A stretch of 64,000 bases of DNA from Sideroxydans sp. (GTDB lineage: Bacteria > Pseudomonadota > Gammaproteobacteria > Burkholderiales > Gallionellaceae), in contig JAQTUV010000003.1 of assembly GCA_028707175.1 (NCBI GenBank), positions 1 to 64,000 of the forward strand, in the 5' to 3' direction. Under the pieces are notes generated by a model, which did not search any database, was not told the origin of the DNA, and saw only the letters and a list, made by a program, of their open reading frames with translations. Below, piece by piece: positions 1 to 64,000 of this stretch. A program made the position numbers and the translations under genes. The stretch's first letter is position 1. Each line of letters opens with the position of its first letter.

Positions 1-2
1 TT

Positions 3-464
3 GCGAAATGGACGTTTAACTACACACGATTGCAGCTGCTCACACAGAACAATTCACTTTACTTCACAGGGAATGGGCAATGGGGGCTGTCGAATCTTGA
101 TTCAGCCGAAAAGATGAGCGTGGGAGGCGCGTACAGCGTGCGCGCATACGACACGAGTGTGTTGTCTGGAGACAGTGGTTATTCTGGAACGGTCGAGTTG
201 CGCCATGACCTAGGCAGTTATGCGCAAGGCCAGTGGCAGGCCATTGCATTTGTTGATGGGGCTCATCTGATCATTAACAGCACGCCATGGGCGACCGGGA
301 AAAACACGGCCTCCTTGATGGGCAAAGGGGTTGGGCTGAATTGGTCGGGACCGAATCAATTGAGCGCCAAGGCTTACATCGCGAATCGTCTCGGTGTGAA
401 GCCGGAGTTGGTGACAGACAATGGCTCAACGCGGGTTTGGTTTGTAATGGCGAAGGGTTTTTAG
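3..464 (+). CDS. TpsB/FhaC/ShlB-type outer-membrane transporter, C-terminal part
   Basis: The reading frame is open from base 3, so the true start lies left of the window and only about 153 C-terminal residues are seen. The fragment has alternating polar/hydrophobic strands, a GGAYSVRAY motif and a GQWQAIAFVDGA strand, as in the C-terminal beta-barrel of ShlB/FhaC/HecB proteins, and it ends with Phe, as outer-membrane barrels usually do. Family knowledge: these proteins export a large TpsA partner across the outer membrane (two-partner secretion). The partner is not in the window. A TTG at 30 could start translation but would fall inside the barrel, so it is not used. An intrinsic terminator follows directly. 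Confidence 0.75.
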   Translation, partial: AKWTFNYTRLQLLTQNNSLYFTGNGQWGLSNLDSAEKMSVGGAYSVRAYDTSVLSGDSGYSGTVELRHDLGSYAQGQWQAIAFVDGAHLIINSTPWATGKNTASLMGKGVGLNWSGPNQLSAKAYIANRLGVKPELVTDNGSTRVWFVMAKGF

Positions 465-485
465 GTGCACACCGCAGCAGTCTGA

Positions 486-514
486 AACGGCGGGTTAAAC
501 CCGCCGTTTTTTAT
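486..514 (+). terminator. Intrinsic terminator between convergent genes
   Basis: A GC-rich inverted repeat (CGGCGGGT / ACCCGCCG) with a 2-4 nt loop is followed by six T. It lies between the TpsB-like gene (plus) and mlaA (minus) and reaches the mlaA stop codon. The A-rich left flank means it may also work weakly on the minus strand. Confidence 0.85.
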
Positions 515-1236
515 GGTGTTTCTTCTTCATCCTCATCTTCATATTTGATACGAGGCGGCTCTCCGTCATAGACCAAGCTTTGACGGCGCATCAAATAAAA
601 ATCTCGCAATGAGCTATAGCGGTCGATGGTGGCGTTATCCATCACTTTTTCTTGTTCCAATAAATTTACACGGGTGTTTAATGCATTCGCTGCCCATGCG
701 GTATTGCGCGTTGGTACATCTTGCGTATTGCTGATGACGCTGGCAAAGCTGTCGGCGTACAAACCCGCGCCATCTCTGAATGAGCTAGGTCCTAAAAGGG
801 GGAGCATCAGATAAGGGCCGCTATGCACGCCCCAATAGCCTAAAGTTTGTCCAAAATCCTCGTTGTGTTTTTCTAAGCGTTCCGTCACGTTAAGGAGGCC
901 GAAAATACCAAATGTCGAATTAAATATGACTCGGCTGCCATCACTTGCAGCCTGTGCAAATTTCAATTGCAGGAGGTCGTTTGCGGTGACAGTCACATCG
1001 TCCAAATTGGAAAAAAAATTATTTACTAATGTCTTGGCTGGAGCGGGCACGACTGCGGCATAACCCTTAGCGATGGGTTTGACGATAGCTTGATCGACCG
1101 TGTCATTGAATACAAACACCTTTCGATTGAGTGGCTCAAGCGGATCTTTATCTAAAGTATAGGCACTCAAATGTAGTGTGCTACATCCCGTTAATATCAG
1201 GCTGGTCAACACAAGTGAAAAACGTAGTGCGGGCAT
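511..1236 (-). CDS. mlaA: MlaA (VacJ) family outer-membrane lipoprotein
   Basis: 241 aa. The N-terminus is a lipoprotein signal with lipobox L-T-G-C, so Cys18 should be lipidated. The segment DPLEPLNRKVFVFND, typical of the MlaA/VacJ family, follows, and the body matches the family in length and motifs (GYWGVHSGPYLMLPLLGPSS). Family role: MlaA sits in the outer membrane with porins, removes phospholipids from the outer leaflet and passes them to MlaC. The C-terminus is acidic (many Glu/Asp). The gene begins 2 nt after the upstream rbgA-like gene, so the two are probably co-transcribed. No mlaBCDEF genes are in the window. Confidence 0.92.
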   Translation of the reverse strand: MPALRFSLVLTSLILTGCSTLHLSAYTLDKDPLEPLNRKVFVFNDTVDQAIVKPIAKGYAAVVPAPAKTLVNNFFSNLDDVTVTANDLLQLKFAQAASDGSRVIFNSTFGIFGLLNVTERLEKHNEDFGQTLGYWGVHSGPYLMLPLLGPSSFRDGAGLYADSFASVISNTQDVPTRNTAWAANALNTRVNLLEQEKVMDNATIDRYSSLRDFYLMRRQSLVYDGEPPRIKYEDEDEEETP

Positions 1237-1238
1237 AT

Positions 1239-2144
1239 CTATCTATGTTCTGTATCAGAAGAGAGTGGATTATAAGCGGAATCTAATATTGTTTGCATCA
1301 TTGAGGCGCGTGACTGAGGGCTTTCTAAGCTGATACGCCCCAATGTGCCGGTACGAAAATCTTGTAGCAGCATCATTGCAGCCTTCTCGAAATCGAACTC
1401 TTTGCCACGGATGCGAAAGCCTCGTAATTGTGCAATATGTTCAACCAGTCCTACGCCATCCATATTCGTTGTGTCGCATTTGTAGCGTTGTTGCACAAGT
1501 AATGGATAGCGCTCGATCAGGATGTCACCGAGGAAGGCGGCCACTTCATCATCAATGATGGCATTGCGACCGATGCTATGGCTTGCCGCAAGCATCATGC
1601 CATCACTTGGGTATTCGATCTTTGGCCACATTAAGCCGGGTGTATCGATCAATGTCGTTCTGTCATCAAGATTGAAGCTTTGCTGATTCTTGGTAATGGC
1701 AGGCTCGTCACCTACCGCTGCAACACGGCGTTTAAGCAAGGTATTCATCAAGGTGGACTTGCCCACATTGGGGATGCCCATAATCATGATGCGCAAAGGC
1801 TTTAATGTCGTGCCACGTTGAGGGGCGAGTGGTAGGCAGAGCTTAGGGATCTTGGCCGCATCGCCCGCTTTTTTACAAGACAGGGCGACAGCGTGCACCC
1901 CTTCTTGTTGATTGAAATGATCCAACCAAGCCTGAGTCACCACAGGATCAGCTAGATCGGTTTTATTCAATACCTTCAAGCAAGGCCGCTGGCGATGCAG
2001 ACGTAACTCGCGGATCAGTGGGTTGCTTCCCGCTTCTGGCACGCGTGCATCCAATACCTCGATGACTACATCAATACGTGCCATCGTCTCCGCAGCCTTT
2101 CTGCGTGCTGACGTCATGTGACCTGGAAACCATTGGATAGCCAT
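1239..2144 (-). CDS. rbgA: Ribosome biogenesis GTPase, YlqF/RbgA family
   Basis: 301 aa. The GTPase motifs are in circularly permuted order: G4 NKTD at about residues 60-63, then G1 GIPNVGKST at 123-131, then G3 DTPG at 167-170. This arrangement, with the N-terminal IQWFPGHM, identifies the YlqF/RbgA family. Family knowledge: RbgA acts in late assembly of the 50S subunit in Bacillus; in proteobacteria the role is less well tested. It is the first gene of a two-gene minus-strand unit with mlaA. Confidence 0.9.
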   Translation of the reverse strand: MAIQWFPGHMTSARRKAAETMARIDVVIEVLDARVPEAGSNPLIRELRLHRQRPCLKVLNKTDLADPVVTQAWLDHFNQQEGVHAVALSCKKAGDAAKIPKLCLPLAPQRGTTLKPLRIMIMGIPNVGKSTLMNTLLKRRVAAVGDEPAITKNQQSFNLDDRTTLIDTPGLMWPKIEYPSDGMMLAASHSIGRNAIIDDEVAAFLGDILIERYPLLVQQRYKCDTTNMDGVGLVEHIAQLRGFRIRGKEFDFEKAAMMLLQDFRTGTLGRISLESPQSRASMMQTILDSAYNPLSSDTEHR

Positions 2145-2430
2145 GCTTGAGATACCGTGGGTGTTATGTGCTACTGAGAGCGGGCACGCATTTTAACTGT
2201 AAACATGGCAGAAAACCTGTTTGGGAATTCATTCAAATAAGCATTTAATTCAGTTGCTGAGAGGAGGGGAGCGTACCTTTAGATGAAGAGTATCTCGTTG
2301 TAAGTTATGCAGCTCCGATATCACGCGACATTTAGGGCGCGATTGTTCTAACATGGATGATATTTGCTCGAATATTCTGAGTGCTCACTTCTAATAATGA
2401 ATTAGATTAAGTCTTTCAAAAATTATAGTT
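2145..2430. other. Intergenic region between divergent genes
   Basis: 286 bases between rbgA (minus) and the COG4255 gene (plus). AT-rich stretches near 2215-2250 and 2380-2430 may hold the divergent promoters, but I could not fix -35/-10 pairs. No hairpin, repeat or small gene stands out. Confidence 0.4.
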
Positions 2431-3447
2431 ATGAAACATCTTCATTGGGTTGCTCCAGATTTATTACTTCCTGCGGACGAGATGCGCAATGTGGCATCGG
2501 GTTTGGTACTACCTTATTTGGCGAAAATATTGGCGCGCAGTCAGCAAAGTATCATGGAGGCTCAGAGCTTAGAGCGGTTAGTGTGTAGACGATTCAATAC
2601 GCAATCCGTTGCGCCTATTCGTGCCCAGTCGGATGGGCTTGATGTGCGTGATGGATTTTGGCTTTGTGCCGATCCTGTACATCTTCAATTACAACAATCT
2701 CAAGTTAATTTGTTGGCCAATATGTCGTGTACTGCTGAAGAGGCCTCGGCCGTGTGCCATTCCTTGAATGAATACTTTGCTCAAGATGGATTAAGTTTCT
2801 TTGCGCCTTTGTCTCGGCGCTGGTATGTACGCGCGTCTCAATCGAGCGAGGTTAGTCTGACGTCCCTTCGTACAGCCAATGGCCGTGATGTTAAACCGTA
2901 CCAACCTCAAGGGAGGGATGCCTTGCGCTGGAAGCGTGTGATGAACGAAGTGCAGATGTTATTGCACACGCATCCGGTGAATGTGGCACGGGAGGTAAAA
3001 GGATTGCTTCCCATTAACAGTCTGTGGCTATGGGGAGCGGGCGTGACGGGTCCGTTGCAAACTGATATAGAGATAGTTGGGGGCGGTGAGGAAGTCAGTG
3101 CGGCATTGGCATGTGTCGCTATGGCAACATCAGCAACTACGCTGCAAGAGATGTTGACTGGTCAGAGTAAAGAAGGCTTATGGGTGACGACAGCGCTAAA
3201 TGACGCTTGGCAGCAAGGGGATTTATACGGTTGGCGAGAGCATATGGAATACGTGGAGCGTGACGTGGCAATGCCTATTTGGAATGCATTGTGTGATGGT
3301 CGTTTGCAGTCTGTGTCGATTGAGGTGCCAATGGAGTCAGGCAATAGGCGATTTGAATTGGATCGCCTTGGAGTTTGGCGGCTTTGGCGTCAGAGAAAAC
3401 CGTTGGAAAGCTATTGCGTAGCATCCTGCGTAATGGGAGGAAATTGA
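2431..3447 (+). CDS. Conserved hypothetical protein, COG4255 (phosphoglycerate-mutase-like annotation)
   Basis: 338 aa, soluble, no signal peptide. The sequence resembles a betaproteobacterial family often annotated as cofactor-independent phosphoglycerate mutase-like or RpfE-like. The recognisable part is the central PINSLWLWGAG segment (about residues 192-202). I see no metal-binding or catalytic motif of true phosphoglycerate mutases, so no enzymatic activity is claimed. It ends 4 nt before the mechanosensitive channel gene, and the two are probably one transcript. The family assignment is from memory of the motif. Confidence 0.55.
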   Translation: MKHLHWVAPDLLLPADEMRNVASGLVLPYLAKILARSQQSIMEAQSLERLVCRRFNTQSVAPIRAQSDGLDVRDGFWLCADPVHLQLQQSQVNLLANMSCTAEEASAVCHSLNEYFAQDGLSFFAPLSRRWYVRASQSSEVSLTSLRTANGRDVKPYQPQGRDALRWKRVMNEVQMLLHTHPVNVAREVKGLLPINSLWLWGAGVTGPLQTDIEIVGGGEEVSAALACVAMATSATTLQEMLTGQSKEGLWVTTALNDAWQQGDLYGWREHMEYVERDVAMPIWNALCDGRLQSVSIEVPMESGNRRFELDRLGVWRLWRQRKPLESYCVASCVMGGN

Positions 3448-3451
3448 AATT

Positions 3452-4993
3452 ATGAATTTTTGGGATACGGTCAGAACATTTTTCTGGGGTGATGAATCAT
3501 TTCCAATGTTGGTGATGGTGCTGTCAATCTTTACTTTGCTCTTCTACTTTAGGCGTGAAGAGCGCGCCAGCTTGATCAATACGTTGGGATTTTACTTTGC
3601 CTGCTTACTCGGGCTTTTTGTGAGTGGGCTGGTTTTTGCACTGGAGTTTCAACGCGCTGCCAACATCTTGCACGAGGTCTTCGTAATAGGCTTGGGTGTT
3701 GCGGTGATTCGTTTGTGGGGGCAACTCGTTTTTCGCCTTTTATTGCCATCGGTCAGATTGACGCCGCCACGCATCACAGAAGATATCTTCGTCATCGTTG
3801 CTTATGTGGCGTGGTTCATGGTGCGTCTGCGCTATGCAGGCTTGGATCTGGGGAGCATCTTGGCAACATCTGCGGTGATTACTGCGGTCATTGCTTTTGC
3901 CATGCAAGATACTTTGGGAAATATCTTGGGCGGTTTGGCGTTGCAACTTGATAACTCGATTGAGGTGGGAGATTGGATCAAAGTCGATGATATTTCCGGA
4001 AAAGTAGTGGATATTCGCTGGCGCTCAACTTTGGTTGAAACGCGTAATTGGGAGACCGTGGTGTTCCCTAATTCGCAGTTGATGAAAAACAAATTTTTAG
4101 TCTTGGGTCGCCGCACTGATGAGCCAGTGCAGTGGCGACGTTGGGTATGGTTCAACGTGGGCTTGGATATTGCCCCTTCTAGGGTAATCAATGTGGTCGA
4201 GACAGCTATCCTAAACACCGATATTGCCAATGTGGCTAAGAATCCTCAGCCCAATTGTGTCTTAATGGATATGGATAATAAGGGGTATGCCCGTTATGCC
4301 TTGCGGTATTGGCTGACGGACCTTGCTCCAGATGATCCTACTGATGGCGCGATACGTTGGCACATCATAACGGCGTTGCAGCGTGCAGGTATGAAGCTTG
4401 CGCTGGAAGAAAAAAGTATTCACATCACTAAAGAAAATGAGAAATACGATGAAGTCATTCATCAGCGTGAAGTGCTGTTACGGATAAAAACATTGCGCCG
4501 AGTTGAACTGTTTGCCGCGATGACAGAGGCAGAGCTTAAATCGATTGCTGAGCGTTTGCGATATGCCCCATTCTCACGAGGCAACATCATCACCCAGCAA
4601 GGTGACGAACGTTCGCACTGGTTGTACATCATCATCAACGGTGAGGCGGAGGTGTATTTGACTACGCCAGAAGGTGAGCGTCGCTCGATCAATGTGTTAG
4701 GTAAAGGGCATTTCTTTGGAGAGATGGCATTGCTTACCGGTGCGCCACGCCGCGCATCGGTGATTGCGAAGACGGATGTAGAATGTTATCGACTCGATAA
4801 GGAAGCATTCGAGGAGATTTTGTTGGCTAGGCCCTCAATCGCAGATGAGGTATCTCACATCTTGGCGGTTCGTACAGCTCAGTTAGATCACGCAGTGATA
4901 GATATTGGTGCAAGCTCATCTCAGCGTGACTTGTCGCAACAACGAAGCGAGATTTTAGCGACCATCAAACGCTTTTTCTCTTTGAATATTTAG
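3452..4993 (+). CDS. MscS-type channel fused to a cyclic-nucleotide-binding domain
   Basis: 513 aa. About five hydrophobic segments occupy residues 10-160, followed by the MscS pore/beta domain (AFAMQDTLGNILGGLALQ near 155, then DWIKVDDISGKVVDIRWRST). Residues about 350-480 form a CAP_ED/cNMP-binding fold, with GEAEVYL, GHFFGEMALLTGAPRRASV and a phosphate-binding-cassette-like E-A-L-L-x-G-x-P-R-R-A. Family knowledge: MscS channels relieve osmotic downshock; the fused domain suggests gating by cAMP or another nucleotide (inference). It follows the COG4255 gene by 4 nt. The start ATG at 3452 is preceded by GGAGG. Confidence 0.88.
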   Translation: MNFWDTVRTFFWGDESFPMLVMVLSIFTLLFYFRREERASLINTLGFYFACLLGLFVSGLVFALEFQRAANILHEVFVIGLGVAVIRLWGQLVFRLLLPSVRLTPPRITEDIFVIVAYVAWFMVRLRYAGLDLGSILATSAVITAVIAFAMQDTLGNILGGLALQLDNSIEVGDWIKVDDISGKVVDIRWRSTLVETRNWETVVFPNSQLMKNKFLVLGRRTDEPVQWRRWVWFNVGLDIAPSRVINVVETAILNTDIANVAKNPQPNCVLMDMDNKGYARYALRYWLTDLAPDDPTDGAIRWHIITALQRAGMKLALEEKSIHITKENEKYDEVIHQREVLLRIKTLRRVELFAAMTEAELKSIAERLRYAPFSRGNIITQQGDERSHWLYIIINGEAEVYLTTPEGERRSINVLGKGHFFGEMALLTGAPRRASVIAKTDVECYRLDKEAFEEILLARPSIADEVSHILAVRTAQLDHAVIDIGASSSQRDLSQQRSEILATIKRFFSLNI

Positions 4994-5052
4994 CTTGTGG
5001 CATCGCATGTTGTATCATGCGCCCCTGTTTTTGAATCTCCGAGACATTGAAT

Positions 5053-6021
5053 ATGAAACTGACCTTCCTAGATTTCGAACAATCGATATCCGATCTTGAG
5101 AACAAGATCGAGCAATTGCGTTACGTGCAAGATGATTCAGCACTAGATATTTCTGATGAGATTGATCGCTTACAAAAGAAGAGCCAGACACTGACCAAAG
5201 ATATCTATGCCAAGCTCACGCCATGGCAGATATCCCAAGTGTCGCGCCACCCACAGCGTCCGTACACCTTGGACTACATCGAACATCTGTTCACTGATTT
5301 CGAAGAATTGCATGGTGATCGCGCTTATGCCGATGATGCCGCTATCGTAGGTGGCTTGGCACGTTTTAACGGTCAGAGCGTGATGGTCATCGGCCATCAA
5401 AAAGGCCGCGATACGAAAGAGCGTCAATACCGCAATTTTGGTATGCCTCGTCCCGAAGGCTATCGTAAGGCGATGCGCCTGATGCGCTTGGCAGAGAAAT
5501 TCGGCATCCCCATCATGACTTTCATCGACACACCGGGGGCTTATCCTGGCGTGGGTGCAGAAGAACGTGGTCAATCTGAAGCCATCGGTAAGAACCTGTA
5601 TGTGATGGCGGAGCTGCGTACTCCCATCATCTGCACTATCATTGGCGAAGGTGGTTCTGGCGGTGCGTTGGCGGTTGCCGTTGGTGACGCGATGCTGATG
5701 TTGCAGTACGCCACTTATTCCGTCATCTCTCCCGAAGGTTGCGCTTCCATCTTGTGGAAGAGCGCTTCCAAAGCGGAAGAAGCTGCCGACACCTTGGCGA
5801 TCACGGCCACACGTTTGAAGGCGTTGGGCTTGGTCGATAAGATCGTAAGCGAACCTTTGGGTGGTGCGCATCGTGATTACGAAGCGACCATGGCTAACGT
5901 GAAAAAAGCATTGGTCGATGCCCTCAAACAAGCTCAAAGCAAGCCTACTGGCGATCTGCTGCAAGAGCGCTTCAATCGCTTGATGGGTTATGGCAAGTTC
6001 AAGGAAATCGAGCTTAGCTGA
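5053..6021 (+). CDS. accA: Acetyl-CoA carboxylase carboxyltransferase subunit alpha
   Basis: 322 aa from ATG 5053; an in-frame TTG two codons earlier is less likely. Family features are all present: the N-terminal helical [10 protein letters not shown], the carboxyltransferase core [28 protein letters not shown], and [10 protein letters not shown] for oxyanion stabilisation. With AccD it transfers the carboxyl group from biotin to acetyl-CoA, making malonyl-CoA for fatty-acid synthesis. A TATCAT -10-like hexamer lies about 30 nt upstream. The 3' end overlaps the tilS start by 32 nt, an order common in betaproteobacteria. Confidence 0.97.
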
Positions 6022-7330
6022 GTCTGTTGCGGCGCGTCTCGCGCCGCTTCTTCCATCACACTGCAACATCCTCATCGGTTTGAGCGGCGGAATGGATTCC
6101 GTCGTTCTGTTGCATCTGCTTCAATCCATCGCGCCCCGTTTTCAGTGGCGACTTTCCGCAATCCATGTTCATCACGGTATCAGTCCCAATGCGGATGCTT
6201 GGGCTGAGTTTTGCGCCAAGCTATGCACGCTGCATAACATCCCTTTGCAAGTCGAGCGTGTCGACATCACCTCTTTGCGAGACGAGCATGGTGTCGAGGC
6301 GGCAGCGCGCAAGTTGCGGCACAAAGCCTTTTTGAACCAAGTGTGTGACTTCGTGGCGCTGGCTCATCATGCCGATGATCAAGCTGAGACCTTGATGTTG
6401 CAGTTACTGCGAGGTGCTGGCGTAAAGGGAGTTTCGGCGATGCCTGTGTTGAAACTCGCCAATCCTCTGATGCACGCTACAGTACGTCCTTTACTCGATG
6501 TTTCGCGTGAGCAGTTGCGCGACTACGCGACTCAGAACGGTTTGACGTGGATAGAAGACGAGAGCAATGCCGATGTGCGTTATCCACGCAATTTCTTAAG
6601 ACATCAGATTCTTCCTGAATTGGCAGAGCGCTTTCCGCAGTATCGAGAGACGCTCGCGCGGAGTGCCCGACATTTTGCGGAAGCGACTCAGCTGATGGAT
6701 GATCTTGCGCAACTGGATGCAGCGTCAGCTTTTGATGGTGAGACGCTCGATGTGGGGGCGCTAGGGGCATTGAGTTCGTCGAGAGCTAAGAATCTATTGC
6801 GCTATTTCCTGCATGTGCGTGGGGCAGCGATGCCGCAGTCTGTGCAGATCGACGATATGTTGCGGCAGCTATGCGAAGCACGCGAAGATGCGGTTGTATG
6901 TGTGGCCTTCGGTGAGTGGGAAGTGAGGCGCTACCAAGACAGAATCTACGTGATGCCGATCCTAGGTGACTTCGATCGCACTGTCGTTTTGGCATGGTCG
7001 GGAGAGGCTGAACTTGTTTGGTCTGCCTTGAATGCAAAGTTGATATTTTCGGAGGGGGGCAGCACCGGCATCAGTGTTGAGAAGTTGAAAGGTGAGTGCC
7101 TCTCTTTGCGTCTGCGCTCCGGTGGGGAATCTTTACGCCTCCATCACAAAGGTAAAAATCGCAGCTTGAAGAACATATTACAAGAGAAACACATTCCGCC
7201 GTGGCAGCGAGAACGACTGCCGTTGCTGTATCGCGGAAATGAGCTGGTGGCGATCATCGGGGTTGCTATTCATGCCGAATATCAGGCTAGAGAAGGTGAA
7301 AAAAGCCTGTTGGTGTCTTGGGAAAAATAG
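5990..7330 (+). CDS. tilS: tRNA(Ile)-lysidine synthetase
   Basis: 446 aa. The N-type ATP pyrophosphatase P-loop SGGMDS lies near residues 31-36, followed by [12 protein letters not shown] and the [19 protein letters not shown] helix typical of TilS. The C-terminal part has the TilS substrate-binding and C-terminal domains ([21 protein letters not shown]). TilS converts C34 of the CAU-anticodon tRNA-Ile2 to lysidine, which is essential for AUA decoding. The chosen ATG at 5990 overlaps accA by 32 nt and gives a normal N-terminus. Translation is probably coupled to accA. Confidence 0.95.
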
Positions 7331-7333
7331 AGC

Positions 7334-7339
7334 TATGAT
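7334..7339 (+). promoter_or_regulatory. Possible -10 element for dctPQM
   Basis: TATGAT lies 55 nt upstream of the dctP ATG, right after the tilS stop. A weak TTGGTG at 18 nt spacing could be the -35. It is supported only by similarity to the consensus. Confidence 0.3.
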
Positions 7340-7393
7340 GCGCCGACAATAAGTTGTAACAACCGTGTCGCTAATCTACTTTGGGAGAGAAAA

Positions 7394-8395
7394 ATGAATA
7401 AAGTAAGCGTGTTGTGTAGTGCCTTGTTGTTAAGTCTGTCTCTGTCCGTCTCCGCCGAACCCATCGTTATCAAATTCAGTCACGTCGTTGCTAACAGCAC
7501 GCCTAAAGGGAAAGCTGCGGATTTCTTTGCCAAACGTGCCGATGAATTGACCAAGGGTAAGGTAAAAGTTGAGGTCTATCCGAACAGTTCTTTGTACAAA
7601 GACAAAGAAGAGATGGAGGCTTTGCAGATCGGTGCGGTGCAGATGTTGGCTCCGTCCCTTGCGAAGTTCGGCCCACTCGGTGTCAAAGAATTTGAAGCAT
7701 TCGATTTCCCGTTTATCTTTGATGACTATGCAGATTTGCATAAAGTCACCCAAGGTCCAATTGGTGCAAGCCTGCTCGCCAAGTTAGAGCCGAAGGGCAT
7801 CAAAGGCTTGTCTTTCTGGGATAACGGTTTCAAGTCTTTCTCTGCAAATACGCCCATCAAATCCCCAGCCGACTTGAGAGGTAAGAAGATGCGTATCCAA
7901 TCTTCAAAAGTGTTGGATGAGCAGATGCGTTCTGTAGGCGCGTTGCCACAGGTGATGGCGTTCTCTGAGGTGTATCAAGCATTATCAACAGGTGTGGTCG
8001 ATGGCACAGAAAATCCAATCTCCAATCTTTACACGCAGAAGATGCATGAAGTTCAAAAGAACCTGACACTGACTAATCACGGCTATCTGGGCTATGCGGT
8101 CATCGTGAACAAGAAATTTTGGGATGAACTCCCTGCTGATGTTCGTGGCAAGTTAGAACAAGCCATGAAAGAGGCGACGGTTTATGCCAACAAGATTGCG
8201 CAGGAAGAGAATGACAATGCATTGGCCGAAGTGAAGAAGAGTGGCAAGACCGCCGTTTATGTGCCCAGCAAAGAAGAGCGCATGGCATTTAAGAAGGCAA
8301 TGGCACCTGTGCATACCAAGATGGCTGATCGCGTAGGCGGGGACTTGCTTAAGTCCATCTACAAAGAAACAGGCTTTGATCCAAGTAAGTTGTAA
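7394..8395 (+). CDS. dctP: TRAP transporter solute-binding protein, DctP family
   Basis: 333 aa with a Sec signal peptide (to about residue 21, cleavage after VSA). The mature part begins EPIVIKFSHVVANSTPKGKAA, typical of DctP/SiaP binding proteins, and contains the conserved IQSSKVLDEQ and ALSTGVVDGTENP segments, which in the family include the carboxylate-binding Arg region. It should capture a C4-dicarboxylate or similar organic acid in the periplasm and deliver it to DctQM. A strong RBS (GGGAGAG) precedes ATG 7394. An intercistronic hairpin follows it. Confidence 0.93.
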   Translation: MNKVSVLCSALLLSLSLSVSAEPIVIKFSHVVANSTPKGKAADFFAKRADELTKGKVKVEVYPNSSLYKDKEEMEALQIGAVQMLAPSLAKFGPLGVKEFEAFDFPFIFDDYADLHKVTQGPIGASLLAKLEPKGIKGLSFWDNGFKSFSANTPIKSPADLRGKKMRIQSSKVLDEQMRSVGALPQVMAFSEVYQALSTGVVDGTENPISNLYTQKMHEVQKNLTLTNHGYLGYAVIVNKKFWDELPADVRGKLEQAMKEATVYANKIAQEENDNALAEVKKSGKTAVYVPSKEERMAFKKAMAPVHTKMADRVGGDLLKSIYKETGFDPSKL

Positions 8396-8404
8396 TTAAA
8401 ACAC

Positions 8405-8434
8405 CACCCGCCAGCCTGATGGCGTTGGCGGGTG
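8405..8434 (+). other. Intercistronic hairpin between dctP and dctQ
   Basis: A 9-bp GC stem (CACCCGCCA / TGGCGGGTG) has a second small GCC/GGC stem inside. There is no T tract after it; an A run follows. Such hairpins after binding-protein genes often protect the upstream mRNA and lower permease expression (general knowledge, inferred here). Confidence 0.6.
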
Positions 8435-8480
8435 CAGTCTAAAAAAATAACAAGTTTGTCACCGACCAGGGGGGCTGTCT

Positions 8481-9164
8481 GTGAAATATCTCGATCATCT
8501 TGAGGAGTGGCTGATTACCCTCCTGATGGCGGGGGCGACATTGATTATTTTCGTCGCCGTCGTCCATCGTTACGCAGCCAGTAACACTGGCAGTATTCCC
8601 GCTTTGCAAGATTGGTTGCTAACGCTGAATTTCACGTGGGCACAGGAACTTACCATCATCATGTTCGTATGGATGGCCAAGTTCGGTGCGGCTTATGGTG
8701 TGCGCACGGGTATTCACGTTGGTGTCGATGTGCTGATTAATCGGCTCGACGATAAGATGCGCCGTAAATTCATCGTATTCGGATTGCTCTCTGGCGCGCT
8801 TTTTACGGTCATCGTTGCTTCCTTAGGGGGCTATTTCGTGTGGGAGAACGGCGCTCACTATGCTTTCCTGCAGATGACGGATTTACCCGTTGGTGATGTG
8901 CCAGAAGGGCCGACCACCCCTGACTTGGAATGGCCGACTTGGATCGTCTATTCAGCTATCCCGCTGGGGACGAGTCTGATGTGCTTCCGATTTCTGCAAG
9001 TGTTGGTGATCTTCATTAAAACGGGAGAATTGCCGCACCACGACCACGGTCACGTCGATGGCCTAGACGATGACAAACCTGCAGTCGATGCCAATGTGTA
9101 TGCGATGGATGACAATTTGCATCCGTCCGATAGTGCCAGGGATGAGAAGGGAGGCAAAAAATGA
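8481..9164 (+). CDS. dctQ: TRAP transporter small permease, DctQ family
   Basis: 227 aa, GTG start at 8481 giving M-K-Y-L-D-H-L-E-E-W, a usual DctQ N-terminus. Four hydrophobic segments lie at about residues 12-32, 50-75, 95-118 and 150-172, with the family segment FTWAQELTIIMFVWMAKFGAAYGVR. The C-terminus is unusual: about 50 polar residues with a His/Asp-rich stretch (HHDHGHVDGLDDDKP). It is the small membrane subunit that pairs with DctM. The stop overlaps the dctM start by 4 nt. Confidence 0.92.
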   Translation: MKYLDHLEEWLITLLMAGATLIIFVAVVHRYAASNTGSIPALQDWLLTLNFTWAQELTIIMFVWMAKFGAAYGVRTGIHVGVDVLINRLDDKMRRKFIVFGLLSGALFTVIVASLGGYFVWENGAHYAFLQMTDLPVGDVPEGPTTPDLEWPTWIVYSAIPLGTSLMCFRFLQVLVIFIKTGELPHHDHGHVDGLDDDKPAVDANVYAMDDNLHPSDSARDEKGGKK

Positions 9165-10447
9165 GCGCTTCCTTCATTTTCATTCTGTTGTTGGCGCTCA
9201 TGCTCACGGGCATGCCCATCTCTATCTCCTTGGGATTGACTGTACTCAGCTTCCTTTTTTTGTTTACACAGGTCCCGCTAGAGTCTGTTGCGCTTAAATT
9301 ATTCACCGGCATCGAGAAGTTCGAGATCATGGCGATCCCGTTTTTCATCCTTGCGGGTAATTTCCTCACCCATGGCGGAGTGGCGAAACGCATGATTCGC
9401 TTCGCGTCATCGATGGTCGGTCACTTGTATGGTGGTCTTGGCATGTCGGGTGTGCTGGCCTGCGCTTTGTTCGCTGCTATCTCGGGTTCTTCTCCAGCCA
9501 CCGTCGTCGCCATCGGCTCCATCTTGTTGCCAGCGATGATCAAGGCGGGTTTTCCCAATAAATTTGGGGCGGGCATCATCACCACATCAGGCGCGCTGGG
9601 CATCCTCATTCCACCGTCCATCGTGATGGTGATGTATTCGGTTGCGACCAACACTTCGGTCGGGGCGCTATTCATGGCGGGTGTCGTCCCTGGCATCGCG
9701 CTGGCATTGGTGTTGGGTGGGGTGACCTACTATCGCGCACGCAAGTTCGATTATCCTCGTTTGCCAAAGGCGAGTTTAGGCGAACGCTGGAGGGCGTTCC
9801 GTGAATCGGTATGGGGGTTGTTGCTCATCGTGATCGTGATGGGCGGTATCTACACAGGGATGTTCACACCAACCGAAGCGGCAGCAATGAGTGCGGTGTA
9901 TGCCTTCTTCATCGCAGTGTTCGTCTATAAAGATCTGAGCTTCAAGGATGTTCCTAGGGTGTTACTCAACTCGGCCAATATGTCGGCGATGTTGCTCTAC
10001 ATCATCACCAACGCCATGTTGTTCTCGTTCATTATGACCAACGAGAACATCCCGCAAGCGCTGGCAAATTGGATGTTGGGCAACGGGCTTGGGGTCATCA
10101 CATTCTTGTTGGCATGCAACATCATTCTGTTGCTGGCGGGAAATTTCATGGAGCCGTCCTCCATCGTGCTCATCTTCGCGCCCATCCTATTTCCGGTGGC
10201 GATGAAGTTGGGTATCGATCCTGTTCATTTCGGCATCATCATGGTGGTGAACATGGAAGTCGGCATGTGTCATCCGCCCGTGGGTCTTAACCTCTATGTT
10301 GCCTCCGGCATCACCAAAATGGGCATCACCGAACTCACCATCGCCGTCTGGCCGTGGTTGCTGTCCATGCTGGGCTTCCTGATGATGGTCACCTATTGGC
10401 CTAGCCTGTCTCTCTGGCTACCGCGCATGCTCGGAATGATTCAGTAA
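9161..10447 (+). CDS. dctM: TRAP transporter large permease, DctM family
   Basis: 428 aa with about 12 hydrophobic segments. Motifs of the DctM/SiaM family include GMPISISLGL near the N-terminus, AAISGSSPATVVAIGSILLPAM (about 105-125), GALGILIPPSIVMVMY and GVFTPTEAAA-like GMFTPTEAAAMSAVY. It is the Na+-driven translocation subunit for the organic acid bound by DctP. It starts inside the dctQ stop (ATGA), so translation is coupled. Confidence 0.94.
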   Translation: MSASFIFILLLALMLTGMPISISLGLTVLSFLFLFTQVPLESVALKLFTGIEKFEIMAIPFFILAGNFLTHGGVAKRMIRFASSMVGHLYGGLGMSGVLACALFAAISGSSPATVVAIGSILLPAMIKAGFPNKFGAGIITTSGALGILIPPSIVMVMYSVATNTSVGALFMAGVVPGIALALVLGGVTYYRARKFDYPRLPKASLGERWRAFRESVWGLLLIVIVMGGIYTGMFTPTEAAAMSAVYAFFIAVFVYKDLSFKDVPRVLLNSANMSAMLLYIITNAMLFSFIMTNENIPQALANWMLGNGLGVITFLLACNIILLLAGNFMEPSSIVLIFAPILFPVAMKLGIDPVHFGIIMVVNMEVGMCHPPVGLNLYVASGITKMGITELTIAVWPWLLSMLGFLMMVTYWPSLSLWLPRMLGMIQ

Positions 10448-10496
10448 TTTGCACTCATAAAACCTTCGAGCCCTTTGATTTTATGTGATTTGAGCG

Positions 10497-10521
10497 TGCC
10501 CGCCCTGCGACAGGGCGGGCA
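10497..10521 (+). terminator. GC hairpin after dctM
   Basis: An 11-bp stem (TGCCCGCCCTG / CAGGGCGGGCA) with a 3-nt loop lies 50 nt after dctM and 64 nt before ndk. It lacks a U tract, so termination would be weak or factor-dependent. A TAGAAT -10-like hexamer for ndk follows at about 10530. Confidence 0.5.
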
Positions 10522-10584
10522 AACCCTGATAGAATCGCGCCCCTCAGAAATTTCTGAATTACATTAATCATTTGGAGAAGAAGC

Positions 10585-11010
10585 ATGGCTGTTGAACGTA
10601 CCCTCTCAATTATCAAACCCGATGCAGTTGCAAAGAATGTTATCGGTCAAATCTATAGCCGTTTTGAAGGCGCTGGCTTGAAAGTTATCGCTGCGCGCAT
10701 GACTCAGTTGTCGCAAGCTGAAGCAGAAGGTTTTTACGCTGTGCACAGCGCACGTCCTTTCTTTAAGGATTTGGTTGCATTTATGATTTCTGGCCCAGTG
10801 ATGATTCAAGTGCTGGAAGGCGAAGGCGCAATTCTGAAGAATCGTGATCTGATGGGTGCAACCGATCCTAAGAAGGCTGATAAAGGCACGATCCGTGCTG
10901 ATTTCGCTGACAGCATCGATGCAAATGCAGTACACGGTTCTGACGCTGCTGAAACAGCGGCTGTTGAAATCGCTTATTTCTTCCCAGCATTGAACGTATA
11001 TTCTCGTTAA
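10585..11010 (+). CDS. ndk: Nucleoside diphosphate kinase
   Basis: 141 aa, the usual length. The active-site NAVHGSD places the phosphorylated His at 117. [12 protein letters not shown] at the N-terminus and the Kpn-loop region are normal. It balances NTP pools by phosphate transfer from ATP via phospho-His. A good RBS (TTGGAGAAG) precedes ATG 10585. It is followed 14 nt later by rlmN, an arrangement common in beta- and gammaproteobacteria. Confidence 0.97.
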
Positions 11011-11024
11011 GTCTGAAGTAGAAA

Positions 11025-12110
11025 ATGAAGCAAAACCTCCTCGATTTTGATGCGCAACAACTCACGACTTGGTTCGCGGAGCAGGGCGAAAAGCCTTTCC
11101 GTGCCAAGCAAGTGTTGCGCTGGATTTACAAAAACGGGGAGTCCAATTTTGATGCGATGAGTGATTTGGCTAAATCACTCCGTGCGATGCTCAACGAAAA
11201 AGCCTGTATTACCCCGCCCGTTGTGGTGCGTGAAGAAACCGCATCCGATGGCACACACAAGTGGCTGCTGAATGTGGGGACAGGCAATGCCGTGGAGACG
11301 GTATTTATCCCAGAAGATGATAGAGGTACGTTGTGTATCTCGACGCAGGCAGGGTGTGCACTGGATTGCGCATTCTGTTCGACGGGAAAACAGGGGTTTA
11401 ATCGCAATCTTTCTACGGCTGAAATTATCGGTCAGGTGTGGTGGGCAAATCACCAGCTTGGAAAAAATGCCGATGGGAATTGGCATATCACCAATGTGGT
11501 ATTGATGGGGATGGGCGAGCCGTTGTTGAATTTTGAGAGTACGGTCAGCGCGCTTAAGCTGATGTTGGATGACAATGCATACGGATTGTCGCGCCGTCGC
11601 GTGACTGTTTCTACCTCGGGGATTGTTCCTGCGATGGATAGATTGCGCGATGAGTGCCCAGTGGCGCTAGCGGTCTCTCTGCATGCGCCTAATGATGTGA
11701 TGCGAGATGAATTGGTGCCCATCAATCAGAAGTATCCTTTGAATGAATTGATGGCGGCTTGTCAGCGTTATCTTGAAAAAGCGCCGCGTGATTTTGTGAC
11801 GTTCGAATACGTCATGTTGGCGGGGGTGAATGATGGTCTAAAGCAGGCGAAAGAGTTAATTGCGCTTGTGCGTGATGTGCCCTGTAAGTTTAATCTGATT
11901 CCTTTTAATCCTTTTCCGCAAGCGCCTTATTTGCGTTCAGATATGGATGCGGTCAAGCGTTTTCGTGATGTGCTGATGCAGGCTAATATTGTGACGACTA
12001 TTCGTAAAGTGCGTGGAGATGACATCGCTGCTGCATGTGGTCAATTGGCGGGACAAGTGCAAGATAAAACTAAAAGGACAATGCATCGTTTGGTAGAGGT
12101 GAATCAATGA
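11025..12110 (+). CDS. rlmN: 23S rRNA A2503 / tRNA A37 C2-methyltransferase (radical SAM)
   Basis: 361 aa. The radical-SAM motif C-x3-C-x2-C is at Cys111, 115 and 118. The region [14 protein letters not shown] and the C-terminal [13 protein letters not shown], which carries the second catalytic Cys of the RlmN/Cfr mechanism, are present. It methylates C2 of A2503 in 23S rRNA and A37 in some tRNAs. The stop overlaps the pilW start by 4 nt. Confidence 0.96.
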
Positions 12111-12859
12111 AATTTGCATATGTCGCACTACTGATGATTATGTTGGCAGGATGTGCTACCAAGAATGCGGATGAGCAGACGGTCTCTGAAAAGGCGCGCA
12201 ACATTGCGATTAGTCATACTGAACTATCGGCTGCTTATTTTGGGAGGTTGCAATACGCTACTGCTTTGCAAGAGATAGGCGTTGCATTGCGTGCGGATCC
12301 TACCTATTCGCCTGCTTACAATGTCAGTGGTTTAATTAGGATGGCATTGCATGAGGATGAATTGGCGGAGTCTGATTTTTTGCATAGCATTAAGCTAGAT
12401 AAAACATCCCCTGAGTCTCGTAATAATTATGGTTGGTTTTTGTGCCAACGAGGGCGGGCAAAAGAATCAGTCCCCCAATTTTTGGAAGCACTTAAAAACC
12501 CTTTATATCAGACCCCTGAAGTTGCTTATTCAAACGCGGGTGTTTGTGCATTCAAGGCGGGAGATGTTGCACAGGCAGAGAGTTACTTGCAACGTGCGCT
12601 GATATTGCAACCAGGCATGTCAATGGCGCTGTATGGCTTTGCGGAGCTACACTTTTCCAAGGGAAATTTTGCGCATGCGAAATCGTACTTCATACGTTTT
12701 CAACAAAATGTCCAAGATTTAAATGCGGAGCAACTGTGGTTGGCCATCCGGATTGAGCGGAAGATGCACGACGCGAATTCTGAGGCCAGTTATATATTGC
12801 AACTGGGAAAACGATTTCCAGACTCCCCAGAATTTCAACTTTCTCAGATGGGTGAATGA
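12107..12859 (+). CDS. pilW: Type IV pilus biogenesis/stability lipoprotein PilW (PilF)
   Basis: 250 aa. A lipoprotein signal with lipobox L-A-G-C gives a lipidated Cys near residue 16. The rest is tetratricopeptide repeats (about residues 35-230) of the PilF/PilW type, for example [19 protein letters not shown] and [17 protein letters not shown]. Family role: outer-membrane pilotin needed for PilQ secretin assembly. It lies between rlmN and rodZ, the conserved order. Start and stop both overlap the neighbours. Confidence 0.9.
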
Positions 12860-13821
12860 TGGAAAATATTCCCGAAGCGCAAAAGCTGTCTGAAGCTGTT
12901 ATTGGAGTTGGGGCAAGATTGCGTGCGGCACGTGAGTCGCAGGGATTGACGGCTAGTGATATTGCATCGCGTATTAAGTTCAGCGTAAAGCAAGTTGAAT
13001 CTCTTGAGATTGGGGATCAGGCACATTTGCCGGAAGGCGCATTCTTGAGAGGGTTTATCCGTAGTTATGCACGCACTGTTCAATTAGATGAGGCTGATCT
13101 GATTGGCGAATTGCAGAGCTCTGTGGCGGAAAAAAATTCCTTGCATGAAGATCCTCTTCCAATCATGTCTGTGGAATCAAATTCTACGAATTCTCGCAAT
13201 AACGGATATTGGCGTTGGGTTGGTGTGGTGGCGTTGCTTGTCTTGGCAGGATGGGTGTGGCAACAACTAAGTCAGCCTGTGTTTGAGAAGTCCGTGATAA
13301 GTGAGATTAAACTGCCAGAACCTATACCAGTAAGCTCTAGCGTGGCTGCGACAAGTGGAGTTGAAATGACGGATAGCTTGCGCTCAGAAATTCCTGTTAT
13401 GCAGCCAACTTCTTCAGTCATTACGCCCGCATTGCCTAAGTCGATTGATGTGAAGGATGCTCAAGTTAAGCCTGAAAATAAAGACTCGACGTCAGGAATG
13501 GATTCTTTGAAACAAGCTACTGAAAAAGTGGCTTCTGCGGTGTCTACGACAGACTTGGCTGTTTTGGAGCAGTTAAAGAAGCGCCCTCTGCACTTCGTGT
13601 TTACAGCCGATTCATGGGCTGAAGTCGTTGATAAAAATGGGGAAACTTTACTATCTAAAATGAACCCAGCAGGGAGTGAAAAGTGGATTGGTGGACGTGT
13701 ACGTGCGCCATATAAAATCTCTATTGGGAATGTGTCCGGCGTCCGTCTCTACAATAGGGGGCGTGAAATCGATCTGTCTCAATACAAACAATCTGGTAAA
13801 GCGCAATTGGTGGTTGAGTAA
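12856..13821 (+). CDS. rodZ: RodZ-like helix-turn-helix membrane protein
   Basis: 321 aa. A HTH_25 domain lies at about residues 16-85 (LRAARESQGLTASDIASRIKF, GAFLRGFIRSYARTV). A single transmembrane helix is near 115-132 (WVGVVALLVLAGWVW). A Ser/Pro/Thr linker and a C-terminal DUF4115 domain (FTADSWAEVVDKNGETLL ... GVRLYNRGREIDL) follow. RodZ links MreB filaments to the cell-wall machinery. ATGs at 12856 and 12859 are both possible. It overlaps pilW and is followed by ispG, the order found in many proteobacteria. Confidence 0.88.
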   Translation: MMENIPEAQKLSEAVIGVGARLRAARESQGLTASDIASRIKFSVKQVESLEIGDQAHLPEGAFLRGFIRSYARTVQLDEADLIGELQSSVAEKNSLHEDPLPIMSVESNSTNSRNNGYWRWVGVVALLVLAGWVWQQLSQPVFEKSVISEIKLPEPIPVSSSVAATSGVEMTDSLRSEIPVMQPTSSVITPALPKSIDVKDAQVKPENKDSTSGMDSLKQATEKVASAVSTTDLAVLEQLKKRPLHFVFTADSWAEVVDKNGETLLSKMNPAGSEKWIGGRVRAPYKISIGNVSGVRLYNRGREIDLSQYKQSGKAQLVVE

Positions 13822-13824
13822 ATC

Positions 13825-15096
13825 ATGAGTCATCTTCATATCATGCGTCGTAAGACGACTGCAGTACGTGTCGGCGATATCTACATCGGTGGTGATGCAC
13901 CTATCGTCATTCAATCGATGACCAATACGGATACTGCCGATGCTGAAGGCACGGCAAAGCAGGTGTACGAATTGGCACAAGCAGGTTCTGAACTGGTGCG
14001 TATCACGGTGAATACCACCGAAGCAGCCATTCAAGTGCCTGTCATCCGCAAGATGTTGGACGACATGGGGTGCGACGTTCCACTCATCGGTGATTTCCAT
14101 TACAACGGGCATCGCTTACTCACCGAGTATCCAGCGTGCGCCCAAGCGTTGGCGAAATATCGAATCAATCCAGGTAACGTGGGTAAGAACCGTAAAGGTG
14201 AAGACCAATTCGCCATGATGATCGCGGTGGCCAAGCAGTATGACAAGCCAGTGCGTATCGGAGTCAATTGGGGGAGCTTGGATCAGGATCTGGTCGTGCG
14301 CATGATGGATGAGAACTCCAAACTGGCGCAGCCTAAAGAAGCGAACGAGGTGACGCGTGAGGCGCTCATCGTTTCTGCCTTGCAAAGCGCGCAACGCGCC
14401 GAGGAGTTGGGCTTGCCGCATGACCGTATCGTGTTGTCGTGCAAAGTGAGTGCGGTGCAGGATCTGATTGCGGTGTACACCGAACTGTCCAAGCGCAGTG
14501 ACTATCCCTTGCATCTTGGTTTGACCGAGGCGGGAATGGGTTCCAAGGGCATCGTGGCGTCGACTGCGGCGTTGTCCGTGTTGTTGCAGCGAGGCATCGG
14601 CGACACCATCCGTATCTCGTTGACGCCAGAGCCCAACGGTGACCGTACGCAAGAAGTGGTGGTGGGGCAGGAGATTTTGCAGACCATGGGCTTGCGTTCG
14701 TTCGCGCCGATGGTGACGGCTTGTCCAGGCTGCGGCCGTACCACCAGCACCGTGTTCCAAGAATTAGCGCAGGACATCCAGCGTTATCTGCGTTCGCAGA
14801 TGCTGGTATGGCGTGAGCAGTATGTGGGGGTGGAAGAGATGGATGTGGCCGTGATGGGTTGCATCGTCAATGGCCCTGGGGAAAGTAAGTTGGCCAACAT
14901 CGGCATTAGTCTGCCGGGTACCGGAGAGACGCCTTCTGCGCCTGTGTATGTCGATGGTGAGAAGACGGTGACGCTACGTGGTGAGAACATTGCCGAGGAA
15001 TTCCAGAAGATCGTTGACGACTATGTTGCCAACAAATATCCAAAACGCGCGGCGGGTGACAAACCAAGCAAGCGTATCGAAATCAAAGCGATTTAA
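13825..15096 (+). CDS. ispG: 4-hydroxy-3-methylbut-2-en-1-yl diphosphate synthase
   Basis: 423 aa. The C-terminal [4Fe-4S] site is visible as ACPGCGRTT and, later, [11 protein letters not shown]. The TIM-barrel substrate domain is intact ([18 protein letters not shown]). It catalyses the penultimate MEP-pathway step, MEcPP to HMBPP. At 423 aa it is the longer betaproteobacterial form. The ATG at 13825 is 3 nt after the rodZ stop, and hisS follows 5 nt after its stop. Synonymous third positions look more GC-rich here than in rodZ. Confidence 0.97.
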
Positions 15097-15101
15097 TACA
15101 G

Positions 15102-16373
15102 ATGAGTAATCCCTCCTTACAAGCCGTTAAAGGCATGAACGATATTTTGCCGGACGAGGCGCAGCTTTGGCTGTGGTTCGAAGATACGGTGCGCGACTGG
15201 CTAGAAGGCTACGGCTATCGCAACATTCGTATGCCTTTGGTGGAGCCGACTGCGCTGTTCAAGCGCGCCATCGGTGAGGTCACCGACATCGTCGAGAAGG
15301 AGATGTATAGCTTCGAGGACAGTCTCAACGGTGACCAGCTCACCTTGCGTCCGGAAGGTACGGCATCTTGCGTGCGAGCTGTGTTACAGCACAATCTGCT
15401 GTATAACGCGCCGCAGCGTCTGTATTACCAAGGTCAGATGTTCCGTCACGAGCGCCCACAGAAGGGGCGTTATCGCCAATTCCATCAAGTCGGCGTGGAA
15501 GCATTGGGTTTCGCGGGCCCAGATATCGATGCCGAGCAGATCGTGATGTGCGCTCGTTTGTGGAAAAAACTAGGTATCCGCGATGTGGCGTTGCAGGTCA
15601 ACACGCTGGGCGATGTCGCCTCGCGTCAACGTCATCGTGAGAAACTCATCGCGTATTTTGAGCTGCACAAAGGTGCGCTGGATGCCGAAGCTCAGCGCCG
15701 TTTGTACAGCAACCCATTGCGCATCCTAGATACCAAGAACCCTGCGATGCAGGACTTGGTGAGTGCAGCACCGAAATTGATGGACGAGCTGGATGAGGAT
15801 GCGATCAAACATTTCGAAGCAGTGCAGGCCATCTTGAAGCAGCATGGCATTCCCTACGAGATCAACACTCGTTTGGTGCGTGGCTTGGATTATTACAACC
15901 GTACTGTATTCGAGTGGGTCACCACCCGTCTGGGCGCGCAAGGCACGATCTGCGCGGGTGGTCGTTACGATGGACTGATCGAACAGATAGGCGGAAAACC
16001 AGCTCCTGCCTGTGGTTTCGCTATGGGAGTGGAGCGACTACTGGCATTGTTGCAAGACGATGGTATGCAGAATCCAGCCGCGTCTTTGGATGTGTACGTG
16101 GTACATCAAGGAGAGCAAGCGCAGTCCTTGGCTTGGCAGGTTGCGGAGACCTTGCGCGACGGTGGCTTAAAAGTGCTGTTGCATTGCGGTGGCGGTAGTT
16201 TCAAATCGCAGATGAAGAAGGCTGACGGCAGTGCCGCTGCTTGCGCTGTTATCATCGGCGAAGATGAAGTGCTTGCCAATGCAGTCACCTTCAAACCATT
16301 GCGTGGTGGCGGTGAACAGCAAAAGATTGGTGTAGAAGAATTGCAAGTAAAGATTCGTGAATTGATCAAATAA
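15102..16373 (+). CDS. hisS: Histidyl-tRNA synthetase
   Basis: 423 aa, class II synthetase. Motif 1 region is [16 protein letters not shown]; motif 2 is [20 protein letters not shown]; the HisRS signatures [15 protein letters not shown] and GGRYDGL are intact. The C-terminal anticodon-binding domain covers about residues 330-423. It charges tRNA-His. It lies in the ispG-hisS-yfgM-bamB-der block. Confidence 0.97.
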
Positions 16374-16383
16374 AGGAAAGAAA

Positions 16384-17022
16384 ATGGCTGAGTTAGATTT
16401 GCAAGAGCAAGAACAGGTAGATGCACTGAAGGCATGGTGGAAAGACAACGGAAAATATGTTGTTGGTGTTGCTGTAGTGGGTTTATTGGCATTTGCAGGA
16501 TCTCAGTATTGGAAAAAGCATCAAGTGAGTCAGTCTGAAGAGGCTGCCCAACTTTATGTTGAAGTGGTTAAGCAAGCCTCCAGTAATGATGCTAAGCGCA
16601 TCGGTGATGCTGCTGATGCTTTGGCGAGTCGTTATGGAAGTAGTGCGTATGCGCCCCGTGCGCAATTGCTTGCAGCACAAGCAAGCTTGCAAGCAAAAGA
16701 CGTAGCACGCGCAAAAACCCAATTGCTATGGGTGACGGAGCATGCCAGTGAGGCAGCCTTGCAGGATGCTGCGCATCTGAAATTAGCCAGTACGTTGCTG
16801 GATGAGAAAAAGTTCGATGAGGCGTTGAAGCAACTTGATGCGACTCATCCAGAATCATTTACAGGCTTATATGCTGACCTGAAGGGGGATGTATTAAGTG
16901 CGATGGGTAAGAATGCAGAGGCGAAAACTGCTTATCAACTGGCTTTGGATAAAACGGATGAAAAAAGTATGTATCGCAATCTGATTCAACTGAAGCTGGA
17001 TGGATTGGGCGCTGCCAAATGA
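16384..17022 (+). CDS. yfgM: YfgM-like tetratricopeptide membrane protein
   Basis: 212 aa. A cytoplasmic N-terminus (LDLQEQEQVDALKAWWKDNGK) precedes one transmembrane helix at about 22-40 and a periplasmic TPR-like domain (DUF2133/TPR_21). This layout and its position between hisS and bamB identify YfgM. In E. coli it is a partner of SecYEG and PpiD in periplasmic chaperone trafficking. It has an RBS (AAGGAAAG), and its stop overlaps the bamB start by 4 nt. Confidence 0.9.
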   Translation: MAELDLQEQEQVDALKAWWKDNGKYVVGVAVVGLLAFAGSQYWKKHQVSQSEEAAQLYVEVVKQASSNDAKRIGDAADALASRYGSSAYAPRAQLLAAQASLQAKDVARAKTQLLWVTEHASEAALQDAAHLKLASTLLDEKKFDEALKQLDATHPESFTGLYADLKGDVLSAMGKNAEAKTAYQLALDKTDEKSMYRNLIQLKLDGLGAAK

Positions 17023-18146
17023 AATTGATTCGCCCTTTCTTGCTGGTGCTTGTTGCTGCATTGAGTGCGTGTGGAAGCGATAAAGCGTCGATTGAGCCCG
17101 CTAAATTGATGGATTTCAAGCCATCGGCACAGGTGACAACACGTTGGAAACAAAGTCTTGGCGATGCGGGATTCAACGTGTTGACGCCAGTGGTTACGCG
17201 TGAAGGGGTATTTGCTGCCAGCGCGAAATCATTAGCGCGTTTTGAGCGTGAGAGCGGCAAGCAAGTTTGGCGTATCGTGCCCGATTTTACTGTGTCGGGT
17301 GGGGTGGGGGCTGGCGATGGATTGGTATTGGTAGGTGGTGATAAAGGGGATGTGGCGGCTTATGACGATGTAAGTGGTGCGCTGCGTTGGAAGACCAAAG
17401 TATTTAGTGAAATATTGAGCGCGCCGAAAATTGCTGATGGTGTGGTGGTGGTGCGTACAGGCAATGGTCGCATTGCGGGCTTAGATGCTGCGGATGGGAA
17501 GCGTTTGTGGTTGTACGAACGTTCGACGCCTACTTTAATTGTGCGCAATCACGCGGGTGTCATGATTCGCAACGGTATGGTGTATGCAGGTTTTGCGGCA
17601 GGAAAAGTGGCGGCGATTGGCTTGACCAAAGGGGTAGTGATTTGGGAGTCTGCGGTGTCACAACCCAAAGGTAATACGGAGTTGGAGCGCATTAGCGATA
17701 TCACTAGTTTGCCAGCGGTGGATGATACACAAGTATGTGCTGTTGCCTTTCAAGGCCGCGTTGCCTGTTTTGATGCGGTACAAGGTGGAACGCTATGGAC
17801 GAAAGATATCTCCAGCAGTCAGGGATTGGCGTTGACGGGTAGTCAGTTATATCTGACGAATGCGGATAGTCATGTGCTGGCTCTGGATAGGGCGAGTGGT
17901 AGTTCGCTTTGGAAAAATGATCAATTGTCGTTGCGACGTGCCACGCTAGCTTATCCACTGGATGATTATTTGTTGGTTGGCGATTATGAAGGTTATGTGC
18001 ACGTGTTAAATAAAGAAGACGGTGCATTTGTGGCTCGTTATAAAACGGATGGTAGCCCCATTCTGACTTCGCCTGTGTTGTTGGGCGAGGGAGCTTTGAT
18101 TCAAACCAGCGACGGTAATTTATATTCCATCGCACTCAATAAGTAA
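17019..18146 (+). CDS. bamB: Outer membrane protein assembly factor BamB
   Basis: 375 aa. A lipoprotein signal ends at L-S-A-C, giving Cys19. The rest is an eight-bladed PQQ-like beta-propeller with repeats such as GALRWKTKV, GKRLWLYE, GVVIWES, GTLWTKD and GSSLWKND. It is a lipoprotein of the BAM complex that inserts outer-membrane barrels. It overlaps yfgM and is followed 6 nt later by der, the conserved order. Confidence 0.94.
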   Translation: MKLIRPFLLVLVAALSACGSDKASIEPAKLMDFKPSAQVTTRWKQSLGDAGFNVLTPVVTREGVFAASAKSLARFERESGKQVWRIVPDFTVSGGVGAGDGLVLVGGDKGDVAAYDDVSGALRWKTKVFSEILSAPKIADGVVVVRTGNGRIAGLDAADGKRLWLYERSTPTLIVRNHAGVMIRNGMVYAGFAAGKVAAIGLTKGVVIWESAVSQPKGNTELERISDITSLPAVDDTQVCAVAFQGRVACFDAVQGGTLWTKDISSSQGLALTGSQLYLTNADSHVLALDRASGSSLWKNDQLSLRRATLAYPLDDYLLVGDYEGYVHVLNKEDGAFVARYKTDGSPILTSPVLLGEGALIQTSDGNLYSIALNK

Positions 18147-18152
18147 GAATTC

Positions 18153-19553
18153 ATGTTACCTACACTCGTACTCGTCGGTCGTCCTAACGTCGGCAAATCA
18201 ACGCTGTTTAACCGCCTCACGCGTAGTCGTGATGCATTGGTTGCAGATTTGCCAGGGCTCACGCGTGACCGCCATTACGGACGAGGTCGGGTAGGTGAAC
18301 GGCCTTTCTTGGTGGTTGATACAGGGGGATTAGAGCCTGTTGCTAAAGAAGGCATCATGCATGAGATGGCTAAGCAAACACGCCAAGCTATTGATGAAGC
18401 TGATTTGGTTATGTTTATTGTTGACGGCCGCGCGGGTTTGACGCCGCAAGACCGCATCATCAGCACACAACTGCGTAAAACTGGTCGTCCAATCATGCTG
18501 TTGGTGAACAAGGCTGAGGGAATGCAAAGCGCACGAATTACGGCAGAATTTCACGAATTAGGGATTGGGACGCCGATTCCGATCTCTTCTGCGCATGGTG
18601 ATAACGTCGCCGAAATGATTGAGATCGCATTGGATGAATTGCCCGCCATTGAGCCGGAAATCGAAGAGAAATCAAACAAGCCGAAACTTGCTATTGTTGG
18701 GCGCCCGAACGTTGGCAAGTCTACTTTGGTGAATGCGATTTTAGGTGAAGAGCGCGTCATTGCATTTGACCAGCCAGGTACAACACGCGACTCTATTTAT
18801 ATCGATTTTGAACGTGGTGGTAGGGAATATACGATCATCGATACGGCCGGTGTGCGTCGTCGCGGCAAGGTGGACGAGGCGGTAGAAAAGTTTTCCGTGG
18901 TTAAAACACTGCAAGCAATTGAAGATGCAAATGTCATCGTGTTGGTGGTGGATGCGCGCGATCAAATTACCGAGCAAGATGCTCACCTAGCTGACTTCGT
19001 GTTGCAAACAGGCCGCGCGCTGGTGTTGGCGGTGAATAAGTGGGATGGGTTGGATGAATATAAACGTGATACAGCTAAACGAGACATTGAACGTAAGTTG
19101 CATTTTTTAAGTTTTGCAAAACACCATTTTATTTCAGCACTAAATGGAACAGGTGTTGATGCTCTGCTCAAGTCTGTGAATCAAGCTTATGCAGCTGCGA
19201 TGGTTAAATTGCCAACTCCTCAACTTACCCGCGTGTTGATGGCGGCACTAGAGAAGCAACAACCTCCACGTGGAGGTGTATTTCGTCCGAAGATGCGCTA
19301 TGCCCATCAGGGGGGGAGTAATCCACCGTTAATTGTCATTCACGGCAGTGCGCTGGATAAAGTGCCAGATGGTTATAAGCGATATTTGGAAAAATGCTTT
19401 TGCGAGGCCTTTAAGCTTGAAGGTACTCCGTTACGAATCGACTTTAAGTCTGGCGCGAATCCCTTTGCCGATAAAGTGCCTAAAAAGCTTACTGATAGTG
19501 AAGAACGTGCAATCCTTCGCGTTAAAGCTCGTGGAAAACGCAAAATTGGGTAG
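18153..19553 (+). CDS. der: Ribosome-associated GTPase Der (EngA)
   Basis: 466 aa. Two tandem GTPase domains are visible: GRPNVGKST near residue 8 and again near 182, each with DTGG/DTAG and NKAE/NKWD motifs. A C-terminal KH-like domain covers about residues 350-440, and a basic tail ends the protein (KARGKRKIG). Der is needed for 50S subunit maturation. Confidence 0.97.
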
Positions 19554-19558
19554 TTAGG

Positions 19559-20260
19559 ATGAGTTTGCCAAATGGTGAAATGAGCAGTTTTCTTGCAGAC
19601 CTGGCTGGTGAGGTGACGCAAACACTTGAAGCTAAGCGTACGCAACAGCAAAATCGTCACGCGATTGAACAAGATATTAACTTGGCCTTGAATCGTACAT
19701 TCCAATTCTTTAACGCCTTAGTTAAACACCTAAATACGCTTGAGCCCAATATCAACAGGGCGTACTCATTCGATTCAAAAGCGCAGTTTTCCTCTCTAAA
19801 ATGGAAAAAAGCTTTGGTCGAGTATCGCAAACAAGGTTTGGACGATAATGCTTTATTGGATCATGTGTTCTTTCAAGTCAAAATGGCTTCGTCGGTGCCG
19901 GTGGTTGTGGTGCGTCGTTGGGAGCAATTTCAAGAGGTTAGTAAAGGTATCCAAAAGTTTGGATTAAAGCCTAAGGAAGATTTGCAGGATGTGTGGAGGA
20001 ATAGGACTCAAAAACCTACCTTTGAGATTGGCTTGGAACCTGAATTTATTATTCGTATGTGTTTTCAAGCTGATTATGCAGAAGGGGTTGTGATTCTTGA
20101 GTGTGGAAATTTAGAAGGTTTCGGCGAATTGAAAGCGAAGCTTAGCCCGCAGCAACTGAGTACTGCAGTGCTTGAGGATTTTGGTCGTTATTTAATGGGA
20201 CGGTCAACTCGACTGCCGACTGAAATTCAATTCACACCAATTGGCTCAGTGAATATTTAA
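19559..20260 (+). CDS. Conserved protein of unknown function between der and hfq
   Basis: 233 aa, soluble, no signal peptide or clear membrane segment. The N-terminal third is helical and rich in Gln/Glu (TLEAKRTQQQNRHAIEQDINLALNRTFQFF); the C-terminal half is predicted beta-rich. I do not recognise the family. It starts 5 nt after der, so it is co-transcribed with it, and is followed by a 200-base gap containing the hfq promoter. The coding sequence is more AT-rich than der. The natural frame and compact spacing make it a real gene. Confidence 0.7.
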   Translation: MSLPNGEMSSFLADLAGEVTQTLEAKRTQQQNRHAIEQDINLALNRTFQFFNALVKHLNTLEPNINRAYSFDSKAQFSSLKWKKALVEYRKQGLDDNALLDHVFFQVKMASSVPVVVVRRWEQFQEVSKGIQKFGLKPKEDLQDVWRNRTQKPTFEIGLEPEFIIRMCFQADYAEGVVILECGNLEGFGELKAKLSPQQLSTAVLEDFGRYLMGRSTRLPTEIQFTPIGSVNI

Positions 20261-20460
20261 GTTGGCTTTTTTGTTTGTTAACATTTAGTTTACGGCCTCT
20301 GTCGCAGTGTTAACGTCGGACGATATAGTTACCCTCGCGTCAATTCGTTTTTCTTGACTTGATTGGAGTGGGCGATGGCAATTTGTGGATTTATAAGCTT
20401 TCTAAATTCTGTGTTTTCCATTACAGTGGCAACGTGTTAACCATCGAGAGAATCGACAAA
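20261..20460 (+). promoter_or_regulatory. hfq upstream region
   Basis: 200 bases upstream of hfq. A TATAGT -10-like hexamer near 20324-20329 is a candidate promoter. The frame of hfq stays open back to 20359, but the extension has no Hfq similarity, so it is treated as leader. Confidence 0.4.
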
Positions 20461-20691
20461 ATGAGTACAAAAGGGCAACAACTACAAGACCCGTTCCTGA
20501 ATGCATTGCGTAAGGAACATGTGCAGGTCGCTATCTATCTTGTCAATGGCATTAAATTGCAAGGTCAGGTCGAGTCATTCGATCAGTATGTGGTGCTACT
20601 GAAGAATACCGTCACTCAGATGGTTTATAAGCATGCCATCTCCACCATTGTTCCCGCTCGCGCCGTTTCTATTCCGTTTGATGCTGAGTGA
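20461..20691 (+). CDS. hfq: RNA chaperone Hfq
   Basis: 76 aa from ATG 20461, the first Met that gives the standard [17 protein letters not shown] start. The Sm1 motif ([21 protein letters not shown]) and Sm2 motif (YKHAISTI) are intact, with the distal/proximal residues QDPF and KH. It forms a hexamer that pairs small RNAs with mRNAs. The C-terminal tail is short, as usual in betaproteobacteria. The stop overlaps the hflX ATG by one base. Confidence 0.97.
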
Positions 20692-21833
20692 TGTCTGAAG
20701 CAACCACCGTCGCCAATACGGCGGTATTGGTCAGTCTCGACTTTGGCGCTCCGGATTACACAGAAAGCTTAGAAGAGTTACGTTTGCTTGCTGAAAGTGC
20801 CGGCGTGCATACGCTTGCGTTGGTGGAGGGTAAGCGTCAACGCCCTGATCCTGCGACGTTTGCAGGTAGTGGCAAGGTTGATGAGATTGCTGCGCTGGTG
20901 GAAGAGCTAGAAGCACCTTTGGTCATTTTTAATCACGACCTTTCTCCTGCCCAGATGCGTAATCTGACAGCAAAAATCCAAACGCGCGTCATTGACCGCA
21001 CTATGCTGATCTTGGATATCTTCGCTTTGCGTGCACAAAGTCACGAGGGCAAGGTTCAAGTTGAGCTGGCTCAACTCAAATATTTATCCACACGCCTGGT
21101 TGGTATGAACACGGACATGGGGCAGCAAAAGTTCGCTGTTGGTGCACGTGGCCCCGGTGAGACGCAGCTTGAATTGGATAGACGCAAGCTGGATAGGCGT
21201 GTGCATCTGCTGAACGAGCGATTGAAGCAACTCAAGCGCCATCGTGAATTACAGCGCAAAGCGAGAGATCGTTCTGATGTGATGTCGGTTTCGATCGTTG
21301 GATATACGAACGCTGGAAAGTCGACAATGTTCAATCGATTAACCAATGCGAACGTTTATGCGGCAAACCAGCTATTTGCAACGTTAGACACCACCGCTCG
21401 CAAGATATTTTTGGAAGGTGAGAATCAAACTCAGGTGATCTTATCCGACACAGTCGGATTCATTCGGCATTTGCCGCATGGTTTAGTCGCTGCATTTCGT
21501 AGCACCTTAGAGGAGACTGCAATGGCAGATTTGCTGTTGCACGTGGTCGATGTAAATAGCGCTGAGCGTAATGATCAAGTTGCCGCAGTGAATCAGGTGT
21601 TGATGGAAGTTGGCGCGCAAGAAATTCCTCAGATTGTGATCTATAACAAGGTTGATTTGCTAGGCGAGCCTGCGGGCGTTAAGCGGGATGAATATGGTAA
21701 TATTGTGTCCATTAATCTGAGTGCAAAAACGGGAGAGGGGTTGGAGTATTTACGGTCTGCTCTCGTAGAGTTCCGAGATGCACCTAAAGTCGAAAAAACT
21801 GCAATCGAGTGGCATCCGCTCAATAATCAATAG
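20691..21833 (+). CDS. hflX: GTPase HflX
   Basis: 380 aa from ATG 20691 (TGATG overlap with hfq); a GTG directly before is not needed. An N-terminal HflX domain (about 1-190) contains GSGKVDEIA and GARGPGETQLELDRR, followed by a G domain with GYTNAGKST near 205, DTVGF and NKVD. HflX binds 50S subunits and splits or rescues ribosomes under stress. It lies in the conserved hfq-hflX-hflK-hflC order. Confidence 0.96.
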   Translation: MSEATTVANTAVLVSLDFGAPDYTESLEELRLLAESAGVHTLALVEGKRQRPDPATFAGSGKVDEIAALVEELEAPLVIFNHDLSPAQMRNLTAKIQTRVIDRTMLILDIFALRAQSHEGKVQVELAQLKYLSTRLVGMNTDMGQQKFAVGARGPGETQLELDRRKLDRRVHLLNERLKQLKRHRELQRKARDRSDVMSVSIVGYTNAGKSTMFNRLTNANVYAANQLFATLDTTARKIFLEGENQTQVILSDTVGFIRHLPHGLVAAFRSTLEETAMADLLLHVVDVNSAERNDQVAAVNQVLMEVGAQEIPQIVIYNKVDLLGEPAGVKRDEYGNIVSINLSAKTGEGLEYLRSALVEFRDAPKVEKTAIEWHPLNNQ

Positions 21834-21853
21834 CTTTATGAAGGTGTGAAATC

Positions 21854-23032
21854 ATGGGATTGAATGACCCTCAATGGGGTAATAAAAATGCAGGGGGGCC
21901 TCCTGATTTAGAAGAGGTGATGCGTAAGTTGAATGCCAAAATTCAATCACTGTTTGGTGGTTCGGGTAATGGCGGATCGAATAAGCCCGTGGGTACATCT
22001 GGGGGCGTAGGTCTCATTGCTTTAATCGTCGCCTTAATTTGGATTGCAAGTGGTTTCTATATCGTGGAAGCAAGTCAGCGTGGCGTTGTGTTGCGCTTCG
22101 GCAAACAAGTTGAAGTCACAGAGTCTGGGCCGCGTTGGCACATCCCTTATCCCATAGAGTCTGTAGAACTCGTGAATCTGAGTCAAGTTCGCACGATTGA
22201 GGTGGGTTATCGCGAGAACGTAAAGAATAAGATTTTGAAAGAGTCGTTGATGCTGACTGATGATGAAAACATCATCGATATTCAATTTGCGGTTCAGTAT
22301 TTTTTGAAAGATCCTGGCGAGTTTCTATTTAATAACCGAGCGCCAGACGATTCGGTTAGACAAGCAGCAGAAACGGCCATTCGAGAAATTGTGGGTCGTA
22401 GCAAAATGGACTTTGTGCTGTATGAGGGGCGCGAACAGGTATCTGCAGATACGACCAAGTTGATGCAGGACATTCTGGATAAATATAAATCGGGTATCGT
22501 TGTGAGCAAGGTGACTATGCAGAATGCGCAGCCACCCGAGCAGGTGCAAGCGGCATTTGATGATGCAGTTAAAGCCGGACAAGACCGTGAGCGTCAAAAA
22601 AATGAAGGACAAGCCTACGCTAATGATGTGGTGCCTAAAGCGAAGGGAGCTGCGGCGCGTTTGATGCAAGAGGCAGATGGTTATAAGCAAAGTGTGATTG
22701 CCAATGCAGAGGGTGATGCGAGTCGCTTTAAGCAAATTTTGGTTGAGTATGAGAAAGCGCCTGGTGTCACGCGCGAGCGGATGTACATTGACATGATGCA
22801 GCAGATCCTTTCCAACAGTAGCAAAGTGTTGGTCGATCAAAAATCTGGCAATGGTAGTTTGCTGTATTTACCGTTGGATAAGCTTATTCAAAGTACCACG
22901 CCAAGTGCGGCGGATATTGCGCAGGGGGTTAAAGCTGCGGAGCAAGCTGCAATTACAGCAGGCTCTAATGAGGTGGTGGCCGCACCACGTGCGAGTGGCG
23001 GTGCGCTTAGCAGAGATCGGGAGGCGCGATAA
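21854..23032 (+). CDS. hflK: FtsH protease modulator HflK
   Basis: 392 aa. A Gly/Asn-rich N-terminus (MGLNDPQWGNKNAGGPPDLEE-like) precedes one transmembrane helix at about 54-72 and an SPFH/band-7 domain. A helical region (GQDRERQKNEGQAYANDVVPKAKG) and a variable C-terminus follow. HflK and HflC form a large membrane cage around FtsH. The stop codon overlaps the hflC start by one base. Confidence 0.95.
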   Translation: MGLNDPQWGNKNAGGPPDLEEVMRKLNAKIQSLFGGSGNGGSNKPVGTSGGVGLIALIVALIWIASGFYIVEASQRGVVLRFGKQVEVTESGPRWHIPYPIESVELVNLSQVRTIEVGYRENVKNKILKESLMLTDDENIIDIQFAVQYFLKDPGEFLFNNRAPDDSVRQAAETAIREIVGRSKMDFVLYEGREQVSADTTKLMQDILDKYKSGIVVSKVTMQNAQPPEQVQAAFDDAVKAGQDRERQKNEGQAYANDVVPKAKGAAARLMQEADGYKQSVIANAEGDASRFKQILVEYEKAPGVTRERMYIDMMQQILSNSSKVLVDQKSGNGSLLYLPLDKLIQSTTPSAADIAQGVKAAEQAAITAGSNEVVAAPRASGGALSRDREAR

Positions 23033-23913
23033 TGAGTCCGCTAATAAGAAATATTTTGGTGGCGAGCATAGGGTTGCTCGTGTTGTTGTCGATGAGCGCA
23101 TTTGTGGTTGATCAGCGGAAGACTGCAATTGTTTTTCAATTAGGTGAGGTGATGCGTTTGGAAACGACACCGGGCCTGAAATTCAAAGTGCCTCTGGTGC
23201 AAAACGTACGTTTTTTTGATGCACGCATCTTGACGTTTGATTCGCAAGAGCCAGAACGTTTTATTACGGCCGAAAAGAAAAACGTACTTGTGGATTCTTT
23301 TGTCAAATGGCGCATCGTTGATGTGAAACAGTACTACATCAGTGTGGGAGGGGATGAGGCTCGGGCACAGACTCGACTGATGCAAACTGTGAATTCAGCA
23401 TTGCGCGAAGAATTCGGTAAACGAACGATTCACGATGTTGTATCTGGCAAGCGCGATGAGCTTATGCGTGTTGTTCAGCAAAAAACAGATGTCGATGCTA
23501 GAAAAATTGGCGTAGAAGTATTGGATGTGCGCCTAAAGCGCGTCGACTTCCCTGTCGAAATCAGTCAGTCAGTCTATAGTCGTATGGAAGCTGAACGTAA
23601 GCGTGTTGCGAATGAACTGCGTGCAACAGGTAATGCAGAGAGCGAGAAGATTCGTGCCGATGCAGATCGTCAACGTGAAGTGATTTTGGCCCAAGCCTAT
23701 CGTGATGCACAGAAAATCAAGGGTGAAGGCGATGCTAAGGCTTCTTCGCTGTATGCAGGTGCTTTTGGTCGTAATTCAGAGTTCTATGCTTTTTATCGTA
23801 GCTTGGATGCTTATAAGCAAACCTTTAAGAATAAAAGCGACGTGATGGTTTTGGATCCTAGTTCAGCTTTCTTTAAGTATCTGAAGAGCTCTAACAAAGG
23901 TGGCGGTAAGTAA
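23032..23913 (+). CDS. hflC: FtsH protease modulator HflC
   Basis: 293 aa. One N-terminal transmembrane helix (ILVASIGLLVLLSMSAFVV) precedes an SPFH domain with the family phrase VDQRKTAIVFQLGEV and the helical RQREVILAQAYRDAQKIKGEGDA. It is the partner of HflK in FtsH regulation. DUF2065 follows 5 nt later. Confidence 0.95.
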   Translation: MSPLIRNILVASIGLLVLLSMSAFVVDQRKTAIVFQLGEVMRLETTPGLKFKVPLVQNVRFFDARILTFDSQEPERFITAEKKNVLVDSFVKWRIVDVKQYYISVGGDEARAQTRLMQTVNSALREEFGKRTIHDVVSGKRDELMRVVQQKTDVDARKIGVEVLDVRLKRVDFPVEISQSVYSRMEAERKRVANELRATGNAESEKIRADADRQREVILAQAYRDAQKIKGEGDAKASSLYAGAFGRNSEFYAFYRSLDAYKQTFKNKSDVMVLDPSSAFFKYLKSSNKGGGK

Positions 23914-23918
23914 TCTGC

Positions 23919-24103
23919 ATGATGAATGATTACTGGTTCATCGCTTTAGGATTGATGTTGGTGCTGGAAGGGATCATGCCATTTATATTCCCGCGTGAAT
24001 GGCGAGAAACACTACGCAAAGTTGCTGAGTTTCAAGATGGGCAAGTTCGCTTTATCGGACTAACGCTGATGTTAAGTGGGCTGTTGTTGATTTATTGGAT
24101 CAA

Positions 24104-24107
<4 letters not shown>
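23919..24107 (+). CDS. DUF2065 (YjeT-like) small membrane protein
   Basis: 62 aa with two hydrophobic helices (about 5-23 and 44-60) separated by PREWRETLRKVAEFQDGQVR, typical of DUF2065. Function unknown; the family is regularly found beside hflKC. The stop overlaps the hisZ start by 4 nt. Confidence 0.9.
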
Positions 24108-26598
<2,491 letters not shown>

Positions 26599-26620
26599 TC
26601 AACTAAGCAGTCATTAAAAG

Positions 26621-26650
26621 CACGCATCGAAGTTCTGATGCGTGTTTTTC
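26621..26650 (+). terminator. Intrinsic terminator after purA
   Basis: An 8-bp stem (CACGCATC / GATGCGTG) with an 8-nt loop is followed by five T. It lies 22 nt after the purA stop and argues that the rhodanese gene starts downstream of it. Confidence 0.85.
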
Positions 26651-26706
26651 TTTGTAGGGTAAGTCTTCTAATTAGCACTACATTATTTCTGGAACATGAG
26701 TTGGCT

Positions 26707-27174
26707 ATGGCACACAGTTATGACGATTTGATAAATGATGCACTCACGCGCGTGAGAGAGATATTGCCTTGGGATTTAGGGCGTTTGCTGAATAGTCACA
26801 GCGACCTTTTGCTGTTGGATGTGCGAGAGCATGCAGAGTTTGCCGCATTCCAACTGCCGCACTCAATCAACGTGCCGCGCGGGATTTTGGAACAGTCTTG
26901 TGAGTGGAATTACGATGAGACCGTACCTGCACTTGCGAGTGGTCGTAATCGTTCAATCATCGTGATTTGTCGTTCTGGTAAGCGCTCAGTACTAGCGGCA
27001 GATGTGATGTTGAAAATGGGATTTACTGATGTGCGTTCTTTAAAATTGGGCGTGCGCGGCTGGAATGACGCCGAATTACCGCTAGAAGATATTTACGGCA
27101 CGCGTTTGAGCCCCGATCAAGTAGACGAAATACTGAAACCTCGGTTGAGTGAAAATCAGCGCATGCCCAAGTAA
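26707..27174 (+). CDS. Rhodanese-domain protein
   Basis: 155 aa from ATG 26707 (M-A-H-S-Y-D-D). An in-frame ATG at 26638 would lie inside the purA terminator, so it was rejected. A single rhodanese domain covers about residues 20-120 with active-site loop ICRSGKRS, so the catalytic Cys is present. DVREHAEF and LKLGVRGWNDAELP are typical. Family role: persulfide transfer. Its place at the border of the sulfur region suggests, but does not prove, a part in sulfur trafficking. Confidence 0.85.
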   Translation: MAHSYDDLINDALTRVREILPWDLGRLLNSHSDLLLLDVREHAEFAAFQLPHSINVPRGILEQSCEWNYDETVPALASGRNRSIIVICRSGKRSVLAADVMLKMGFTDVRSLKLGVRGWNDAELPLEDIYGTRLSPDQVDEILKPRLSENQRMPK

Positions 27175-27195
27175 GTTTTAACCCCCTGTGATTAG

Positions 27196-27780
27196 TTAAA
27201 GAATCTTAGCGGATTCATCAAAAGTTAGGCGTGGGCCGCGTGGAAATAATTTTTCTGCATCACCATAACCTAGGTTGATGAGGAAATTGGATCTGATGGA
27301 TGTGCCATCGAAGAATTCGGCATCCACTTTGGCATTATCGAATCCAGACATGGGGCCTGCATCAAGTCCCAATGCACGTGCGGCGATGATGAGATATGCA
27401 CCTTGTAGGCTAGCATTGCGAAATGCAGTGGTGTCGATGAGTGTTTGATTGCCTACGAACCATGATCGAGCATCGGTGTGCGGAAATAGTTCTGGCAACT
27501 TCTCGTAGAATGCTTGATCTTGAGCCACGATCACCGTTACAGGGGCGGTGCATGTTTTCTCTTGATTTTCTGCAATGACCGATTGTAATAAGCGTTGTTT
27601 AGCTGATGGACTCTTAATGAATATTAAGCGTGCAGGGCAGGAATTAGCACTGGTCGGCCCCCATTTCATTAGTTCAACAAGCTGCTTAATCAAGTCGTCA
27701 CTGACGGGCTTATCCAACCAACTGTTGTGACTGCGAGCATGACGGAAAATGAGGTCTAAGCTTTTGTCATCGAGTTGCAT
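27196..27780 (-). CDS. RutE/HadB-like nitroreductase (malonic semialdehyde reductase family)
   Basis: 194 aa, FMN-dependent nitroreductase fold. The sequence [37 protein letters not shown] matches the RutE branch, annotated as malonic semialdehyde reductase. No other rut genes are near, so the physiological substrate is open. It is convergent with the rhodanese gene and separated from sqr by a terminator. Confidence 0.8.
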
Positions 27781-27819
27781 AGCGTTCCTTTTTCTTGTCG
27801 CAGAGTTGCTAGTCCCTCA

Positions 27820-27858
27820 AACAAAAAGCCTCTACCCGAAAGGAAGAGGCTTTTTGTT
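27820..27858 (-). terminator. Intrinsic terminator downstream of sqr
   Basis: A long perfect stem (AACAAAAAGCCTCT / AGAGGCTTTTTGTT) lies 13 nt after the sqr stop. Read on the minus strand it ends in a T run. It should stop sqr transcripts before the nitroreductase gene. Confidence 0.88.
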
Positions 27859-27870
27859 CATTAAGCTAAC

Positions 27871-29142
27871 TTACTTCAGTTTTTCGATACCCAGCATTTT
27901 CATAATGCTGCCTTCGTAGAAAGGCTCGGAAGTTCCTTTTTTCATTTTTCTGATGAAATATTTCTCAAAAGCAACCTTTGCCAGATGGACCCATTTTCCT
28001 TCGGAGAACCAATTTACATTGCGAGGCGGAATTTGTGGAATGGCTACGAAAGCGACACCGGATTCACCAAAGTCAGCAAGACACACTGCGTTCCATGTAG
28101 CCTCCTTATCGGCGACACCACCGGTGAGATCAGCAAGGATGTTATGCACGGTGGCAGACACCATAGACTCGATCATATAGCCAGTTTTAGGGGTGCCTAC
28201 TGGAATTGGTGTCGGTTCTACTGGCGGAATCGCTACACATACACCTATGGCAAATACATTTTTGTATTTTGCATTACGCTGATGCTTATCGACGGTGATG
28301 AATCCGCGCGGATTGGTCAAACCTTCAATTCCGAAAACGGCGTCAACGCCTTTGAATGCAGGCAACATCATGCTATAGCTGAAAGGGAGTTCATGTTTCT
28401 TCTTTTCTGCCCCCATCTCGTCATGTTCAGTGACGTACATCTTTCCTGCTTCAACTTTGGTGACCTTTGCATTGCAGATCCACTTGATGTGTTTGTCACG
28501 CATTCCAGATTCTAGGATTCCTTTGGAATCTCCCACGCCACCAAGCCCTAAATGACCAATATAAGGTTCTGCAGTGACGAATGTCATCGGTACTTTTGTA
28601 CGAATCTTGCGCTTACGCAGGTCTGTATCAATAATGAATGCATATTCATAAGCAGGGCCATAACAAGAGGCGCCTTGTACTGCACCAACAACGATCGGGC
28701 CGGGATCTTTGCAGAAGCTGTCCCACTCATCGTGAGATTTCATAGCGTGGTCAACGTGGCATACGGAATGCGTATATCCGCCATGAGGACCTAGCCCCTC
28801 AACTTCGTCGAAAGCCAATTTTGGACCTGTTGAAATGACTAGATAGTCATAGGCCAGAATCGCGCCATCATTAAGCTCAAGTTTGTTTTGGTCAGGATGG
28901 ACGCGTTTTACGCCGGTGGAGATGAAATCGATTCCTTTGCGCTCTAAGTAGCTGCGGACTGGAAACTCGATTTGTTTGCGCTCGCGCCATTTCACGCCGA
29001 CCCATGGATTGGACGGCACAAAGTGAAAACTTTCACTATTGGAAACAACGGTGACTTTGTGCTTCTTGTCTAACTTTTCACGCATTTCATAAGCAGCCGG
29101 CATTCCACCGACTCCTGCGCCCATGATAACAATATGTGCCAT
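27871..29142 (-). CDS. sqr: Sulfide:quinone oxidoreductase
   Basis: 423 aa FAD protein, close to the Acidithiobacillus-type SQR in its motifs. GAGVGGMPAAYEM binds FAD. The three redox cysteines of SQR are present: Cys128 (SVCHVDHA), Cys160 (GASCYGPAYEY) and Cys354 (NAVCLADFG). The amphipathic C-terminus (VHLAKVAFEKYFIRKMKKG) is that used for monotopic membrane binding. It oxidises sulfide to polysulfide/zero-valent sulfur and reduces quinone. It has no signal peptide. Its upstream region carries a candidate activator site shared with soeABC, and the two-component genes lie just upstream on the same strand. Confidence 0.95.
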   Translation of the reverse strand: MAHIVIMGAGVGGMPAAYEMREKLDKKHKVTVVSNSESFHFVPSNPWVGVKWRERKQIEFPVRSYLERKGIDFISTGVKRVHPDQNKLELNDGAILAYDYLVISTGPKLAFDEVEGLGPHGGYTHSVCHVDHAMKSHDEWDSFCKDPGPIVVGAVQGASCYGPAYEYAFIIDTDLRKRKIRTKVPMTFVTAEPYIGHLGLGGVGDSKGILESGMRDKHIKWICNAKVTKVEAGKMYVTEHDEMGAEKKKHELPFSYSMMLPAFKGVDAVFGIEGLTNPRGFITVDKHQRNAKYKNVFAIGVCVAIPPVEPTPIPVGTPKTGYMIESMVSATVHNILADLTGGVADKEATWNAVCLADFGESGVAFVAIPQIPPRNVNWFSEGKWVHLAKVAFEKYFIRKMKKGTSEPFYEGSIMKMLGIEKLK

Positions 29143-29261
29143 ATTTATTCTTCTCCAAATTGGTTTGAGATATAAGAGCGAATGCCTTTGTTTATCGCAT
29201 GAAACACATCGACGACAATGTTTTTTGCTGTGATGCTATTAAGCGGAATCGTTGATTTTGG

Positions 29262-29309
29262 GTCTATAACCTTGTTGGGGAGAATGTTTATAACCCGTAT
29301 GGGGGGGCT
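29262..29309 (-). promoter_or_regulatory. Candidate regulated promoter of sqr
   Basis: Read on the minus strand, a site CCCCCCCATACGGGTTAT (29291-29308) is followed, 24 nt later in phase, by a -10-like TATAGAC (29268-29262). The same arrangement is found upstream of soeA: site with 16 of 18 identical bases, TATAGAC at 25 nt. The site is about 150 nt before the sqr start codon. Being just upstream of a poor -35, it fits an activator-dependent promoter (inference). Confidence 0.6.
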
Positions 29310-29986
29310 TAATTGCGATCAGACGATCCGTTATCGGTCGTCGATTCCTGTTCTTTGGTGAAAAGAACCGCCGCCTTTACTCGAGATGACAAGTTAAGTT
29401 TGTTCAAAATATGACGTACGTGTTGTTTTACGGTGTCGTAGCTGATTTTGAGCGTCATCGCAATTGCTTTATTGCTTTCCCCTCGGGATAGTAATTGCAA
29501 AATCTCACGCTCACGTTCGGTCAATAACTTTAAAGAGTTTTTGGGTTCTGGATCTGGCGAATCTCCGCGCAACATATCAATGAGCTTGAGTGTCATCGTG
29601 GGGGCCACCACTAATTCTCCAGCAGCAACACGGCGTATCGCATCTACGACGTCATCCGGAGCCATGTCCTTTAATAAATAGCCACGAACACCAGCACGAA
29701 TTGCATTGGTCAGATCGGTTTCTGAGTCGCTCATGGTTAACATCACCGCAGGGGTTGTATATCCTTCACTACGGATTTGTTGTAACAAGGAAATCCCGTC
29801 CAATGGCTTCATACGCAGATCAATGATTAGCAAATCGGGTTTTTCATCCAATAATTTGCGCAATTCATCAATGCTACCCGTAGCGCCTAATACGCTGAAA
29901 TCGTAGCAATTAGACAGAAGCTCGCTCAACCCTCGTCGGCAAAGACATTGATCATCCACTAGCACTAATTTTAGTTGCTCACTCAT
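29309..29986 (-). CDS. NarL/FixJ-family response regulator
   Basis: 225 aa from ATG 29986 (M-S-E-Q-L-K-L-V-L-V-D-D), overlapping the histidine kinase stop by 8 nt; a longer frame upstream lies within the kinase gene. The receiver domain (about 5-120) has the acidic pair VDD and the phosphoacceptor Asp in LLIIDLRM, plus the switch Lys in LLKDMAPDD. A C-terminal LuxR-type HTH follows (LTEREREILQLLSRGESNKAIAMTL). It should control transcription in response to the adjacent kinase. Its position between sqr and soeABC makes both likely targets. Confidence 0.93.
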   Translation of the reverse strand: MSEQLKLVLVDDQCLCRRGLSELLSNCYDFSVLGATGSIDELRKLLDEKPDLLIIDLRMKPLDGISLLQQIRSEGYTTPAVMLTMSDSETDLTNAIRAGVRGYLLKDMAPDDVVDAIRRVAAGELVVAPTMTLKLIDMLRGDSPDPEPKNSLKLLTEREREILQLLSRGESNKAIAMTLKISYDTVKQHVRHILNKLNLSSRVKAAVLFTKEQESTTDNGSSDRN

Positions 29987-31214
29987 GTGTTGCTCTCCAA
30001 TCAGGTGTGGGTTCGGGGAAAAATAATTGTACTTGTGTTCCAAGACCTGCTGCGCTGGTAACTTTTATTTCACCACCAATACGTTGTGCTCGTTCTCGCA
30101 TAATCATCATTCCGTAGTGCCCTTCAATTGGAGTAAAAGTCTTCGCACCAACGCCATTGTCTTCAATCGTAAATATGTAATATCCGAAACGAGCGTCAAC
30201 AAATAGACGTGCATGTGTTGCACCAGAATGACGTGCAATATTATTTAACGCCTCTTGGACGATGTAATAGACCTGGATTTCATATTCAAGCGGTAGAGTC
30301 AGATCGGCTAAGTGATTCTGGTATTCCAAGTGAATATTATGTCGATCACGGAAATGATTGGTGATGTCTTGCAGCGCGGCAGGCAGGCCTGCGTGGTTTA
30401 GTTCGCAACGAAAATCTGCAATTAACTCCCGAATATTTTTTTGACCAATCTCCAAGGCATCATCTATTTCGCGGGTGTATTTTGTTGCCATTGGATAGTT
30501 GCCAGATCGGATGGATTCGGCAAGTAAGCTGACGCGCATGCGGCCATAGGTAAGTGTTTGAGCCAAGGAGTCATGGATGTTGTTGGCGATTTCTTGTCGT
30601 GCGGAAAGACGTTCAAGGCGGCTTTCTTCGCGATTGATGCGAGTGTGTTCAATCGTTGTGCTCATCACCTCGGCGAAAGCCGCAATGGTGTTCATTACAC
30701 AACTCGCGCCATCCCGAGGAATGTCAAAAAAAATGGTCAATATACCCAGTGTGCTTTCTGGTGAGCTAGGGGACTCTAGTGGTGCAACCACGCGTGATTG
30801 AAATCGACAAGTTGAATACATGCAGTTTTGCCGAGATTCACAGTTGCTGATATCCGTGGCATGGACCACATGATTGAGTGCTGCTTTGTTGCTGACCTCA
30901 CAATCTAAACCTACAAAGTTTTCAGCCTCCGCTTGCAACTCAGGAGAGATGCCTGCAGCGCTAATGATTGTTAGGGATTGATCATCGGAAGAAATAAGGC
31001 GAACAACACCTGCCGTTGCATTAACGGTCCCAATGATAATTTCCAAAAAATTCTTTAGTAATGCCTTTAATTCGCCAGAGCGAGGGGGGGTGAATTCTTG
31101 GCTCAAACATGCTGTTACGCCGCCATCTAAATCGGGCGGGGCGAACTCAGGATCTCTTACCCAAGAAAATCCGCTAAATTCTTTTTCTGTGATGGGAATG
31201 ATTTTTTTATGCAT
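29979..31214 (-). CDS. Soluble NarX-like sensor histidine kinase with GAF domain
   Basis: 411 aa without transmembrane helices. A GAF-like sensor domain covers about residues 45-190, followed by HisKA_3 with phosphoacceptor His214 (EIANNIHDSLAQTL) and a HATPase_c domain (QEALNNIARHSGATH, EDNGVGA). The sensor domain holds Cys105, Cys125, Cys131 and Cys136 in a short span (DISNCESRQNCMYSTC), which could bind a redox cofactor or sense sulfur species; that is inference. NarX/NarQ proteins have periplasmic sensors, so this cytoplasmic form must sense an internal signal. It is divergent from soeA across 242 bases. Confidence 0.9.
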   Translation of the reverse strand: MHKKIIPITEKEFSGFSWVRDPEFAPPDLDGGVTACLSQEFTPPRSGELKALLKNFLEIIIGTVNATAGVVRLISSDDQSLTIISAAGISPELQAEAENFVGLDCEVSNKAALNHVVHATDISNCESRQNCMYSTCRFQSRVVAPLESPSSPESTLGILTIFFDIPRDGASCVMNTIAAFAEVMSTTIEHTRINREESRLERLSARQEIANNIHDSLAQTLTYGRMRVSLLAESIRSGNYPMATKYTREIDDALEIGQKNIRELIADFRCELNHAGLPAALQDITNHFRDRHNIHLEYQNHLADLTLPLEYEIQVYYIVQEALNNIARHSGATHARLFVDARFGYYIFTIEDNGVGAKTFTPIEGHYGMMIMRERAQRIGGEIKVTSAAGLGTQVQLFFPEPTPDWRATHE

Positions 31215-31300
31215 TGTCGCGTAGGAGCACCCAAAAAACGTCGTGCAGGTTATGTCGAATCTCTTTAAATATCAACAAGCCTAGTGGAAAAACCTGATCC

Positions 31301-31347
31301 CCCCCCCATCGGGGTTATGTTGAGCCCCGCCCAATGTGGGTATAGAC
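31301..31347 (+). promoter_or_regulatory. Candidate regulated promoter of soeABC
   Basis: A run of C ending CCCCCCCATCGGGGTTAT (31301-31318) is followed by -10-like TATAGAC (31341-31347). Site and -10 match those upstream of sqr in sequence, order and spacing (25 versus 24 nt). It is about 140 nt before the soeA start. The opposite strand of this region also carries the kinase gene's upstream sequence. Confidence 0.6.
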
Positions 31348-31456
31348 ACCCTGCGGCATGATTGCGCCTAATAGCACCCAGCCTAAAGGCCCTATCTGGG
31401 GCAGTGTTTGTGTGTGAAAACACCGCAGTAAAACTCTATATATTTTAAGAATAAAT

Positions 31457-34369
31457 ATGTCCTCACCTATACACGATCCAATTGCATCGCCGCTACCAGA
31501 TGCAACGACTGAAACCAAGACGACCACCTGCTATATGTGCGCATGCCGCTGCGGCATCAAGGTGCATTTGCGTGATGGCGAAGTGCGTTATATCGAGGGG
31601 AACCCAGATCACCCGCTCAATAAAGGCGTGATTTGCGCCAAAGGCGGTTCGGGGATTATGAAGCAGTATTCCCCTGCGCGTCTGACCAAACCATTGCGCC
31701 GCAAGCAAGGAAGTGAGCGGGGCGCGAATGAGTTTGAAGAAATCAGCTGGGAAGAGACTTTTGATATTTTAGAAAAGCGCTTGAGCCATTTGCGCGCCAC
31801 TGATCCAAAAAAATTCGCATTATTTACAGGTCGTGACCAGATGCAGGCATTGACGGGGCTGTTTGCTCGTCAGTTCGGTACGCCCAATTACGCAGCTCAC
31901 GGTGGATTCTGTTCGGTCAATATGGCCGCAGGCATGATCTACACCATCGGCGGCTCATTTTGGGAGTTCGGCGGCCCCGACTTGGAGCGGGCCAAAGTGT
32001 TCTACATGATTGGCACAGCGGAAGACCATCACTCCAATCCTTTGAAAAGTGCCATCGGTGACTTCAAACGCAATGGCGGACGCTTCGTTGCGATCAATCC
32101 TGTGCGCAGTGGCTATGCAGCGATTGCGGATGAATGGATTCCTATCAAGCCAGGCACAGACGGTGCGCTCATTTTGGCGATCATCCGCGAGATCATTGCG
32201 ATGGGATTGTATGACCGCGAATTCTTGGCGCGTTACACCAACTCAGGGCAGTTGGTGAATCAGGATGAATCCAGCAATGATTTTGGCATGATGTTGCGCA
32301 ACCCAGAAGGCGATAAGATTAACCCGTTGCGCCCCCATAATTTTTATTGGTGGGATCGGTTGAGCAATAAGCCTGTCGATGACCATACAAAGGGCGCCGA
32401 CCCTTGTTTGTTCGGCACATTCACCATGCCAGATGGAACGGTGGCAAAACCCGCTTTTCAATTGCTTAAGGAACGTGTGGAGGATTGCACGCCAGAGTGG
32501 GCTGAAGAGGTCACGGGTATTTCTGCCGACACAATCAAGCGTATCGCGCACGAGATGGGTGTCACTGCGCGCGATCAGAAAATCGAATTGCCTATTCCGT
32601 GGACTGACTGGTGGGGCGAGGAGCATGAGACAGTGACGGGTAATCCCGTCGCATTTCACGCGATGCGTGGCTTGGCAGCGCACTCGAATGGCTTCCAATC
32701 CATTCGCTCGTTGGCGATCTTGATGTCCTTGTTGGGAACGATCGATCGTCCAGGTGGTTTCCGCCACAAAGCACCTTATCCGCGCGCCATTCCGCCGAAT
32801 GCGCGCCCATCCAAAGGTCCTGAAGCGGTGCAACCGAATACGCCATTGGGCGGCGCTCCATTGGGATGGCCAGAAACGCCGGACGATTTATTCGTCGATG
32901 CGAGCGGCGAACCTGTGCGTCTAGACAAAGCTTTCTCGTGGGAACACCCGCTTTCAGCACACGGCCTGATGCATAACGCCATCACTAACGCGTGGCGTGG
33001 CGACCCGTATCCGATAGATACCTTGTTGTTGTTCATGGCTAATATGGCGTGGAACTCCAGCATGAACACTTCAGAAGTGCGCAAGATGCTCACCGACAAA
33101 AATGCGGATGGCGGCTACAAAATTCCATTCATCGTGGTGTGTGATGCATTCCAGTCCGAGACCACTGCCTTTGCTGATTTGATCTTGCCGGATACCACAT
33201 ATCTTGAGCGTCACGACTGTATGTCCATGTTGGATAGGCCAATCTCAGAATTCGATGGCCCCGTGGATGCTGTGCGTATTCCGGTTGTGCCGCCCAAGGG
33301 CGAGTGCAAGCCGTTCCAAGAAGTGTTGGTGGAATTGGCAGGGCGTTTGAAATTACCTGCGTTCACCACGGCTGAAGGTGGTCGTAAATTCACTGGCTAT
33401 CCTGATTTCGTTGTCAATTACGAAACAGCACCGGGTTCTGGTATCGGCTTCTTAACAGGCTGGCGCGGCAAGGATGGCGACAAAGCTATGCGTGGTGAAC
33501 CTAATCCCAAGCAATGGGAGATGTACGAGAAAAATGGTTGCTTCCATCAATACCATTTACCACCATCGAACCAATACATGCGTAATTGGAACAAGGGCTA
33601 CATGGAATGGGCGCAACAGTCGGGTATGCGTCGAGACAACGACCCTATCATCATTCATATTTACTCTGAAATCTTGCAAGGCTTCCGTTTAGCGGCACAA
33701 GGTAAGCGTCCGGGTAAACAACCGCCTGACGAGTTGCGTGAACGCGTCGCTACCTATTTTGATCCGCTACCGTTCTGGTATGCGCCATTGGAAGATGACG
33801 AGAGTGATTTGCAGAAATACCCACTGAATGCGCTTACGCAGCGTCCGATGGCGATGTATCACTCGTGGGATTCGCAGAATGCTTGGTTGCGTCAGATTCA
33901 CACCTACAACTACCTACACGTCAATTCTAAGACGGCGGCAGAAGCGGGTATCGCGGATGGTGCGTGGATGTGGGTGGAATCGCAGTGGGGCAAAGTGCGT
34001 TGCCTATGTCGTTACTCAGAAGCAGTTGAGCCAGGCACGGTATGGACTTGGAACGCGATCGGAAAATCATCCGGTGCATGGAATCTCACGGGGGATGCGA
34101 ACGAAGCAAAACAAGGGTTCTTGCTCAATCACCTCATCTCCGAAGAGTTGCGCGCACGGCCTAACGGCAAGCGTTTCTCCAATTCGGATCCAATCACTGG
34201 ACAAGCTGCATGGTACGACGTGCGTGTGCGCATCTATCCTGCGGCAGCAGGTGAAGCAGAAGAGAGCTTCCCGCAGTTCGATACGATGCAACCTGTGCCC
34301 GGTATGGAGCCAAGAAAAATGGGCTGGCAAGCATGGTTTGCTGGCAAGAAAAAAGGAGCGCGCAAATGA
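31457..34369 (+). CDS. soeA: Sulfite dehydrogenase SoeA, molybdopterin subunit
   Basis: 970 aa, DMSO-reductase superfamily. The N-terminal [4Fe-4S] site is C25-x2-C28-x3-C32-x27-C60. There is no Tat signal, so the enzyme is cytoplasmic; this separates SoeA from periplasmic PsrA/PhsA. The Mo-bis-MGD domains follow (ALFTGRDQMQALTGLF, HGGFCSVNMAAGMIYTIGG) with the C-terminal molybdopterin dinucleotide-binding domain after about residue 790. Family knowledge: SoeABC oxidises sulfite to sulfate in the cytoplasm and passes electrons to quinone. SoeB and SoeC follow directly, and a sulfite exporter is next. Confidence 0.88.
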   Translation: MSSPIHDPIASPLPDATTETKTTTCYMCACRCGIKVHLRDGEVRYIEGNPDHPLNKGVICAKGGSGIMKQYSPARLTKPLRRKQGSERGANEFEEISWEETFDILEKRLSHLRATDPKKFALFTGRDQMQALTGLFARQFGTPNYAAHGGFCSVNMAAGMIYTIGGSFWEFGGPDLERAKVFYMIGTAEDHHSNPLKSAIGDFKRNGGRFVAINPVRSGYAAIADEWIPIKPGTDGALILAIIREIIAMGLYDREFLARYTNSGQLVNQDESSNDFGMMLRNPEGDKINPLRPHNFYWWDRLSNKPVDDHTKGADPCLFGTFTMPDGTVAKPAFQLLKERVEDCTPEWAEEVTGISADTIKRIAHEMGVTARDQKIELPIPWTDWWGEEHETVTGNPVAFHAMRGLAAHSNGFQSIRSLAILMSLLGTIDRPGGFRHKAPYPRAIPPNARPSKGPEAVQPNTPLGGAPLGWPETPDDLFVDASGEPVRLDKAFSWEHPLSAHGLMHNAITNAWRGDPYPIDTLLLFMANMAWNSSMNTSEVRKMLTDKNADGGYKIPFIVVCDAFQSETTAFADLILPDTTYLERHDCMSMLDRPISEFDGPVDAVRIPVVPPKGECKPFQEVLVELAGRLKLPAFTTAEGGRKFTGYPDFVVNYETAPGSGIGFLTGWRGKDGDKAMRGEPNPKQWEMYEKNGCFHQYHLPPSNQYMRNWNKGYMEWAQQSGMRRDNDPIIIHIYSEILQGFRLAAQGKRPGKQPPDELRERVATYFDPLPFWYAPLEDDESDLQKYPLNALTQRPMAMYHSWDSQNAWLRQIHTYNYLHVNSKTAAEAGIADGAWMWVESQWGKVRCLCRYSEAVEPGTVWTWNAIGKSSGAWNLTGDANEAKQGFLLNHLISEELRARPNGKRFSNSDPITGQAAWYDVRVRIYPAAAGEAEESFPQFDTMQPVPGMEPRKMGWQAWFAGKKKGARK

Positions 34370-35088
34370 CTCAACTAGCGCTAGTGATTGATTTGAACGT
34401 CTGTGTAGGCTGTCACGCTTGTGTGACTAACTGTAAGCAATGGAATACATCCGGTGCGGCGGGTTCGTTGGTGGATTGCAATCCTTATGAAGCCGAACCG
34501 AACGGCACGTTCTTCAATCGAGTACAGACCTTTGAGGTAGGCACCTATCCGAATACGGATACTGTGCATTTCCCCAAATCTTGTTTGCACTGTGAAGATC
34601 CCGCATGCGTACCCGTATGCCCAACAGGTGCTTCTTACAAACGTAAAGAAGATGGCATCGTGCTGGTTGATTACGACAAATGTATCGGTTGCAAATACTG
34701 CTCTTGGGCCTGTCCTTACGGTGTTCGCGAGTTTGATGAACAACGCAAAGTAATGACCAAATGCACCTTGTGTGTGGATCGCATATACGATGAGAGCTTG
34801 CCTGAAGATCGACGCAAACCTTCATGTGTCTTGGCATGTCCACCAGGGGCACGTCTCTTCGGTGATGTGCACGACCCAGAGTCGGCGGTGTCGATTGCAA
34901 TTCGTGAGCGGGGTGGTTACACCTTGATGCCTGAGGCGAACACCAAGCCTGCGAATCATTATCTACCGCGTCGCAAAACCACGGTGAGTGTGCGTTCAGA
35001 CGAGTTATATCGTTCAGACAACCCACACAAAATTGATGGTGCACCATTCGATAAGAATCTACCACCGACTAACGAAGAACTTAACTAG
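34366..35088 (+). CDS. soeB: Sulfite dehydrogenase SoeB, four-cluster ferredoxin subunit
   Basis: 240 aa from ATG 34366, overlapping the soeA stop (ATGA). Four cysteine motifs for [4Fe-4S] clusters are seen: CVGCHACVTNC, CLHCEDPACVPVC, CIGCKYCSWAC and CTLC with CVLAC. This is the DmsB/PsrB pattern. It carries electrons from SoeA to the membrane subunit. Confidence 0.9.
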   Translation: MTQLALVIDLNVCVGCHACVTNCKQWNTSGAAGSLVDCNPYEAEPNGTFFNRVQTFEVGTYPNTDTVHFPKSCLHCEDPACVPVCPTGASYKRKEDGIVLVDYDKCIGCKYCSWACPYGVREFDEQRKVMTKCTLCVDRIYDESLPEDRRKPSCVLACPPGARLFGDVHDPESAVSIAIRERGGYTLMPEANTKPANHYLPRRKTTVSVRSDELYRSDNPHKIDGAPFDKNLPPTNEELN

Positions 35089-35111
35089 CCTTTAACGATT
35101 AAGGAATACCG

Positions 35112-36014
35112 ATGCGTCCTGCTTTTTCCGTACTATTTTTGACTACGCTGATTGGCGCAGCTCAAGGCTTGTTCATTGCCCTATTCGCCTGTGAACTGCT
35201 AGCGGCTGAATCTTTGCCAAGCAGTTTTTTCGTGGGCGGTAGCATATTGGTGCTCATCATGAGTGTGTTAGGCGGCATCTCGTCTGTGTTTCACTTAGGG
35301 CATCCAGAACGTGCTTGGCGTGCGATGACAATGTGGCGCACCTCGTGGCTGGCGCGTGAAGGTATTGCGTTACCTGCATTTATGGCGTCTGTGTTCGCTT
35401 ATGGTGTATCTCACTGGTTAGGGTGGGGGCATACGCTGGCAGTGGGTACATTCGCCATCGTCATTGCTATCACTTTATTTGTGTGTACCGCGATGATCTA
35501 TGGTGCGATCAAAGTGCTGAAAGAATGGGCACACCCGATGACCATCGTTAATTTTATTGTGTTGGGTTGTGCATCGGGTATGACCTTAGCGGCAGCTTAT
35601 GCCAGCTTTACTGCGCCTGAAATTGCCGGTGTTTTGGCTCAAGCTGCTTTCTGGCTAACTATATTGGGATTGATCACACGTGGCGTCTCGCTGTGGCGCA
35701 ATGCGACACTGCGCCCAACCAGCACTTTGCAAACAGCCATTGGTATCCGTCATCCTCATATCGTGCAAAAGGCGCAGGGCTCGATGGGCGGCTCTTACAA
35801 CACGCGTGAGTTCTTTCATGGCAAGAGCCCTGCATTTGTGCGTGGCGTATTGTTGACTTTGATATTAGGCGCTTTCGTGTTGCCACTTGTATTGGTGTTA
35901 ATGTTGCCGTTGTTGGCATTCATCATTCAATATTTGGGTTTGCTTGCTGAGCGTTGGTATTTCTTTGCTGAGGCGCAGCATCCACAAAATCTTTACTATC
36001 AAGGTAAATCTTAA
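35112..36014 (+). CDS. soeC: Sulfite dehydrogenase SoeC, DmsC-type membrane anchor
   Basis: 300 aa with about eight transmembrane segments and a DmsC-type start (MRPAFSVLFLTTLIGAAQGLF). The DmsC rather than NrfD type of anchor is typical of SoeC. It anchors SoeAB on the cytoplasmic side and delivers electrons to quinone. The stop overlaps the next start (TAATG). Confidence 0.87.
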   Translation: MRPAFSVLFLTTLIGAAQGLFIALFACELLAAESLPSSFFVGGSILVLIMSVLGGISSVFHLGHPERAWRAMTMWRTSWLAREGIALPAFMASVFAYGVSHWLGWGHTLAVGTFAIVIAITLFVCTAMIYGAIKVLKEWAHPMTIVNFIVLGCASGMTLAAAYASFTAPEIAGVLAQAAFWLTILGLITRGVSLWRNATLRPTSTLQTAIGIRHPHIVQKAQGSMGGSYNTREFFHGKSPAFVRGVLLTLILGAFVLPLVLVLMLPLLAFIIQYLGLLAERWYFFAEAQHPQNLYYQGKS

Positions 36015-36994
36015 TGTCGAACAGGCTTGTTTCCGCAATGGGAAATATAGGTGGCATGCTGAAGGCAAATGCCTTATTGCTATTGCTAAGCTTATCCTTG
36101 TTCACGGCAGGCGCGTATGCCGCAGAGAGCATGCCTGCTGCTAGCACTATGCCTTGGTGGGGATGGGCGCTGGCCTTGTTTGTCACATGCTTCTTCTTAG
36201 GTATCGTCGCCGTGCCATCTGGCGTAGGCGGTGGCGTGTTGTTTGTACCTATCGTAGGTGGCTTTTTTCCATTCCATCTGGACTTTGTTCGAGGCGCTGG
36301 TTTGTTGGTTGCCTTAGCCAGTGCGCTGGCAGCAGGCCCTTCTTTATTGCGTGGTGGATTGGCTAATTTAAGACTGGCTTTGCCTTTGGCGGTTCTTGCT
36401 TCTGCAAGTGCAATTGCAGGGGCAATGATCGGACTAGCCATTCCTGCAAATATCGTTCAGATCGCATTAGGCGGAACGATTTTAGGGATTGTGGTGTTGA
36501 TGGCACTGGCGAAAAAATCTGAATTTCCTGAAGTTAAGGCATCAGATAAATTAGCCAGCGTATTGGCGATGAACGGCATCTATCATGATGCGGCCCGTAA
36601 TCAACGAATCGATTGGAAAGTGCATCGCACTCCGCTGGGTTTGAGCTTGTTTGTGGGGATCGGCTTTTTGGCAGGATTGTTTGGCATGGGCGCAGGATGG
36701 GCTAATGTGCCGGTGCTTAACCTACTCATGGGGGCACCACTCAAGGTTTCTGCTGGAACATCAAGTTTCATTTTGACCTTGGTAGATTCATCCGCAGCAT
36801 GGATTTATCTCAATAAAGGCGCAGTGCTAGCAATCATTGCTGTACCGTCCGTCATTGGCATGATGTTGGGTGCAATGATAGGTGCACGATTGTTGCATGT
36901 GTTGAAAGCATCGGTGGTGCGCAAGATGGTGATCACCTTGTTATTGTTCGCAGGCATTCGAGCACTGCTTAAAGGATTGGGGATTTGGATATGA
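36014..36994 (+). CDS. TauE/SafE-family sulfite/anion exporter
   Basis: 326 aa with about eight to nine membrane segments and the duplicated TauE domain (GIVAVPSGVGGGVLFVPIVGGFF near residue 62; GFLAGLFGMGAGWANVPVLNLLMG near 220). TauE family members export sulfite or related organosulfonate products. Its place directly after soeABC supports export of excess sulfite (inference). Confidence 0.85.
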   Translation: MSNRLVSAMGNIGGMLKANALLLLLSLSLFTAGAYAAESMPAASTMPWWGWALALFVTCFFLGIVAVPSGVGGGVLFVPIVGGFFPFHLDFVRGAGLLVALASALAAGPSLLRGGLANLRLALPLAVLASASAIAGAMIGLAIPANIVQIALGGTILGIVVLMALAKKSEFPEVKASDKLASVLAMNGIYHDAARNQRIDWKVHRTPLGLSLFVGIGFLAGLFGMGAGWANVPVLNLLMGAPLKVSAGTSSFILTLVDSSAAWIYLNKGAVLAIIAVPSVIGMMLGAMIGARLLHVLKASVVRKMVITLLLFAGIRALLKGLGIWI

Positions 36995-37413
36995 CGAGCA
37001 TTGATAAATCATCATATATTTCCCCTGAGCAACAACGTTATGCAACGTGGTTGAGTTGGGGTGCTCGTTCAGGACTAGTTATCTTGGTTGTCACTTTTTT
37101 GGCCTATGTGTTCGATTGGATACCCGCACGTATTCCACTGGATCAAATGCCGAATGTTTGGAGCCTTTCTGCACATGCGTACATCGAGCAAACTGGTGCA
37201 CCAACAGGCTGGCAGTGGCTAAGCCTAATCTCTCAAGGTGATTTTGCCGGTTTAATTGGAATCGCATGGCTGTCTGGTTGCTCCATACTGTGCTTGGCTG
37301 CAGTGATGCCAATTTATGTTCGCGACAGAGATTGGATATTCGTTGTCATTTGTGTCATTGCGATGTCGGTTCAGTTATTAGCCGCATCAGGTATGCTGAC
37401 AGTCGGACATTAA
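36991..37413 (+). CDS. Small membrane protein linked to TauE
   Basis: 140 aa from ATG 36991, overlapping the exporter stop. Three hydrophobic segments lie at about residues 25-45, 85-105 and 112-132. Position and topology are like the DUF1634-type partners often found after TauE genes, but I cannot confirm the family. Probably a membrane partner of the exporter. Confidence 0.65.
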   Translation: MTSIDKSSYISPEQQRYATWLSWGARSGLVILVVTFLAYVFDWIPARIPLDQMPNVWSLSAHAYIEQTGAPTGWQWLSLISQGDFAGLIGIAWLSGCSILCLAAVMPIYVRDRDWIFVVICVIAMSVQLLAASGMLTVGH

Positions 37414-37426
37414 AAGTGAGATCGAG

Positions 37427-38248
37427 ATGAGCGGCTATCCATTCAATAAAATCATGTTGGCAACAGAACACACCGAATTCGATGTGGGGGCTGAACGACT
37501 CGCTTTTGCAATGGCGAAACGTTGTGGCGTGCCGTTGCATGTTGTTGTGCCTCTCTTGAGTAATCCAGAATATGAAGCAGAAATGCCCGAATTGGCATTG
37601 CGTGAGGAGCAAGCGGTTGCCGTTAAGATCAAGAATTTGCAACAACAGGCAAGCGAGCAAGGGGTAGAGCTAAATATAAATGTGCGCAGAGGGGATGAGA
37701 TTCACGCGCAGATTGTCGCCGAGGCTGCAGATTTAAAAGTGGATCTCATCGTTATTCGCCGTCGAGGAAAGCCCAGTTTTTTTGCTCGCCTACTGGTTGG
37801 AGAGATGGTCAGCAAAGTCATTAGAGATGCGCATTGTAGTGTCCTATTGGTTCCGCGCGCGGCACAGTTTTGGAGTCATCGCGTGCTGGCTGCCGTGGGT
37901 GATACGCCTGTTGCGACTAACATTGCTAAATCAGCAGGTGCAGTTGCCAATGTGTGTGGATTGCCGTTGACTATGCTGAGCGTATCGCCGGATCAAGAGT
38001 CATTCTCAAAAATTCAAAGCATCAACACGCTAAATGTTGCGATTGCCTCTAGCATGTCTGATAAGGTCGAAGGGGCCGTATCTATCGGTCAGCCGGTCGA
38101 ACAGATCATCGCTACAGTCAATGCAGTATCAGCCGACCTAGTAGTCATTGGCCGGCAACGTTATCACGTCATGCCATTTGGGAGTCAGGGCTTGATGCAA
38201 CACATCGCGGGTAAGTTGGATGTCCCGACATTGGTCATTCCTGAGTAG
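37427..38248 (+). CDS. Tandem universal stress protein
   Basis: 273 aa with two UspA domains. The first (about 1-145) ends LVGEMVSKVIRDAHCSVLLVPR; the second (about 146-273) ends with LMQHIAGKLDVPTLVIPE. The ATP-binding G-x2-G-x9-G motif is only partly kept. It is the last gene of the soe transcript unit (13 nt after the membrane protein). The role in sulfur metabolism is unknown. Confidence 0.85.
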   Translation: MSGYPFNKIMLATEHTEFDVGAERLAFAMAKRCGVPLHVVVPLLSNPEYEAEMPELALREEQAVAVKIKNLQQQASEQGVELNINVRRGDEIHAQIVAEAADLKVDLIVIRRRGKPSFFARLLVGEMVSKVIRDAHCSVLLVPRAAQFWSHRVLAAVGDTPVATNIAKSAGAVANVCGLPLTMLSVSPDQESFSKIQSINTLNVAIASSMSDKVEGAVSIGQPVEQIIATVNAVSADLVVIGRQRYHVMPFGSQGLMQHIAGKLDVPTLVIPE

Positions 38249-38540
38249 TCTGAGTTTTATCCTGCCCCCCCCAAGGGCGCTGAATCTCTTTCAAGTAATC
38301 TCCTTTTTATTGCAATAAAAACCCTATTTTTCAAAAAATAGGGTGCTGCCAATTGCGGCTCAAAATAGCCTGTAAGCTAAGCACAGTCTCATCCTCATCC
38401 ATTTGATAAATAAGCATTTACTGATAAATAACCCCAAGGTGTTATCGGGTTTGCGCGTCGTGGTTATGGACGCAATGGGCTGCCTGATAGAGCATGTAAA
38501 AGCCGTATCGGATGTTCAATCACTTTGGGGAGATATGCGA
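38249..38540 (+). other. Intergenic region before fccA
   Basis: 292 bases. It holds a C-run (38265-38272), an AT-rich hairpin (CCCTATTTTT / AAAAATAGGG, about 38322-38343) without a T tract, and, at 38429-38475, a promoter-like element almost repeated before tusA. The fccA frame is open back to 38403, but that extension covers the promoter-like element and has no cytochrome similarity. Confidence 0.6.
38429..38475 (+). promoter_or_regulatory. Candidate regulated promoter of fccAB (47-nt element, copy A)
   Basis: This 47-nt stretch is 39/47 identical to 40664-40710 upstream of tusA. It contains TAACCCCAAGG, GTTAT and, 22 nt after that TAT, the -10-like TATGGAC (38465-38471). The GTTAT plus TATRGAC layout also matches the sqr and soe promoters. 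The inferred start is about 65 nt before the fccA ATG. Confidence 0.6.
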
Positions 38541-38864
38541 ATGAAAAAAAGAATCATCTTTGCTTTAACGTGCGCGGTTGCTATGGCATTACCCGTGTTT
38601 GATGCTCAGGCTGAAGTAGATAAACATGCACGGAATTTGGCGGGATCTTGTGCTGCTTGTCATGGCACAAATGGCAGCAACAAGAGTGGCATGCCGATAC
38701 TGGCAGGGATGGACAAAGCGCTCTTTGTGACGGCGCTGAAAGAATTTAAATCAGGCGCTCGTCCTGCAACGGTGATGCAGCATCATGCCAAGGGTTACAC
38801 CGATGAAGAGTTTGAGCTGTTGGCGGATTTTTTTGCAGCGCAAAAAATCTCCAAGAAGCATTAA
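38541..38864 (+). CDS. fccA: Flavocytochrome c cytochrome subunit
   Basis: 107 aa from ATG 38541, placed 7 nt after a GGGGAGA RBS. A Sec signal (to about residue 24, DAQA) precedes a monohaem class I cytochrome c with CAACH at 37-41 and a distal Met (PILAGMDK or VMQHHAKGY region). The short single-haem form resembles SoxE/FccA. It accepts electrons from FccB in the periplasm. fccB follows 35 nt later. Confidence 0.85.
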   Translation: MKKRIIFALTCAVAMALPVFDAQAEVDKHARNLAGSCAACHGTNGSNKSGMPILAGMDKALFVTALKEFKSGARPATVMQHHAKGYTDEEFELLADFFAAQKISKKH

Positions 38865-38899
38865 TCGTCAACATATCAATCAATTTGAGGGAGTGAGCC

Positions 38900-40177
38900 A
38901 TGTCAATCAATCGTCGTGATTTTTTAAAGATGACTGTAGCGGGAATCGCAGTGGGTGCTTTTCCGGGAATCGCAATCGCAGGAAGTGAATTGCTCAAAAA
39001 GAAGGGGCAACGCGTTGTTATCGTAGGCGGTGGTTTTGGTGGTGCAACAGCAGCCAAATATATTCGCGACTGGAGTAAAAACAAGATCGAAGTCGTCCTG
39101 ATTGAGCGCAATGCGATGTTCATTTCCTGCCCGATGAGTAATACCGTATTGGGCGGTTCGCGCACGATCAACGATTTGACTCGTAGTTACGATGCGCTGA
39201 AAAAAAAGCATGGGGTCAAACTTGTGCAAGGAGAAGTTACGGCCATTGATCCAGAAAAACAAACTGTGATGCTAGCCAACGGACACTTAAGCTACGACCG
39301 ACTCATCGTTGCACCTGGTGTGGATTTCATGTTCGACCAAATCGAAGGATTGGATGCAAAAGTGGCTGATACAAGTATTCCCCATGCTTGGAAAGCGGGA
39401 ACACAGACAGTAGCTTTGCGTAAGCAGATGGAGTCGATGGTGGATGGTGGTGTATTCGCTATTAGTATTCCCAAAGCACCTTACCGTTGCCCACCTGGGC
39501 CGTATGAGCGTGCTTGCCAAGTGGCGCACTATCTTAAGAACAACAAGCCTAAATCGAAAGTGTTGATATTGGATGCCAATCCGGATATCACATCGAAGAA
39601 AGGATTGTTTATGGCTGCGTGGAATGAGTTGTATCCCGGAATGGTTGAATATCGTCCCAATGCAGCCGTCTTGAAAGTGGATGTTGCAGGCAAGATCGCC
39701 AAGACGGAATTTGATGATGTCAAAGCTGATGTATTGAACATTATTCCTCCAATGAAAGCGGGGGCAGTGGCCTCGATGGCGGGAGTCGTTGGTGCGGATG
39801 GACGTTGGTGTGCTGTTGATTTCATTACCTATGAATCCAAAGTGCACAAAAACATACACGTTATTGGTGATGCCGTTGCAGCTGCATTGCCTAAATCAGG
39901 CCATATGGCGACTTCGCAAGCCAAGATATGTGCGGCGGCAGTGGTAGAAATGTTGCAAGGCAAGTCGCCCGATCAGAATCCTGCCATCGTCAATACCTGC
40001 TATAGCATGGTCAGTAACACCGAGGCCGTGCACGTCGCCAATGTCTTCCGTTTCAATACCGAAAAGCAAGCGATGGTGTCAGCGGATGGTGGCGGTGTCT
40101 CTGGCAAACGTTCCGCCGAGGAGGGGGCCTTTGCTAACTTCTGGTTGAATACCATTCTGGATGATGTGCTAGGTTGA
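38900..40177 (+). CDS. fccB: Flavocytochrome c sulfide dehydrogenase flavoprotein subunit
   Basis: 425 aa with a Tat signal (NRRDFLKM ... to about residue 28). The FAD site is VIVGGGFGGATAAKYI. Cys77 (FISCPMSN) fits the Cys that binds FAD covalently in FccB. Cys197 (YRCPPGPYERACQ) and a Cys near 365 (VNTCYSM) fit the redox disulfide. It oxidises sulfide to sulfur and passes electrons to FccA. SoxF is a close homologue. Its presence with sqr gives the cell two sulfide-oxidising enzymes. Confidence 0.92.
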   Translation: MSINRRDFLKMTVAGIAVGAFPGIAIAGSELLKKKGQRVVIVGGGFGGATAAKYIRDWSKNKIEVVLIERNAMFISCPMSNTVLGGSRTINDLTRSYDALKKKHGVKLVQGEVTAIDPEKQTVMLANGHLSYDRLIVAPGVDFMFDQIEGLDAKVADTSIPHAWKAGTQTVALRKQMESMVDGGVFAISIPKAPYRCPPGPYERACQVAHYLKNNKPKSKVLILDANPDITSKKGLFMAAWNELYPGMVEYRPNAAVLKVDVAGKIAKTEFDDVKADVLNIIPPMKAGAVASMAGVVGADGRWCAVDFITYESKVHKNIHVIGDAVAAALPKSGHMATSQAKICAAAVVEMLQGKSPDQNPAIVNTCYSMVSNTEAVHVANVFRFNTEKQAMVSADGGGVSGKRSAEEGAFANFWLNTILDDVLG

Positions 40178-40181
40178 TCAA

Positions 40182-40219
40182 ATCAAACCGAAAGTACTCC
40201 GTTGTACTTTCGGTTTGAT
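40182..40219 (+). terminator. Intrinsic terminator after fccB
   Basis: A perfect 16-bp stem (40182-40197 / 40204-40219) with a 6-nt loop lies 4 nt after the fccB stop. Its right arm includes GGTTTGAT, with few T after it. The symmetry suggests it could work on both strands. Confidence 0.75.
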
Positions 40220-40247
40220 ATTTAGGTTAAATGCAAAAGGATTATTT

Positions 40248-40622
40248 ATGCAGTCCAAAGTCAGCACGAATGCGATTCGAAGTGATGGCTACTGGGAGCG
40301 CTATTGCAGTGAAAAACCTATCAAGGTTGGCCCTTTTAGTTTGTCGTGCGTGGAAAATAGCCTGATTGCCTATGGTGTTCCTATCTCACTTCGTCCGATG
40401 GAATTGCGACTGCTGCATTTTTTCATGACTCATCCTAATGAAGTACATCCAAGGAAGCGTTTGTTGAAAGAAATCTGGGGGGAGCGAGTGGTGGTTGGTA
40501 TGCGTACGGTAGATGTTCATATAAGGCGCCTTCGAGCAACCTTAGAGCCGCTTGGCTTACATATGGTAGTGCGTACGATTCATTGTCGAGGATATGTATT
40601 TGAGCAAAACTATGCCAACTAG
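40248..40622 (+). CDS. Winged-helix (OmpR/PhoB-type) DNA-binding protein without receiver domain
   Basis: 124 aa from ATG 40248, preceded by AAAAGG at 7 nt. Residues about 35-122 form a Trans_reg_C winged helix (SLRPMELRLLHFFMTHPNEVHPRKRLL, RTVDVHIRRLRATLEPLGL, RTIHCRGYVFE). No receiver domain precedes it. It is a likely DNA-binding regulator lying between fccAB and tusA-dsrE2, whose promoters share a 47-nt element. Regulation of these genes is inference. Confidence 0.82.
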   Translation: MQSKVSTNAIRSDGYWERYCSEKPIKVGPFSLSCVENSLIAYGVPISLRPMELRLLHFFMTHPNEVHPRKRLLKEIWGERVVVGMRTVDVHIRRLRATLEPLGLHMVVRTIHCRGYVFEQNYAN

Positions 40623-40663
40623 TTATTCAATCGCGCTTTGTATTTTTATTGTAAGTGACTGTG

Positions 40664-40710
40664 TAACACCAAAGAGTTATGGGGATTGCCCGTCGTGGCT
40701 ATGGACTCAA
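40664..40710 (+). promoter_or_regulatory. Candidate regulated promoter of tusA-dsrE2 (47-nt element, copy B)
   Basis: The second copy of the 47-nt element seen before fccA (39/47 identical): TAACACCAAAG, GTTAT, then -10-like TATGGAC (40700-40706). The inferred start is about 90 nt before the tusA ATG. Confidence 0.6.
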
Positions 40711-40801
40711 ACTTGAGCCGCGTTCCTAATGTGACATCCGCAATAATGTTTGTGGGTGTGTTGTTATTCGATAGATGATTTTTTAAACCAGTTGGAGATG
40801 A

Positions 40802-41032
40802 ATGATGAATTTCGATAAAGAGTTTGATGCAAGCGGACTGAACTGCCCATTACCAATCATCAAGACAAAGAAGTCTTTGACTGACATGGAATCTGGCAAG
40901 GTGCTCAAGGTGATTGCGACCGACTGTGGCGCTGTGAAAGACATGCAAGCCTTTGCAGATCAGACAGGTAATAAATTGCTGGCTTCCACAGAAGAGGGTG
41001 GCAAGTACATTTTCTTCATGCAGAAGAAATAA
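40802..41032 (+). CDS. tusA: TusA-family sulfurtransferase
   Basis: 76 aa. The CPxP motif is NCPLP, with Cys15 the persulfide carrier. Length and fold match TusA/SirA. In sulfur oxidisers TusA carries persulfide sulfur in the cytoplasm toward DsrEFH/DsrC. It is followed 30 nt later by a dsrE2-like gene, the common tusA-dsrE2 pair (here without the rhodanese gene). Confidence 0.93.
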   Translation: MMNFDKEFDASGLNCPLPIIKTKKSLTDMESGKVLKVIATDCGAVKDMQAFADQTGNKLLASTEEGGKYIFFMQKK

Positions 41033-41062
41033 ATTCACAGAACCCCATCTGGAAGGAAAAAC

Positions 41063-41533
41063 ATGACTACAAAAAAGATGGCGATTATTGCCACCAAGGG
41101 CACGCTTGATATGGCGTATCCGCCATTCATTCTTGCTTCTACGGCGGCTGCGCTGGGATATGAGGTTCAGATATTCTTCACCTTCTATGGCTTGCAACTG
41201 CTACGTAAAGATCTGTCCGATGTGATGATTAGTCCGCTCGCCAATCCGGCGATGCCGATGCCAATTCCGATGCCTGTGATGGTTCAGATGTTGCCCGGCA
41301 TGGAATCTATGGCCACCATGATGATGAAGCAAAAGCTCAAGAAGCACGGAGTTGCTTCTCTGGAAGAGTTGCGCGATCTGTGTCTAGAAGCAGATGTGAA
41401 ATTCATTGCATGTCAAATGACTGTCGATCTGTTCGAGTTCGACAAGAAGGAGTTCATTGATAACGTCGAATACGGCGGTGCGACCATGTTTATGGGCTTC
41501 GCAGGTGATACGGATGTTTGTTTATTTATCTAG
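41063..41533 (+). CDS. dsrE2: DsrE2-like protein (DsrE/DsrF/DrsH family)
   Basis: 156 aa. The fold begins MAIIATKGTLDMAYPPFILA. Cys107 (RDLCLEAD) and Cys117 (FIACQMTVD) are conserved in DsrE2-type proteins and can carry persulfide. A Met/Pro-rich loop (NPAMPMPIPMPVMVQM, about 61-76) may contact the membrane. An RBS (GGAAGGA) precedes ATG 41063. It works with TusA in sulfur transfer (family knowledge). Confidence 0.88.
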   Translation: MTTKKMAIIATKGTLDMAYPPFILASTAAALGYEVQIFFTFYGLQLLRKDLSDVMISPLANPAMPMPIPMPVMVQMLPGMESMATMMMKQKLKKHGVASLEELRDLCLEADVKFIACQMTVDLFEFDKKEFIDNVEYGGATMFMGFAGDTDVCLFI

Positions 41534-41607
41534 TTTTTAGATATGTGTTGAGTTTGTAATTGTAGGCGCGTGTGCAATGCGGTTAAAACTATCAGGGAGG
41601 AATAAAA

Positions 41608-42978
41608 ATGAAGATGAATAAAGTTCTTGTTGCACTGTGCGTGGCAGGTGTAGTCGCGCCACAATTTGCGAATGCAACCAACGGAATGATGATGGAAGGC
41701 TACGGCCCTATCGCAACTGGCATGGGCGGCGCATCGATGGCCTATGACAACGGTAACGCAGGTATGGCGAACAACCCAGCTACGCTGGGTTTGATGGCCG
41801 ATGGAAGCCGTTTGGATGTTGCACTTGGAGGCTTGCATCCAGATGTGGTTGCCAAAATGACGGGGATGCCAGATGCGGCTTCAGGGGGGACGGCCTACTA
41901 TATGCCTGCGGTGGGTTGGACTAGTAAAAAGAATGGTTTGTCCTATGGCGTGGGCATGTTCGCTCAAGGTGGCATGGGAACAGAATACAAATCGACAGAT
42001 TGGGTAGGGGCGGGTTCTGGATTGTCTAGCCGTTCTGAGGTGGCCGTTGGAAATTTGATTGTTCCAATTGCGTATGATGTTTCTTCCGATTTGACAGTGG
42101 CAGCTACTTTAGATTTTGTTTGGTCTAGCATGGATCTGAAAATGGCGATGGCGGCTTCGCAAATGAGCTCAATGTATGGCGCGGGTCTGATTTCGGCCAG
42201 TGGTGGAGCTGCGGCAACTTTGCCAACCTTTTTGGGGGGGGCTAATAACGCGGGATATTTTAACTTCTCGGACAATAGTTCTTTCACAGGCGCTGCCAAG
42301 TCCAATGGATTTGCTGGCAAGTTGGGCATGACCTACAAGCTCAATAAACAATTGACCTTGGGGGCAACCTACCATGCAAAGACCGCCGTTGGTGACATGA
42401 CTAGCAATAGCGGTCAGATGATGATGGTCGACAATGCAGGTGCAATGGGCGCTGCCGGAACAACTTACACGCTGAACGGAAAGATCACCATCGTTAACTT
42501 TCAATTCCCAGAAACTTATGGTTTGGGAGCGGCTTATCAAGCAACGGATGATTTGATGGTTGCCGCTGACTGGAAGCGAGTCGGTTGGAAATCTGCCATG
42601 AAAAATTTCCGTATGCAATTTTCCAGCACAGATATGGGCGGATTGAATATGGACATGACCATGCCGCAGAACTGGAAGGATCAAGATGTGATCCAATTGG
42701 GTGCTGCTTACAAACTGTCTTCTGCGCTGACAGTGCGTGCAGGTGTTAATCTGGCTAGCAATCCAGTGCCCAATGATACAGTGAACCCATTGTTCCCCGC
42801 GACAGTGGCGAACCACGTTACGATGGGCGCGGGTTATGCGATCGATGCTGCATCATCAGTCAATGGATCATTTACCTATGCACCTAAAGTGACGGTCACC
42901 GCACCAGCCGCATCAGGTGGATACACTATTGATCACGGTCAAATGAACTGGCAGTTGATGTATAGCCGTAGCTTGTAA
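41608..42978 (+). CDS. FadL/OmpP1/TodX-type outer-membrane protein
   Basis: 456 aa with a Sec signal (to about residue 23, FANA). After it come the hatch-like NGMMMEGYGPIATGMGGA and NNPATLGLM (the NPA motif of FadL), then a 14-strand-type barrel ending MYSRSL. FadL proteins admit hydrophobic compounds. Between tusA-dsrE2 and sox genes, a role in passage of sulfur or another hydrophobic substrate is possible but unproven. RBS GGGAGGA. Confidence 0.88.
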   Translation: MKMNKVLVALCVAGVVAPQFANATNGMMMEGYGPIATGMGGASMAYDNGNAGMANNPATLGLMADGSRLDVALGGLHPDVVAKMTGMPDAASGGTAYYMPAVGWTSKKNGLSYGVGMFAQGGMGTEYKSTDWVGAGSGLSSRSEVAVGNLIVPIAYDVSSDLTVAATLDFVWSSMDLKMAMAASQMSSMYGAGLISASGGAAATLPTFLGGANNAGYFNFSDNSSFTGAAKSNGFAGKLGMTYKLNKQLTLGATYHAKTAVGDMTSNSGQMMMVDNAGAMGAAGTTYTLNGKITIVNFQFPETYGLGAAYQATDDLMVAADWKRVGWKSAMKNFRMQFSSTDMGGLNMDMTMPQNWKDQDVIQLGAAYKLSSALTVRAGVNLASNPVPNDTVNPLFPATVANHVTMGAGYAIDAASSVNGSFTYAPKVTVTAPAASGGYTIDHGQMNWQLMYSRSL

Positions 42979-42996
42979 AATTTCATAGTATGAAAA

Positions 42997-43027
42997 CTAA
43001 ATACTCAGAAAGTATCTGAGTATTTAG
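42997..43027 (+). terminator. Perfect inverted repeat after the fadL-like gene
   Basis: A 12-bp perfect stem (CTAAATACTCAG / CTGAGTATTTAG) with a 7-nt loop lies 18 nt after the fadL-like stop and 45 nt before soxY. It has no T tract, so it could be a weak terminator or an operator for sox. Confidence 0.5.
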
Positions 43028-43071
43028 TGAATATGAGTTGTACTAGGCCGAAACGTAGAGAGGAGATACTG

Positions 43072-43554
43072 ATGAGTAATGAGATCGATCTGAGTCGTCG
43101 CAAGGTATTGAAGGCGAGCGGTGGTGTGGGGTTGTTGGCATTGTTGGGGGGCATCGGTCTGTTTCGTCCGAGTGACGCATTGGCAGAGTGGAATAAAGCC
43201 GCTTTCTCATCTAAAGCCATGGATGAAGCGCTGGCAGGTCTTGGCGCAACCACGCCAGAAGCTAACGCTGCAGGTATCCAATTGACTGTTCCTGAGATCG
43301 CGGAGAATGGTTCTGTCGTTCCTGTCACAGTTTCAAGTTCTCTCGCTAACGTCGAGCAGATATCCATCTTGGTTGATAAAAACCCTAACGTGTTGGCCGC
43401 TAGTTTCACTTTGCCACAAGGCACGGAAGCTTTCGTCACGACACGTGTGAAGATGGGGCAGACGGCCAATGTCGTGGCTATCGTCAAGGCAGACGGTAAG
43501 TTCTACCGCACTGCGAAAGAGGTCAAGGTCACTGCTGGTGGTTGCGGCGGCTGA
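43072..43554 (+). CDS. soxY: Sulfur-carrier protein SoxY
   Basis: 160 aa from ATG 43072 (RBS AGAGGAGA). A Tat signal (SRRKVLKASGG) precedes the SoxY domain. The C-terminal GGCGG ends the protein, with Cys158 on the swinging arm that carries thiosulfate sulfur. It pairs with SoxZ in the periplasm. First gene of soxYZAX. Confidence 0.95.
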   Translation: MSNEIDLSRRKVLKASGGVGLLALLGGIGLFRPSDALAEWNKAAFSSKAMDEALAGLGATTPEANAAGIQLTVPEIAENGSVVPVTVSSSLANVEQISILVDKNPNVLAASFTLPQGTEAFVTTRVKMGQTANVVAIVKADGKFYRTAKEVKVTAGGCGG

Positions 43555-43589
43555 TCATTCCTACGACACACTCGAATAAGGACGAAGAC

Positions 43590-43904
43590 ATGGCAAATCC
43601 AATGAAGATACGCGCCACTGCAAAAGAGGGCGTGACTGAAGTGAAGATTCTGATGCAACACGAGATGGAGACTGGCTTGCGCAAAGATGCGGATGGCACG
43701 CTGATCCCAGCTTGGTTCATCACCGAAGTGAAAGCGCAATATCAAGGCCGTACAGTGATGGAAGCGCAATTCGGACAATCGGTATCCAAGAATCCCTACC
43801 TGCTGTTCAGATTCAAAGGCGGGGCGGCGGGGGAGAAAGTCTCAGTCAGCTGGGTCGATAACAAAGGCGAAAGCCGCACCGACGAGGCAACGATCGCAGC
43901 ATGA
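43590..43904 (+). CDS. soxZ: Sulfur-carrier partner SoxZ
   Basis: 104 aa from ATG 43590. The immunoglobulin-like SoxZ fold is clear: MKIRATAKEGVTEVKILMQHEMETGLRKD, then FGQSVSKNPYLLFRFKGG. There is no signal peptide; SoxZ is exported with SoxY. A palindrome with a T tract separates it from soxA. Confidence 0.95.
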   Translation: MANPMKIRATAKEGVTEVKILMQHEMETGLRKDADGTLIPAWFITEVKAQYQGRTVMEAQFGQSVSKNPYLLFRFKGGAAGEKVSVSWVDNKGESRTDEATIAA

Positions 43905-43920
43905 TGCGATGAATGAATAG

Positions 43921-43948
43921 TGGCTATGCGATCGCATAGCCATTTTTT
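43921..43948 (+). terminator. Terminator-like palindrome between soxZ and soxA
   Basis: A perfect 22-nt palindrome (TGGCTATGCGA / TCGCATAGCCA) is followed directly by six T. This has the form of an intrinsic terminator inside the sox operon. soxA starts 14 nt after it, with its RBS in between, so it may lower soxAX relative to soxYZ. Confidence 0.7.
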
Positions 43949-43962
43949 ATCAGGGAGAAAAA

Positions 43963-44784
43963 ATGAGAACCAAACAGACATACAAAGCGCTTTTGTTGCT
44001 GGTCTTGTCGGCAAGTTTTTCTGCGGTTGCAGCAGAAGCTACCGTGACCGATTCCGATCGCATCGAGCAATATCGCGAGATGATCAGTGACGGTAACCCG
44101 GCCGAGTTTGACGAAATGCGCGGCGAAGAGTTGTGGAAAAAAGCAGCAGGGCCGAACAAGGTCAGTCTTGAGCAATGTGATCTGGGTAAAGGTGCCGGTG
44201 TAGTGAAGGGGGCTTATTCCGAGATGCCGAGATTTTTCAAAGACACGAACAAGGTGCAGGATCTTGAATCGCGCTTGTTGACCTGCATGACGACCCTGCA
44301 AGGTTTCACCGAAGATGAGATCACTGCCAAGCCATTCGCAAGTGATAAGAAACAGTCCGACATCTCATCTTTGACGACCTACGTAGTGGGGCAATCAAAA
44401 GGCATCAAGATGGCGGTCTCGACCAAACATCCGAAAGTCAAAGAAGCGTATGAGATCGGCAAACGTATCTTCAACTATCGCGCGGGCCCTTATGACTTCG
44501 CATGCTCTACCTGCCATGCAACAACCGGTGTGCGCATCCGTATGCAAGACCTGCCTAATCTGAGTCACAACAAGAAGGATGCACAGTCTGCCTACACGAC
44601 TTGGCCTGCCTATCGCGTATCACAAGGTCAGACACGTTCGTTCCAATGGCGTTTGAATGACTGCTTCCGTCAACAACGCTTCCCAGAACCTAAGTTCGCA
44701 TCCGAGGCGACGGTCGCATTGACCACGTTCTTGGCAGTCAGTGCGAACGGAGCCGAATTCGCTGGCCCAGGTCTGAAACGTTAA
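43963..44784 (+). CDS. soxA: L-cysteine S-thiosulfotransferase subunit SoxA
   Basis: 273 aa with a Sec signal (to about residue 24). One haem site CSTCH at 181-185 is present. The N-terminal domain has Cys72 and Cys108 in place of the second haem, which marks the monohaem SoxA class. Cys234 (LNDCFRQQRF) is the expected cysteine ligand/active-site residue. With SoxX it attaches thiosulfate to SoxY. Confidence 0.94.
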   Translation: MRTKQTYKALLLLVLSASFSAVAAEATVTDSDRIEQYREMISDGNPAEFDEMRGEELWKKAAGPNKVSLEQCDLGKGAGVVKGAYSEMPRFFKDTNKVQDLESRLLTCMTTLQGFTEDEITAKPFASDKKQSDISSLTTYVVGQSKGIKMAVSTKHPKVKEAYEIGKRIFNYRAGPYDFACSTCHATTGVRIRMQDLPNLSHNKKDAQSAYTTWPAYRVSQGQTRSFQWRLNDCFRQQRFPEPKFASEATVALTTFLAVSANGAEFAGPGLKR

Positions 44785-44797
44785 AGGGGATATGAAC

Positions 44798-45412
44798 ATG
44801 AATGCAAAACTGATGATGAGCATGACCGTCACAGCCGCTCTCGCGTTGGCGATGGCACCTGTGCAAGCGGCTGACCTAGATGCCAAGACCGCTGAGATCG
44901 TGAAACGAGATTTCCGAGACAAAGGCATCGCCAAGGCCACTCGCGTGAATCAAGACGAACTTCAGGCAGCATGCAGCAAGTACGTCGACAAACTCCCACC
45001 CAAATTGAAAGCCAAACTGGAAGCCAAAGAGGCTGAAACTATCAAGTTCCCAGCGGATGGCAAATTCATGGGCGACTGGAAAGCGGGCGAGAAGTTGGCG
45101 CAGAGCGGCAAGGGTATGACATGGAGCGACAAACCTGAAGACGTGCCCGGTGGCAATTGTTACAACTGCCACCAGCTATCGTCCAAAGAGATCGCCTACG
45201 GCACCATCGGTCCTAGCTTGCTGAATTTCGGCAAAGTGCGTGGCAATGGCGAAGACATCCAGCGTTATGTGTACGCACGCATCTACAACGCAAAGGCATC
45301 TAATGCATGTGCCAACATGCCTCGTTTCGGTCATATGGGCATCCTGACTGAAGCGCAGATGAAGGATCTGGTCGCACTGTTGTTGGATCCAGAATCGCCG
45401 GTAAACAAGTAA
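44798..45412 (+). CDS. soxX: Cytochrome subunit SoxX
   Basis: 204 aa from ATG 44798, 7 nt after AGGGGA; the ATG at 44792 would be too close to the RBS. A Sec signal ends near VQAA. The haem motif is CYNCH at 121-125, and Met174 or Met180 (CANMPRFGHMGIL) is the likely distal ligand. It is the electron acceptor of SoxA. The extended N-terminal region before the haem is typical of the longer SoxX form. Confidence 0.93.
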   Translation: MNAKLMMSMTVTAALALAMAPVQAADLDAKTAEIVKRDFRDKGIAKATRVNQDELQAACSKYVDKLPPKLKAKLEAKEAETIKFPADGKFMGDWKAGEKLAQSGKGMTWSDKPEDVPGGNCYNCHQLSSKEIAYGTIGPSLLNFGKVRGNGEDIQRYVYARIYNAKASNACANMPRFGHMGILTEAQMKDLVALLLDPESPVNK

Positions 45413-45419
45413 CAAACCG

Positions 45420-45600
45420 ATTCACTCCCCCTTGCAGGGGGAGGGGTAGGGAGGGGTAGGGAGGGGGTAGAAACGAGGATGTTTCGCAACTCTACCCCCA
45501 TCCGAGCGTGTGTTGTCGGCGCTTTAGCGCCATACAACCACGGCCTACCCCTTGCGGGTGTAACCTTCCCCCTGCATGGGGGAAGGAACTGTTGGTTCAA
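45420..45600. repeat. G/C-rich inverted repeat region before soxB
   Basis: C-rich arms (CTCCCCCTTGCAGGGGGAGG at the left, CCTTCCCCCTGCATGGGGGA at the right) flank a G-rich tract of GGGTAGGGA units. Related sequence occurs again after soxB at 47440-47535. This looks like a dispersed non-coding repeat of the REP/MITE kind; no gene is seen in it. Confidence 0.6.
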
Positions 45601-45698
45601 ATAGAAAATCTGCGGTTAAGGTTCAACTGCGTGAAGCAGTGAAATCTGCGGAAAAAATCTGTTTGCTCTCCGTCGCTACTCAAAACAAAGGATCACAC

Positions 45699-47423
45699 AT
45701 GGGTATGAATCGTCGCGAATTCCTCCAGATCATGGCCATCGCAACTGCGGGTGGCTTCGTGCTGAACAGCGAAGAAAGTTATGCCGCGAGCGATGCTTCG
45801 CGCATGTATGACTTGCCGCGTCGTGGCAATGTCAGCTTCATGCATATCACCGACAGTCATGCGCAACTGTATCCAATCCACTTCCGCGAACCCGCGATCA
45901 ACCTCGGCGTAGGCGCGATGAGCGGACAAGCGCCGCATCTGGTGGGTAACGCGCTACTCAAGCGCTTCGGCATCAAGCCAGGCACGGCACAAGCCCATGC
46001 GTTCACCAGCCTGAACTTCATCGAGGCGGCCAAGAGCTATGGCAAGGTGGGCGGGTTCGCGCATCTGGCGACACTGGTCAAACAGATACGTGCTTCGCGC
46101 CCCGGTGCGTTGCTGCTGGATGGCGGTGACACATGGCAGGGCAGCGGACAGGCACTGTGGAGCAATGGCCAAGACATGATCGAAGCGTGTCTTGAGTTGG
46201 GCGTGGATGTGATGACCATGCACTTCGAATGTATGTATGGCGCGCAACGTATCAAGGATGCGGAAGAGGGGATATTGAAGGGCAAGATGGATGTGGTCGC
46301 GCACAACGTGAAGACCACCGACTTCGGTGATCCCGTGTTCAAGCCTTACGTGATGAAAGAGATGAATGGCGTACCCGTCGCCATCATCGGCCAAGCTTTC
46401 CCCTACAGTACCATCGCCAACCCGCGCTACTTCGTGCCGGATTGGTCGTATGGCATCCAAGAAGAGAACCTGCAAGCCACCATTGATGAAGTGCGCAAAA
46501 AGGGCGCGCAAGTCGTGGTGCTGTTGTCGCACAACGGCATGGATGTCGATCTGAAGCTAGCTTCGCGCGTCAGCGGATTGGATGCCATATTGGGTGGACA
46601 CACGCATGACGGTATCCCCGCACCTATCCCTGTGAAGAACCGTGGCGGCACCACCTTGGTGACCAATGCGGGTTCCAATGGCAAGTTCCTTGGCGTGCTG
46701 GACTTCGATGTCAAAGCCGGAAAGATCACCAGCTTCCATTACAAACTGTTGCCCGTGTTCTCCAACCTGCTCGCGGCCGATCCAAGCATGACCGCGCTGA
46801 TGCAGAGACACCGCGCACCCTATGCCGACAAGCTGAATGAAAAACTGGCGACCACCGATGGTTTGCTATATCGCCGTGGCAATTTTAACGGCAGCTTCGA
46901 CCAAGTCATTCTCGATGCACTGATGAAAGAGAAAGATGCGCCCATCGCGTTCTCTCCCGGTTTCCGTTGGGGTACATCGCTGTTGCCCGGTTCCGCCATC
47001 ACCATGGAAGACGTGCTCAACCAAACCGCCATCACCTATCCCTACAGCACCCTCACCGAGATGACGGGCGCGCAGATCAAGAACGTGCTGGAAGACGTGG
47101 GCGACAACCTGTTCAATCCTGATCCGTATTACCAACAGGGCGGCGACATGGTGCGTGTGGGTGGGCTGCAATACACCTGCGAACCAAACGCCAAGATGGG
47201 ACAACGTATTCAAGACATGCGCCTGAACGGTGAATTGCTGGACGCGAGCAAGACCTACAAAGTGGCTGGTTGGGCGCCAGTATCAGAAGCGGCACGTGAC
47301 AAGGGAGGCGAACCGATCTGGGACTTAGTCGCAAGACACCTGCGTAACGAGAAAGTCGTCAAAGTCAGCACACCGAATGTGCCGAAGCTGAAGGGCGTGG
47401 CGGGTAATCCAGGTATGGTCTGA
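45699..47423 (+). CDS. soxB: Thiosulfohydrolase SoxB
   Basis: 574 aa from ATG 45699 (AAAGGA RBS at 6 nt; the frame is open further upstream only through the repeat). A Tat signal is present (NRREFLQIMAIATAGG). Metal-site motifs are TDSH (Asp52, His54), GGDTWQGSG (Asp144), LSHNGMD (His278) and GGHTHDG (His301, His303). The usual SoxB GHWEFTYG reads M-H-F-E-C-M-Y-G here (about 174-181). It releases sulfate from SoxY-bound thiosulfate. It is separated from soxYZAX by a repeat region, and soxCD are absent. Confidence 0.94.
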   Translation: MGMNRREFLQIMAIATAGGFVLNSEESYAASDASRMYDLPRRGNVSFMHITDSHAQLYPIHFREPAINLGVGAMSGQAPHLVGNALLKRFGIKPGTAQAHAFTSLNFIEAAKSYGKVGGFAHLATLVKQIRASRPGALLLDGGDTWQGSGQALWSNGQDMIEACLELGVDVMTMHFECMYGAQRIKDAEEGILKGKMDVVAHNVKTTDFGDPVFKPYVMKEMNGVPVAIIGQAFPYSTIANPRYFVPDWSYGIQEENLQATIDEVRKKGAQVVVLLSHNGMDVDLKLASRVSGLDAILGGHTHDGIPAPIPVKNRGGTTLVTNAGSNGKFLGVLDFDVKAGKITSFHYKLLPVFSNLLAADPSMTALMQRHRAPYADKLNEKLATTDGLLYRRGNFNGSFDQVILDALMKEKDAPIAFSPGFRWGTSLLPGSAITMEDVLNQTAITYPYSTLTEMTGAQIKNVLEDVGDNLFNPDPYYQQGGDMVRVGGLQYTCEPNAKMGQRIQDMRLNGELLDASKTYKVAGWAPVSEAARDKGGEPIWDLVARHLRNEKVVKVSTPNVPKLKGVAGNPGMV

Positions 47424-47439
47424 ACTAGACTCACCGCCA

Positions 47440-47535
47440 GTTCCCTGCCCCATGTAGGGGGAGGGGGGGGGTAGAAGCGAAGAATGTCACCGACTCTACT
47501 CCCATCCCAGCCTTCCCCCTGCAAGGCGGAAGGCG
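47440..47535. repeat. G/C-rich repeat after soxB
   Basis: This contains TGTAGGGGGAGGGGGGGGGT and a right arm CCTTCCCCCTGCAAGGCGGA. It is a diverged relative of the 45420-45600 element, so soxB is flanked by two copies. Confidence 0.55.
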
Positions 47536-47582
47536 TAAGCAAATAAAATGAATCGAATACGTATCACTGAAAAGGAAACAAT

Positions 47583-48089
47583 ATGAAAAAACTCCAAACC
47601 CTCATCGCCATCCTATCCCTCGCATTCGTCCAACTCGCCTTCGCGGGAACAGACAAAGCGGGCATCAGCTACACCGATGTGAAGTTGCAGATCGCACGTA
47701 TCCAAGTGCAAGAGAGTGTCAGCTTCGACGACGCAGTGGAATCACTCAAGCTGCGCGCCAATCAACACAACCTCAAATTCGTCGGCGCTAATCAGCTATG
47801 GAAAGAGATCGAAGCGCTGACTGGCAAGCCGTCCAAGCGCATGGAGATATTCAACTTCTGCGACGGCCTCACCGCCAACAAGATGTTCACCGCCGACCCC
47901 ATGATGATCGCCTTCATGCCATGCCGCATCGCCATCATCGAAGATGCAACGGGCAAACGCTGGGTCATCTCCATGATGATGGATTTGAAGCTCATCAAAG
48001 CGATGCCTGCCGATACGCGCAAGGCGGCGGAAAAGGTCATGGCAGCAATGAAAGACATGATGGTGGCAGCGAGCAAGGGAGATCTGTAA
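47583..48089 (+). CDS. Periplasmic DUF302-domain protein
   Basis: 168 aa with a Sec signal (to about residue 21, LAFA). A DUF302-like core follows (VSFDDAVESLKLRANQHNLKFVGANQLWKE; EIFNFCDGLTANKM; MIAFMPCRIAIIED). Function unknown; such proteins are seen near sox genes in other sulfur oxidisers. Two Cys (NFCDG, MPCRI) remain in the mature protein. Confidence 0.75.
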   Translation: MKKLQTLIAILSLAFVQLAFAGTDKAGISYTDVKLQIARIQVQESVSFDDAVESLKLRANQHNLKFVGANQLWKEIEALTGKPSKRMEIFNFCDGLTANKMFTADPMMIAFMPCRIAIIEDATGKRWVISMMMDLKLIKAMPADTRKAAEKVMAAMKDMMVAASKGDL

Positions 48090-48237
48090 ACAGCTATCGT
48101 TACTTCCCCGTCAATACGGGGAGTATTAACGGGGCCGTGGGTATGGCGGGTCTTATAGATCATTTGGGTTTAACACACAGCCGTGCTGTGATAACTTCGC
48201 ACCATTGCGATGCACTCCCTTAAAAACTCCCTGATAA

Positions 48238-49311
48238 ATGAGCAAGAAAAAACAGCCAAGTAGCGAAGTCTCTATCGTCCGCTCCTCTGCGGCTGAATAC
48301 CTGACTTTTGTTGCAGCTACAGGTGATGCTGAAGCCAGCGTGGAGATGCGCTATGAGGAGGAGAACATCTGGCTGACGCAAAAGATGATGGCAACGCTCT
48401 ACGATGTCACTGTGCCTGCCATCAATCAGCACCTGAAACGCATTTTTGACGACGATGAATTACAGCGTGAGGCAACTGTTAAGAAATACTTAATAGTTCA
48501 AACCGAAGGCAGCAGGCAGGTACAACGCGAAGTGGAGCACTACAACCTGCAGGCGATCATTGCTGTCGGCTTCAAAATCGAAAACGAGCGGGCCGTTCAG
48601 TTTCGCAAGTGGGCCAATCAGATCGTTAAGGATTACACCATCCAAGGCTGGGCCATGGATGTGGATCGCCTCAAACATGGCGGCAGCGTGCTGGACAAAG
48701 AGTTTTTTGAGCGGCAACTGGAAAAGATTCGGGAGATAAGACTTTCCGAGCGCAAGTTCTACCAGAAGATCACCGATATTTACGCAACCGCCTTGGACTA
48801 CGACTCAACTGCCACTGCGACCAAACGGTTTTTCGCCGCAGTGCAGAACAAACTGCACTACGCAATCCATGGGCAGACAGCAGGAGAAGTTATCGTTGAC
48901 CGTGCCGACCACCGCAAGGAGAACATGGGGCTGACTCATTGGGACGGAGCCCCTCACGGCAAAGTCCATAAATACGATGTCAGTATCGCCAAGAACTACC
49001 TCAACGAATACGAGCTGGCCCAAATGCAGCGCATTGTTTCCGCCTACCTTGATATGGCCGAACTTCAGGCTATGCGTAAAATCCCCATGACTATGGCCGA
49101 CTGGGAAAAGCGCTTGGCGGGTTTTCTGACATTGTGGGATCGCGAAATTTTGCAGGATGCAGGCAAGGTCACCGCAGAGCTGGCTCGTGCCCACGCCGAA
49201 AGCGAATTTGAAAAATACCGCATCGTGCAAGACAGACTATTCGAGAGCGACTTCGATCAATTGCTGAAACAGGTTGGGGTGCGGAAGGATGACGTGAGCG
49301 AAAAAGGCTAG
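48238..49311 (+). CDS. RhuM-family protein
   Basis: 357 aa. The N-terminal part (EENIWLTQKMMATLYDVTVPAINQHLKRIFDDDEL) and the central VEHYNLQAIIAVGFKIENERAVQFRKWANQIVKDYTIQGWAMD are the RhuM signature. A C-terminal helical part follows. The family is of unknown function, common on genomic islands and sometimes linked to Fic/toxin genes. No toxin gene is adjacent. It looks like an acquired insertion between sox and the following genes. The upstream 148 bases show no feature. Confidence 0.85.
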   Translation: MSKKKQPSSEVSIVRSSAAEYLTFVAATGDAEASVEMRYEEENIWLTQKMMATLYDVTVPAINQHLKRIFDDDELQREATVKKYLIVQTEGSRQVQREVEHYNLQAIIAVGFKIENERAVQFRKWANQIVKDYTIQGWAMDVDRLKHGGSVLDKEFFERQLEKIREIRLSERKFYQKITDIYATALDYDSTATATKRFFAAVQNKLHYAIHGQTAGEVIVDRADHRKENMGLTHWDGAPHGKVHKYDVSIAKNYLNEYELAQMQRIVSAYLDMAELQAMRKIPMTMADWEKRLAGFLTLWDREILQDAGKVTAELARAHAESEFEKYRIVQDRLFESDFDQLLKQVGVRKDDVSEKG

Positions 49312-49422
49312 TTTTGCGTGAGCTGGCGCAGGCTGGAATCCAGAAAATTTAATAAGAAATGCTGTTGTGTTGACCTGTTGGTTGTGCGCAGAAATTGTTG
49401 ATGAGTTAAATGAGGAAATGCC

Positions 49423-49773
49423 GTGAGTGATTATTCGTATAACGTTGAAGAAGATAATTTCGACGAACTGGTGGTGGCGCGTTCGCATGAGCTACCTGTC
49501 TTGGTGGACATCAGCGCAGATTGGTGTGCCCCCTGCAAAGTGCTGGCTCCGCTGCTGCACAAAATGGTGTTCGCCTACGATGGCAAATTCATCCTAGGCG
49601 TCGTCGATGCAGACGAGAACATGAAGATCGCAGGGCGTCACAAGGTCAGAGGTTTTCCCACCGTCATCGCCTACAGCAAAGGCGTGGAGGTGGACCGCTT
49701 TCACAGCGCGCAGACGGAAGGTTTCTTGCGTACCTTCATCGATAAAGTGATTCAAAAGCACCAATCCATCTAA
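49423..49773 (+). CDS. Thioredoxin-family protein
   Basis: 116 aa, GTG start at 49423 with GAGGA 6 nt before; a nearby ATG runs into a stop at once. The active site is WCAPC at 34-38 (DISADWCAPCKVLAPLL), with cis-Pro in VRGFPTVIAY. No signal peptide, so it is cytoplasmic. A role in reducing DsrC or other sulfur carriers is possible but not shown. Confidence 0.9.
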   Translation: MSDYSYNVEEDNFDELVVARSHELPVLVDISADWCAPCKVLAPLLHKMVFAYDGKFILGVVDADENMKIAGRHKVRGFPTVIAYSKGVEVDRFHSAQTEGFLRTFIDKVIQKHQSI

Positions 49774-49845
49774 GTGGTCTGGCTGGGCAGCGTCATTCGC
49801 TAGGTTGGTGGTTTTTACTTCACCTCATAAATAGAGTGGAGCACA

Positions 49846-52083
49846 ATGCATGGCATGACTAAAACGACACGGACCTACTTGTTGTCGATTTCGACTGCGC
49901 TGGCAGTGGTCATGTCTTTTGCTTCATTCCAATTCGTGTTCGTCGTTTCTGATTTTTCATTGAAGATGTTGATCGTGCCTATAGCACTAGGTTGTGTGCT
50001 GGGTCTGCTCATTGGAAAAGTGCAAACACTGCGAATGGAGTTGGCTGAACGCAATCGACTGTTTTCTGCGCTCTCAGACTTTGCGGTCGAATTCAGCTAC
50101 TTTCGAAAAGTGAGCGGCGAATACGAGTACGCCTCTCCCGCATGTATGCAGCTCACGGGCTATTCCCAAGAGGATTTCTACCGACAGCCGAATTTTATGG
50201 ATACCTTGATCTATCCTGATGATAGGGGGTTATGGCAAGGGCATGTCCACAATATCAATGGAGTAGGCGCTCCTGAAAAATTGCAACTTCGTATCACGAC
50301 CAAGCAAGGTCAGATACGCTGGATAGAGCATCTTTGTAGCACGGTGCAGGATGATGAAGGGAAGACGATCGGTGTTCGCTCCATCAATCTTGATATTACT
50401 GAGCGCAAGAAGGCCGAACTTGAGTTGTTTCTGGCGGCTAAGGTTTTCGAATCACCCAATCCCATGCTGATCACCGATAGCAACAGCGTCATCATTCGCT
50501 GTAATCATGCTTTTTGTAATAGCACTGGGTATTCCGAATCGGAGCTCCTTGGGCAGACGCCCGCGATACTTCATTCGGGCCGTCACAATGATGAGTTCTA
50601 TCATGAGATATGGGAGGTCATCGCCCGTACCGGTGAGTGGCAAGGGGAGGTATGGGAACGTCGCAAGAGCGGTGAGATATATCCCAAGTGGTTGATGATC
50701 TCTGCAATCAAAGGTGATGATGGTGGTGTCGCTAACTATCTAAGCACCCACTTTGATATCACTGAAAGGAAAAAAGCCGAACAGAAGATCGAGGATCTGG
50801 CTTTTTTCGACCAACTTACGGGCCTCCCTAATCGGACGCTCCTGTTGGATCGTTTGAAACAAGCGATGATAGTGAGCGCCCGAAATGGGAATTACTGTGC
50901 CTTGTTATTGATCGACTTGGATAACTTTAAGACATTGAATGACACGCTAGGGCATGATTTTGGGGACATGCTTTTGAAACAAGTAGCAGATCGTCTTAGG
51001 GACTGTGTACGAGCTGACGATACGGTCGCTCGACTTGGAGGCGATGAGTTCGTTGTAATTTTGAATGCTCTGAGTTCGATTGAAAGTGAGGCTGGAGTAC
51101 AGACTGAGGTGGTAGGAGAAAAGATCATCTCCATGCTCAATCAAACCTATCAACTCAAAGATGCCATGCACAGGAGCACGCCAAGTATCGGTGCGACATT
51201 GTTCATGAACCACAAGTCGAACATCGATGATCTGCTGAAACAGGCGGATCTTGCTATGTATAGGTCCAAGGAAGCGGGCCGTAACACATTACGCTTCTTC
51301 GATCCTGAAATGGAAAGTGTCGTAATGAAGCGGGCTGCGATGGAAGCTGAGTTACGCGAGGCGATAAACAAGCAACAGCTCTTACTTCATTTCCAAGCTC
51401 AAGTACAGGGTGGACATGTGTTGGGTGCGGAGGTGCTGGTGCGTTGGCAACACCTTCAAAAAGGATTGGTGCCGCCTGCTGAGTTCATCCCTTTGGCCGA
51501 GGAGACTGGGCTGATATTGCCTTTGGGACGTTGGGTCTTGGAAGCGGCGTGTGCCCAATTGTCTTTATGGGCCAAACGGGCCGAGACGGAGCATCTGACC
51601 ATCTCCGTGAATGTGAGTTCACGCCAATTCATGGCGGTCGATTTCGTGGATCGGGTGTTTGAGATACTTGAGGCAACCAAGGCAAAGCCACAAAGATTGA
51701 AGTTGGAGTTGACTGAGAGTTTGTTGGTGTCGAATGTAGAAGAGGTCATCGAGAAGATGTTCATATTGAAGGCCAAAGGTGTCGCCTTCTCTTTGGATGA
51801 CTTCGGTACGGGTTATTCTTCTTTGACTTATCTGAAGCGACTACCGCTTGATCAGCTGAAGATAGATCAGTCGTTTGTGCGCGAAATACTGAGTAACCCC
51901 CATGACGCTTCGATCGCCAAAACGATCATCTCTCTTGCGCATAATTTGAGAATGGGTGTCATCGCAGAAGGGGTTGAGACAAATGAGCAACGTGATTTTT
52001 TGATGACGTTGGGGTGCCATGCATACCAAGGTTATCTATTCGGTCGTCCTGTGCCGCTCAAAGAGTTCGAGTCTTCCCTCTGA
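49846..52083 (+). CDS. PAS-PAS-GGDEF-EAL cyclic-di-GMP protein
   Basis: 745 aa. Two transmembrane helices (about 12-32 and 42-58) precede two PAS domains (about 72-190 and 200-315). GGDEF has the intact signature RLGGDEFVVIL and EAL has EVLVRW with ELTESLL and DDFGTGYSSLTYLKRLPLDQLKIDQSF. Both catalytic domains look active, so it could make and break c-di-GMP in response to a redox or ligand signal. ATGs at 49846 and 49855 are both possible. It is followed by the convergent SoxH-like gene. Confidence 0.92.
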   Translation: MHGMTKTTRTYLLSISTALAVVMSFASFQFVFVVSDFSLKMLIVPIALGCVLGLLIGKVQTLRMELAERNRLFSALSDFAVEFSYFRKVSGEYEYASPACMQLTGYSQEDFYRQPNFMDTLIYPDDRGLWQGHVHNINGVGAPEKLQLRITTKQGQIRWIEHLCSTVQDDEGKTIGVRSINLDITERKKAELELFLAAKVFESPNPMLITDSNSVIIRCNHAFCNSTGYSESELLGQTPAILHSGRHNDEFYHEIWEVIARTGEWQGEVWERRKSGEIYPKWLMISAIKGDDGGVANYLSTHFDITERKKAEQKIEDLAFFDQLTGLPNRTLLLDRLKQAMIVSARNGNYCALLLIDLDNFKTLNDTLGHDFGDMLLKQVADRLRDCVRADDTVARLGGDEFVVILNALSSIESEAGVQTEVVGEKIISMLNQTYQLKDAMHRSTPSIGATLFMNHKSNIDDLLKQADLAMYRSKEAGRNTLRFFDPEMESVVMKRAAMEAELREAINKQQLLLHFQAQVQGGHVLGAEVLVRWQHLQKGLVPPAEFIPLAEETGLILPLGRWVLEAACAQLSLWAKRAETEHLTISVNVSSRQFMAVDFVDRVFEILEATKAKPQRLKLELTESLLVSNVEEVIEKMFILKAKGVAFSLDDFGTGYSSLTYLKRLPLDQLKIDQSFVREILSNPHDASIAKTIISLAHNLRMGVIAEGVETNEQRDFLMTLGCHAYQGYLFGRPVPLKEFESSL

Positions 52084-52101
52084 TAGGCAACTGGCCGTTG
52101 T

Positions 52102-53010
52102 TTATTCCCACTCCAACATTGGAAAGATACGCGCCACATTGCGTCGATTCGTTATATCGAAAAGTAACCATTTGGATTCTTCAGATCGCGCCGCTGTGGC
52201 GATGGTGTCTTCCATGCTGCGTCCTTGTTTGATCGCCTCGCGCACATCCGCGAGCAGTGTCGTGAGGTAACGTTTCTCATCATCCAGTGCAAGCGCGCCA
52301 TTCAAGGTGACGGGGCCGTGGCCAGGTACGGTGCGTGTCGTGTTGATGTCGTGGAGTCGTGTTATCACGTCAATCCATGATGAGACATCGCCATCGACCG
52401 AGGGGGTGCGTTCGATGAAGAGTAGGTCGCCAGTCCAAAGCGTCTTGCTCTCTGCGTCGAATACGCTAAGGTCTGACGGGCTGTGTGCGATGGGATGTGC
52501 GGTCAATTGCAGCTGGCGTCCACCTAGAGCTAGCGTTTGTGTTTCTGCCACTTCCAAGGATGGCGGGATCAGTTCGGTTCCCTTTGCATCGCTTCCGACC
52601 CATTCGGCTTGGTTGCGTAGATAGACTTCTTTGCGTTGCGCCATCGCGTCGGCCAACTTGTTGTGTCCAACGAAGACGGGGTGATCTTGTTTGAATGCTG
52701 CGTTGCCCAAAGCGTGGTCAGGATGAACGTGTGTGTTGATCACATACAGGATGGGTTTCTTGCTGACCTTGCGTATCGCTTTGCGCAGTCGCGCGCCCAC
52801 GACGGGCGAGCCACCCGTGTCGATGACGGCGATACCCTTGTTGCCGATGACGAAGCTGAGGTTGCAGATGTCGCCGCCGTAATGTGGGGCGAGGTCTTTA
52901 TGTTCGCCACGATGCACGTAGATGCCGGGTGAGATGTTCTCGATCTTGAATTCAGCGGAAAGCGCGACATCGGGAAGAGCCAACAACAGCAGAGCGAACC
53001 ATTTCAACAT
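52102..53010 (-). CDS. SoxH-like / quinoprotein-relay MBL-fold hydrolase
   Basis: 302 aa with a Sec signal (to about residue 19). The metallo-beta-lactamase motif HVHPDH is at 94-99, followed by HSPSD, TGDLLF and PGHG. This is the SoxH/quinoprotein relay system zinc metallohydrolase group. Its substrate is not known; homologues occur in sox and PQQ loci. It is a single minus-strand gene between the GGDEF-EAL gene and the tandem duplication. Confidence 0.82.
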   Translation of the reverse strand: MLKWFALLLLALPDVALSAEFKIENISPGIYVHRGEHKDLAPHYGGDICNLSFVIGNKGIAVIDTGGSPVVGARLRKAIRKVSKKPILYVINTHVHPDHALGNAAFKQDHPVFVGHNKLADAMAQRKEVYLRNQAEWVGSDAKGTELIPPSLEVAETQTLALGGRQLQLTAHPIAHSPSDLSVFDAESKTLWTGDLLFIERTPSVDGDVSSWIDVITRLHDINTTRTVPGHGPVTLNGALALDDEKRYLTTLLADVREAIKQGRSMEDTIATAARSEESKWLLFDITNRRNVARIFPMLEWE

Positions 53011-53117
53011 TGCGAGTCCCTTTCAATCAAGAGTACGAAAAATAACGATTCTGTTGGGTTGTACCTAAAGTGTACGAGAACCATTGTGGAGAAACCTGAC
53101 CTATAAAGTTGCTCGCC

Positions 53118-53171
53118 GTAGGTCGGGTTTCAACCCGACTCATTGACGCGTCGGACTGAAGTCCGACCTAC
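53118..53171. repeat. REP-like palindromic element, copy 1
   Basis: Outer arms GTAGGTCGGG and TCCGACCTAC enclose two hairpins (GTCGGGTTTCAACCCGAC and GTCGGACTGAAGTCCGAC). A related element lies at 53298-53351 and another at 58808-58862. Confidence 0.8.
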
Positions 53172-53297
53172 AACACCTGAGCAAGGTGCGGCATGACAAC
53201 ATTTCAGTTATGCCGTGACTACTCTATTCAAATACCGCGCTTGAAACAGCAGGCGTGAATTAGTTGGTTTGAAGCCCGATCTATCAAGTATCTCGCC

Positions 53298-53351
53298 GTA
53301 GATCGGATTTCAGTCCGACTCATTGACGCGTCGGACTGAAGTCCGACCTAC
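53298..53351. repeat. REP-like palindromic element, copy 2
   Basis: Same layout as copy 1, with changes in the left arm (GTAGATCGGA); right hairpin identical. It lies 36 nt after the stop of the tauD-like gene and could form the 3' end of its mRNA. Confidence 0.8.
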
Positions 53352-53387
53352 AACACCTGAGCAAGGTGCGGCATGACAACATTTCAG

Positions 53388-54260
53388 TTATGCAGTGACC
53401 ACTCTATTCAAATACCGCGCTCGAAACAGCAGGCGTGGATTGGTCGGGTCGTCGGTGAAAGAGGAGCGGTCGTGCAGTACGTTGCTGCACAGTAAACCCA
53501 TGCCGCTTTCCATCTTCAATTGGTGGATGTGCGGAGAGTTTGCATCAAGGATATTTTCAAGTGCGGCGACGGCAGCTAGGGTGAGTGCATCTTGTTTCCA
53601 TTCGATGCTGCGTGTGCGGGCGGTGTAGCGCATGTGCAGATTGCCTTGCGCATCGATCGAGAACACGGGGCCGGTCTGCGCCTCACGCACACCGTCGAAC
53701 TCATCCACGCGCGCAGGGATGGTCATCACGTCAGGTGCGGAAAGGGCGCGGATGAAGTCGGGATTCGCATCGCGAAGCAGGATGTAGGCGATCTCGTGGT
53801 CCATCACGCGGTTCTCGCCACCTGTGCCCGCATTACGTACGCAGTGCAATACCATGCCGCGTATCTGCCTTGCAGGCGGGTTGTAGTAGCCGTCGGTGTG
53901 CCATTTGATGGCGCGGTCGGTGTAGGGGATGTAGGTCTGGCGTTGGTTGTCTGGGTTGCTCACGGTGATGCGCGAGATACCGTATTTGTCCGCCAGCCAA
54001 TTGGCATCCAGATCGAAAAGGCCAAATTGTTCACCGAACGCGCGCAACATGATCTCGTCCATTTCCACGTGGCTGGCATAGATGGCCATGTTGCTGCGCT
54101 GGCAACGATTGAGTAGCGCAGCACGCTCCGCTTGGGTGACGTGCAGGGGGTCGGCGACCTCAACGATGAGTTCGTTCGATGCGACGATGGCGTGTGTCAG
54201 CCTGTGTTCGCGCCAACGCAGATAGGTGTCTGTGTCTTCGAGATCAAAAGGGGAGGACAT
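53388..54260 (-). CDS. TauD/TfdA-family dioxygenase
   Basis: 290 aa from ATG 54260, which lies just after the upstream stop; a GTG at 54272 would add four residues. Fe(II)/2-oxoglutarate motifs are WHTDGYY (His-x-Asp) and the distal His in NVLHDRSSF, with a 2-OG-binding Arg likely in RARYLNR. It could act on a sulfonate or sulfate ester, but the substrate is unknown. It is the last gene of the minus-strand cluster, and its 3' end is duplicated downstream. Confidence 0.82.
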   Translation of the reverse strand: MSSPFDLEDTDTYLRWREHRLTHAIVASNELIVEVADPLHVTQAERAALLNRCQRSNMAIYASHVEMDEIMLRAFGEQFGLFDLDANWLADKYGISRITVSNPDNQRQTYIPYTDRAIKWHTDGYYNPPARQIRGMVLHCVRNAGTGGENRVMDHEIAYILLRDANPDFIRALSAPDVMTIPARVDEFDGVREAQTGPVFSIDAQGNLHMRYTARTRSIEWKQDALTLAAVAALENILDANSPHIHQLKMESGMGLLCSNVLHDRSSFTDDPTNPRLLFRARYLNRVVTA

Positions 54261-54261
54261 G

Positions 54262-54858
54262 CTAGTCGCCACTGGTGCCCGTGCGGCGACGGGCAGGACG
54301 TGGCGCTGTCTCCAGCAGGTTGCTGAATGTCTTCTCCAGCATCTCGACCGCTTCGGGTGCTTCTATGCTCATCATCGGATCGATGATCCACCAGCTGTCT
54401 TTGTCGTCCATCACTTGTTCCATGCAAAACGCGAGGTAACGCATGAAAGAAAAATCGCCGCCTTTTCCCTCATAGGTGAAGTCGGCGTATTCGTCAGCAC
54501 GTTGATTCAGGCGGTCAATAAAGCGCCGTTTGCATTCAGCAATATCGCCACCGATGAGGCGGCTTTCATTCTCGGCATGGGTCGCGGCGACGCGATGGGC
54601 GAGTTCTGACGTGAAGCTGTTGCGCTCTTCGAGTGAAAAAAGGCGATAGGCGATGCGGTCCGCTACCTGGATCTGAAACAACAAAAATTCGGTGAGAAAG
54701 GCGAAATACTGCGGCCCGACCGCGATTTCGAACTTGGCCTTGCGCGTATTTTTCAGCGCATTGTCCGCGATGCGGTAGATGACGAAGGAAAGTGCCCCAG
54801 CGAGTTCCTCTGGGGTGTGCTCTTTACCTGCTTTGAACCAGCTACTCTTGATACGCAT
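54262..54858 (-). CDS. Unknown helical protein of the dsr-adjacent cluster
   Basis: 198 aa from ATG 54858, with GGGA upstream; the frame continues upstream into the DsrC-like gene, but that part is antisense-type shadow. The protein is soluble and mostly helical (EELAGALSFVIYRIADNALKNTR, FLTEFLLFQIQVADRIAYRLF). The C-terminus is basic (RPARRRTGTSGD). I do not recognise the family. It lies between the DsrC-like and TauD-like genes, whose reading frames it almost touches. Confidence 0.7.
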   Translation of the reverse strand: MRIKSSWFKAGKEHTPEELAGALSFVIYRIADNALKNTRKAKFEIAVGPQYFAFLTEFLLFQIQVADRIAYRLFSLEERNSFTSELAHRVAATHAENESRLIGGDIAECKRRFIDRLNQRADEYADFTYEGKGGDFSFMRYLAFCMEQVMDDKDSWWIIDPMMSIEAPEAVEMLEKTFSNLLETAPRPARRRTGTSGD

Positions 54859-54882
54859 GAGAAATCCCAGTTCTAAATGAAG

Positions 54883-54916
54883 AACCTCACCTCGTCCGTA
54901 TGGATTAGGTGAGGTT
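54883..54916 (-). terminator. Hairpin after the DsrC-like gene
   Basis: A 10-bp perfect stem (AACCTCACCT / AGGTGAGGTT) with a 14-nt loop lies 13 nt after the DsrC-like stop. On the minus strand only a weak T-containing tail follows. It may be a partial terminator or mRNA-stabilising hairpin that raises DsrC-like expression over the next gene. Confidence 0.55.
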
Positions 54917-54928
54917 GTATAGCTAAAT

Positions 54929-55258
54929 TCAATACCCGCCTTTGCCTTTAGGCTGTGGCAAGCCAGCCACTTTGGCCGCTTGTTTGGCTGGGCCAACAGG
55001 GAATAGGTCGTACAGGTCTTTGCTTTCAGCTTCAGGCCAGAATTCGTTCACACCTTTCAGCATGTTGCGGAAATTAGGGGTGTGGCCTTCTTCGCGGAAT
55101 TGATCGCGCATGTAGTTGATGATTTCCCAGTGCTTGGGAGTTAGTTCAATCTCCTCTGCCGCTGCGATCACGTTGACGACTTCTTCGCTGAAATCGGCCT
55201 CCAGTAGATAGCCTTCTGCATCAGTCTCAAGTTCATTTCCTGCCACTGTGTAACTCAT
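54929..55258 (-). CDS. DsrC/TusE-family paralogue lacking cysteines (RspA-like)
   Basis: 109 aa. It aligns with DsrC through ELTPKHWEIINYMRDQFREEG and LFPVGPAKQAAKVAGLPQP. The two reactive Cys of the C-terminal arm are replaced: Ala95 at the CysB position and Lys106 at the CysA position; the protein has no Cys at all. Such DsrC-like proteins (termed RspA, regulatory sulfur-related protein, as I recall) cannot carry persulfide, so a regulatory or binding role is likely. The true DsrC is at 59965-60300. An RBS (GGAGG) precedes the start. Confidence 0.88.
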   Translation of the reverse strand: MSYTVAGNELETDAEGYLLEADFSEEVVNVIAAAEEIELTPKHWEIINYMRDQFREEGHTPNFRNMLKGVNEFWPEAESKDLYDLFPVGPAKQAAKVAGLPQPKGKGGY

Positions 55259-55290
55259 TGCACTTCCTCCATAAATATCCTACGCAGCGA

Positions 55291-55893
55291 TCATTCCAAG
55301 TCGGTGATTGCTTTGTAGGGAACAAAAATACCGCAGCCATAACGACGTTCTGCACCTAGACCTGCATATTGCAAACGTAGTGACGCATCTGGCTTCATGT
55401 CGTGTATGACGAGGCTGTAGCCGTGAATCGTACGTTCGGGAATGCTTAATTGACTACGCAATCCACAAATCAATTTGCTAGGAATGTTCATCTCAGCCAG
55501 TTGTGTGGTGACGGCGTGTAGAAATGCCGTTTCATCGGCATCACCGATAACGAGATGAGCATGCAAAGTGGGGGAGGGTTGGATGGGGCGTAGTTTGATT
55601 GCGCCTAGTTGCAGTGGCACGTTATCAACTGACAACGACTTTCCAGCCAAAGTATCTATATGTGTTTCAAGTTGTCTAGGAATGCGTACTACCAGTTTGG
55701 TGCGTCTGGGTAGTACTAGCCCACCAGCAGTGCTGGATGTGCGCAAGGGAAGTACGCCGACATTGTCATGCTCTTCTAATGCGGACAAGTGTTGAGTTAA
55801 GGCTTTCCACAAAGGGTAGGCATAGGCGGTAGGGACTACTTCACCGCTGATGTCAAAAACAGCATCAATCATGTCTACGGTTTTTTCAGTCAT
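55291..55893 (-). CDS. Orphan Cas6/Cmx6-like protein
   Basis: 200 aa. It resembles the Cas6/Cmx6 family of type I-MYXAN CRISPR systems: VDMIDAVFDISGEVVPTAYAYPLWKAL at the N-terminus, LPRRTKLVVRIP, LICGLR, and the C-terminal SLRLQYAGLGAERRYGCGIFVPYK, which contains a Cas6-type glycine-rich loop (178-190). Cas6 proteins cut CRISPR repeat RNA. No CRISPR array and no other cas gene is in the window, so another RNA target or a non-cleaving role is possible. Candidate catalytic His are His35 and His42. It overlaps the upstream 74-aa gene by 8 nt and lies 32 nt before the DsrC-like gene, so they form one operon. Confidence 0.75.
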   Translation of the reverse strand: MTEKTVDMIDAVFDISGEVVPTAYAYPLWKALTQHLSALEEHDNVGVLPLRTSSTAGGLVLPRRTKLVVRIPRQLETHIDTLAGKSLSVDNVPLQLGAIKLRPIQPSPTLHAHLVIGDADETAFLHAVTTQLAEMNIPSKLICGLRSQLSIPERTIHGYSLVIHDMKPDASLRLQYAGLGAERRYGCGIFVPYKAITDLE

Positions 55894-56110
55894 GGGATGA
55901 GGTGGGTTGCGTAGCCGCCCACGCTTGCATGGCTTGTGCCCATTGTTGTGCGGTAGCGGGGTCGATATCGAAAATCGTGAAACGTTTTCCTTCTTTAATA
56001 CGCACGCGCATCAAACTCATCCCCCCTTCGACATGGTCGATCTGTTGCAACTCGATTTCTTGGGAACCAAGGGGAACTTTGAACTTAGCTAATGCAATGG
56101 TCTGTGCCAT
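55886..56110 (-). CDS. Small conserved protein, first gene of the dsr-adjacent minus cluster
   Basis: 74 aa, family not recognised. Predicted beta strands (TIALAKFKVPLGSQEIELQQID, MSLMRVRIKEGKRFTIFDID) are followed by a helix (TAQQWAQAMQAWAAT). No Cys. It overlaps the Cas6-like gene by 8 nt, so translation is coupled. It is divergent from the dsr operon. Confidence 0.65.
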   Translation of the reverse strand: MAQTIALAKFKVPLGSQEIELQQIDHVEGGMSLMRVRIKEGKRFTIFDIDPATAQQWAQAMQAWAATQPTSSHD

Positions 56111-56277
56111 ATAAAGATTTCACCGTGAGCGTTTTAGGTCGGGAAGTCTATCCCGTAATGAAGCGCTATTGGAATACTACTGGTGAACGTTTTGATACTA
56201 CCCATAAGGGTTACAAAAAATACCCGCTATGGGTGATGGTTTGTGAAGGATTAGCCCCGTACGATGCCATCCATTAA
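56092..56277 (+). CDS. Possible small protein upstream of dsrA
   Basis: Up to 61 aa, with alternative starts at GTG 56125 or ATG 56158. The C-terminal part (RYWNTTGERFDTTHKGYKKYPLWVMVCEGLAPYDAIH-like, broken here only by length) has plausible protein composition. The first 19 bases overlap the start of the minus-strand gene. It may be a real small gene of the dsr operon or leader sequence; I do not recognise it. Confidence 0.4.
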   Translation: MQWSVPYKDFTVSVLGREVYPVMKRYWNTTGERFDTTHKGYKKYPLWVMVCEGLAPYDAIH

Positions 56278-56281
56278 GAAA

Positions 56282-56400
56282 TTGGGCGCACTAGGTAAGG
56301 AGTGTGAGTAGAGCCCAAGCAATTCAACTGGTTGGCAACCCCCGTCTGTGCCGGGTCTCATAAACAAGTTGTCGGCTGTTGCGACATCTGACTGAAAGGA
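56282..56400 (+). promoter_or_regulatory. dsrA leader with possible RNA structure
   Basis: The stretch before dsrA contains GAGCCCAAGC, then CTGGTTGGCAACCCCCG, then GCCGGGTCTC (about 56311-56360), so a GAGCCC/GGGTCTC outer pairing and a CAA/TTG hairpin are possible. A second hairpin TGTCG/CGACA (56370-56386) lies just before the RBS GAAAGGA. The TGGC-AACCC part recalls SAM-I/IV riboswitch cores, but I cannot fold or align it. Confidence 0.4.
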
Positions 56401-56406
56401 AACATT

Positions 56407-57699
56407 ATGGCGAAGAAGATGCATGATACCCCCAACCTCGATCAGCTTGAGGACGGCCCGTGGCCAAGTTTTGTGACTGGATTGAAGGATCTGGCCAAGG
56501 ATAAGGACTATGTAGTTGATTTGTTGGGTCAGTTGGAAGAATCCTATAAGACCAAAAAAGGTTATTGGAAGGGTGGTACGGTCGGTGTATTCGGTTACGG
56601 CGGTGGTGTTATTCCTCGCTTTACTGAATTAAAGAATGCAGACGGTACGCCAAAATTTAAAGACGCAGCCGAGTTTCACACCTTGCGTGTCATGCCACCT
56701 CCTGGCATGCACTACGACACAGACACTTTGCGTCAATTCTGCGACATCTGGGAAAAGCATGGCTCTGGCTTGATCGCGTTCCATGGTCAGTCTGGCGACA
56801 TCATGTTCCAAGGTGCGACGACAGAGAACGTCCAGAAGGCTTTTGACGAGATCAACGAGATGGGTTTTGACCTCGGTGGTGCAGGCCCTGCAGTGCGTAC
56901 CTCCATGTCTTGCGTGGGTGCTGCTCGTTGCGAGCAATCATGCTACGACGAAGCACAAGCACATCGTGCAGTGTTGAACACCTTCCTCGACGATATTCAC
57001 CGTCCATCGTTGCCATATAAGGTTAAGTTCAAATTCTCCGGCTGCCCGAACGACTGCATGAATTCGATCCAACGTTCCGACATCGCGGTGATTGGTACAT
57101 GGCGCGACAACATCCGTACTGACGAAGCGCTGGCGAAGAAGTGGTTCGTCAAGCACGGTATGGACGAATTGGTGAACGACGTTGTTTCGCGTTGTCCGAC
57201 CAAGACTTTCCAAGTCAAAGAGATCGGCAAGCTCAAGAAGGGCGAGCATATTTCCACCGTGGCTGTGAGCGATACCCATGGGGTCGAGATCAACAATCAA
57301 GATTGCGTGCGCTGTATGCACTGCATCAACGTGATGACTGGTGCGCTGGCTCCTGGCGAAGATAAAGGTGCCACTGTGCTGGTGGGCGGTAAGAGCCATC
57401 TGAAGATCGGTGGCCTGATGGGTACCGTGGTGATGCCGTTCATCAAGCTGGATACCGAAGAAAACGTTGAGAAGTTGGTCGACTTTGCGCAACGCCACAT
57501 TGACTTCTTCGCCGAAAACGCGCTGGAGCACGAGCGTTCAGGCGAAATGATCGAGCGTATTGGTCTGTCCAATTACCTTGATGCGCTGGAAGTCGATGTT
57601 GATCCTGCCATGGTCAATTCGCCACGTATGAATCCCTATGTGCGTACTGATGGTTGGGATAATGAAGTTGCCAAGATCAACGCCAAGAAGCAAGCCTGA
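56407..57699 (+). CDS. dsrA: Reverse-type dissimilatory sulfite reductase alpha subunit
   Basis: 430 aa. Sirohaem/[4Fe-4S] cysteines are in SCVGAARCEQSC and SGCPNDCMN; the inserted ferredoxin domain has CVRCMHCINVM. With DsrB it forms the cytoplasmic DsrA2B2 enzyme. The presence of dsrL and dsrEFH in the operon marks the oxidative (rDsr) pathway, which turns stored sulfur, bound on DsrC, into sulfite. It is the first clear gene of dsrABEFHCMKL. RBS GAAAGGA. Confidence 0.97.
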   Translation: MAKKMHDTPNLDQLEDGPWPSFVTGLKDLAKDKDYVVDLLGQLEESYKTKKGYWKGGTVGVFGYGGGVIPRFTELKNADGTPKFKDAAEFHTLRVMPPPGMHYDTDTLRQFCDIWEKHGSGLIAFHGQSGDIMFQGATTENVQKAFDEINEMGFDLGGAGPAVRTSMSCVGAARCEQSCYDEAQAHRAVLNTFLDDIHRPSLPYKVKFKFSGCPNDCMNSIQRSDIAVIGTWRDNIRTDEALAKKWFVKHGMDELVNDVVSRCPTKTFQVKEIGKLKKGEHISTVAVSDTHGVEINNQDCVRCMHCINVMTGALAPGEDKGATVLVGGKSHLKIGGLMGTVVMPFIKLDTEENVEKLVDFAQRHIDFFAENALEHERSGEMIERIGLSNYLDALEVDVDPAMVNSPRMNPYVRTDGWDNEVAKINAKKQA

Positions 57700-57710
57700 G
57701 GAGATAGATA

Positions 57711-58805
57711 ATGAACCAAGCTGTTGCTGCTGCACCTGTTGCGAAACGCAAGCCTAAAGAGACAGGCGTTCCGGATAATAAAAAGTATCTTCACCCCGTG
57801 ATGGCGAAGAATTACGGAAATTGGAAATACCATGACCGTCCACGTCCTGGTGTGCTGCATCATGTGGCGCACTCTGGCGATGAGATTTGGTCTGTGCGTG
57901 CAGGTACTGCACGTCAGATGGATATTTTCACGATTCGCAAGCTGTGCGATATCGCTGACAAGTACGCAGAAGGTCGTGTGCGTTTCACTATTCGCTCCAA
58001 CATCGAATTCATGGTGTCGGATGTAAGTAAGGTTGACCCGCTGATCGCTGAATTGGGCAAACATGGTTTCCCAGTAGGTGGTACAGGTAACTCAATCACG
58101 ATGATTGCGCATACCCAAGGTTGGTTGCATTGCGACATTCCTGGTACGGATGCATCGGGTGTAGTGAAGGCATTGATGGATGAGTTGCATCATGAGTTCA
58201 TTCGTGAAGAGATGCCTAACCGCGTCCACTTGTCTACGTCATGCTGCGAGATTAACTGCGGTGGTCAAGCTGACTTGGCGATCATCGTGCAACACACCAA
58301 GCCGCCAGTCATCAACCACGATCTGGTTGCTAACGTATGTGAGCGTCCAACCGTGGTGGCACGTTGCCCAGTGGCGGCGATTCGTCCTGCGATGGTGAAC
58401 GGCAAGCCTTCTCTGGAGATCGACGAGTCCAAGTGTATGTGCTGCGGTGCTTGCTATCCCCCATGCCCACCGATGCAGATCAATGACCCAGAAAATTCCA
58501 AGCTGGCGATCTGGGTTGGCGGTAAGAACTCCAATGCGCGCGGCAAACCAACCTTCATGAAGATGGTTGCTTCGGGCTTGCCAAATAATGCACCGCGTTG
58601 GCCTGAAGTGGCTGCGGTCGTGAAGAACATCCTGACTGTGTACAAGGAAGATGCACGTGCTTGGGAGCGTCTGGCAGATTGGATCGACCGTATCGGTTGG
58701 CCTCGTTTCTTCGAGAAGACAGGTCTGCCATTCACCAAGTATCTGATTGATGATTGGCGCGGTTCACGTGCGAACTTGAACTCGTCCACGCACATCCGGT
58801 TTTAA
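57711..58805 (+). CDS. dsrB: Reverse-type dissimilatory sulfite reductase beta subunit
   Basis: 364 aa. The catalytic cluster region is HLSTSCCEINCGGQADLAI, and the ferredoxin domain has CMCCGACYPPCPPM. RPRPGVLHHVAHSGDEIWSVRAGTARQ is typical of DsrB. It follows dsrA by 11 nt. A REP-like hairpin lies right after its stop. Confidence 0.97.
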   Translation: MNQAVAAAPVAKRKPKETGVPDNKKYLHPVMAKNYGNWKYHDRPRPGVLHHVAHSGDEIWSVRAGTARQMDIFTIRKLCDIADKYAEGRVRFTIRSNIEFMVSDVSKVDPLIAELGKHGFPVGGTGNSITMIAHTQGWLHCDIPGTDASGVVKALMDELHHEFIREEMPNRVHLSTSCCEINCGGQADLAIIVQHTKPPVINHDLVANVCERPTVVARCPVAAIRPAMVNGKPSLEIDESKCMCCGACYPPCPPMQINDPENSKLAIWVGGKNSNARGKPTFMKMVASGLPNNAPRWPEVAAVVKNILTVYKEDARAWERLADWIDRIGWPRFFEKTGLPFTKYLIDDWRGSRANLNSSTHIRF

Positions 58806-58807
58806 GC

Positions 58808-58862
58808 GTAGGTCGGGCTTTAGCCCGACAGTTTGGAGTCGTCGGGTTAAAACCCGACCTAC
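58808..58862. repeat. REP-like palindrome between dsrB and dsrE
   Basis: Outer arms GTAGGTCGGG (58808-58817) and CCCGACCTAC (58853-58862) with two inner hairpins (GTCGGGCTTTAGCCCGAC; GTCGGGTTAAAACCCGAC). It begins 2 nt after the dsrB stop and ends 25 nt before dsrE. It is related to the copies at 53118-53171 and 53298-53351. As RNA it could protect dsrAB mRNA or be cut. Confidence 0.85.
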
Positions 58863-58887
58863 AACAAATTTGAGGATGACTGAAAAT

Positions 58888-59247
58888 ATGAAATTCGGAA
58901 TCGTAGTCAATGAAGGGCCGTATCAGCATCAGGCGAGCGACTCTGCTTACCTGTTTGCGAAAGCGGCCATCGCCAAAGGGCATGAAGTGTGGCGCGTGTT
59001 TTTCTACCACGACGGTGTGAACAACGCATCCAAGCTGACAGAGCCTCCTCAGGATGACAGACACATCGTTAATCGTTGGACCAAGTTGGCTGAAGAGCAC
59101 AAGGTCGACCTGGTGGTGTGTGTGGCAGCAGCGATGCGTCGCGGCATCCGTGAAGAGAATCTGGCCGCAGGCTTCCGTATCTCGGGGCTTGGTCAGTTGG
59201 TTGAAGCCGGTACGAAGTGTGATCGCCTGATCACATTCGGCGATTAA
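58888..59247 (+). CDS. dsrE: Sulfur-carrier protein DsrE
   Basis: 119 aa from ATG 58888, which gives the standard MKFGIVVNEGPYQHQASDSAY start. The active Cys is in DLVVCVAAAMRRGI (near residue 78). It is a subunit of the DsrE2F2H2 hexamer that passes persulfide sulfur to DsrC. ATG 58876 is possible but overlaps the RBS GAGGA. Confidence 0.94.
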   Translation: MKFGIVVNEGPYQHQASDSAYLFAKAAIAKGHEVWRVFFYHDGVNNASKLTEPPQDDRHIVNRWTKLAEEHKVDLVVCVAAAMRRGIREENLAAGFRISGLGQLVEAGTKCDRLITFGD

Positions 59248-59258
59248 GGAGAGACGAG

Positions 59259-59630
59259 ATGAGCGAAGGTGCTGTTAAAAAATTCATGTTCGTCAATCGC
59301 AAGGCGCCGTATGGAACGATCTATGCATTGGAGGCATTGGAAGTGGTGTTGATCACTGCAGCCTTCGATCAGGATGTGTCATTGGTCTTTATGGATGACG
59401 GTGTCTATCAATTGAAGAAAGGTCAGCAGACCAAAGGTGTCGAGATTAAGAACTTCTCGCCTACCTATCGTGCGTTGGAAGGTTATGACATCGAGAAGTT
59501 GTATGTCGAGAAGGAATCTTTGGATGCACGTGGTTTGACAGAAGACGATTTGCTGGTGGATGTCACCGTGTTGGGGCGCGCAGAGATGGGCGCATTGATG
59601 AACGAACAAGACGTTGTCTTGAGTTTCTAA
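59259..59630 (+). CDS. dsrF: Sulfur relay protein DsrF
   Basis: 123 aa, DsrE/DsrF fold (KKFMFVNRKAPYGTIYALEALEVVLITAAFDQDVSLVFMDDGVYQL). It has no Cys, as usual for DsrF, and forms the hexamer with DsrE and DsrH. RBS AAGGAGA. Confidence 0.93.
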   Translation: MSEGAVKKFMFVNRKAPYGTIYALEALEVVLITAAFDQDVSLVFMDDGVYQLKKGQQTKGVEIKNFSPTYRALEGYDIEKLYVEKESLDARGLTEDDLLVDVTVLGRAEMGALMNEQDVVLSF

Positions 59631-59639
59631 GGGGGCGGC

Positions 59640-59936
59640 ATGTTACACATCATCAATAAATCTCCCCTAAGCAATAGCTCATTGGAAAGTTGTTTGCGGG
59701 TCGCCGTTTCGGGCGATATCCTGCTGACTGAAGATGCGGTATATGCCGCGACTTCAGGTAATGCCTTCGAAGGAAAATTGCGTGAGGCGATGGGACGATT
59801 CAAAGTCTATGTCTTGCAGCCAGATCTGGATGCAAGAGGACTTGGTGATCGACTCATCGAAGGTGTGACCGGTGTGGATCACGGCGGTTTTGTGGATCTG
59901 ACTATCAGTAACAACAATTGCCAATCTTGGCTGTAA
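59640..59936 (+). CDS. dsrH: Sulfur relay protein DsrH
   Basis: 98 aa, DsrH/TusB fold. The conserved Cys is Cys18 (SLESCLRVAVSGDILLTEDAVYA). It completes DsrEFH. A second Cys near the C-terminus is in NNNCQSWL. RBS GGGGGCGG overlaps the intergenic gap. Confidence 0.92.
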   Translation: MLHIINKSPLSNSSLESCLRVAVSGDILLTEDAVYAATSGNAFEGKLREAMGRFKVYVLQPDLDARGLGDRLIEGVTGVDHGGFVDLTISNNNCQSWL

Positions 59937-59964
59937 TTCAGTATTAATCTTGGGGAGAACTAGC

Positions 59965-60300
59965 ATGGCAAGTATCGAAGTAGGCGGTAAATCATACGAG
60001 ACAGACGAAGAAGGATATTTGGTCAACTTGGCTGAATGGAATCCAGAAGTAGGTGTTTATTTGGCAGGTACAGAAAGTGTTGAATTGACCGAACAGCACT
60101 GGGAAGTCATCAATTTCTTGCGCGAGTATTTCGAGGAATATCAAATCGCTCCTGCAGTACGTGTCTTGACGAAAGCGATTGGCAAAAAGCTGGGGGCCGA
60201 AAAAGGCAATAGCGAATACCTGTATGGCTTGTTCCCATACGGTCCAGGCAAGCAGGCATGCAAGATTGCCGGTCTGCCTAAGCCAACTGGTTGCGTTTGA
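59965..60300 (+). CDS. dsrC: Sulfur-carrier protein DsrC
   Basis: 111 aa from ATG 59965 (GGGGAG at 7 nt). The C-terminal arm KQACKIAGLPKPTGCV keeps both reactive residues, Cys99 and Cys110, with the DsrC spacing of ten residues. It takes sulfur from DsrEFH and is the substrate of DsrAB; DsrMK is thought to handle the trisulfide. The contrast with the Cys-free paralogue at 54929-55258 is clear. Confidence 0.97.
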   Translation: MASIEVGGKSYETDEEGYLVNLAEWNPEVGVYLAGTESVELTEQHWEVINFLREYFEEYQIAPAVRVLTKAIGKKLGAEKGNSEYLYGLFPYGPGKQACKIAGLPKPTGCV

Positions 60301-60327
60301 TTCTGGTTTAACGATAGGGGCATATTC

Positions 60328-61056
60328 ATGGCGAGCATCGTTTTCGGGGTCGTGTTTTATCTCGCCACACTGTTGTTTGTCGTGGGTTTGCTCTATCGAA
60401 TCAAGACTTATGCCAGCACACCCGCTCCACTAAAGATACCAACAACGCCTGCACCCATAACCAAAGGTGGGGTGGTGTTGCGTATGGCACGCGAAGTGCT
60501 GTTCTTTGAAAGTCTGTTCAAGGCCAATCTTTGGATATGGAGCGCGGGTTGGTTGTTTCATGCTGGGTTGGCGTTGGTAACTTTACGCCATCTGCGCTAT
60601 TTCACTGAGCCAGTATGGGGCTGGATTGCTTTCATGCAGCCCTTTGGAATCTACGCAGGTATCGCGATGTTGATGGGATTGTGTGGGTTGTGGGCACGAC
60701 GACTATTTGTTGAGCGCATCCGTTACATCTCAACTCCGTCTGATCATTTGATGTTGGTTTTGCTGATTGGCATCACAGGAACGGGTTTGTTGATGCAATT
60801 TGTGGCGCATACAGATGTCATCGCAGTAAAGGGTTTTTTCATCGGTTTGATGCATCTGAATATTTTGATGCTTCCCGCTGATTTGTTGTTAATCGTGCAT
60901 TTATCTTTGGTTGTGTCGCTCCTGGTCGTGTTTCCCTTCAGCAAGTTGCTGCATGCACCAGGAGTCTTTTTTTCGCCAACGCGGAATCAGACTGACAATC
61001 CGCGCGAAAAGCGTCATCTGAGTGACTGGGCTGCCAAATTGGAATCGGAGAAATAA
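60328..61056 (+). CDS. dsrM: Membrane cytochrome b subunit DsrM
   Basis: 242 aa, NarI-like, with about five to six membrane helices and His residues suited for haem b (LFHAGLALVTLRHLRY, LMHLNILML, VHLSLVV). It links DsrK to the quinone pool. It starts 27 nt after dsrC. Confidence 0.92.
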   Translation: MASIVFGVVFYLATLLFVVGLLYRIKTYASTPAPLKIPTTPAPITKGGVVLRMAREVLFFESLFKANLWIWSAGWLFHAGLALVTLRHLRYFTEPVWGWIAFMQPFGIYAGIAMLMGLCGLWARRLFVERIRYISTPSDHLMLVLLIGITGTGLLMQFVAHTDVIAVKGFFIGLMHLNILMLPADLLLIVHLSLVVSLLVVFPFSKLLHAPGVFFSPTRNQTDNPREKRHLSDWAAKLESEK

Positions 61057-61057
61057 T

Positions 61058-62590
61058 ATGGCGGATATAACAGCACCAGCATATCGAATCATCCCTATCG
61101 TGCCAGCATTAAAGCCTGGTGCGATGGAGGGTAAAGGTCCATTCGTGGCCAGCGACAAGATCAATGAAGCGATCGGTTTTCCGGGACAACTGGTAGAAGA
61201 TTGGCACGATAAAGCAATCGCTAAAATGGGCGATTTGTTGTCCAAGTACCGCTCACTCAAGGTCTACATGGATGCTTGTGTGCATTGCGGCGCATGCTCG
61301 GACAAATGCCATTATTTCATTGGTACGCAAGACCCTAAGAACATGCCGGTGGCGCGTCAAGATCTGATGCGCAGCGTATATCGCCGCTACTTCACCTTGC
61401 CCGGTAAACTCTTCCCTAAACTTGTCGGCGCGCGCGATTTGACGCGCGAAGTGCTGGACGAGTGGTACAACTATTTCAATCAATGCTCCGAATGTCGTCG
61501 TTGCTCGGTGTTCTGTCCCTATGGTATCGATACGGCTGAAGTGACGATGGCCGCGCGTGAGATCTTAGACTCCGTTGGTTATGGGCAGAAGTATTCCAAC
61601 GAGATCATCGGTAAGGTGCACAAGATCGGTAATAACCTCGGCCTGCCTGGTCCTGCCCTGCGAGATACGCTGGAAGGCTTGGAAGAGGATGTGAAAGATG
61701 CTACCGGCATCGATGTGAAGTTCCCGATGGATGTGAAGGGGGCGGAAGTGCTGCTCATCACACCATCCGCCGATTTCTTTGCTGAGCCGCATATCGATAG
61801 TTTGATCGGTTATGCCAAGGTGTTCCACGCAACAGGTACCAGCTGGACGCTGTCCTCAATGTCATCCGAAGCAGGTAACTTCGGCATGTTCATCGGAAAC
61901 TATGACCAATTGCGCACCATTGCGATGCGCATTCGTCAGGCCGCGCTTGAGTTGGGCGTCAAACGCATCGTCGTGGGCGAGTGTGGTCACGCATGGCGTG
62001 TGGCGTATAGCTTCTGGAACACGCTAAACGGTGTGGGCGATGGCGCGGATGCGGACGATAAATTTGCGCAGATGTTGCAAAAGCAACTCGACCATCGCTA
62101 CAAGCAGCCTATGCATATCTGCGAGTTCACTTGGGATGCCATCCAAGCAGGCACGCTGACCTTTGACAAAACGAAGAACGACAAACACATCATCACGTTT
62201 CATGATTCATGCAACGTGGCACGTGGATCACGCATGGGTGATTATGCGGGCGGTCAGTTCGAGATTCCTCGCAACATTATCAAAGCGTGTGCCAACAATT
62301 TTGTCGAAATGGATCCCCGCACAACGCGTGAACAGACTTTCTGTTGCGGTGGTGGTGGAGGATTGCTGACGGATGATTTGCTCGATCTGCGCGTCAAAGG
62401 CGCACTGCCACGCATGGAAGTGTTGCAACAGGTTAAGGATGAACAAGGCGTTAATTTTATGGCTACGATCTGTGCAATCTGTAAAGCACAGTTCACTAAG
62501 GTTTTGCCCATTTATGGGTTCGAAAGAAAGATGGTCGGCGGGGTACACCAGCTGGTCAGCAATGCAATTATTCTTGGCGAAGATAAATAA
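61058..62590 (+). CDS. dsrK: HdrD-like iron-sulfur protein DsrK
   Basis: 510 aa from ATG 61058, directly after dsrM; the frame extends back into dsrM but that part is not DsrK-like. Two [4Fe-4S] motifs (CVHCGACSDKC; CSECRRCSVFC) are followed by the two CCG domains (HDSCNVARGS; TFCCGGGGGLLTDD; MATICAICKAQF). This is the heterodisulfide-reductase-type site. With DsrM it exchanges electrons with DsrC thiols/disulfide. Confidence 0.95.
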   Translation: MADITAPAYRIIPIVPALKPGAMEGKGPFVASDKINEAIGFPGQLVEDWHDKAIAKMGDLLSKYRSLKVYMDACVHCGACSDKCHYFIGTQDPKNMPVARQDLMRSVYRRYFTLPGKLFPKLVGARDLTREVLDEWYNYFNQCSECRRCSVFCPYGIDTAEVTMAAREILDSVGYGQKYSNEIIGKVHKIGNNLGLPGPALRDTLEGLEEDVKDATGIDVKFPMDVKGAEVLLITPSADFFAEPHIDSLIGYAKVFHATGTSWTLSSMSSEAGNFGMFIGNYDQLRTIAMRIRQAALELGVKRIVVGECGHAWRVAYSFWNTLNGVGDGADADDKFAQMLQKQLDHRYKQPMHICEFTWDAIQAGTLTFDKTKNDKHIITFHDSCNVARGSRMGDYAGGQFEIPRNIIKACANNFVEMDPRTTREQTFCCGGGGGLLTDDLLDLRVKGALPRMEVLQQVKDEQGVNFMATICAICKAQFTKVLPIYGFERKMVGGVHQLVSNAIILGEDK

Positions 62591-62605
62591 TTCACTGGAG
62601 GCAAC

Positions 62606-64000
62606 ATGTCTGAAACAACCGTAACCCCGCAAAACATAACGTTCCGCCGCTACAAGGATGGCGATAACAAAGTTAAACGTTGGAACGAGCAAATCTTTCA
62701 GGCTAGCCACACGCATAAATGTCCTACCTATATTCAATCGACACCACCTTGCCAAGGTAGTTGCCCTGCGGGAGAAGATATTCGCGGTTATTTGTCTATC
62801 GTGCGTGGAACTGAAAAACCACCCGTTGGAGCAGATGGAAAACCAACTATGCCATGGCAAGAATATGCTTGGCGTCGTTTAACTGAAGCGAACCCATTTC
62901 CTTCAGTGATGGGACGTGTATGTCCTGCACCCTGCGAGACAGGCTGTAACCGTAATGCTTTGGAAGACCATGTGGGGATCAACTCGGTTGAACATTTCTT
63001 GGGTGAATATGCGATCCAGAACAAATTGGGATTCATCAACAAGGCGACCCCCACAGGCAAGAAAGTCGCTGTCATCGGTGGTGGCCCAGCGAGCTTGTCT
63101 TGCGCGTATCAATTGACGCTCAAAGGCCATGAAGTAACCGTATTCGACGATCACGAACATCTGGGCGGCATGATGCGTTACGGCATTCCAGGTTTCCGTA
63201 CACCGCGAGATGTATTGGATGCTGAGATTCAGCGCATCATCGACCTAGGTGTTAAGACGCGCATGAACTGCCGTATCGGCACTGACATCTCGTTGGAGCA
63301 GATTCGTAAAGATTACGATGCAGTGTTCCTTGGAATGGGCGCACAAGCGGGTCGTGCTTTACCACTGGCAGACAGTGCTGCCCCTAACGTGGTTACAGCG
63401 ACTGCTTTCCTGAAAGCCTTCAACGATGGTCGTTTGCAGCATGTGGGTAAACGTGTCGTCGTCGTGGGCGGTGGTGATACTTCTATCGACGTGGCGACTG
63501 TTGCTCGTCGTTTGGGTCACTTGGAGAGTTCTACACCAACTGATTTCGAACAAGCCATCGCAGGTCAGATGGCTCACGATGTGGCTGAAGTTTCTGTGAA
63601 GCAGGGCGCTGATGTGACGCTGACTTCAATCTTCAATATAGACAAGATGCAAGCAAATAAGCACGAGATCGAACAGGCATTGGCAGAAGGTATCGCGATT
63701 CGCGGTAGCTTGGCTCCTGTGTCTATCGTTCGTGGTGCGGATGGACGTGCGACAGCACTGCGTGTCATCCAATGCGAAGCTAAGTTCGTCGGTGGCCGGT
63801 TGGAGATCAAGAATATCGAAGGAACGGAACAAGATATTCCTGCGGATTTGATCGTGTCAGCGATTGGTCAAGCAGTCGATTTCACCGGATTAGAAGAATT
63901 CAATAACGGCAAGGGTGCAGTCAGCACTGACAAGAATTATCTGGTTGCAGGACAAAAAGGCGTGTTTGCGGGTGGCGACATCATCCGTCCTCATTTGCTG
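62606..64000 (+). CDS. dsrL: NAD(P)H:acceptor oxidoreductase DsrL, N-terminal part
   Basis: 465 codons are present; the frame is open at the right edge, so the gene is cut. ATG 62606 has a CTGGAGG RBS. It is GltD-like: N-terminal cysteines (CPTYIQSTPPCQGSCPAGEDIRGYL; CPAPCETGCNR), FAD motif VIGGGPASLSCAYQL and NAD(P) motif VVVGGGDTSIDVATVARRL. DsrL is essential for sulfur oxidation with rDsr in Allochromatium and marks the oxidative direction. dsrJOP, not seen, would be expected further right. Confidence 0.93.
   Translation, partial: MSETTVTPQNITFRRYKDGDNKVKRWNEQIFQASHTHKCPTYIQSTPPCQGSCPAGEDIRGYLSIVRGTEKPPVGADGKPTMPWQEYAWRRLTEANPFPSVMGRVCPAPCETGCNRNALEDHVGINSVEHFLGEYAIQNKLGFINKATPTGKKVAVIGGGPASLSCAYQLTLKGHEVTVFDDHEHLGGMMRYGIPGFRTPRDVLDAEIQRIIDLGVKTRMNCRIGTDISLEQIRKDYDAVFLGMGAQAGRALPLADSAAPNVVTATAFLKAFNDGRLQHVGKRVVVVGGGDTSIDVATVARRLGHLESSTPTDFEQAIAGQMAHDVAEVSVKQGADVTLTSIFNIDKMQANKHEIEQALAEGIAIRGSLAPVSIVRGADGRATALRVIQCEAKFVGGRLEIKNIEGTEQDIPADLIVSAIGQAVDFTGLEEFNNGKGAVSTDKNYLVAGQKGVFAGGDIIRPHLL

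Follow-up and report, generated by a model that had tools for sequence, protein, structure and literature searches.

The closest described relatives of the protein studied here are the Cas6/Cmx6 proteins of type I-MYXAN (I-B-like) CRISPR-Cas systems, including the Cas6 of the type I-B CAST (PDB 8FCJ/8FCU), with which it shares the family profile, the fold over its full length (TM 0.86), the glycine-rich loop, and residues R70, Q175, and R183. In contrast to them, our protein is acidic, has no adjoining cas genes or array, and is encoded in a dsr cluster. Orphan proteins of this kind also differ from CRISPR-linked Cas6 in having E121, R64, G144, K194, and mostly K140, and in a shorter loop after position 144. 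With regard to the dsr genes, the reference is the dsrABEFHCMKLJOPNRS cluster of Allochromatium vinosum (PMC3368242); in the window (the whole 64,000-nucleotide stretch of Sideroxydans sp. DNA that was analyzed), the dsr gene order begins in the same way. The accessible part of that account does not mention cas6. The product of the gene next to cas6 belongs with the DsrC/TusE family by its matches to PF04358 and TIGR03342, yet it ends in KGGY and lacks the penultimate cysteine. The cas6–dsr link is absent from the accessible parts of PMC10952691, PMC7540712, PMC3368242, PMC5944118, PMC5728499, PMC8889020, and PMC4164917, and we found no description of it in the literature searched, where earlier work on DsrC paralogues in subscription papers was possibly missed.

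Results

A Cas6-family protein is encoded beside dsrAB

The original prediction read one open reading frame of the window as an orphan Cas6/Cmx6 embedded in a sulfur locus. The ORF, its strand, and both motifs quoted from it were found as described. Its product matched TIGR02807, the profile proposed as a check, with an E value of 2.5e-40 and 138.5 bits (curated cut-off, 98.85) and PF09559 with 185.1 bits (cut-off, 26.7), and six PADLOC Cas6 models matched it as well. The outcome that would have spoken against the prediction, a profile search without a Cas6 hit, did not occur. This was the only PF09559 match in the whole assembly (2.89 Mb, 99.94% complete). A sequence search of the PDB at E ≤ 1 gave a single relative, 8fcj_B, the Cas6 of a type I-B CAST (E 4e-15). 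Structure prediction, proposed as a check, agreed: an AlphaFold2 model obtained with 43 sequences (the window protein and those of 42 of 46 mostly Gallionellaceae loci) showed the two-domain ferredoxin-like fold of Cas6, with a mean pLDDT of 91.7. The top Foldseek match of this model was 8fcu_B, again a type I-B CAST Cas6 (E 9.9e-19, TM 0.86), followed by Cas6 proteins of several CRISPR types, and Cas6–RNA complexes were among the matches. The C-terminal glycine-rich loop is present, with G178, G180, G186, and G188 each found in at least 113 of 114 aligned orphan rows. As judged from profiles and the predicted structure, the window ORF is a true Cas6-family protein.

The genes around cas6 in the window are the following:

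53388..54272, minus strand: TauD-like 2-oxoglutarate/Fe(II) oxygenase (PF02668, 69 bits)
54262..54858, minus strand: conserved 198-aa all-helical protein, no Pfam match (start moved to an inner ATG)
54929..55258, minus strand: DsrC paralogue with C-terminus KGGY and without C-terminal cysteines (DsrC-KGGY; PF04358)
55291..55893, minus strand: dsr-linked orphan Cas6 (PF09559/TIGR02807), 200 aa, from profiles and predicted structure
55886..56110, minus strand: DUF6967 protein (PF22295), with an 8-nt overlap with cas6
56407..57699, plus strand: dsrA (TIGR02064, 489.7 bits, cut-off 392.85), divergent from the cas6 operon
57711..58805, plus strand: dsrB, from its position and because it matches the dsrA profile weakly, as a paralogue
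58870..59936, plus strand: dsrE, dsrF, and dsrH, from order and length; dsrE and dsrF were also placed in relatives
59965..60300, plus strand: canonical dsrC with both C-terminal cysteines (PF04358, 153 bits; tail ACK...GCV)

The names dsrE, dsrF, and dsrH are our assignment from gene order and length, and we take the window dsrA to be of the reverse type from its dsrEFH context. The genes for Cas6, the DUF6967 protein, the DsrC paralogue, the 198-aa protein, and the TauD-like oxygenase form an apparent operon, divergent from dsrAB. An operon shared with a DsrC paralogue had been proposed, and the spacing agrees with it, as dsrC2 begins 32 nt downstream of cas6. The model of the 198-aa protein (pLDDT 82.9) had no structural match in the PDB at E ≤ 0.001.

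This arrangement recurred in a set of 46 loci, mostly Gallionellaceae by title, in which neighbors were counted on the same strand within 2 kb of cas6: the 198-aa protein was present in 45 loci, the DUF6967 protein in 44 (in all of them upstream of cas6), the DsrC paralogue in 44, and the TauD-like oxygenase in 42. dsrA was divergent and upstream of cas6 in 43 of the 46. When the same count was applied to 36 other loci longer than 10 kb from the class (Gammaproteobacteria in the GTDB sense, betaproteobacteria included), the neighbors were a 62-aa protein (26 loci), the DsrC paralogue (26), the TauD-like oxygenase (22), and a 235-aa protein (12). A divergent dsrA lay within 6 kb upstream of cas6 in 26 of these 36 loci, and it was outside the locus or not near cas6 in the other 10.

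Other features of these loci were observed. The families of approximately 62 and 235 aa, which have no Pfam match, are recurrent neighbors of cas6 in dsr loci of the class (e.g., L081:8866-9051 and L081:9069-9731); homology of the 62-aa neighbor (family c12) to DUF6967 was considered and found no support, with an hhalign local probability of 5.6. In many of the mapped Gallionellaceae-type loci, the gene of the DsrC paralogue is followed by a tandem TusA gene (e.g., L034:11035-11517) and then by that of the 198-aa protein; in place of TusA, the window has 76 nt that include a strong hairpin.

cas6 follows dsr across the class

In a sample of 369 genomes of the class, PF09559 (cas6) was found in 118, dsrA in 119 at E < 1e-30 (112 above the curated cut-off and seven partial), and cas1 in 136. 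Both cas6 and dsrA were present in 111 genomes, cas6 only in seven, dsrA only in eight, and neither in 243 (Fisher p 7e-75, a value that overstates the case because related genomes are not independent). Among the 118 cas6 genomes, 51 had cas1 and 67 did not, an association that was not significant (p 0.08); cas6 lies beside dsr whether or not the genome has cas1, a point that the original prediction had proposed to check. Of the 111 genomes with both genes, 82 had cas6 upstream of dsrA, divergently oriented and no more than 6 kb away (gap 568–4511 bp, median 1722); in 27 the two genes were on different contigs, and in two they were far apart on the same contig. Across the class, cas6 follows dsr and not CRISPR.

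A second sample of 398 genomes from the phylum, a few of them common to the class sample, yielded PF09559 in five and dsrA (E ≤ 1e-30) in 53. The five cas6 carriers were exactly the five dsrA carriers of the order to which the window belongs, and outside the class, 48 genomes had dsrA and none of them PF09559. Therefore, Dsr chemistry as such does not depend on Cas6, whose association with dsr is a feature of this class and not of every Dsr organism. Four of the genomes with cas6 only (G093, G186, G299, and G318) are likely to have assembly gaps, because congeneric genomes are dsrA-positive. Two others are harder to dismiss in this way: G127 (100% complete, 40 contigs) and G317 (99%) have cas6 beside a KGGY DsrC gene but lack dsrA and any further DsrC match, and a real decoupling is the alternative there. 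In G264 (C165:4124-4674), the cas6 match came in two separate pieces, from a frameshift or a sequencing error. A search for Cas6 in phages gave no match; the same search with the DsrC paralogue gave two, one annotated as TusE and the other in an unannotated record.

CRISPR content of the window and of the genome

The absence of CRISPR held for the window and failed for the genome. A search of the 64 kb for a CRISPR-like direct-repeat family found none, and no cas model was among the PADLOC matches listed for ten window proteins (for one of them, 25 of 38 matches). Separately, the product of 48238-49311 matched the PADLOC candidate defence family PDC-S05 with 490.7 bits. The only Cas1 match in the genome was on another contig, C8, where we found genes for the type I-C proteins Cas3, Cas5c, Cas8c, Cas7, Cas4, and Cas1c (L099, G000:C8:87000-106900), adjoined by an array with some 90 copies of the repeat. 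In type I-C systems, Cas5 performs the processing. The absence of cas6 is used as a criterion for this type in the accessible part of PMC5944118. The original prediction was to fall if a complete CRISPR-Cas locus elsewhere in the genome owned the protein; the C8 locus does not overturn it, because it belongs to a subtype without cas6 and because cas6 follows dsr across the class. The hallmarks of a type I-MYXAN system are also missing, since the neighbors of cas6 are dsr-linked genes instead of cas3, cas8/cmx8, cas7, and cas5, and no array served by it was found, the window being arrayless and the array located on C8 adjoining the I-C genes.

The presence in the genome of an array and a cas locus would be in line with a Cas6 that processes crRNA in trans for arrays elsewhere. 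We rejected this explanation as very improbable because a Cas5c is encoded in the I-C locus itself and cas6 showed no significant association with cas1; the position of cas6 beside dsr and the 67 of 118 carriers without cas1 also argue against it.

The adjacent DsrC paralogue ends in KGGY

The DsrC paralogue of the window scored 115.6 bits with PF04358 and 99.3 bits with TIGR03342, as expected for the family, and its tail, AAKVAGLPQPKGKGGY, lacks the two conserved C-terminal cysteines. We surveyed 113 cas6 loci, corresponding to 105 places because eight genomes were counted twice. A DsrC paralogue lay at most 450 bp downstream of cas6 on the same strand in 97 of these loci (90 places). All 97 adjacent paralogues ended in KGGY and none had the penultimate cysteine; their last 26 residues were free of cysteine in 91 and included one or more in six. 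Regarding the other DsrC-family ORFs in the surveyed loci, 58 of 63 had both cysteines, and the searched motif was absent in five. Because the penultimate cysteine is absent, DsrC-KGGY is unlikely to act as a persulfide carrier, the role of DsrC. A Tus-like relay that delivers sulfur to RNA was considered and is unlikely for the same reason.

Of the 15 places where no partner adjoined cas6, four (L016, L025, L082, and L097) had a KGGY DsrC in the same locus. Nine genomes of the remaining places were searched further, L070 and L078 being left out; a KGGY DsrC was encoded elsewhere in five (G014, G032, G088, G097, and G180) and was absent from four (G009, G042, G061, and G305). In six of the seven cas6 genomes without dsrA, the cas6 locus included a KGGY DsrC (in G299 on the other strand); G093 had none. 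Among the eight genomes with dsrA and without cas6, three encoded a DsrC ending in KGGY (G110, G207, and G211) and one a DsrC ending in KAGY (G079); the contigs of G110 and G211 are broken at the KGGY DsrC gene or immediately before it, where cas6 would lie. Five genomes having neither cas6 nor dsrA gave no DsrC match. Given these counts and their exceptions, the tie between cas6 and DsrC-KGGY is strong and not absolute.

The orphan proteins have lost and gained basic residues

We compared 114 orphan rows (eight genomes represented twice) with six CRISPR-linked cyanobacterial rows. E121 was present in all 114 orphan rows, and proline occupied this position in all six CRISPR-linked ones; R64 (114/114), G144 (113/114), and K194 (113/114) were further marks of the orphans. 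Thirteen positions were basic in at least five of the six CRISPR-linked rows: six of them (56, 111, 118, 130, 153, and 182) have mostly lost the basic residue in the orphans, positions 66, 70 (R70), and 183 (R183) have kept it, and positions 113, 146, 150, and 173 differ between orphan groups. Positions 63, 64, 102, and 194 are newly basic in the orphans. The two orphan groups shared a median pI of 6.2 (range 5.0–10.0), versus 9.5 in the six CRISPR-linked proteins. At the candidate catalytic position 24, histidine was found in 6/6 CRISPR-linked and 66/67 class rows and tyrosine in 45/47 window-type rows; the window protein has Tyr, and the aligned type I-B CAST Cas6 has Asn. A GNGW insertion, present in 56 of the 67 class rows, was absent from the window type and from the six CRISPR-linked rows.

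The acidic pI, the predominant loss of basic residues at six CRISPR-conserved positions, and Tyr24 in the window lineage suggest that the Cas6 fold may now serve as a protein adaptor that does not bind RNA and docks DsrC-KGGY or other Dsr proteins, perhaps via the KGGY tail, which was constant in the 97 adjacent paralogues. However, the glycine loop, R70, and R183 are kept, new near-invariant basic residues have been gained, His24 persists in almost all class rows, and a KGGY DsrC occurred without a cas6 match in three of eight tested genomes (with a contig break there in two). We regard an adaptor as possible, short of probable.

A quick tree of 112 rows separated seven plasmid rows, i.e., the six CRISPR-linked ones and L124, from the rest (SH-aLRT 99). 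The rows outside the orphans were cyanobacterial only, and L124 is the one of the seven that is not in a cas operon. The tree is consistent with a single capture of cas6, which is not proved because the tree is quick and its outside rows are cyanobacterial only. L124:5974-6765 encodes a Cas6/Cmx6 on a Gloeobacter plasmid; an incomplete gene table lists no further cas gene within 6 kb of it. Among its neighbors are genes for a PAPS-reductase-family protein and a cupin protein, and this may be a second setting outside CRISPR. Over 13 close pairs, quick NG86 estimates gave a median dN/dS of 0.17 for cas6 and 0.04 for the DsrC paralogue, which indicates that cas6 is under purifying selection. The location of the six CRISPR-linked relatives in cas operons on cyanobacterial plasmids could suggest that a CRISPR-Cas locus was lost and that cas6 stayed behind as a neutral leftover, by chance, but cas6 was retained in 111 of the 119 dsrA genomes of the class sample, its dN/dS is low, and it has orphan-specific invariant residues. 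This origin is even less credible than crRNA processing in trans.

The proposed hairpin substrate is not conserved

Two elements between genes of the window were considered:

56200..56239, no strand: tandem palindromic element of the divergent promoter region, conserved in a 44-locus alignment
58808..58862, no strand: REP-like inverted pair in the dsrB–dsrE gap, not conserved

The dsrB–dsrE hairpin had been named as a substrate of the recruited Cas6. The gap that contains it had a median of 14 nt in 39 loci (range 7–461), being short in most of the relatives measured, and we discarded the hairpin as a conserved Cas6 substrate. For the other dsr gaps, inspection of gap lengths and window folds revealed no hairpin candidate in the window and no apparent conserved hairpin, and Rfam gave no match at the gathering threshold over 48–64 kb. 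In a reading along the lines of the original prediction, the protein would be an active endoribonuclease maturing a specific cellular RNA, e.g., dsr mRNA or a small RNA. The Cas6 fold, the Cas6–RNA complexes among its structural matches, and the retention of His24 outside the window type are compatible with such an enzyme; the loss of His24 in the window protein and the missing RNA element argue against it, and we consider it unlikely.

In contrast to the hairpin, the tandem palindrome is conserved. The interval between dsrA and the DUF6967 gene measured 219–463 nt in 44 loci, and the strict pattern of the palindrome was found in 24 of them, with a single match within the window. No ORF common to the loci was apparent in this divergent region. 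From its sequence, the element looks more like a DNA operator, perhaps common to the cas6 cluster and dsrA, and we propose it as a candidate.

Discussion

The association of cas6 with dsr is real and larger than the original prediction supposed. The recruitment that it proposed stands insofar as this Cas6 lies outside any cas operon, is conserved beside dsr, and is independent of cas1; the hairpin named as its substrate does not. It is very likely that Cas6 has been domesticated to the dsr locus and is a standing member of it across the class.

In the explanation that we favor, a Cas6 of the Cmx6 kind would have been captured, perhaps once, by dsr-type sulfur oxidizers of the class Gammaproteobacteria and would have become a dedicated member of the gene cluster divergent from dsrAB. 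There it would work with a DsrC paralogue that ends in KGGY and has lost the penultimate redox cysteine (mostly both cysteines), the two forming a module that assists or regulates sulfur oxidation by reverse Dsr. Beyond the family, fold, gene order, and linkage to dsrA reported above, we infer that Cas6 and DsrC-KGGY act together, and the pair may sense or regulate rather than carry sulfur. The weakest step is that Cas6 may still bind RNA, possibly a transcript of the dsr regulon, through its remodeled basic face, with or without cleavage. The binding of A. vinosum DsrC to DNA upstream of dsr, described in the accessible part of PMC5944118, counts in favor of this explanation. For the full mechanism of capture, dedicated membership, and a joint module with DsrC-KGGY, we estimate a probability of about 0.5. 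A role in sulfur oxidation, as an accessory or a regulator of the pathway, is probable. A more speculative version, which we hold to be doubtful and slightly less plausible than the adaptor, is that the domesticated Cas6 and the cysteine-poor DsrC-KGGY constitute a ribonucleoprotein switch coupling sulfur flux to the expression of the dsr regulon.

Since the NCBI family name is a CRISPR one, a cas gene may be attributed to genomes that are free of CRISPR. In the literature searched, this conserved companion of a major pathway of the sulfur cycle has gone unremarked. A regulatory function would provide a handle for switching or reading out the dsr regulon, and an RNA-based one would make this a Cas6 with a metabolic use. 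With Cas6 and DsrC-KGGY as a pair, the role of the cysteine-poor DsrC paralogues becomes directly testable.
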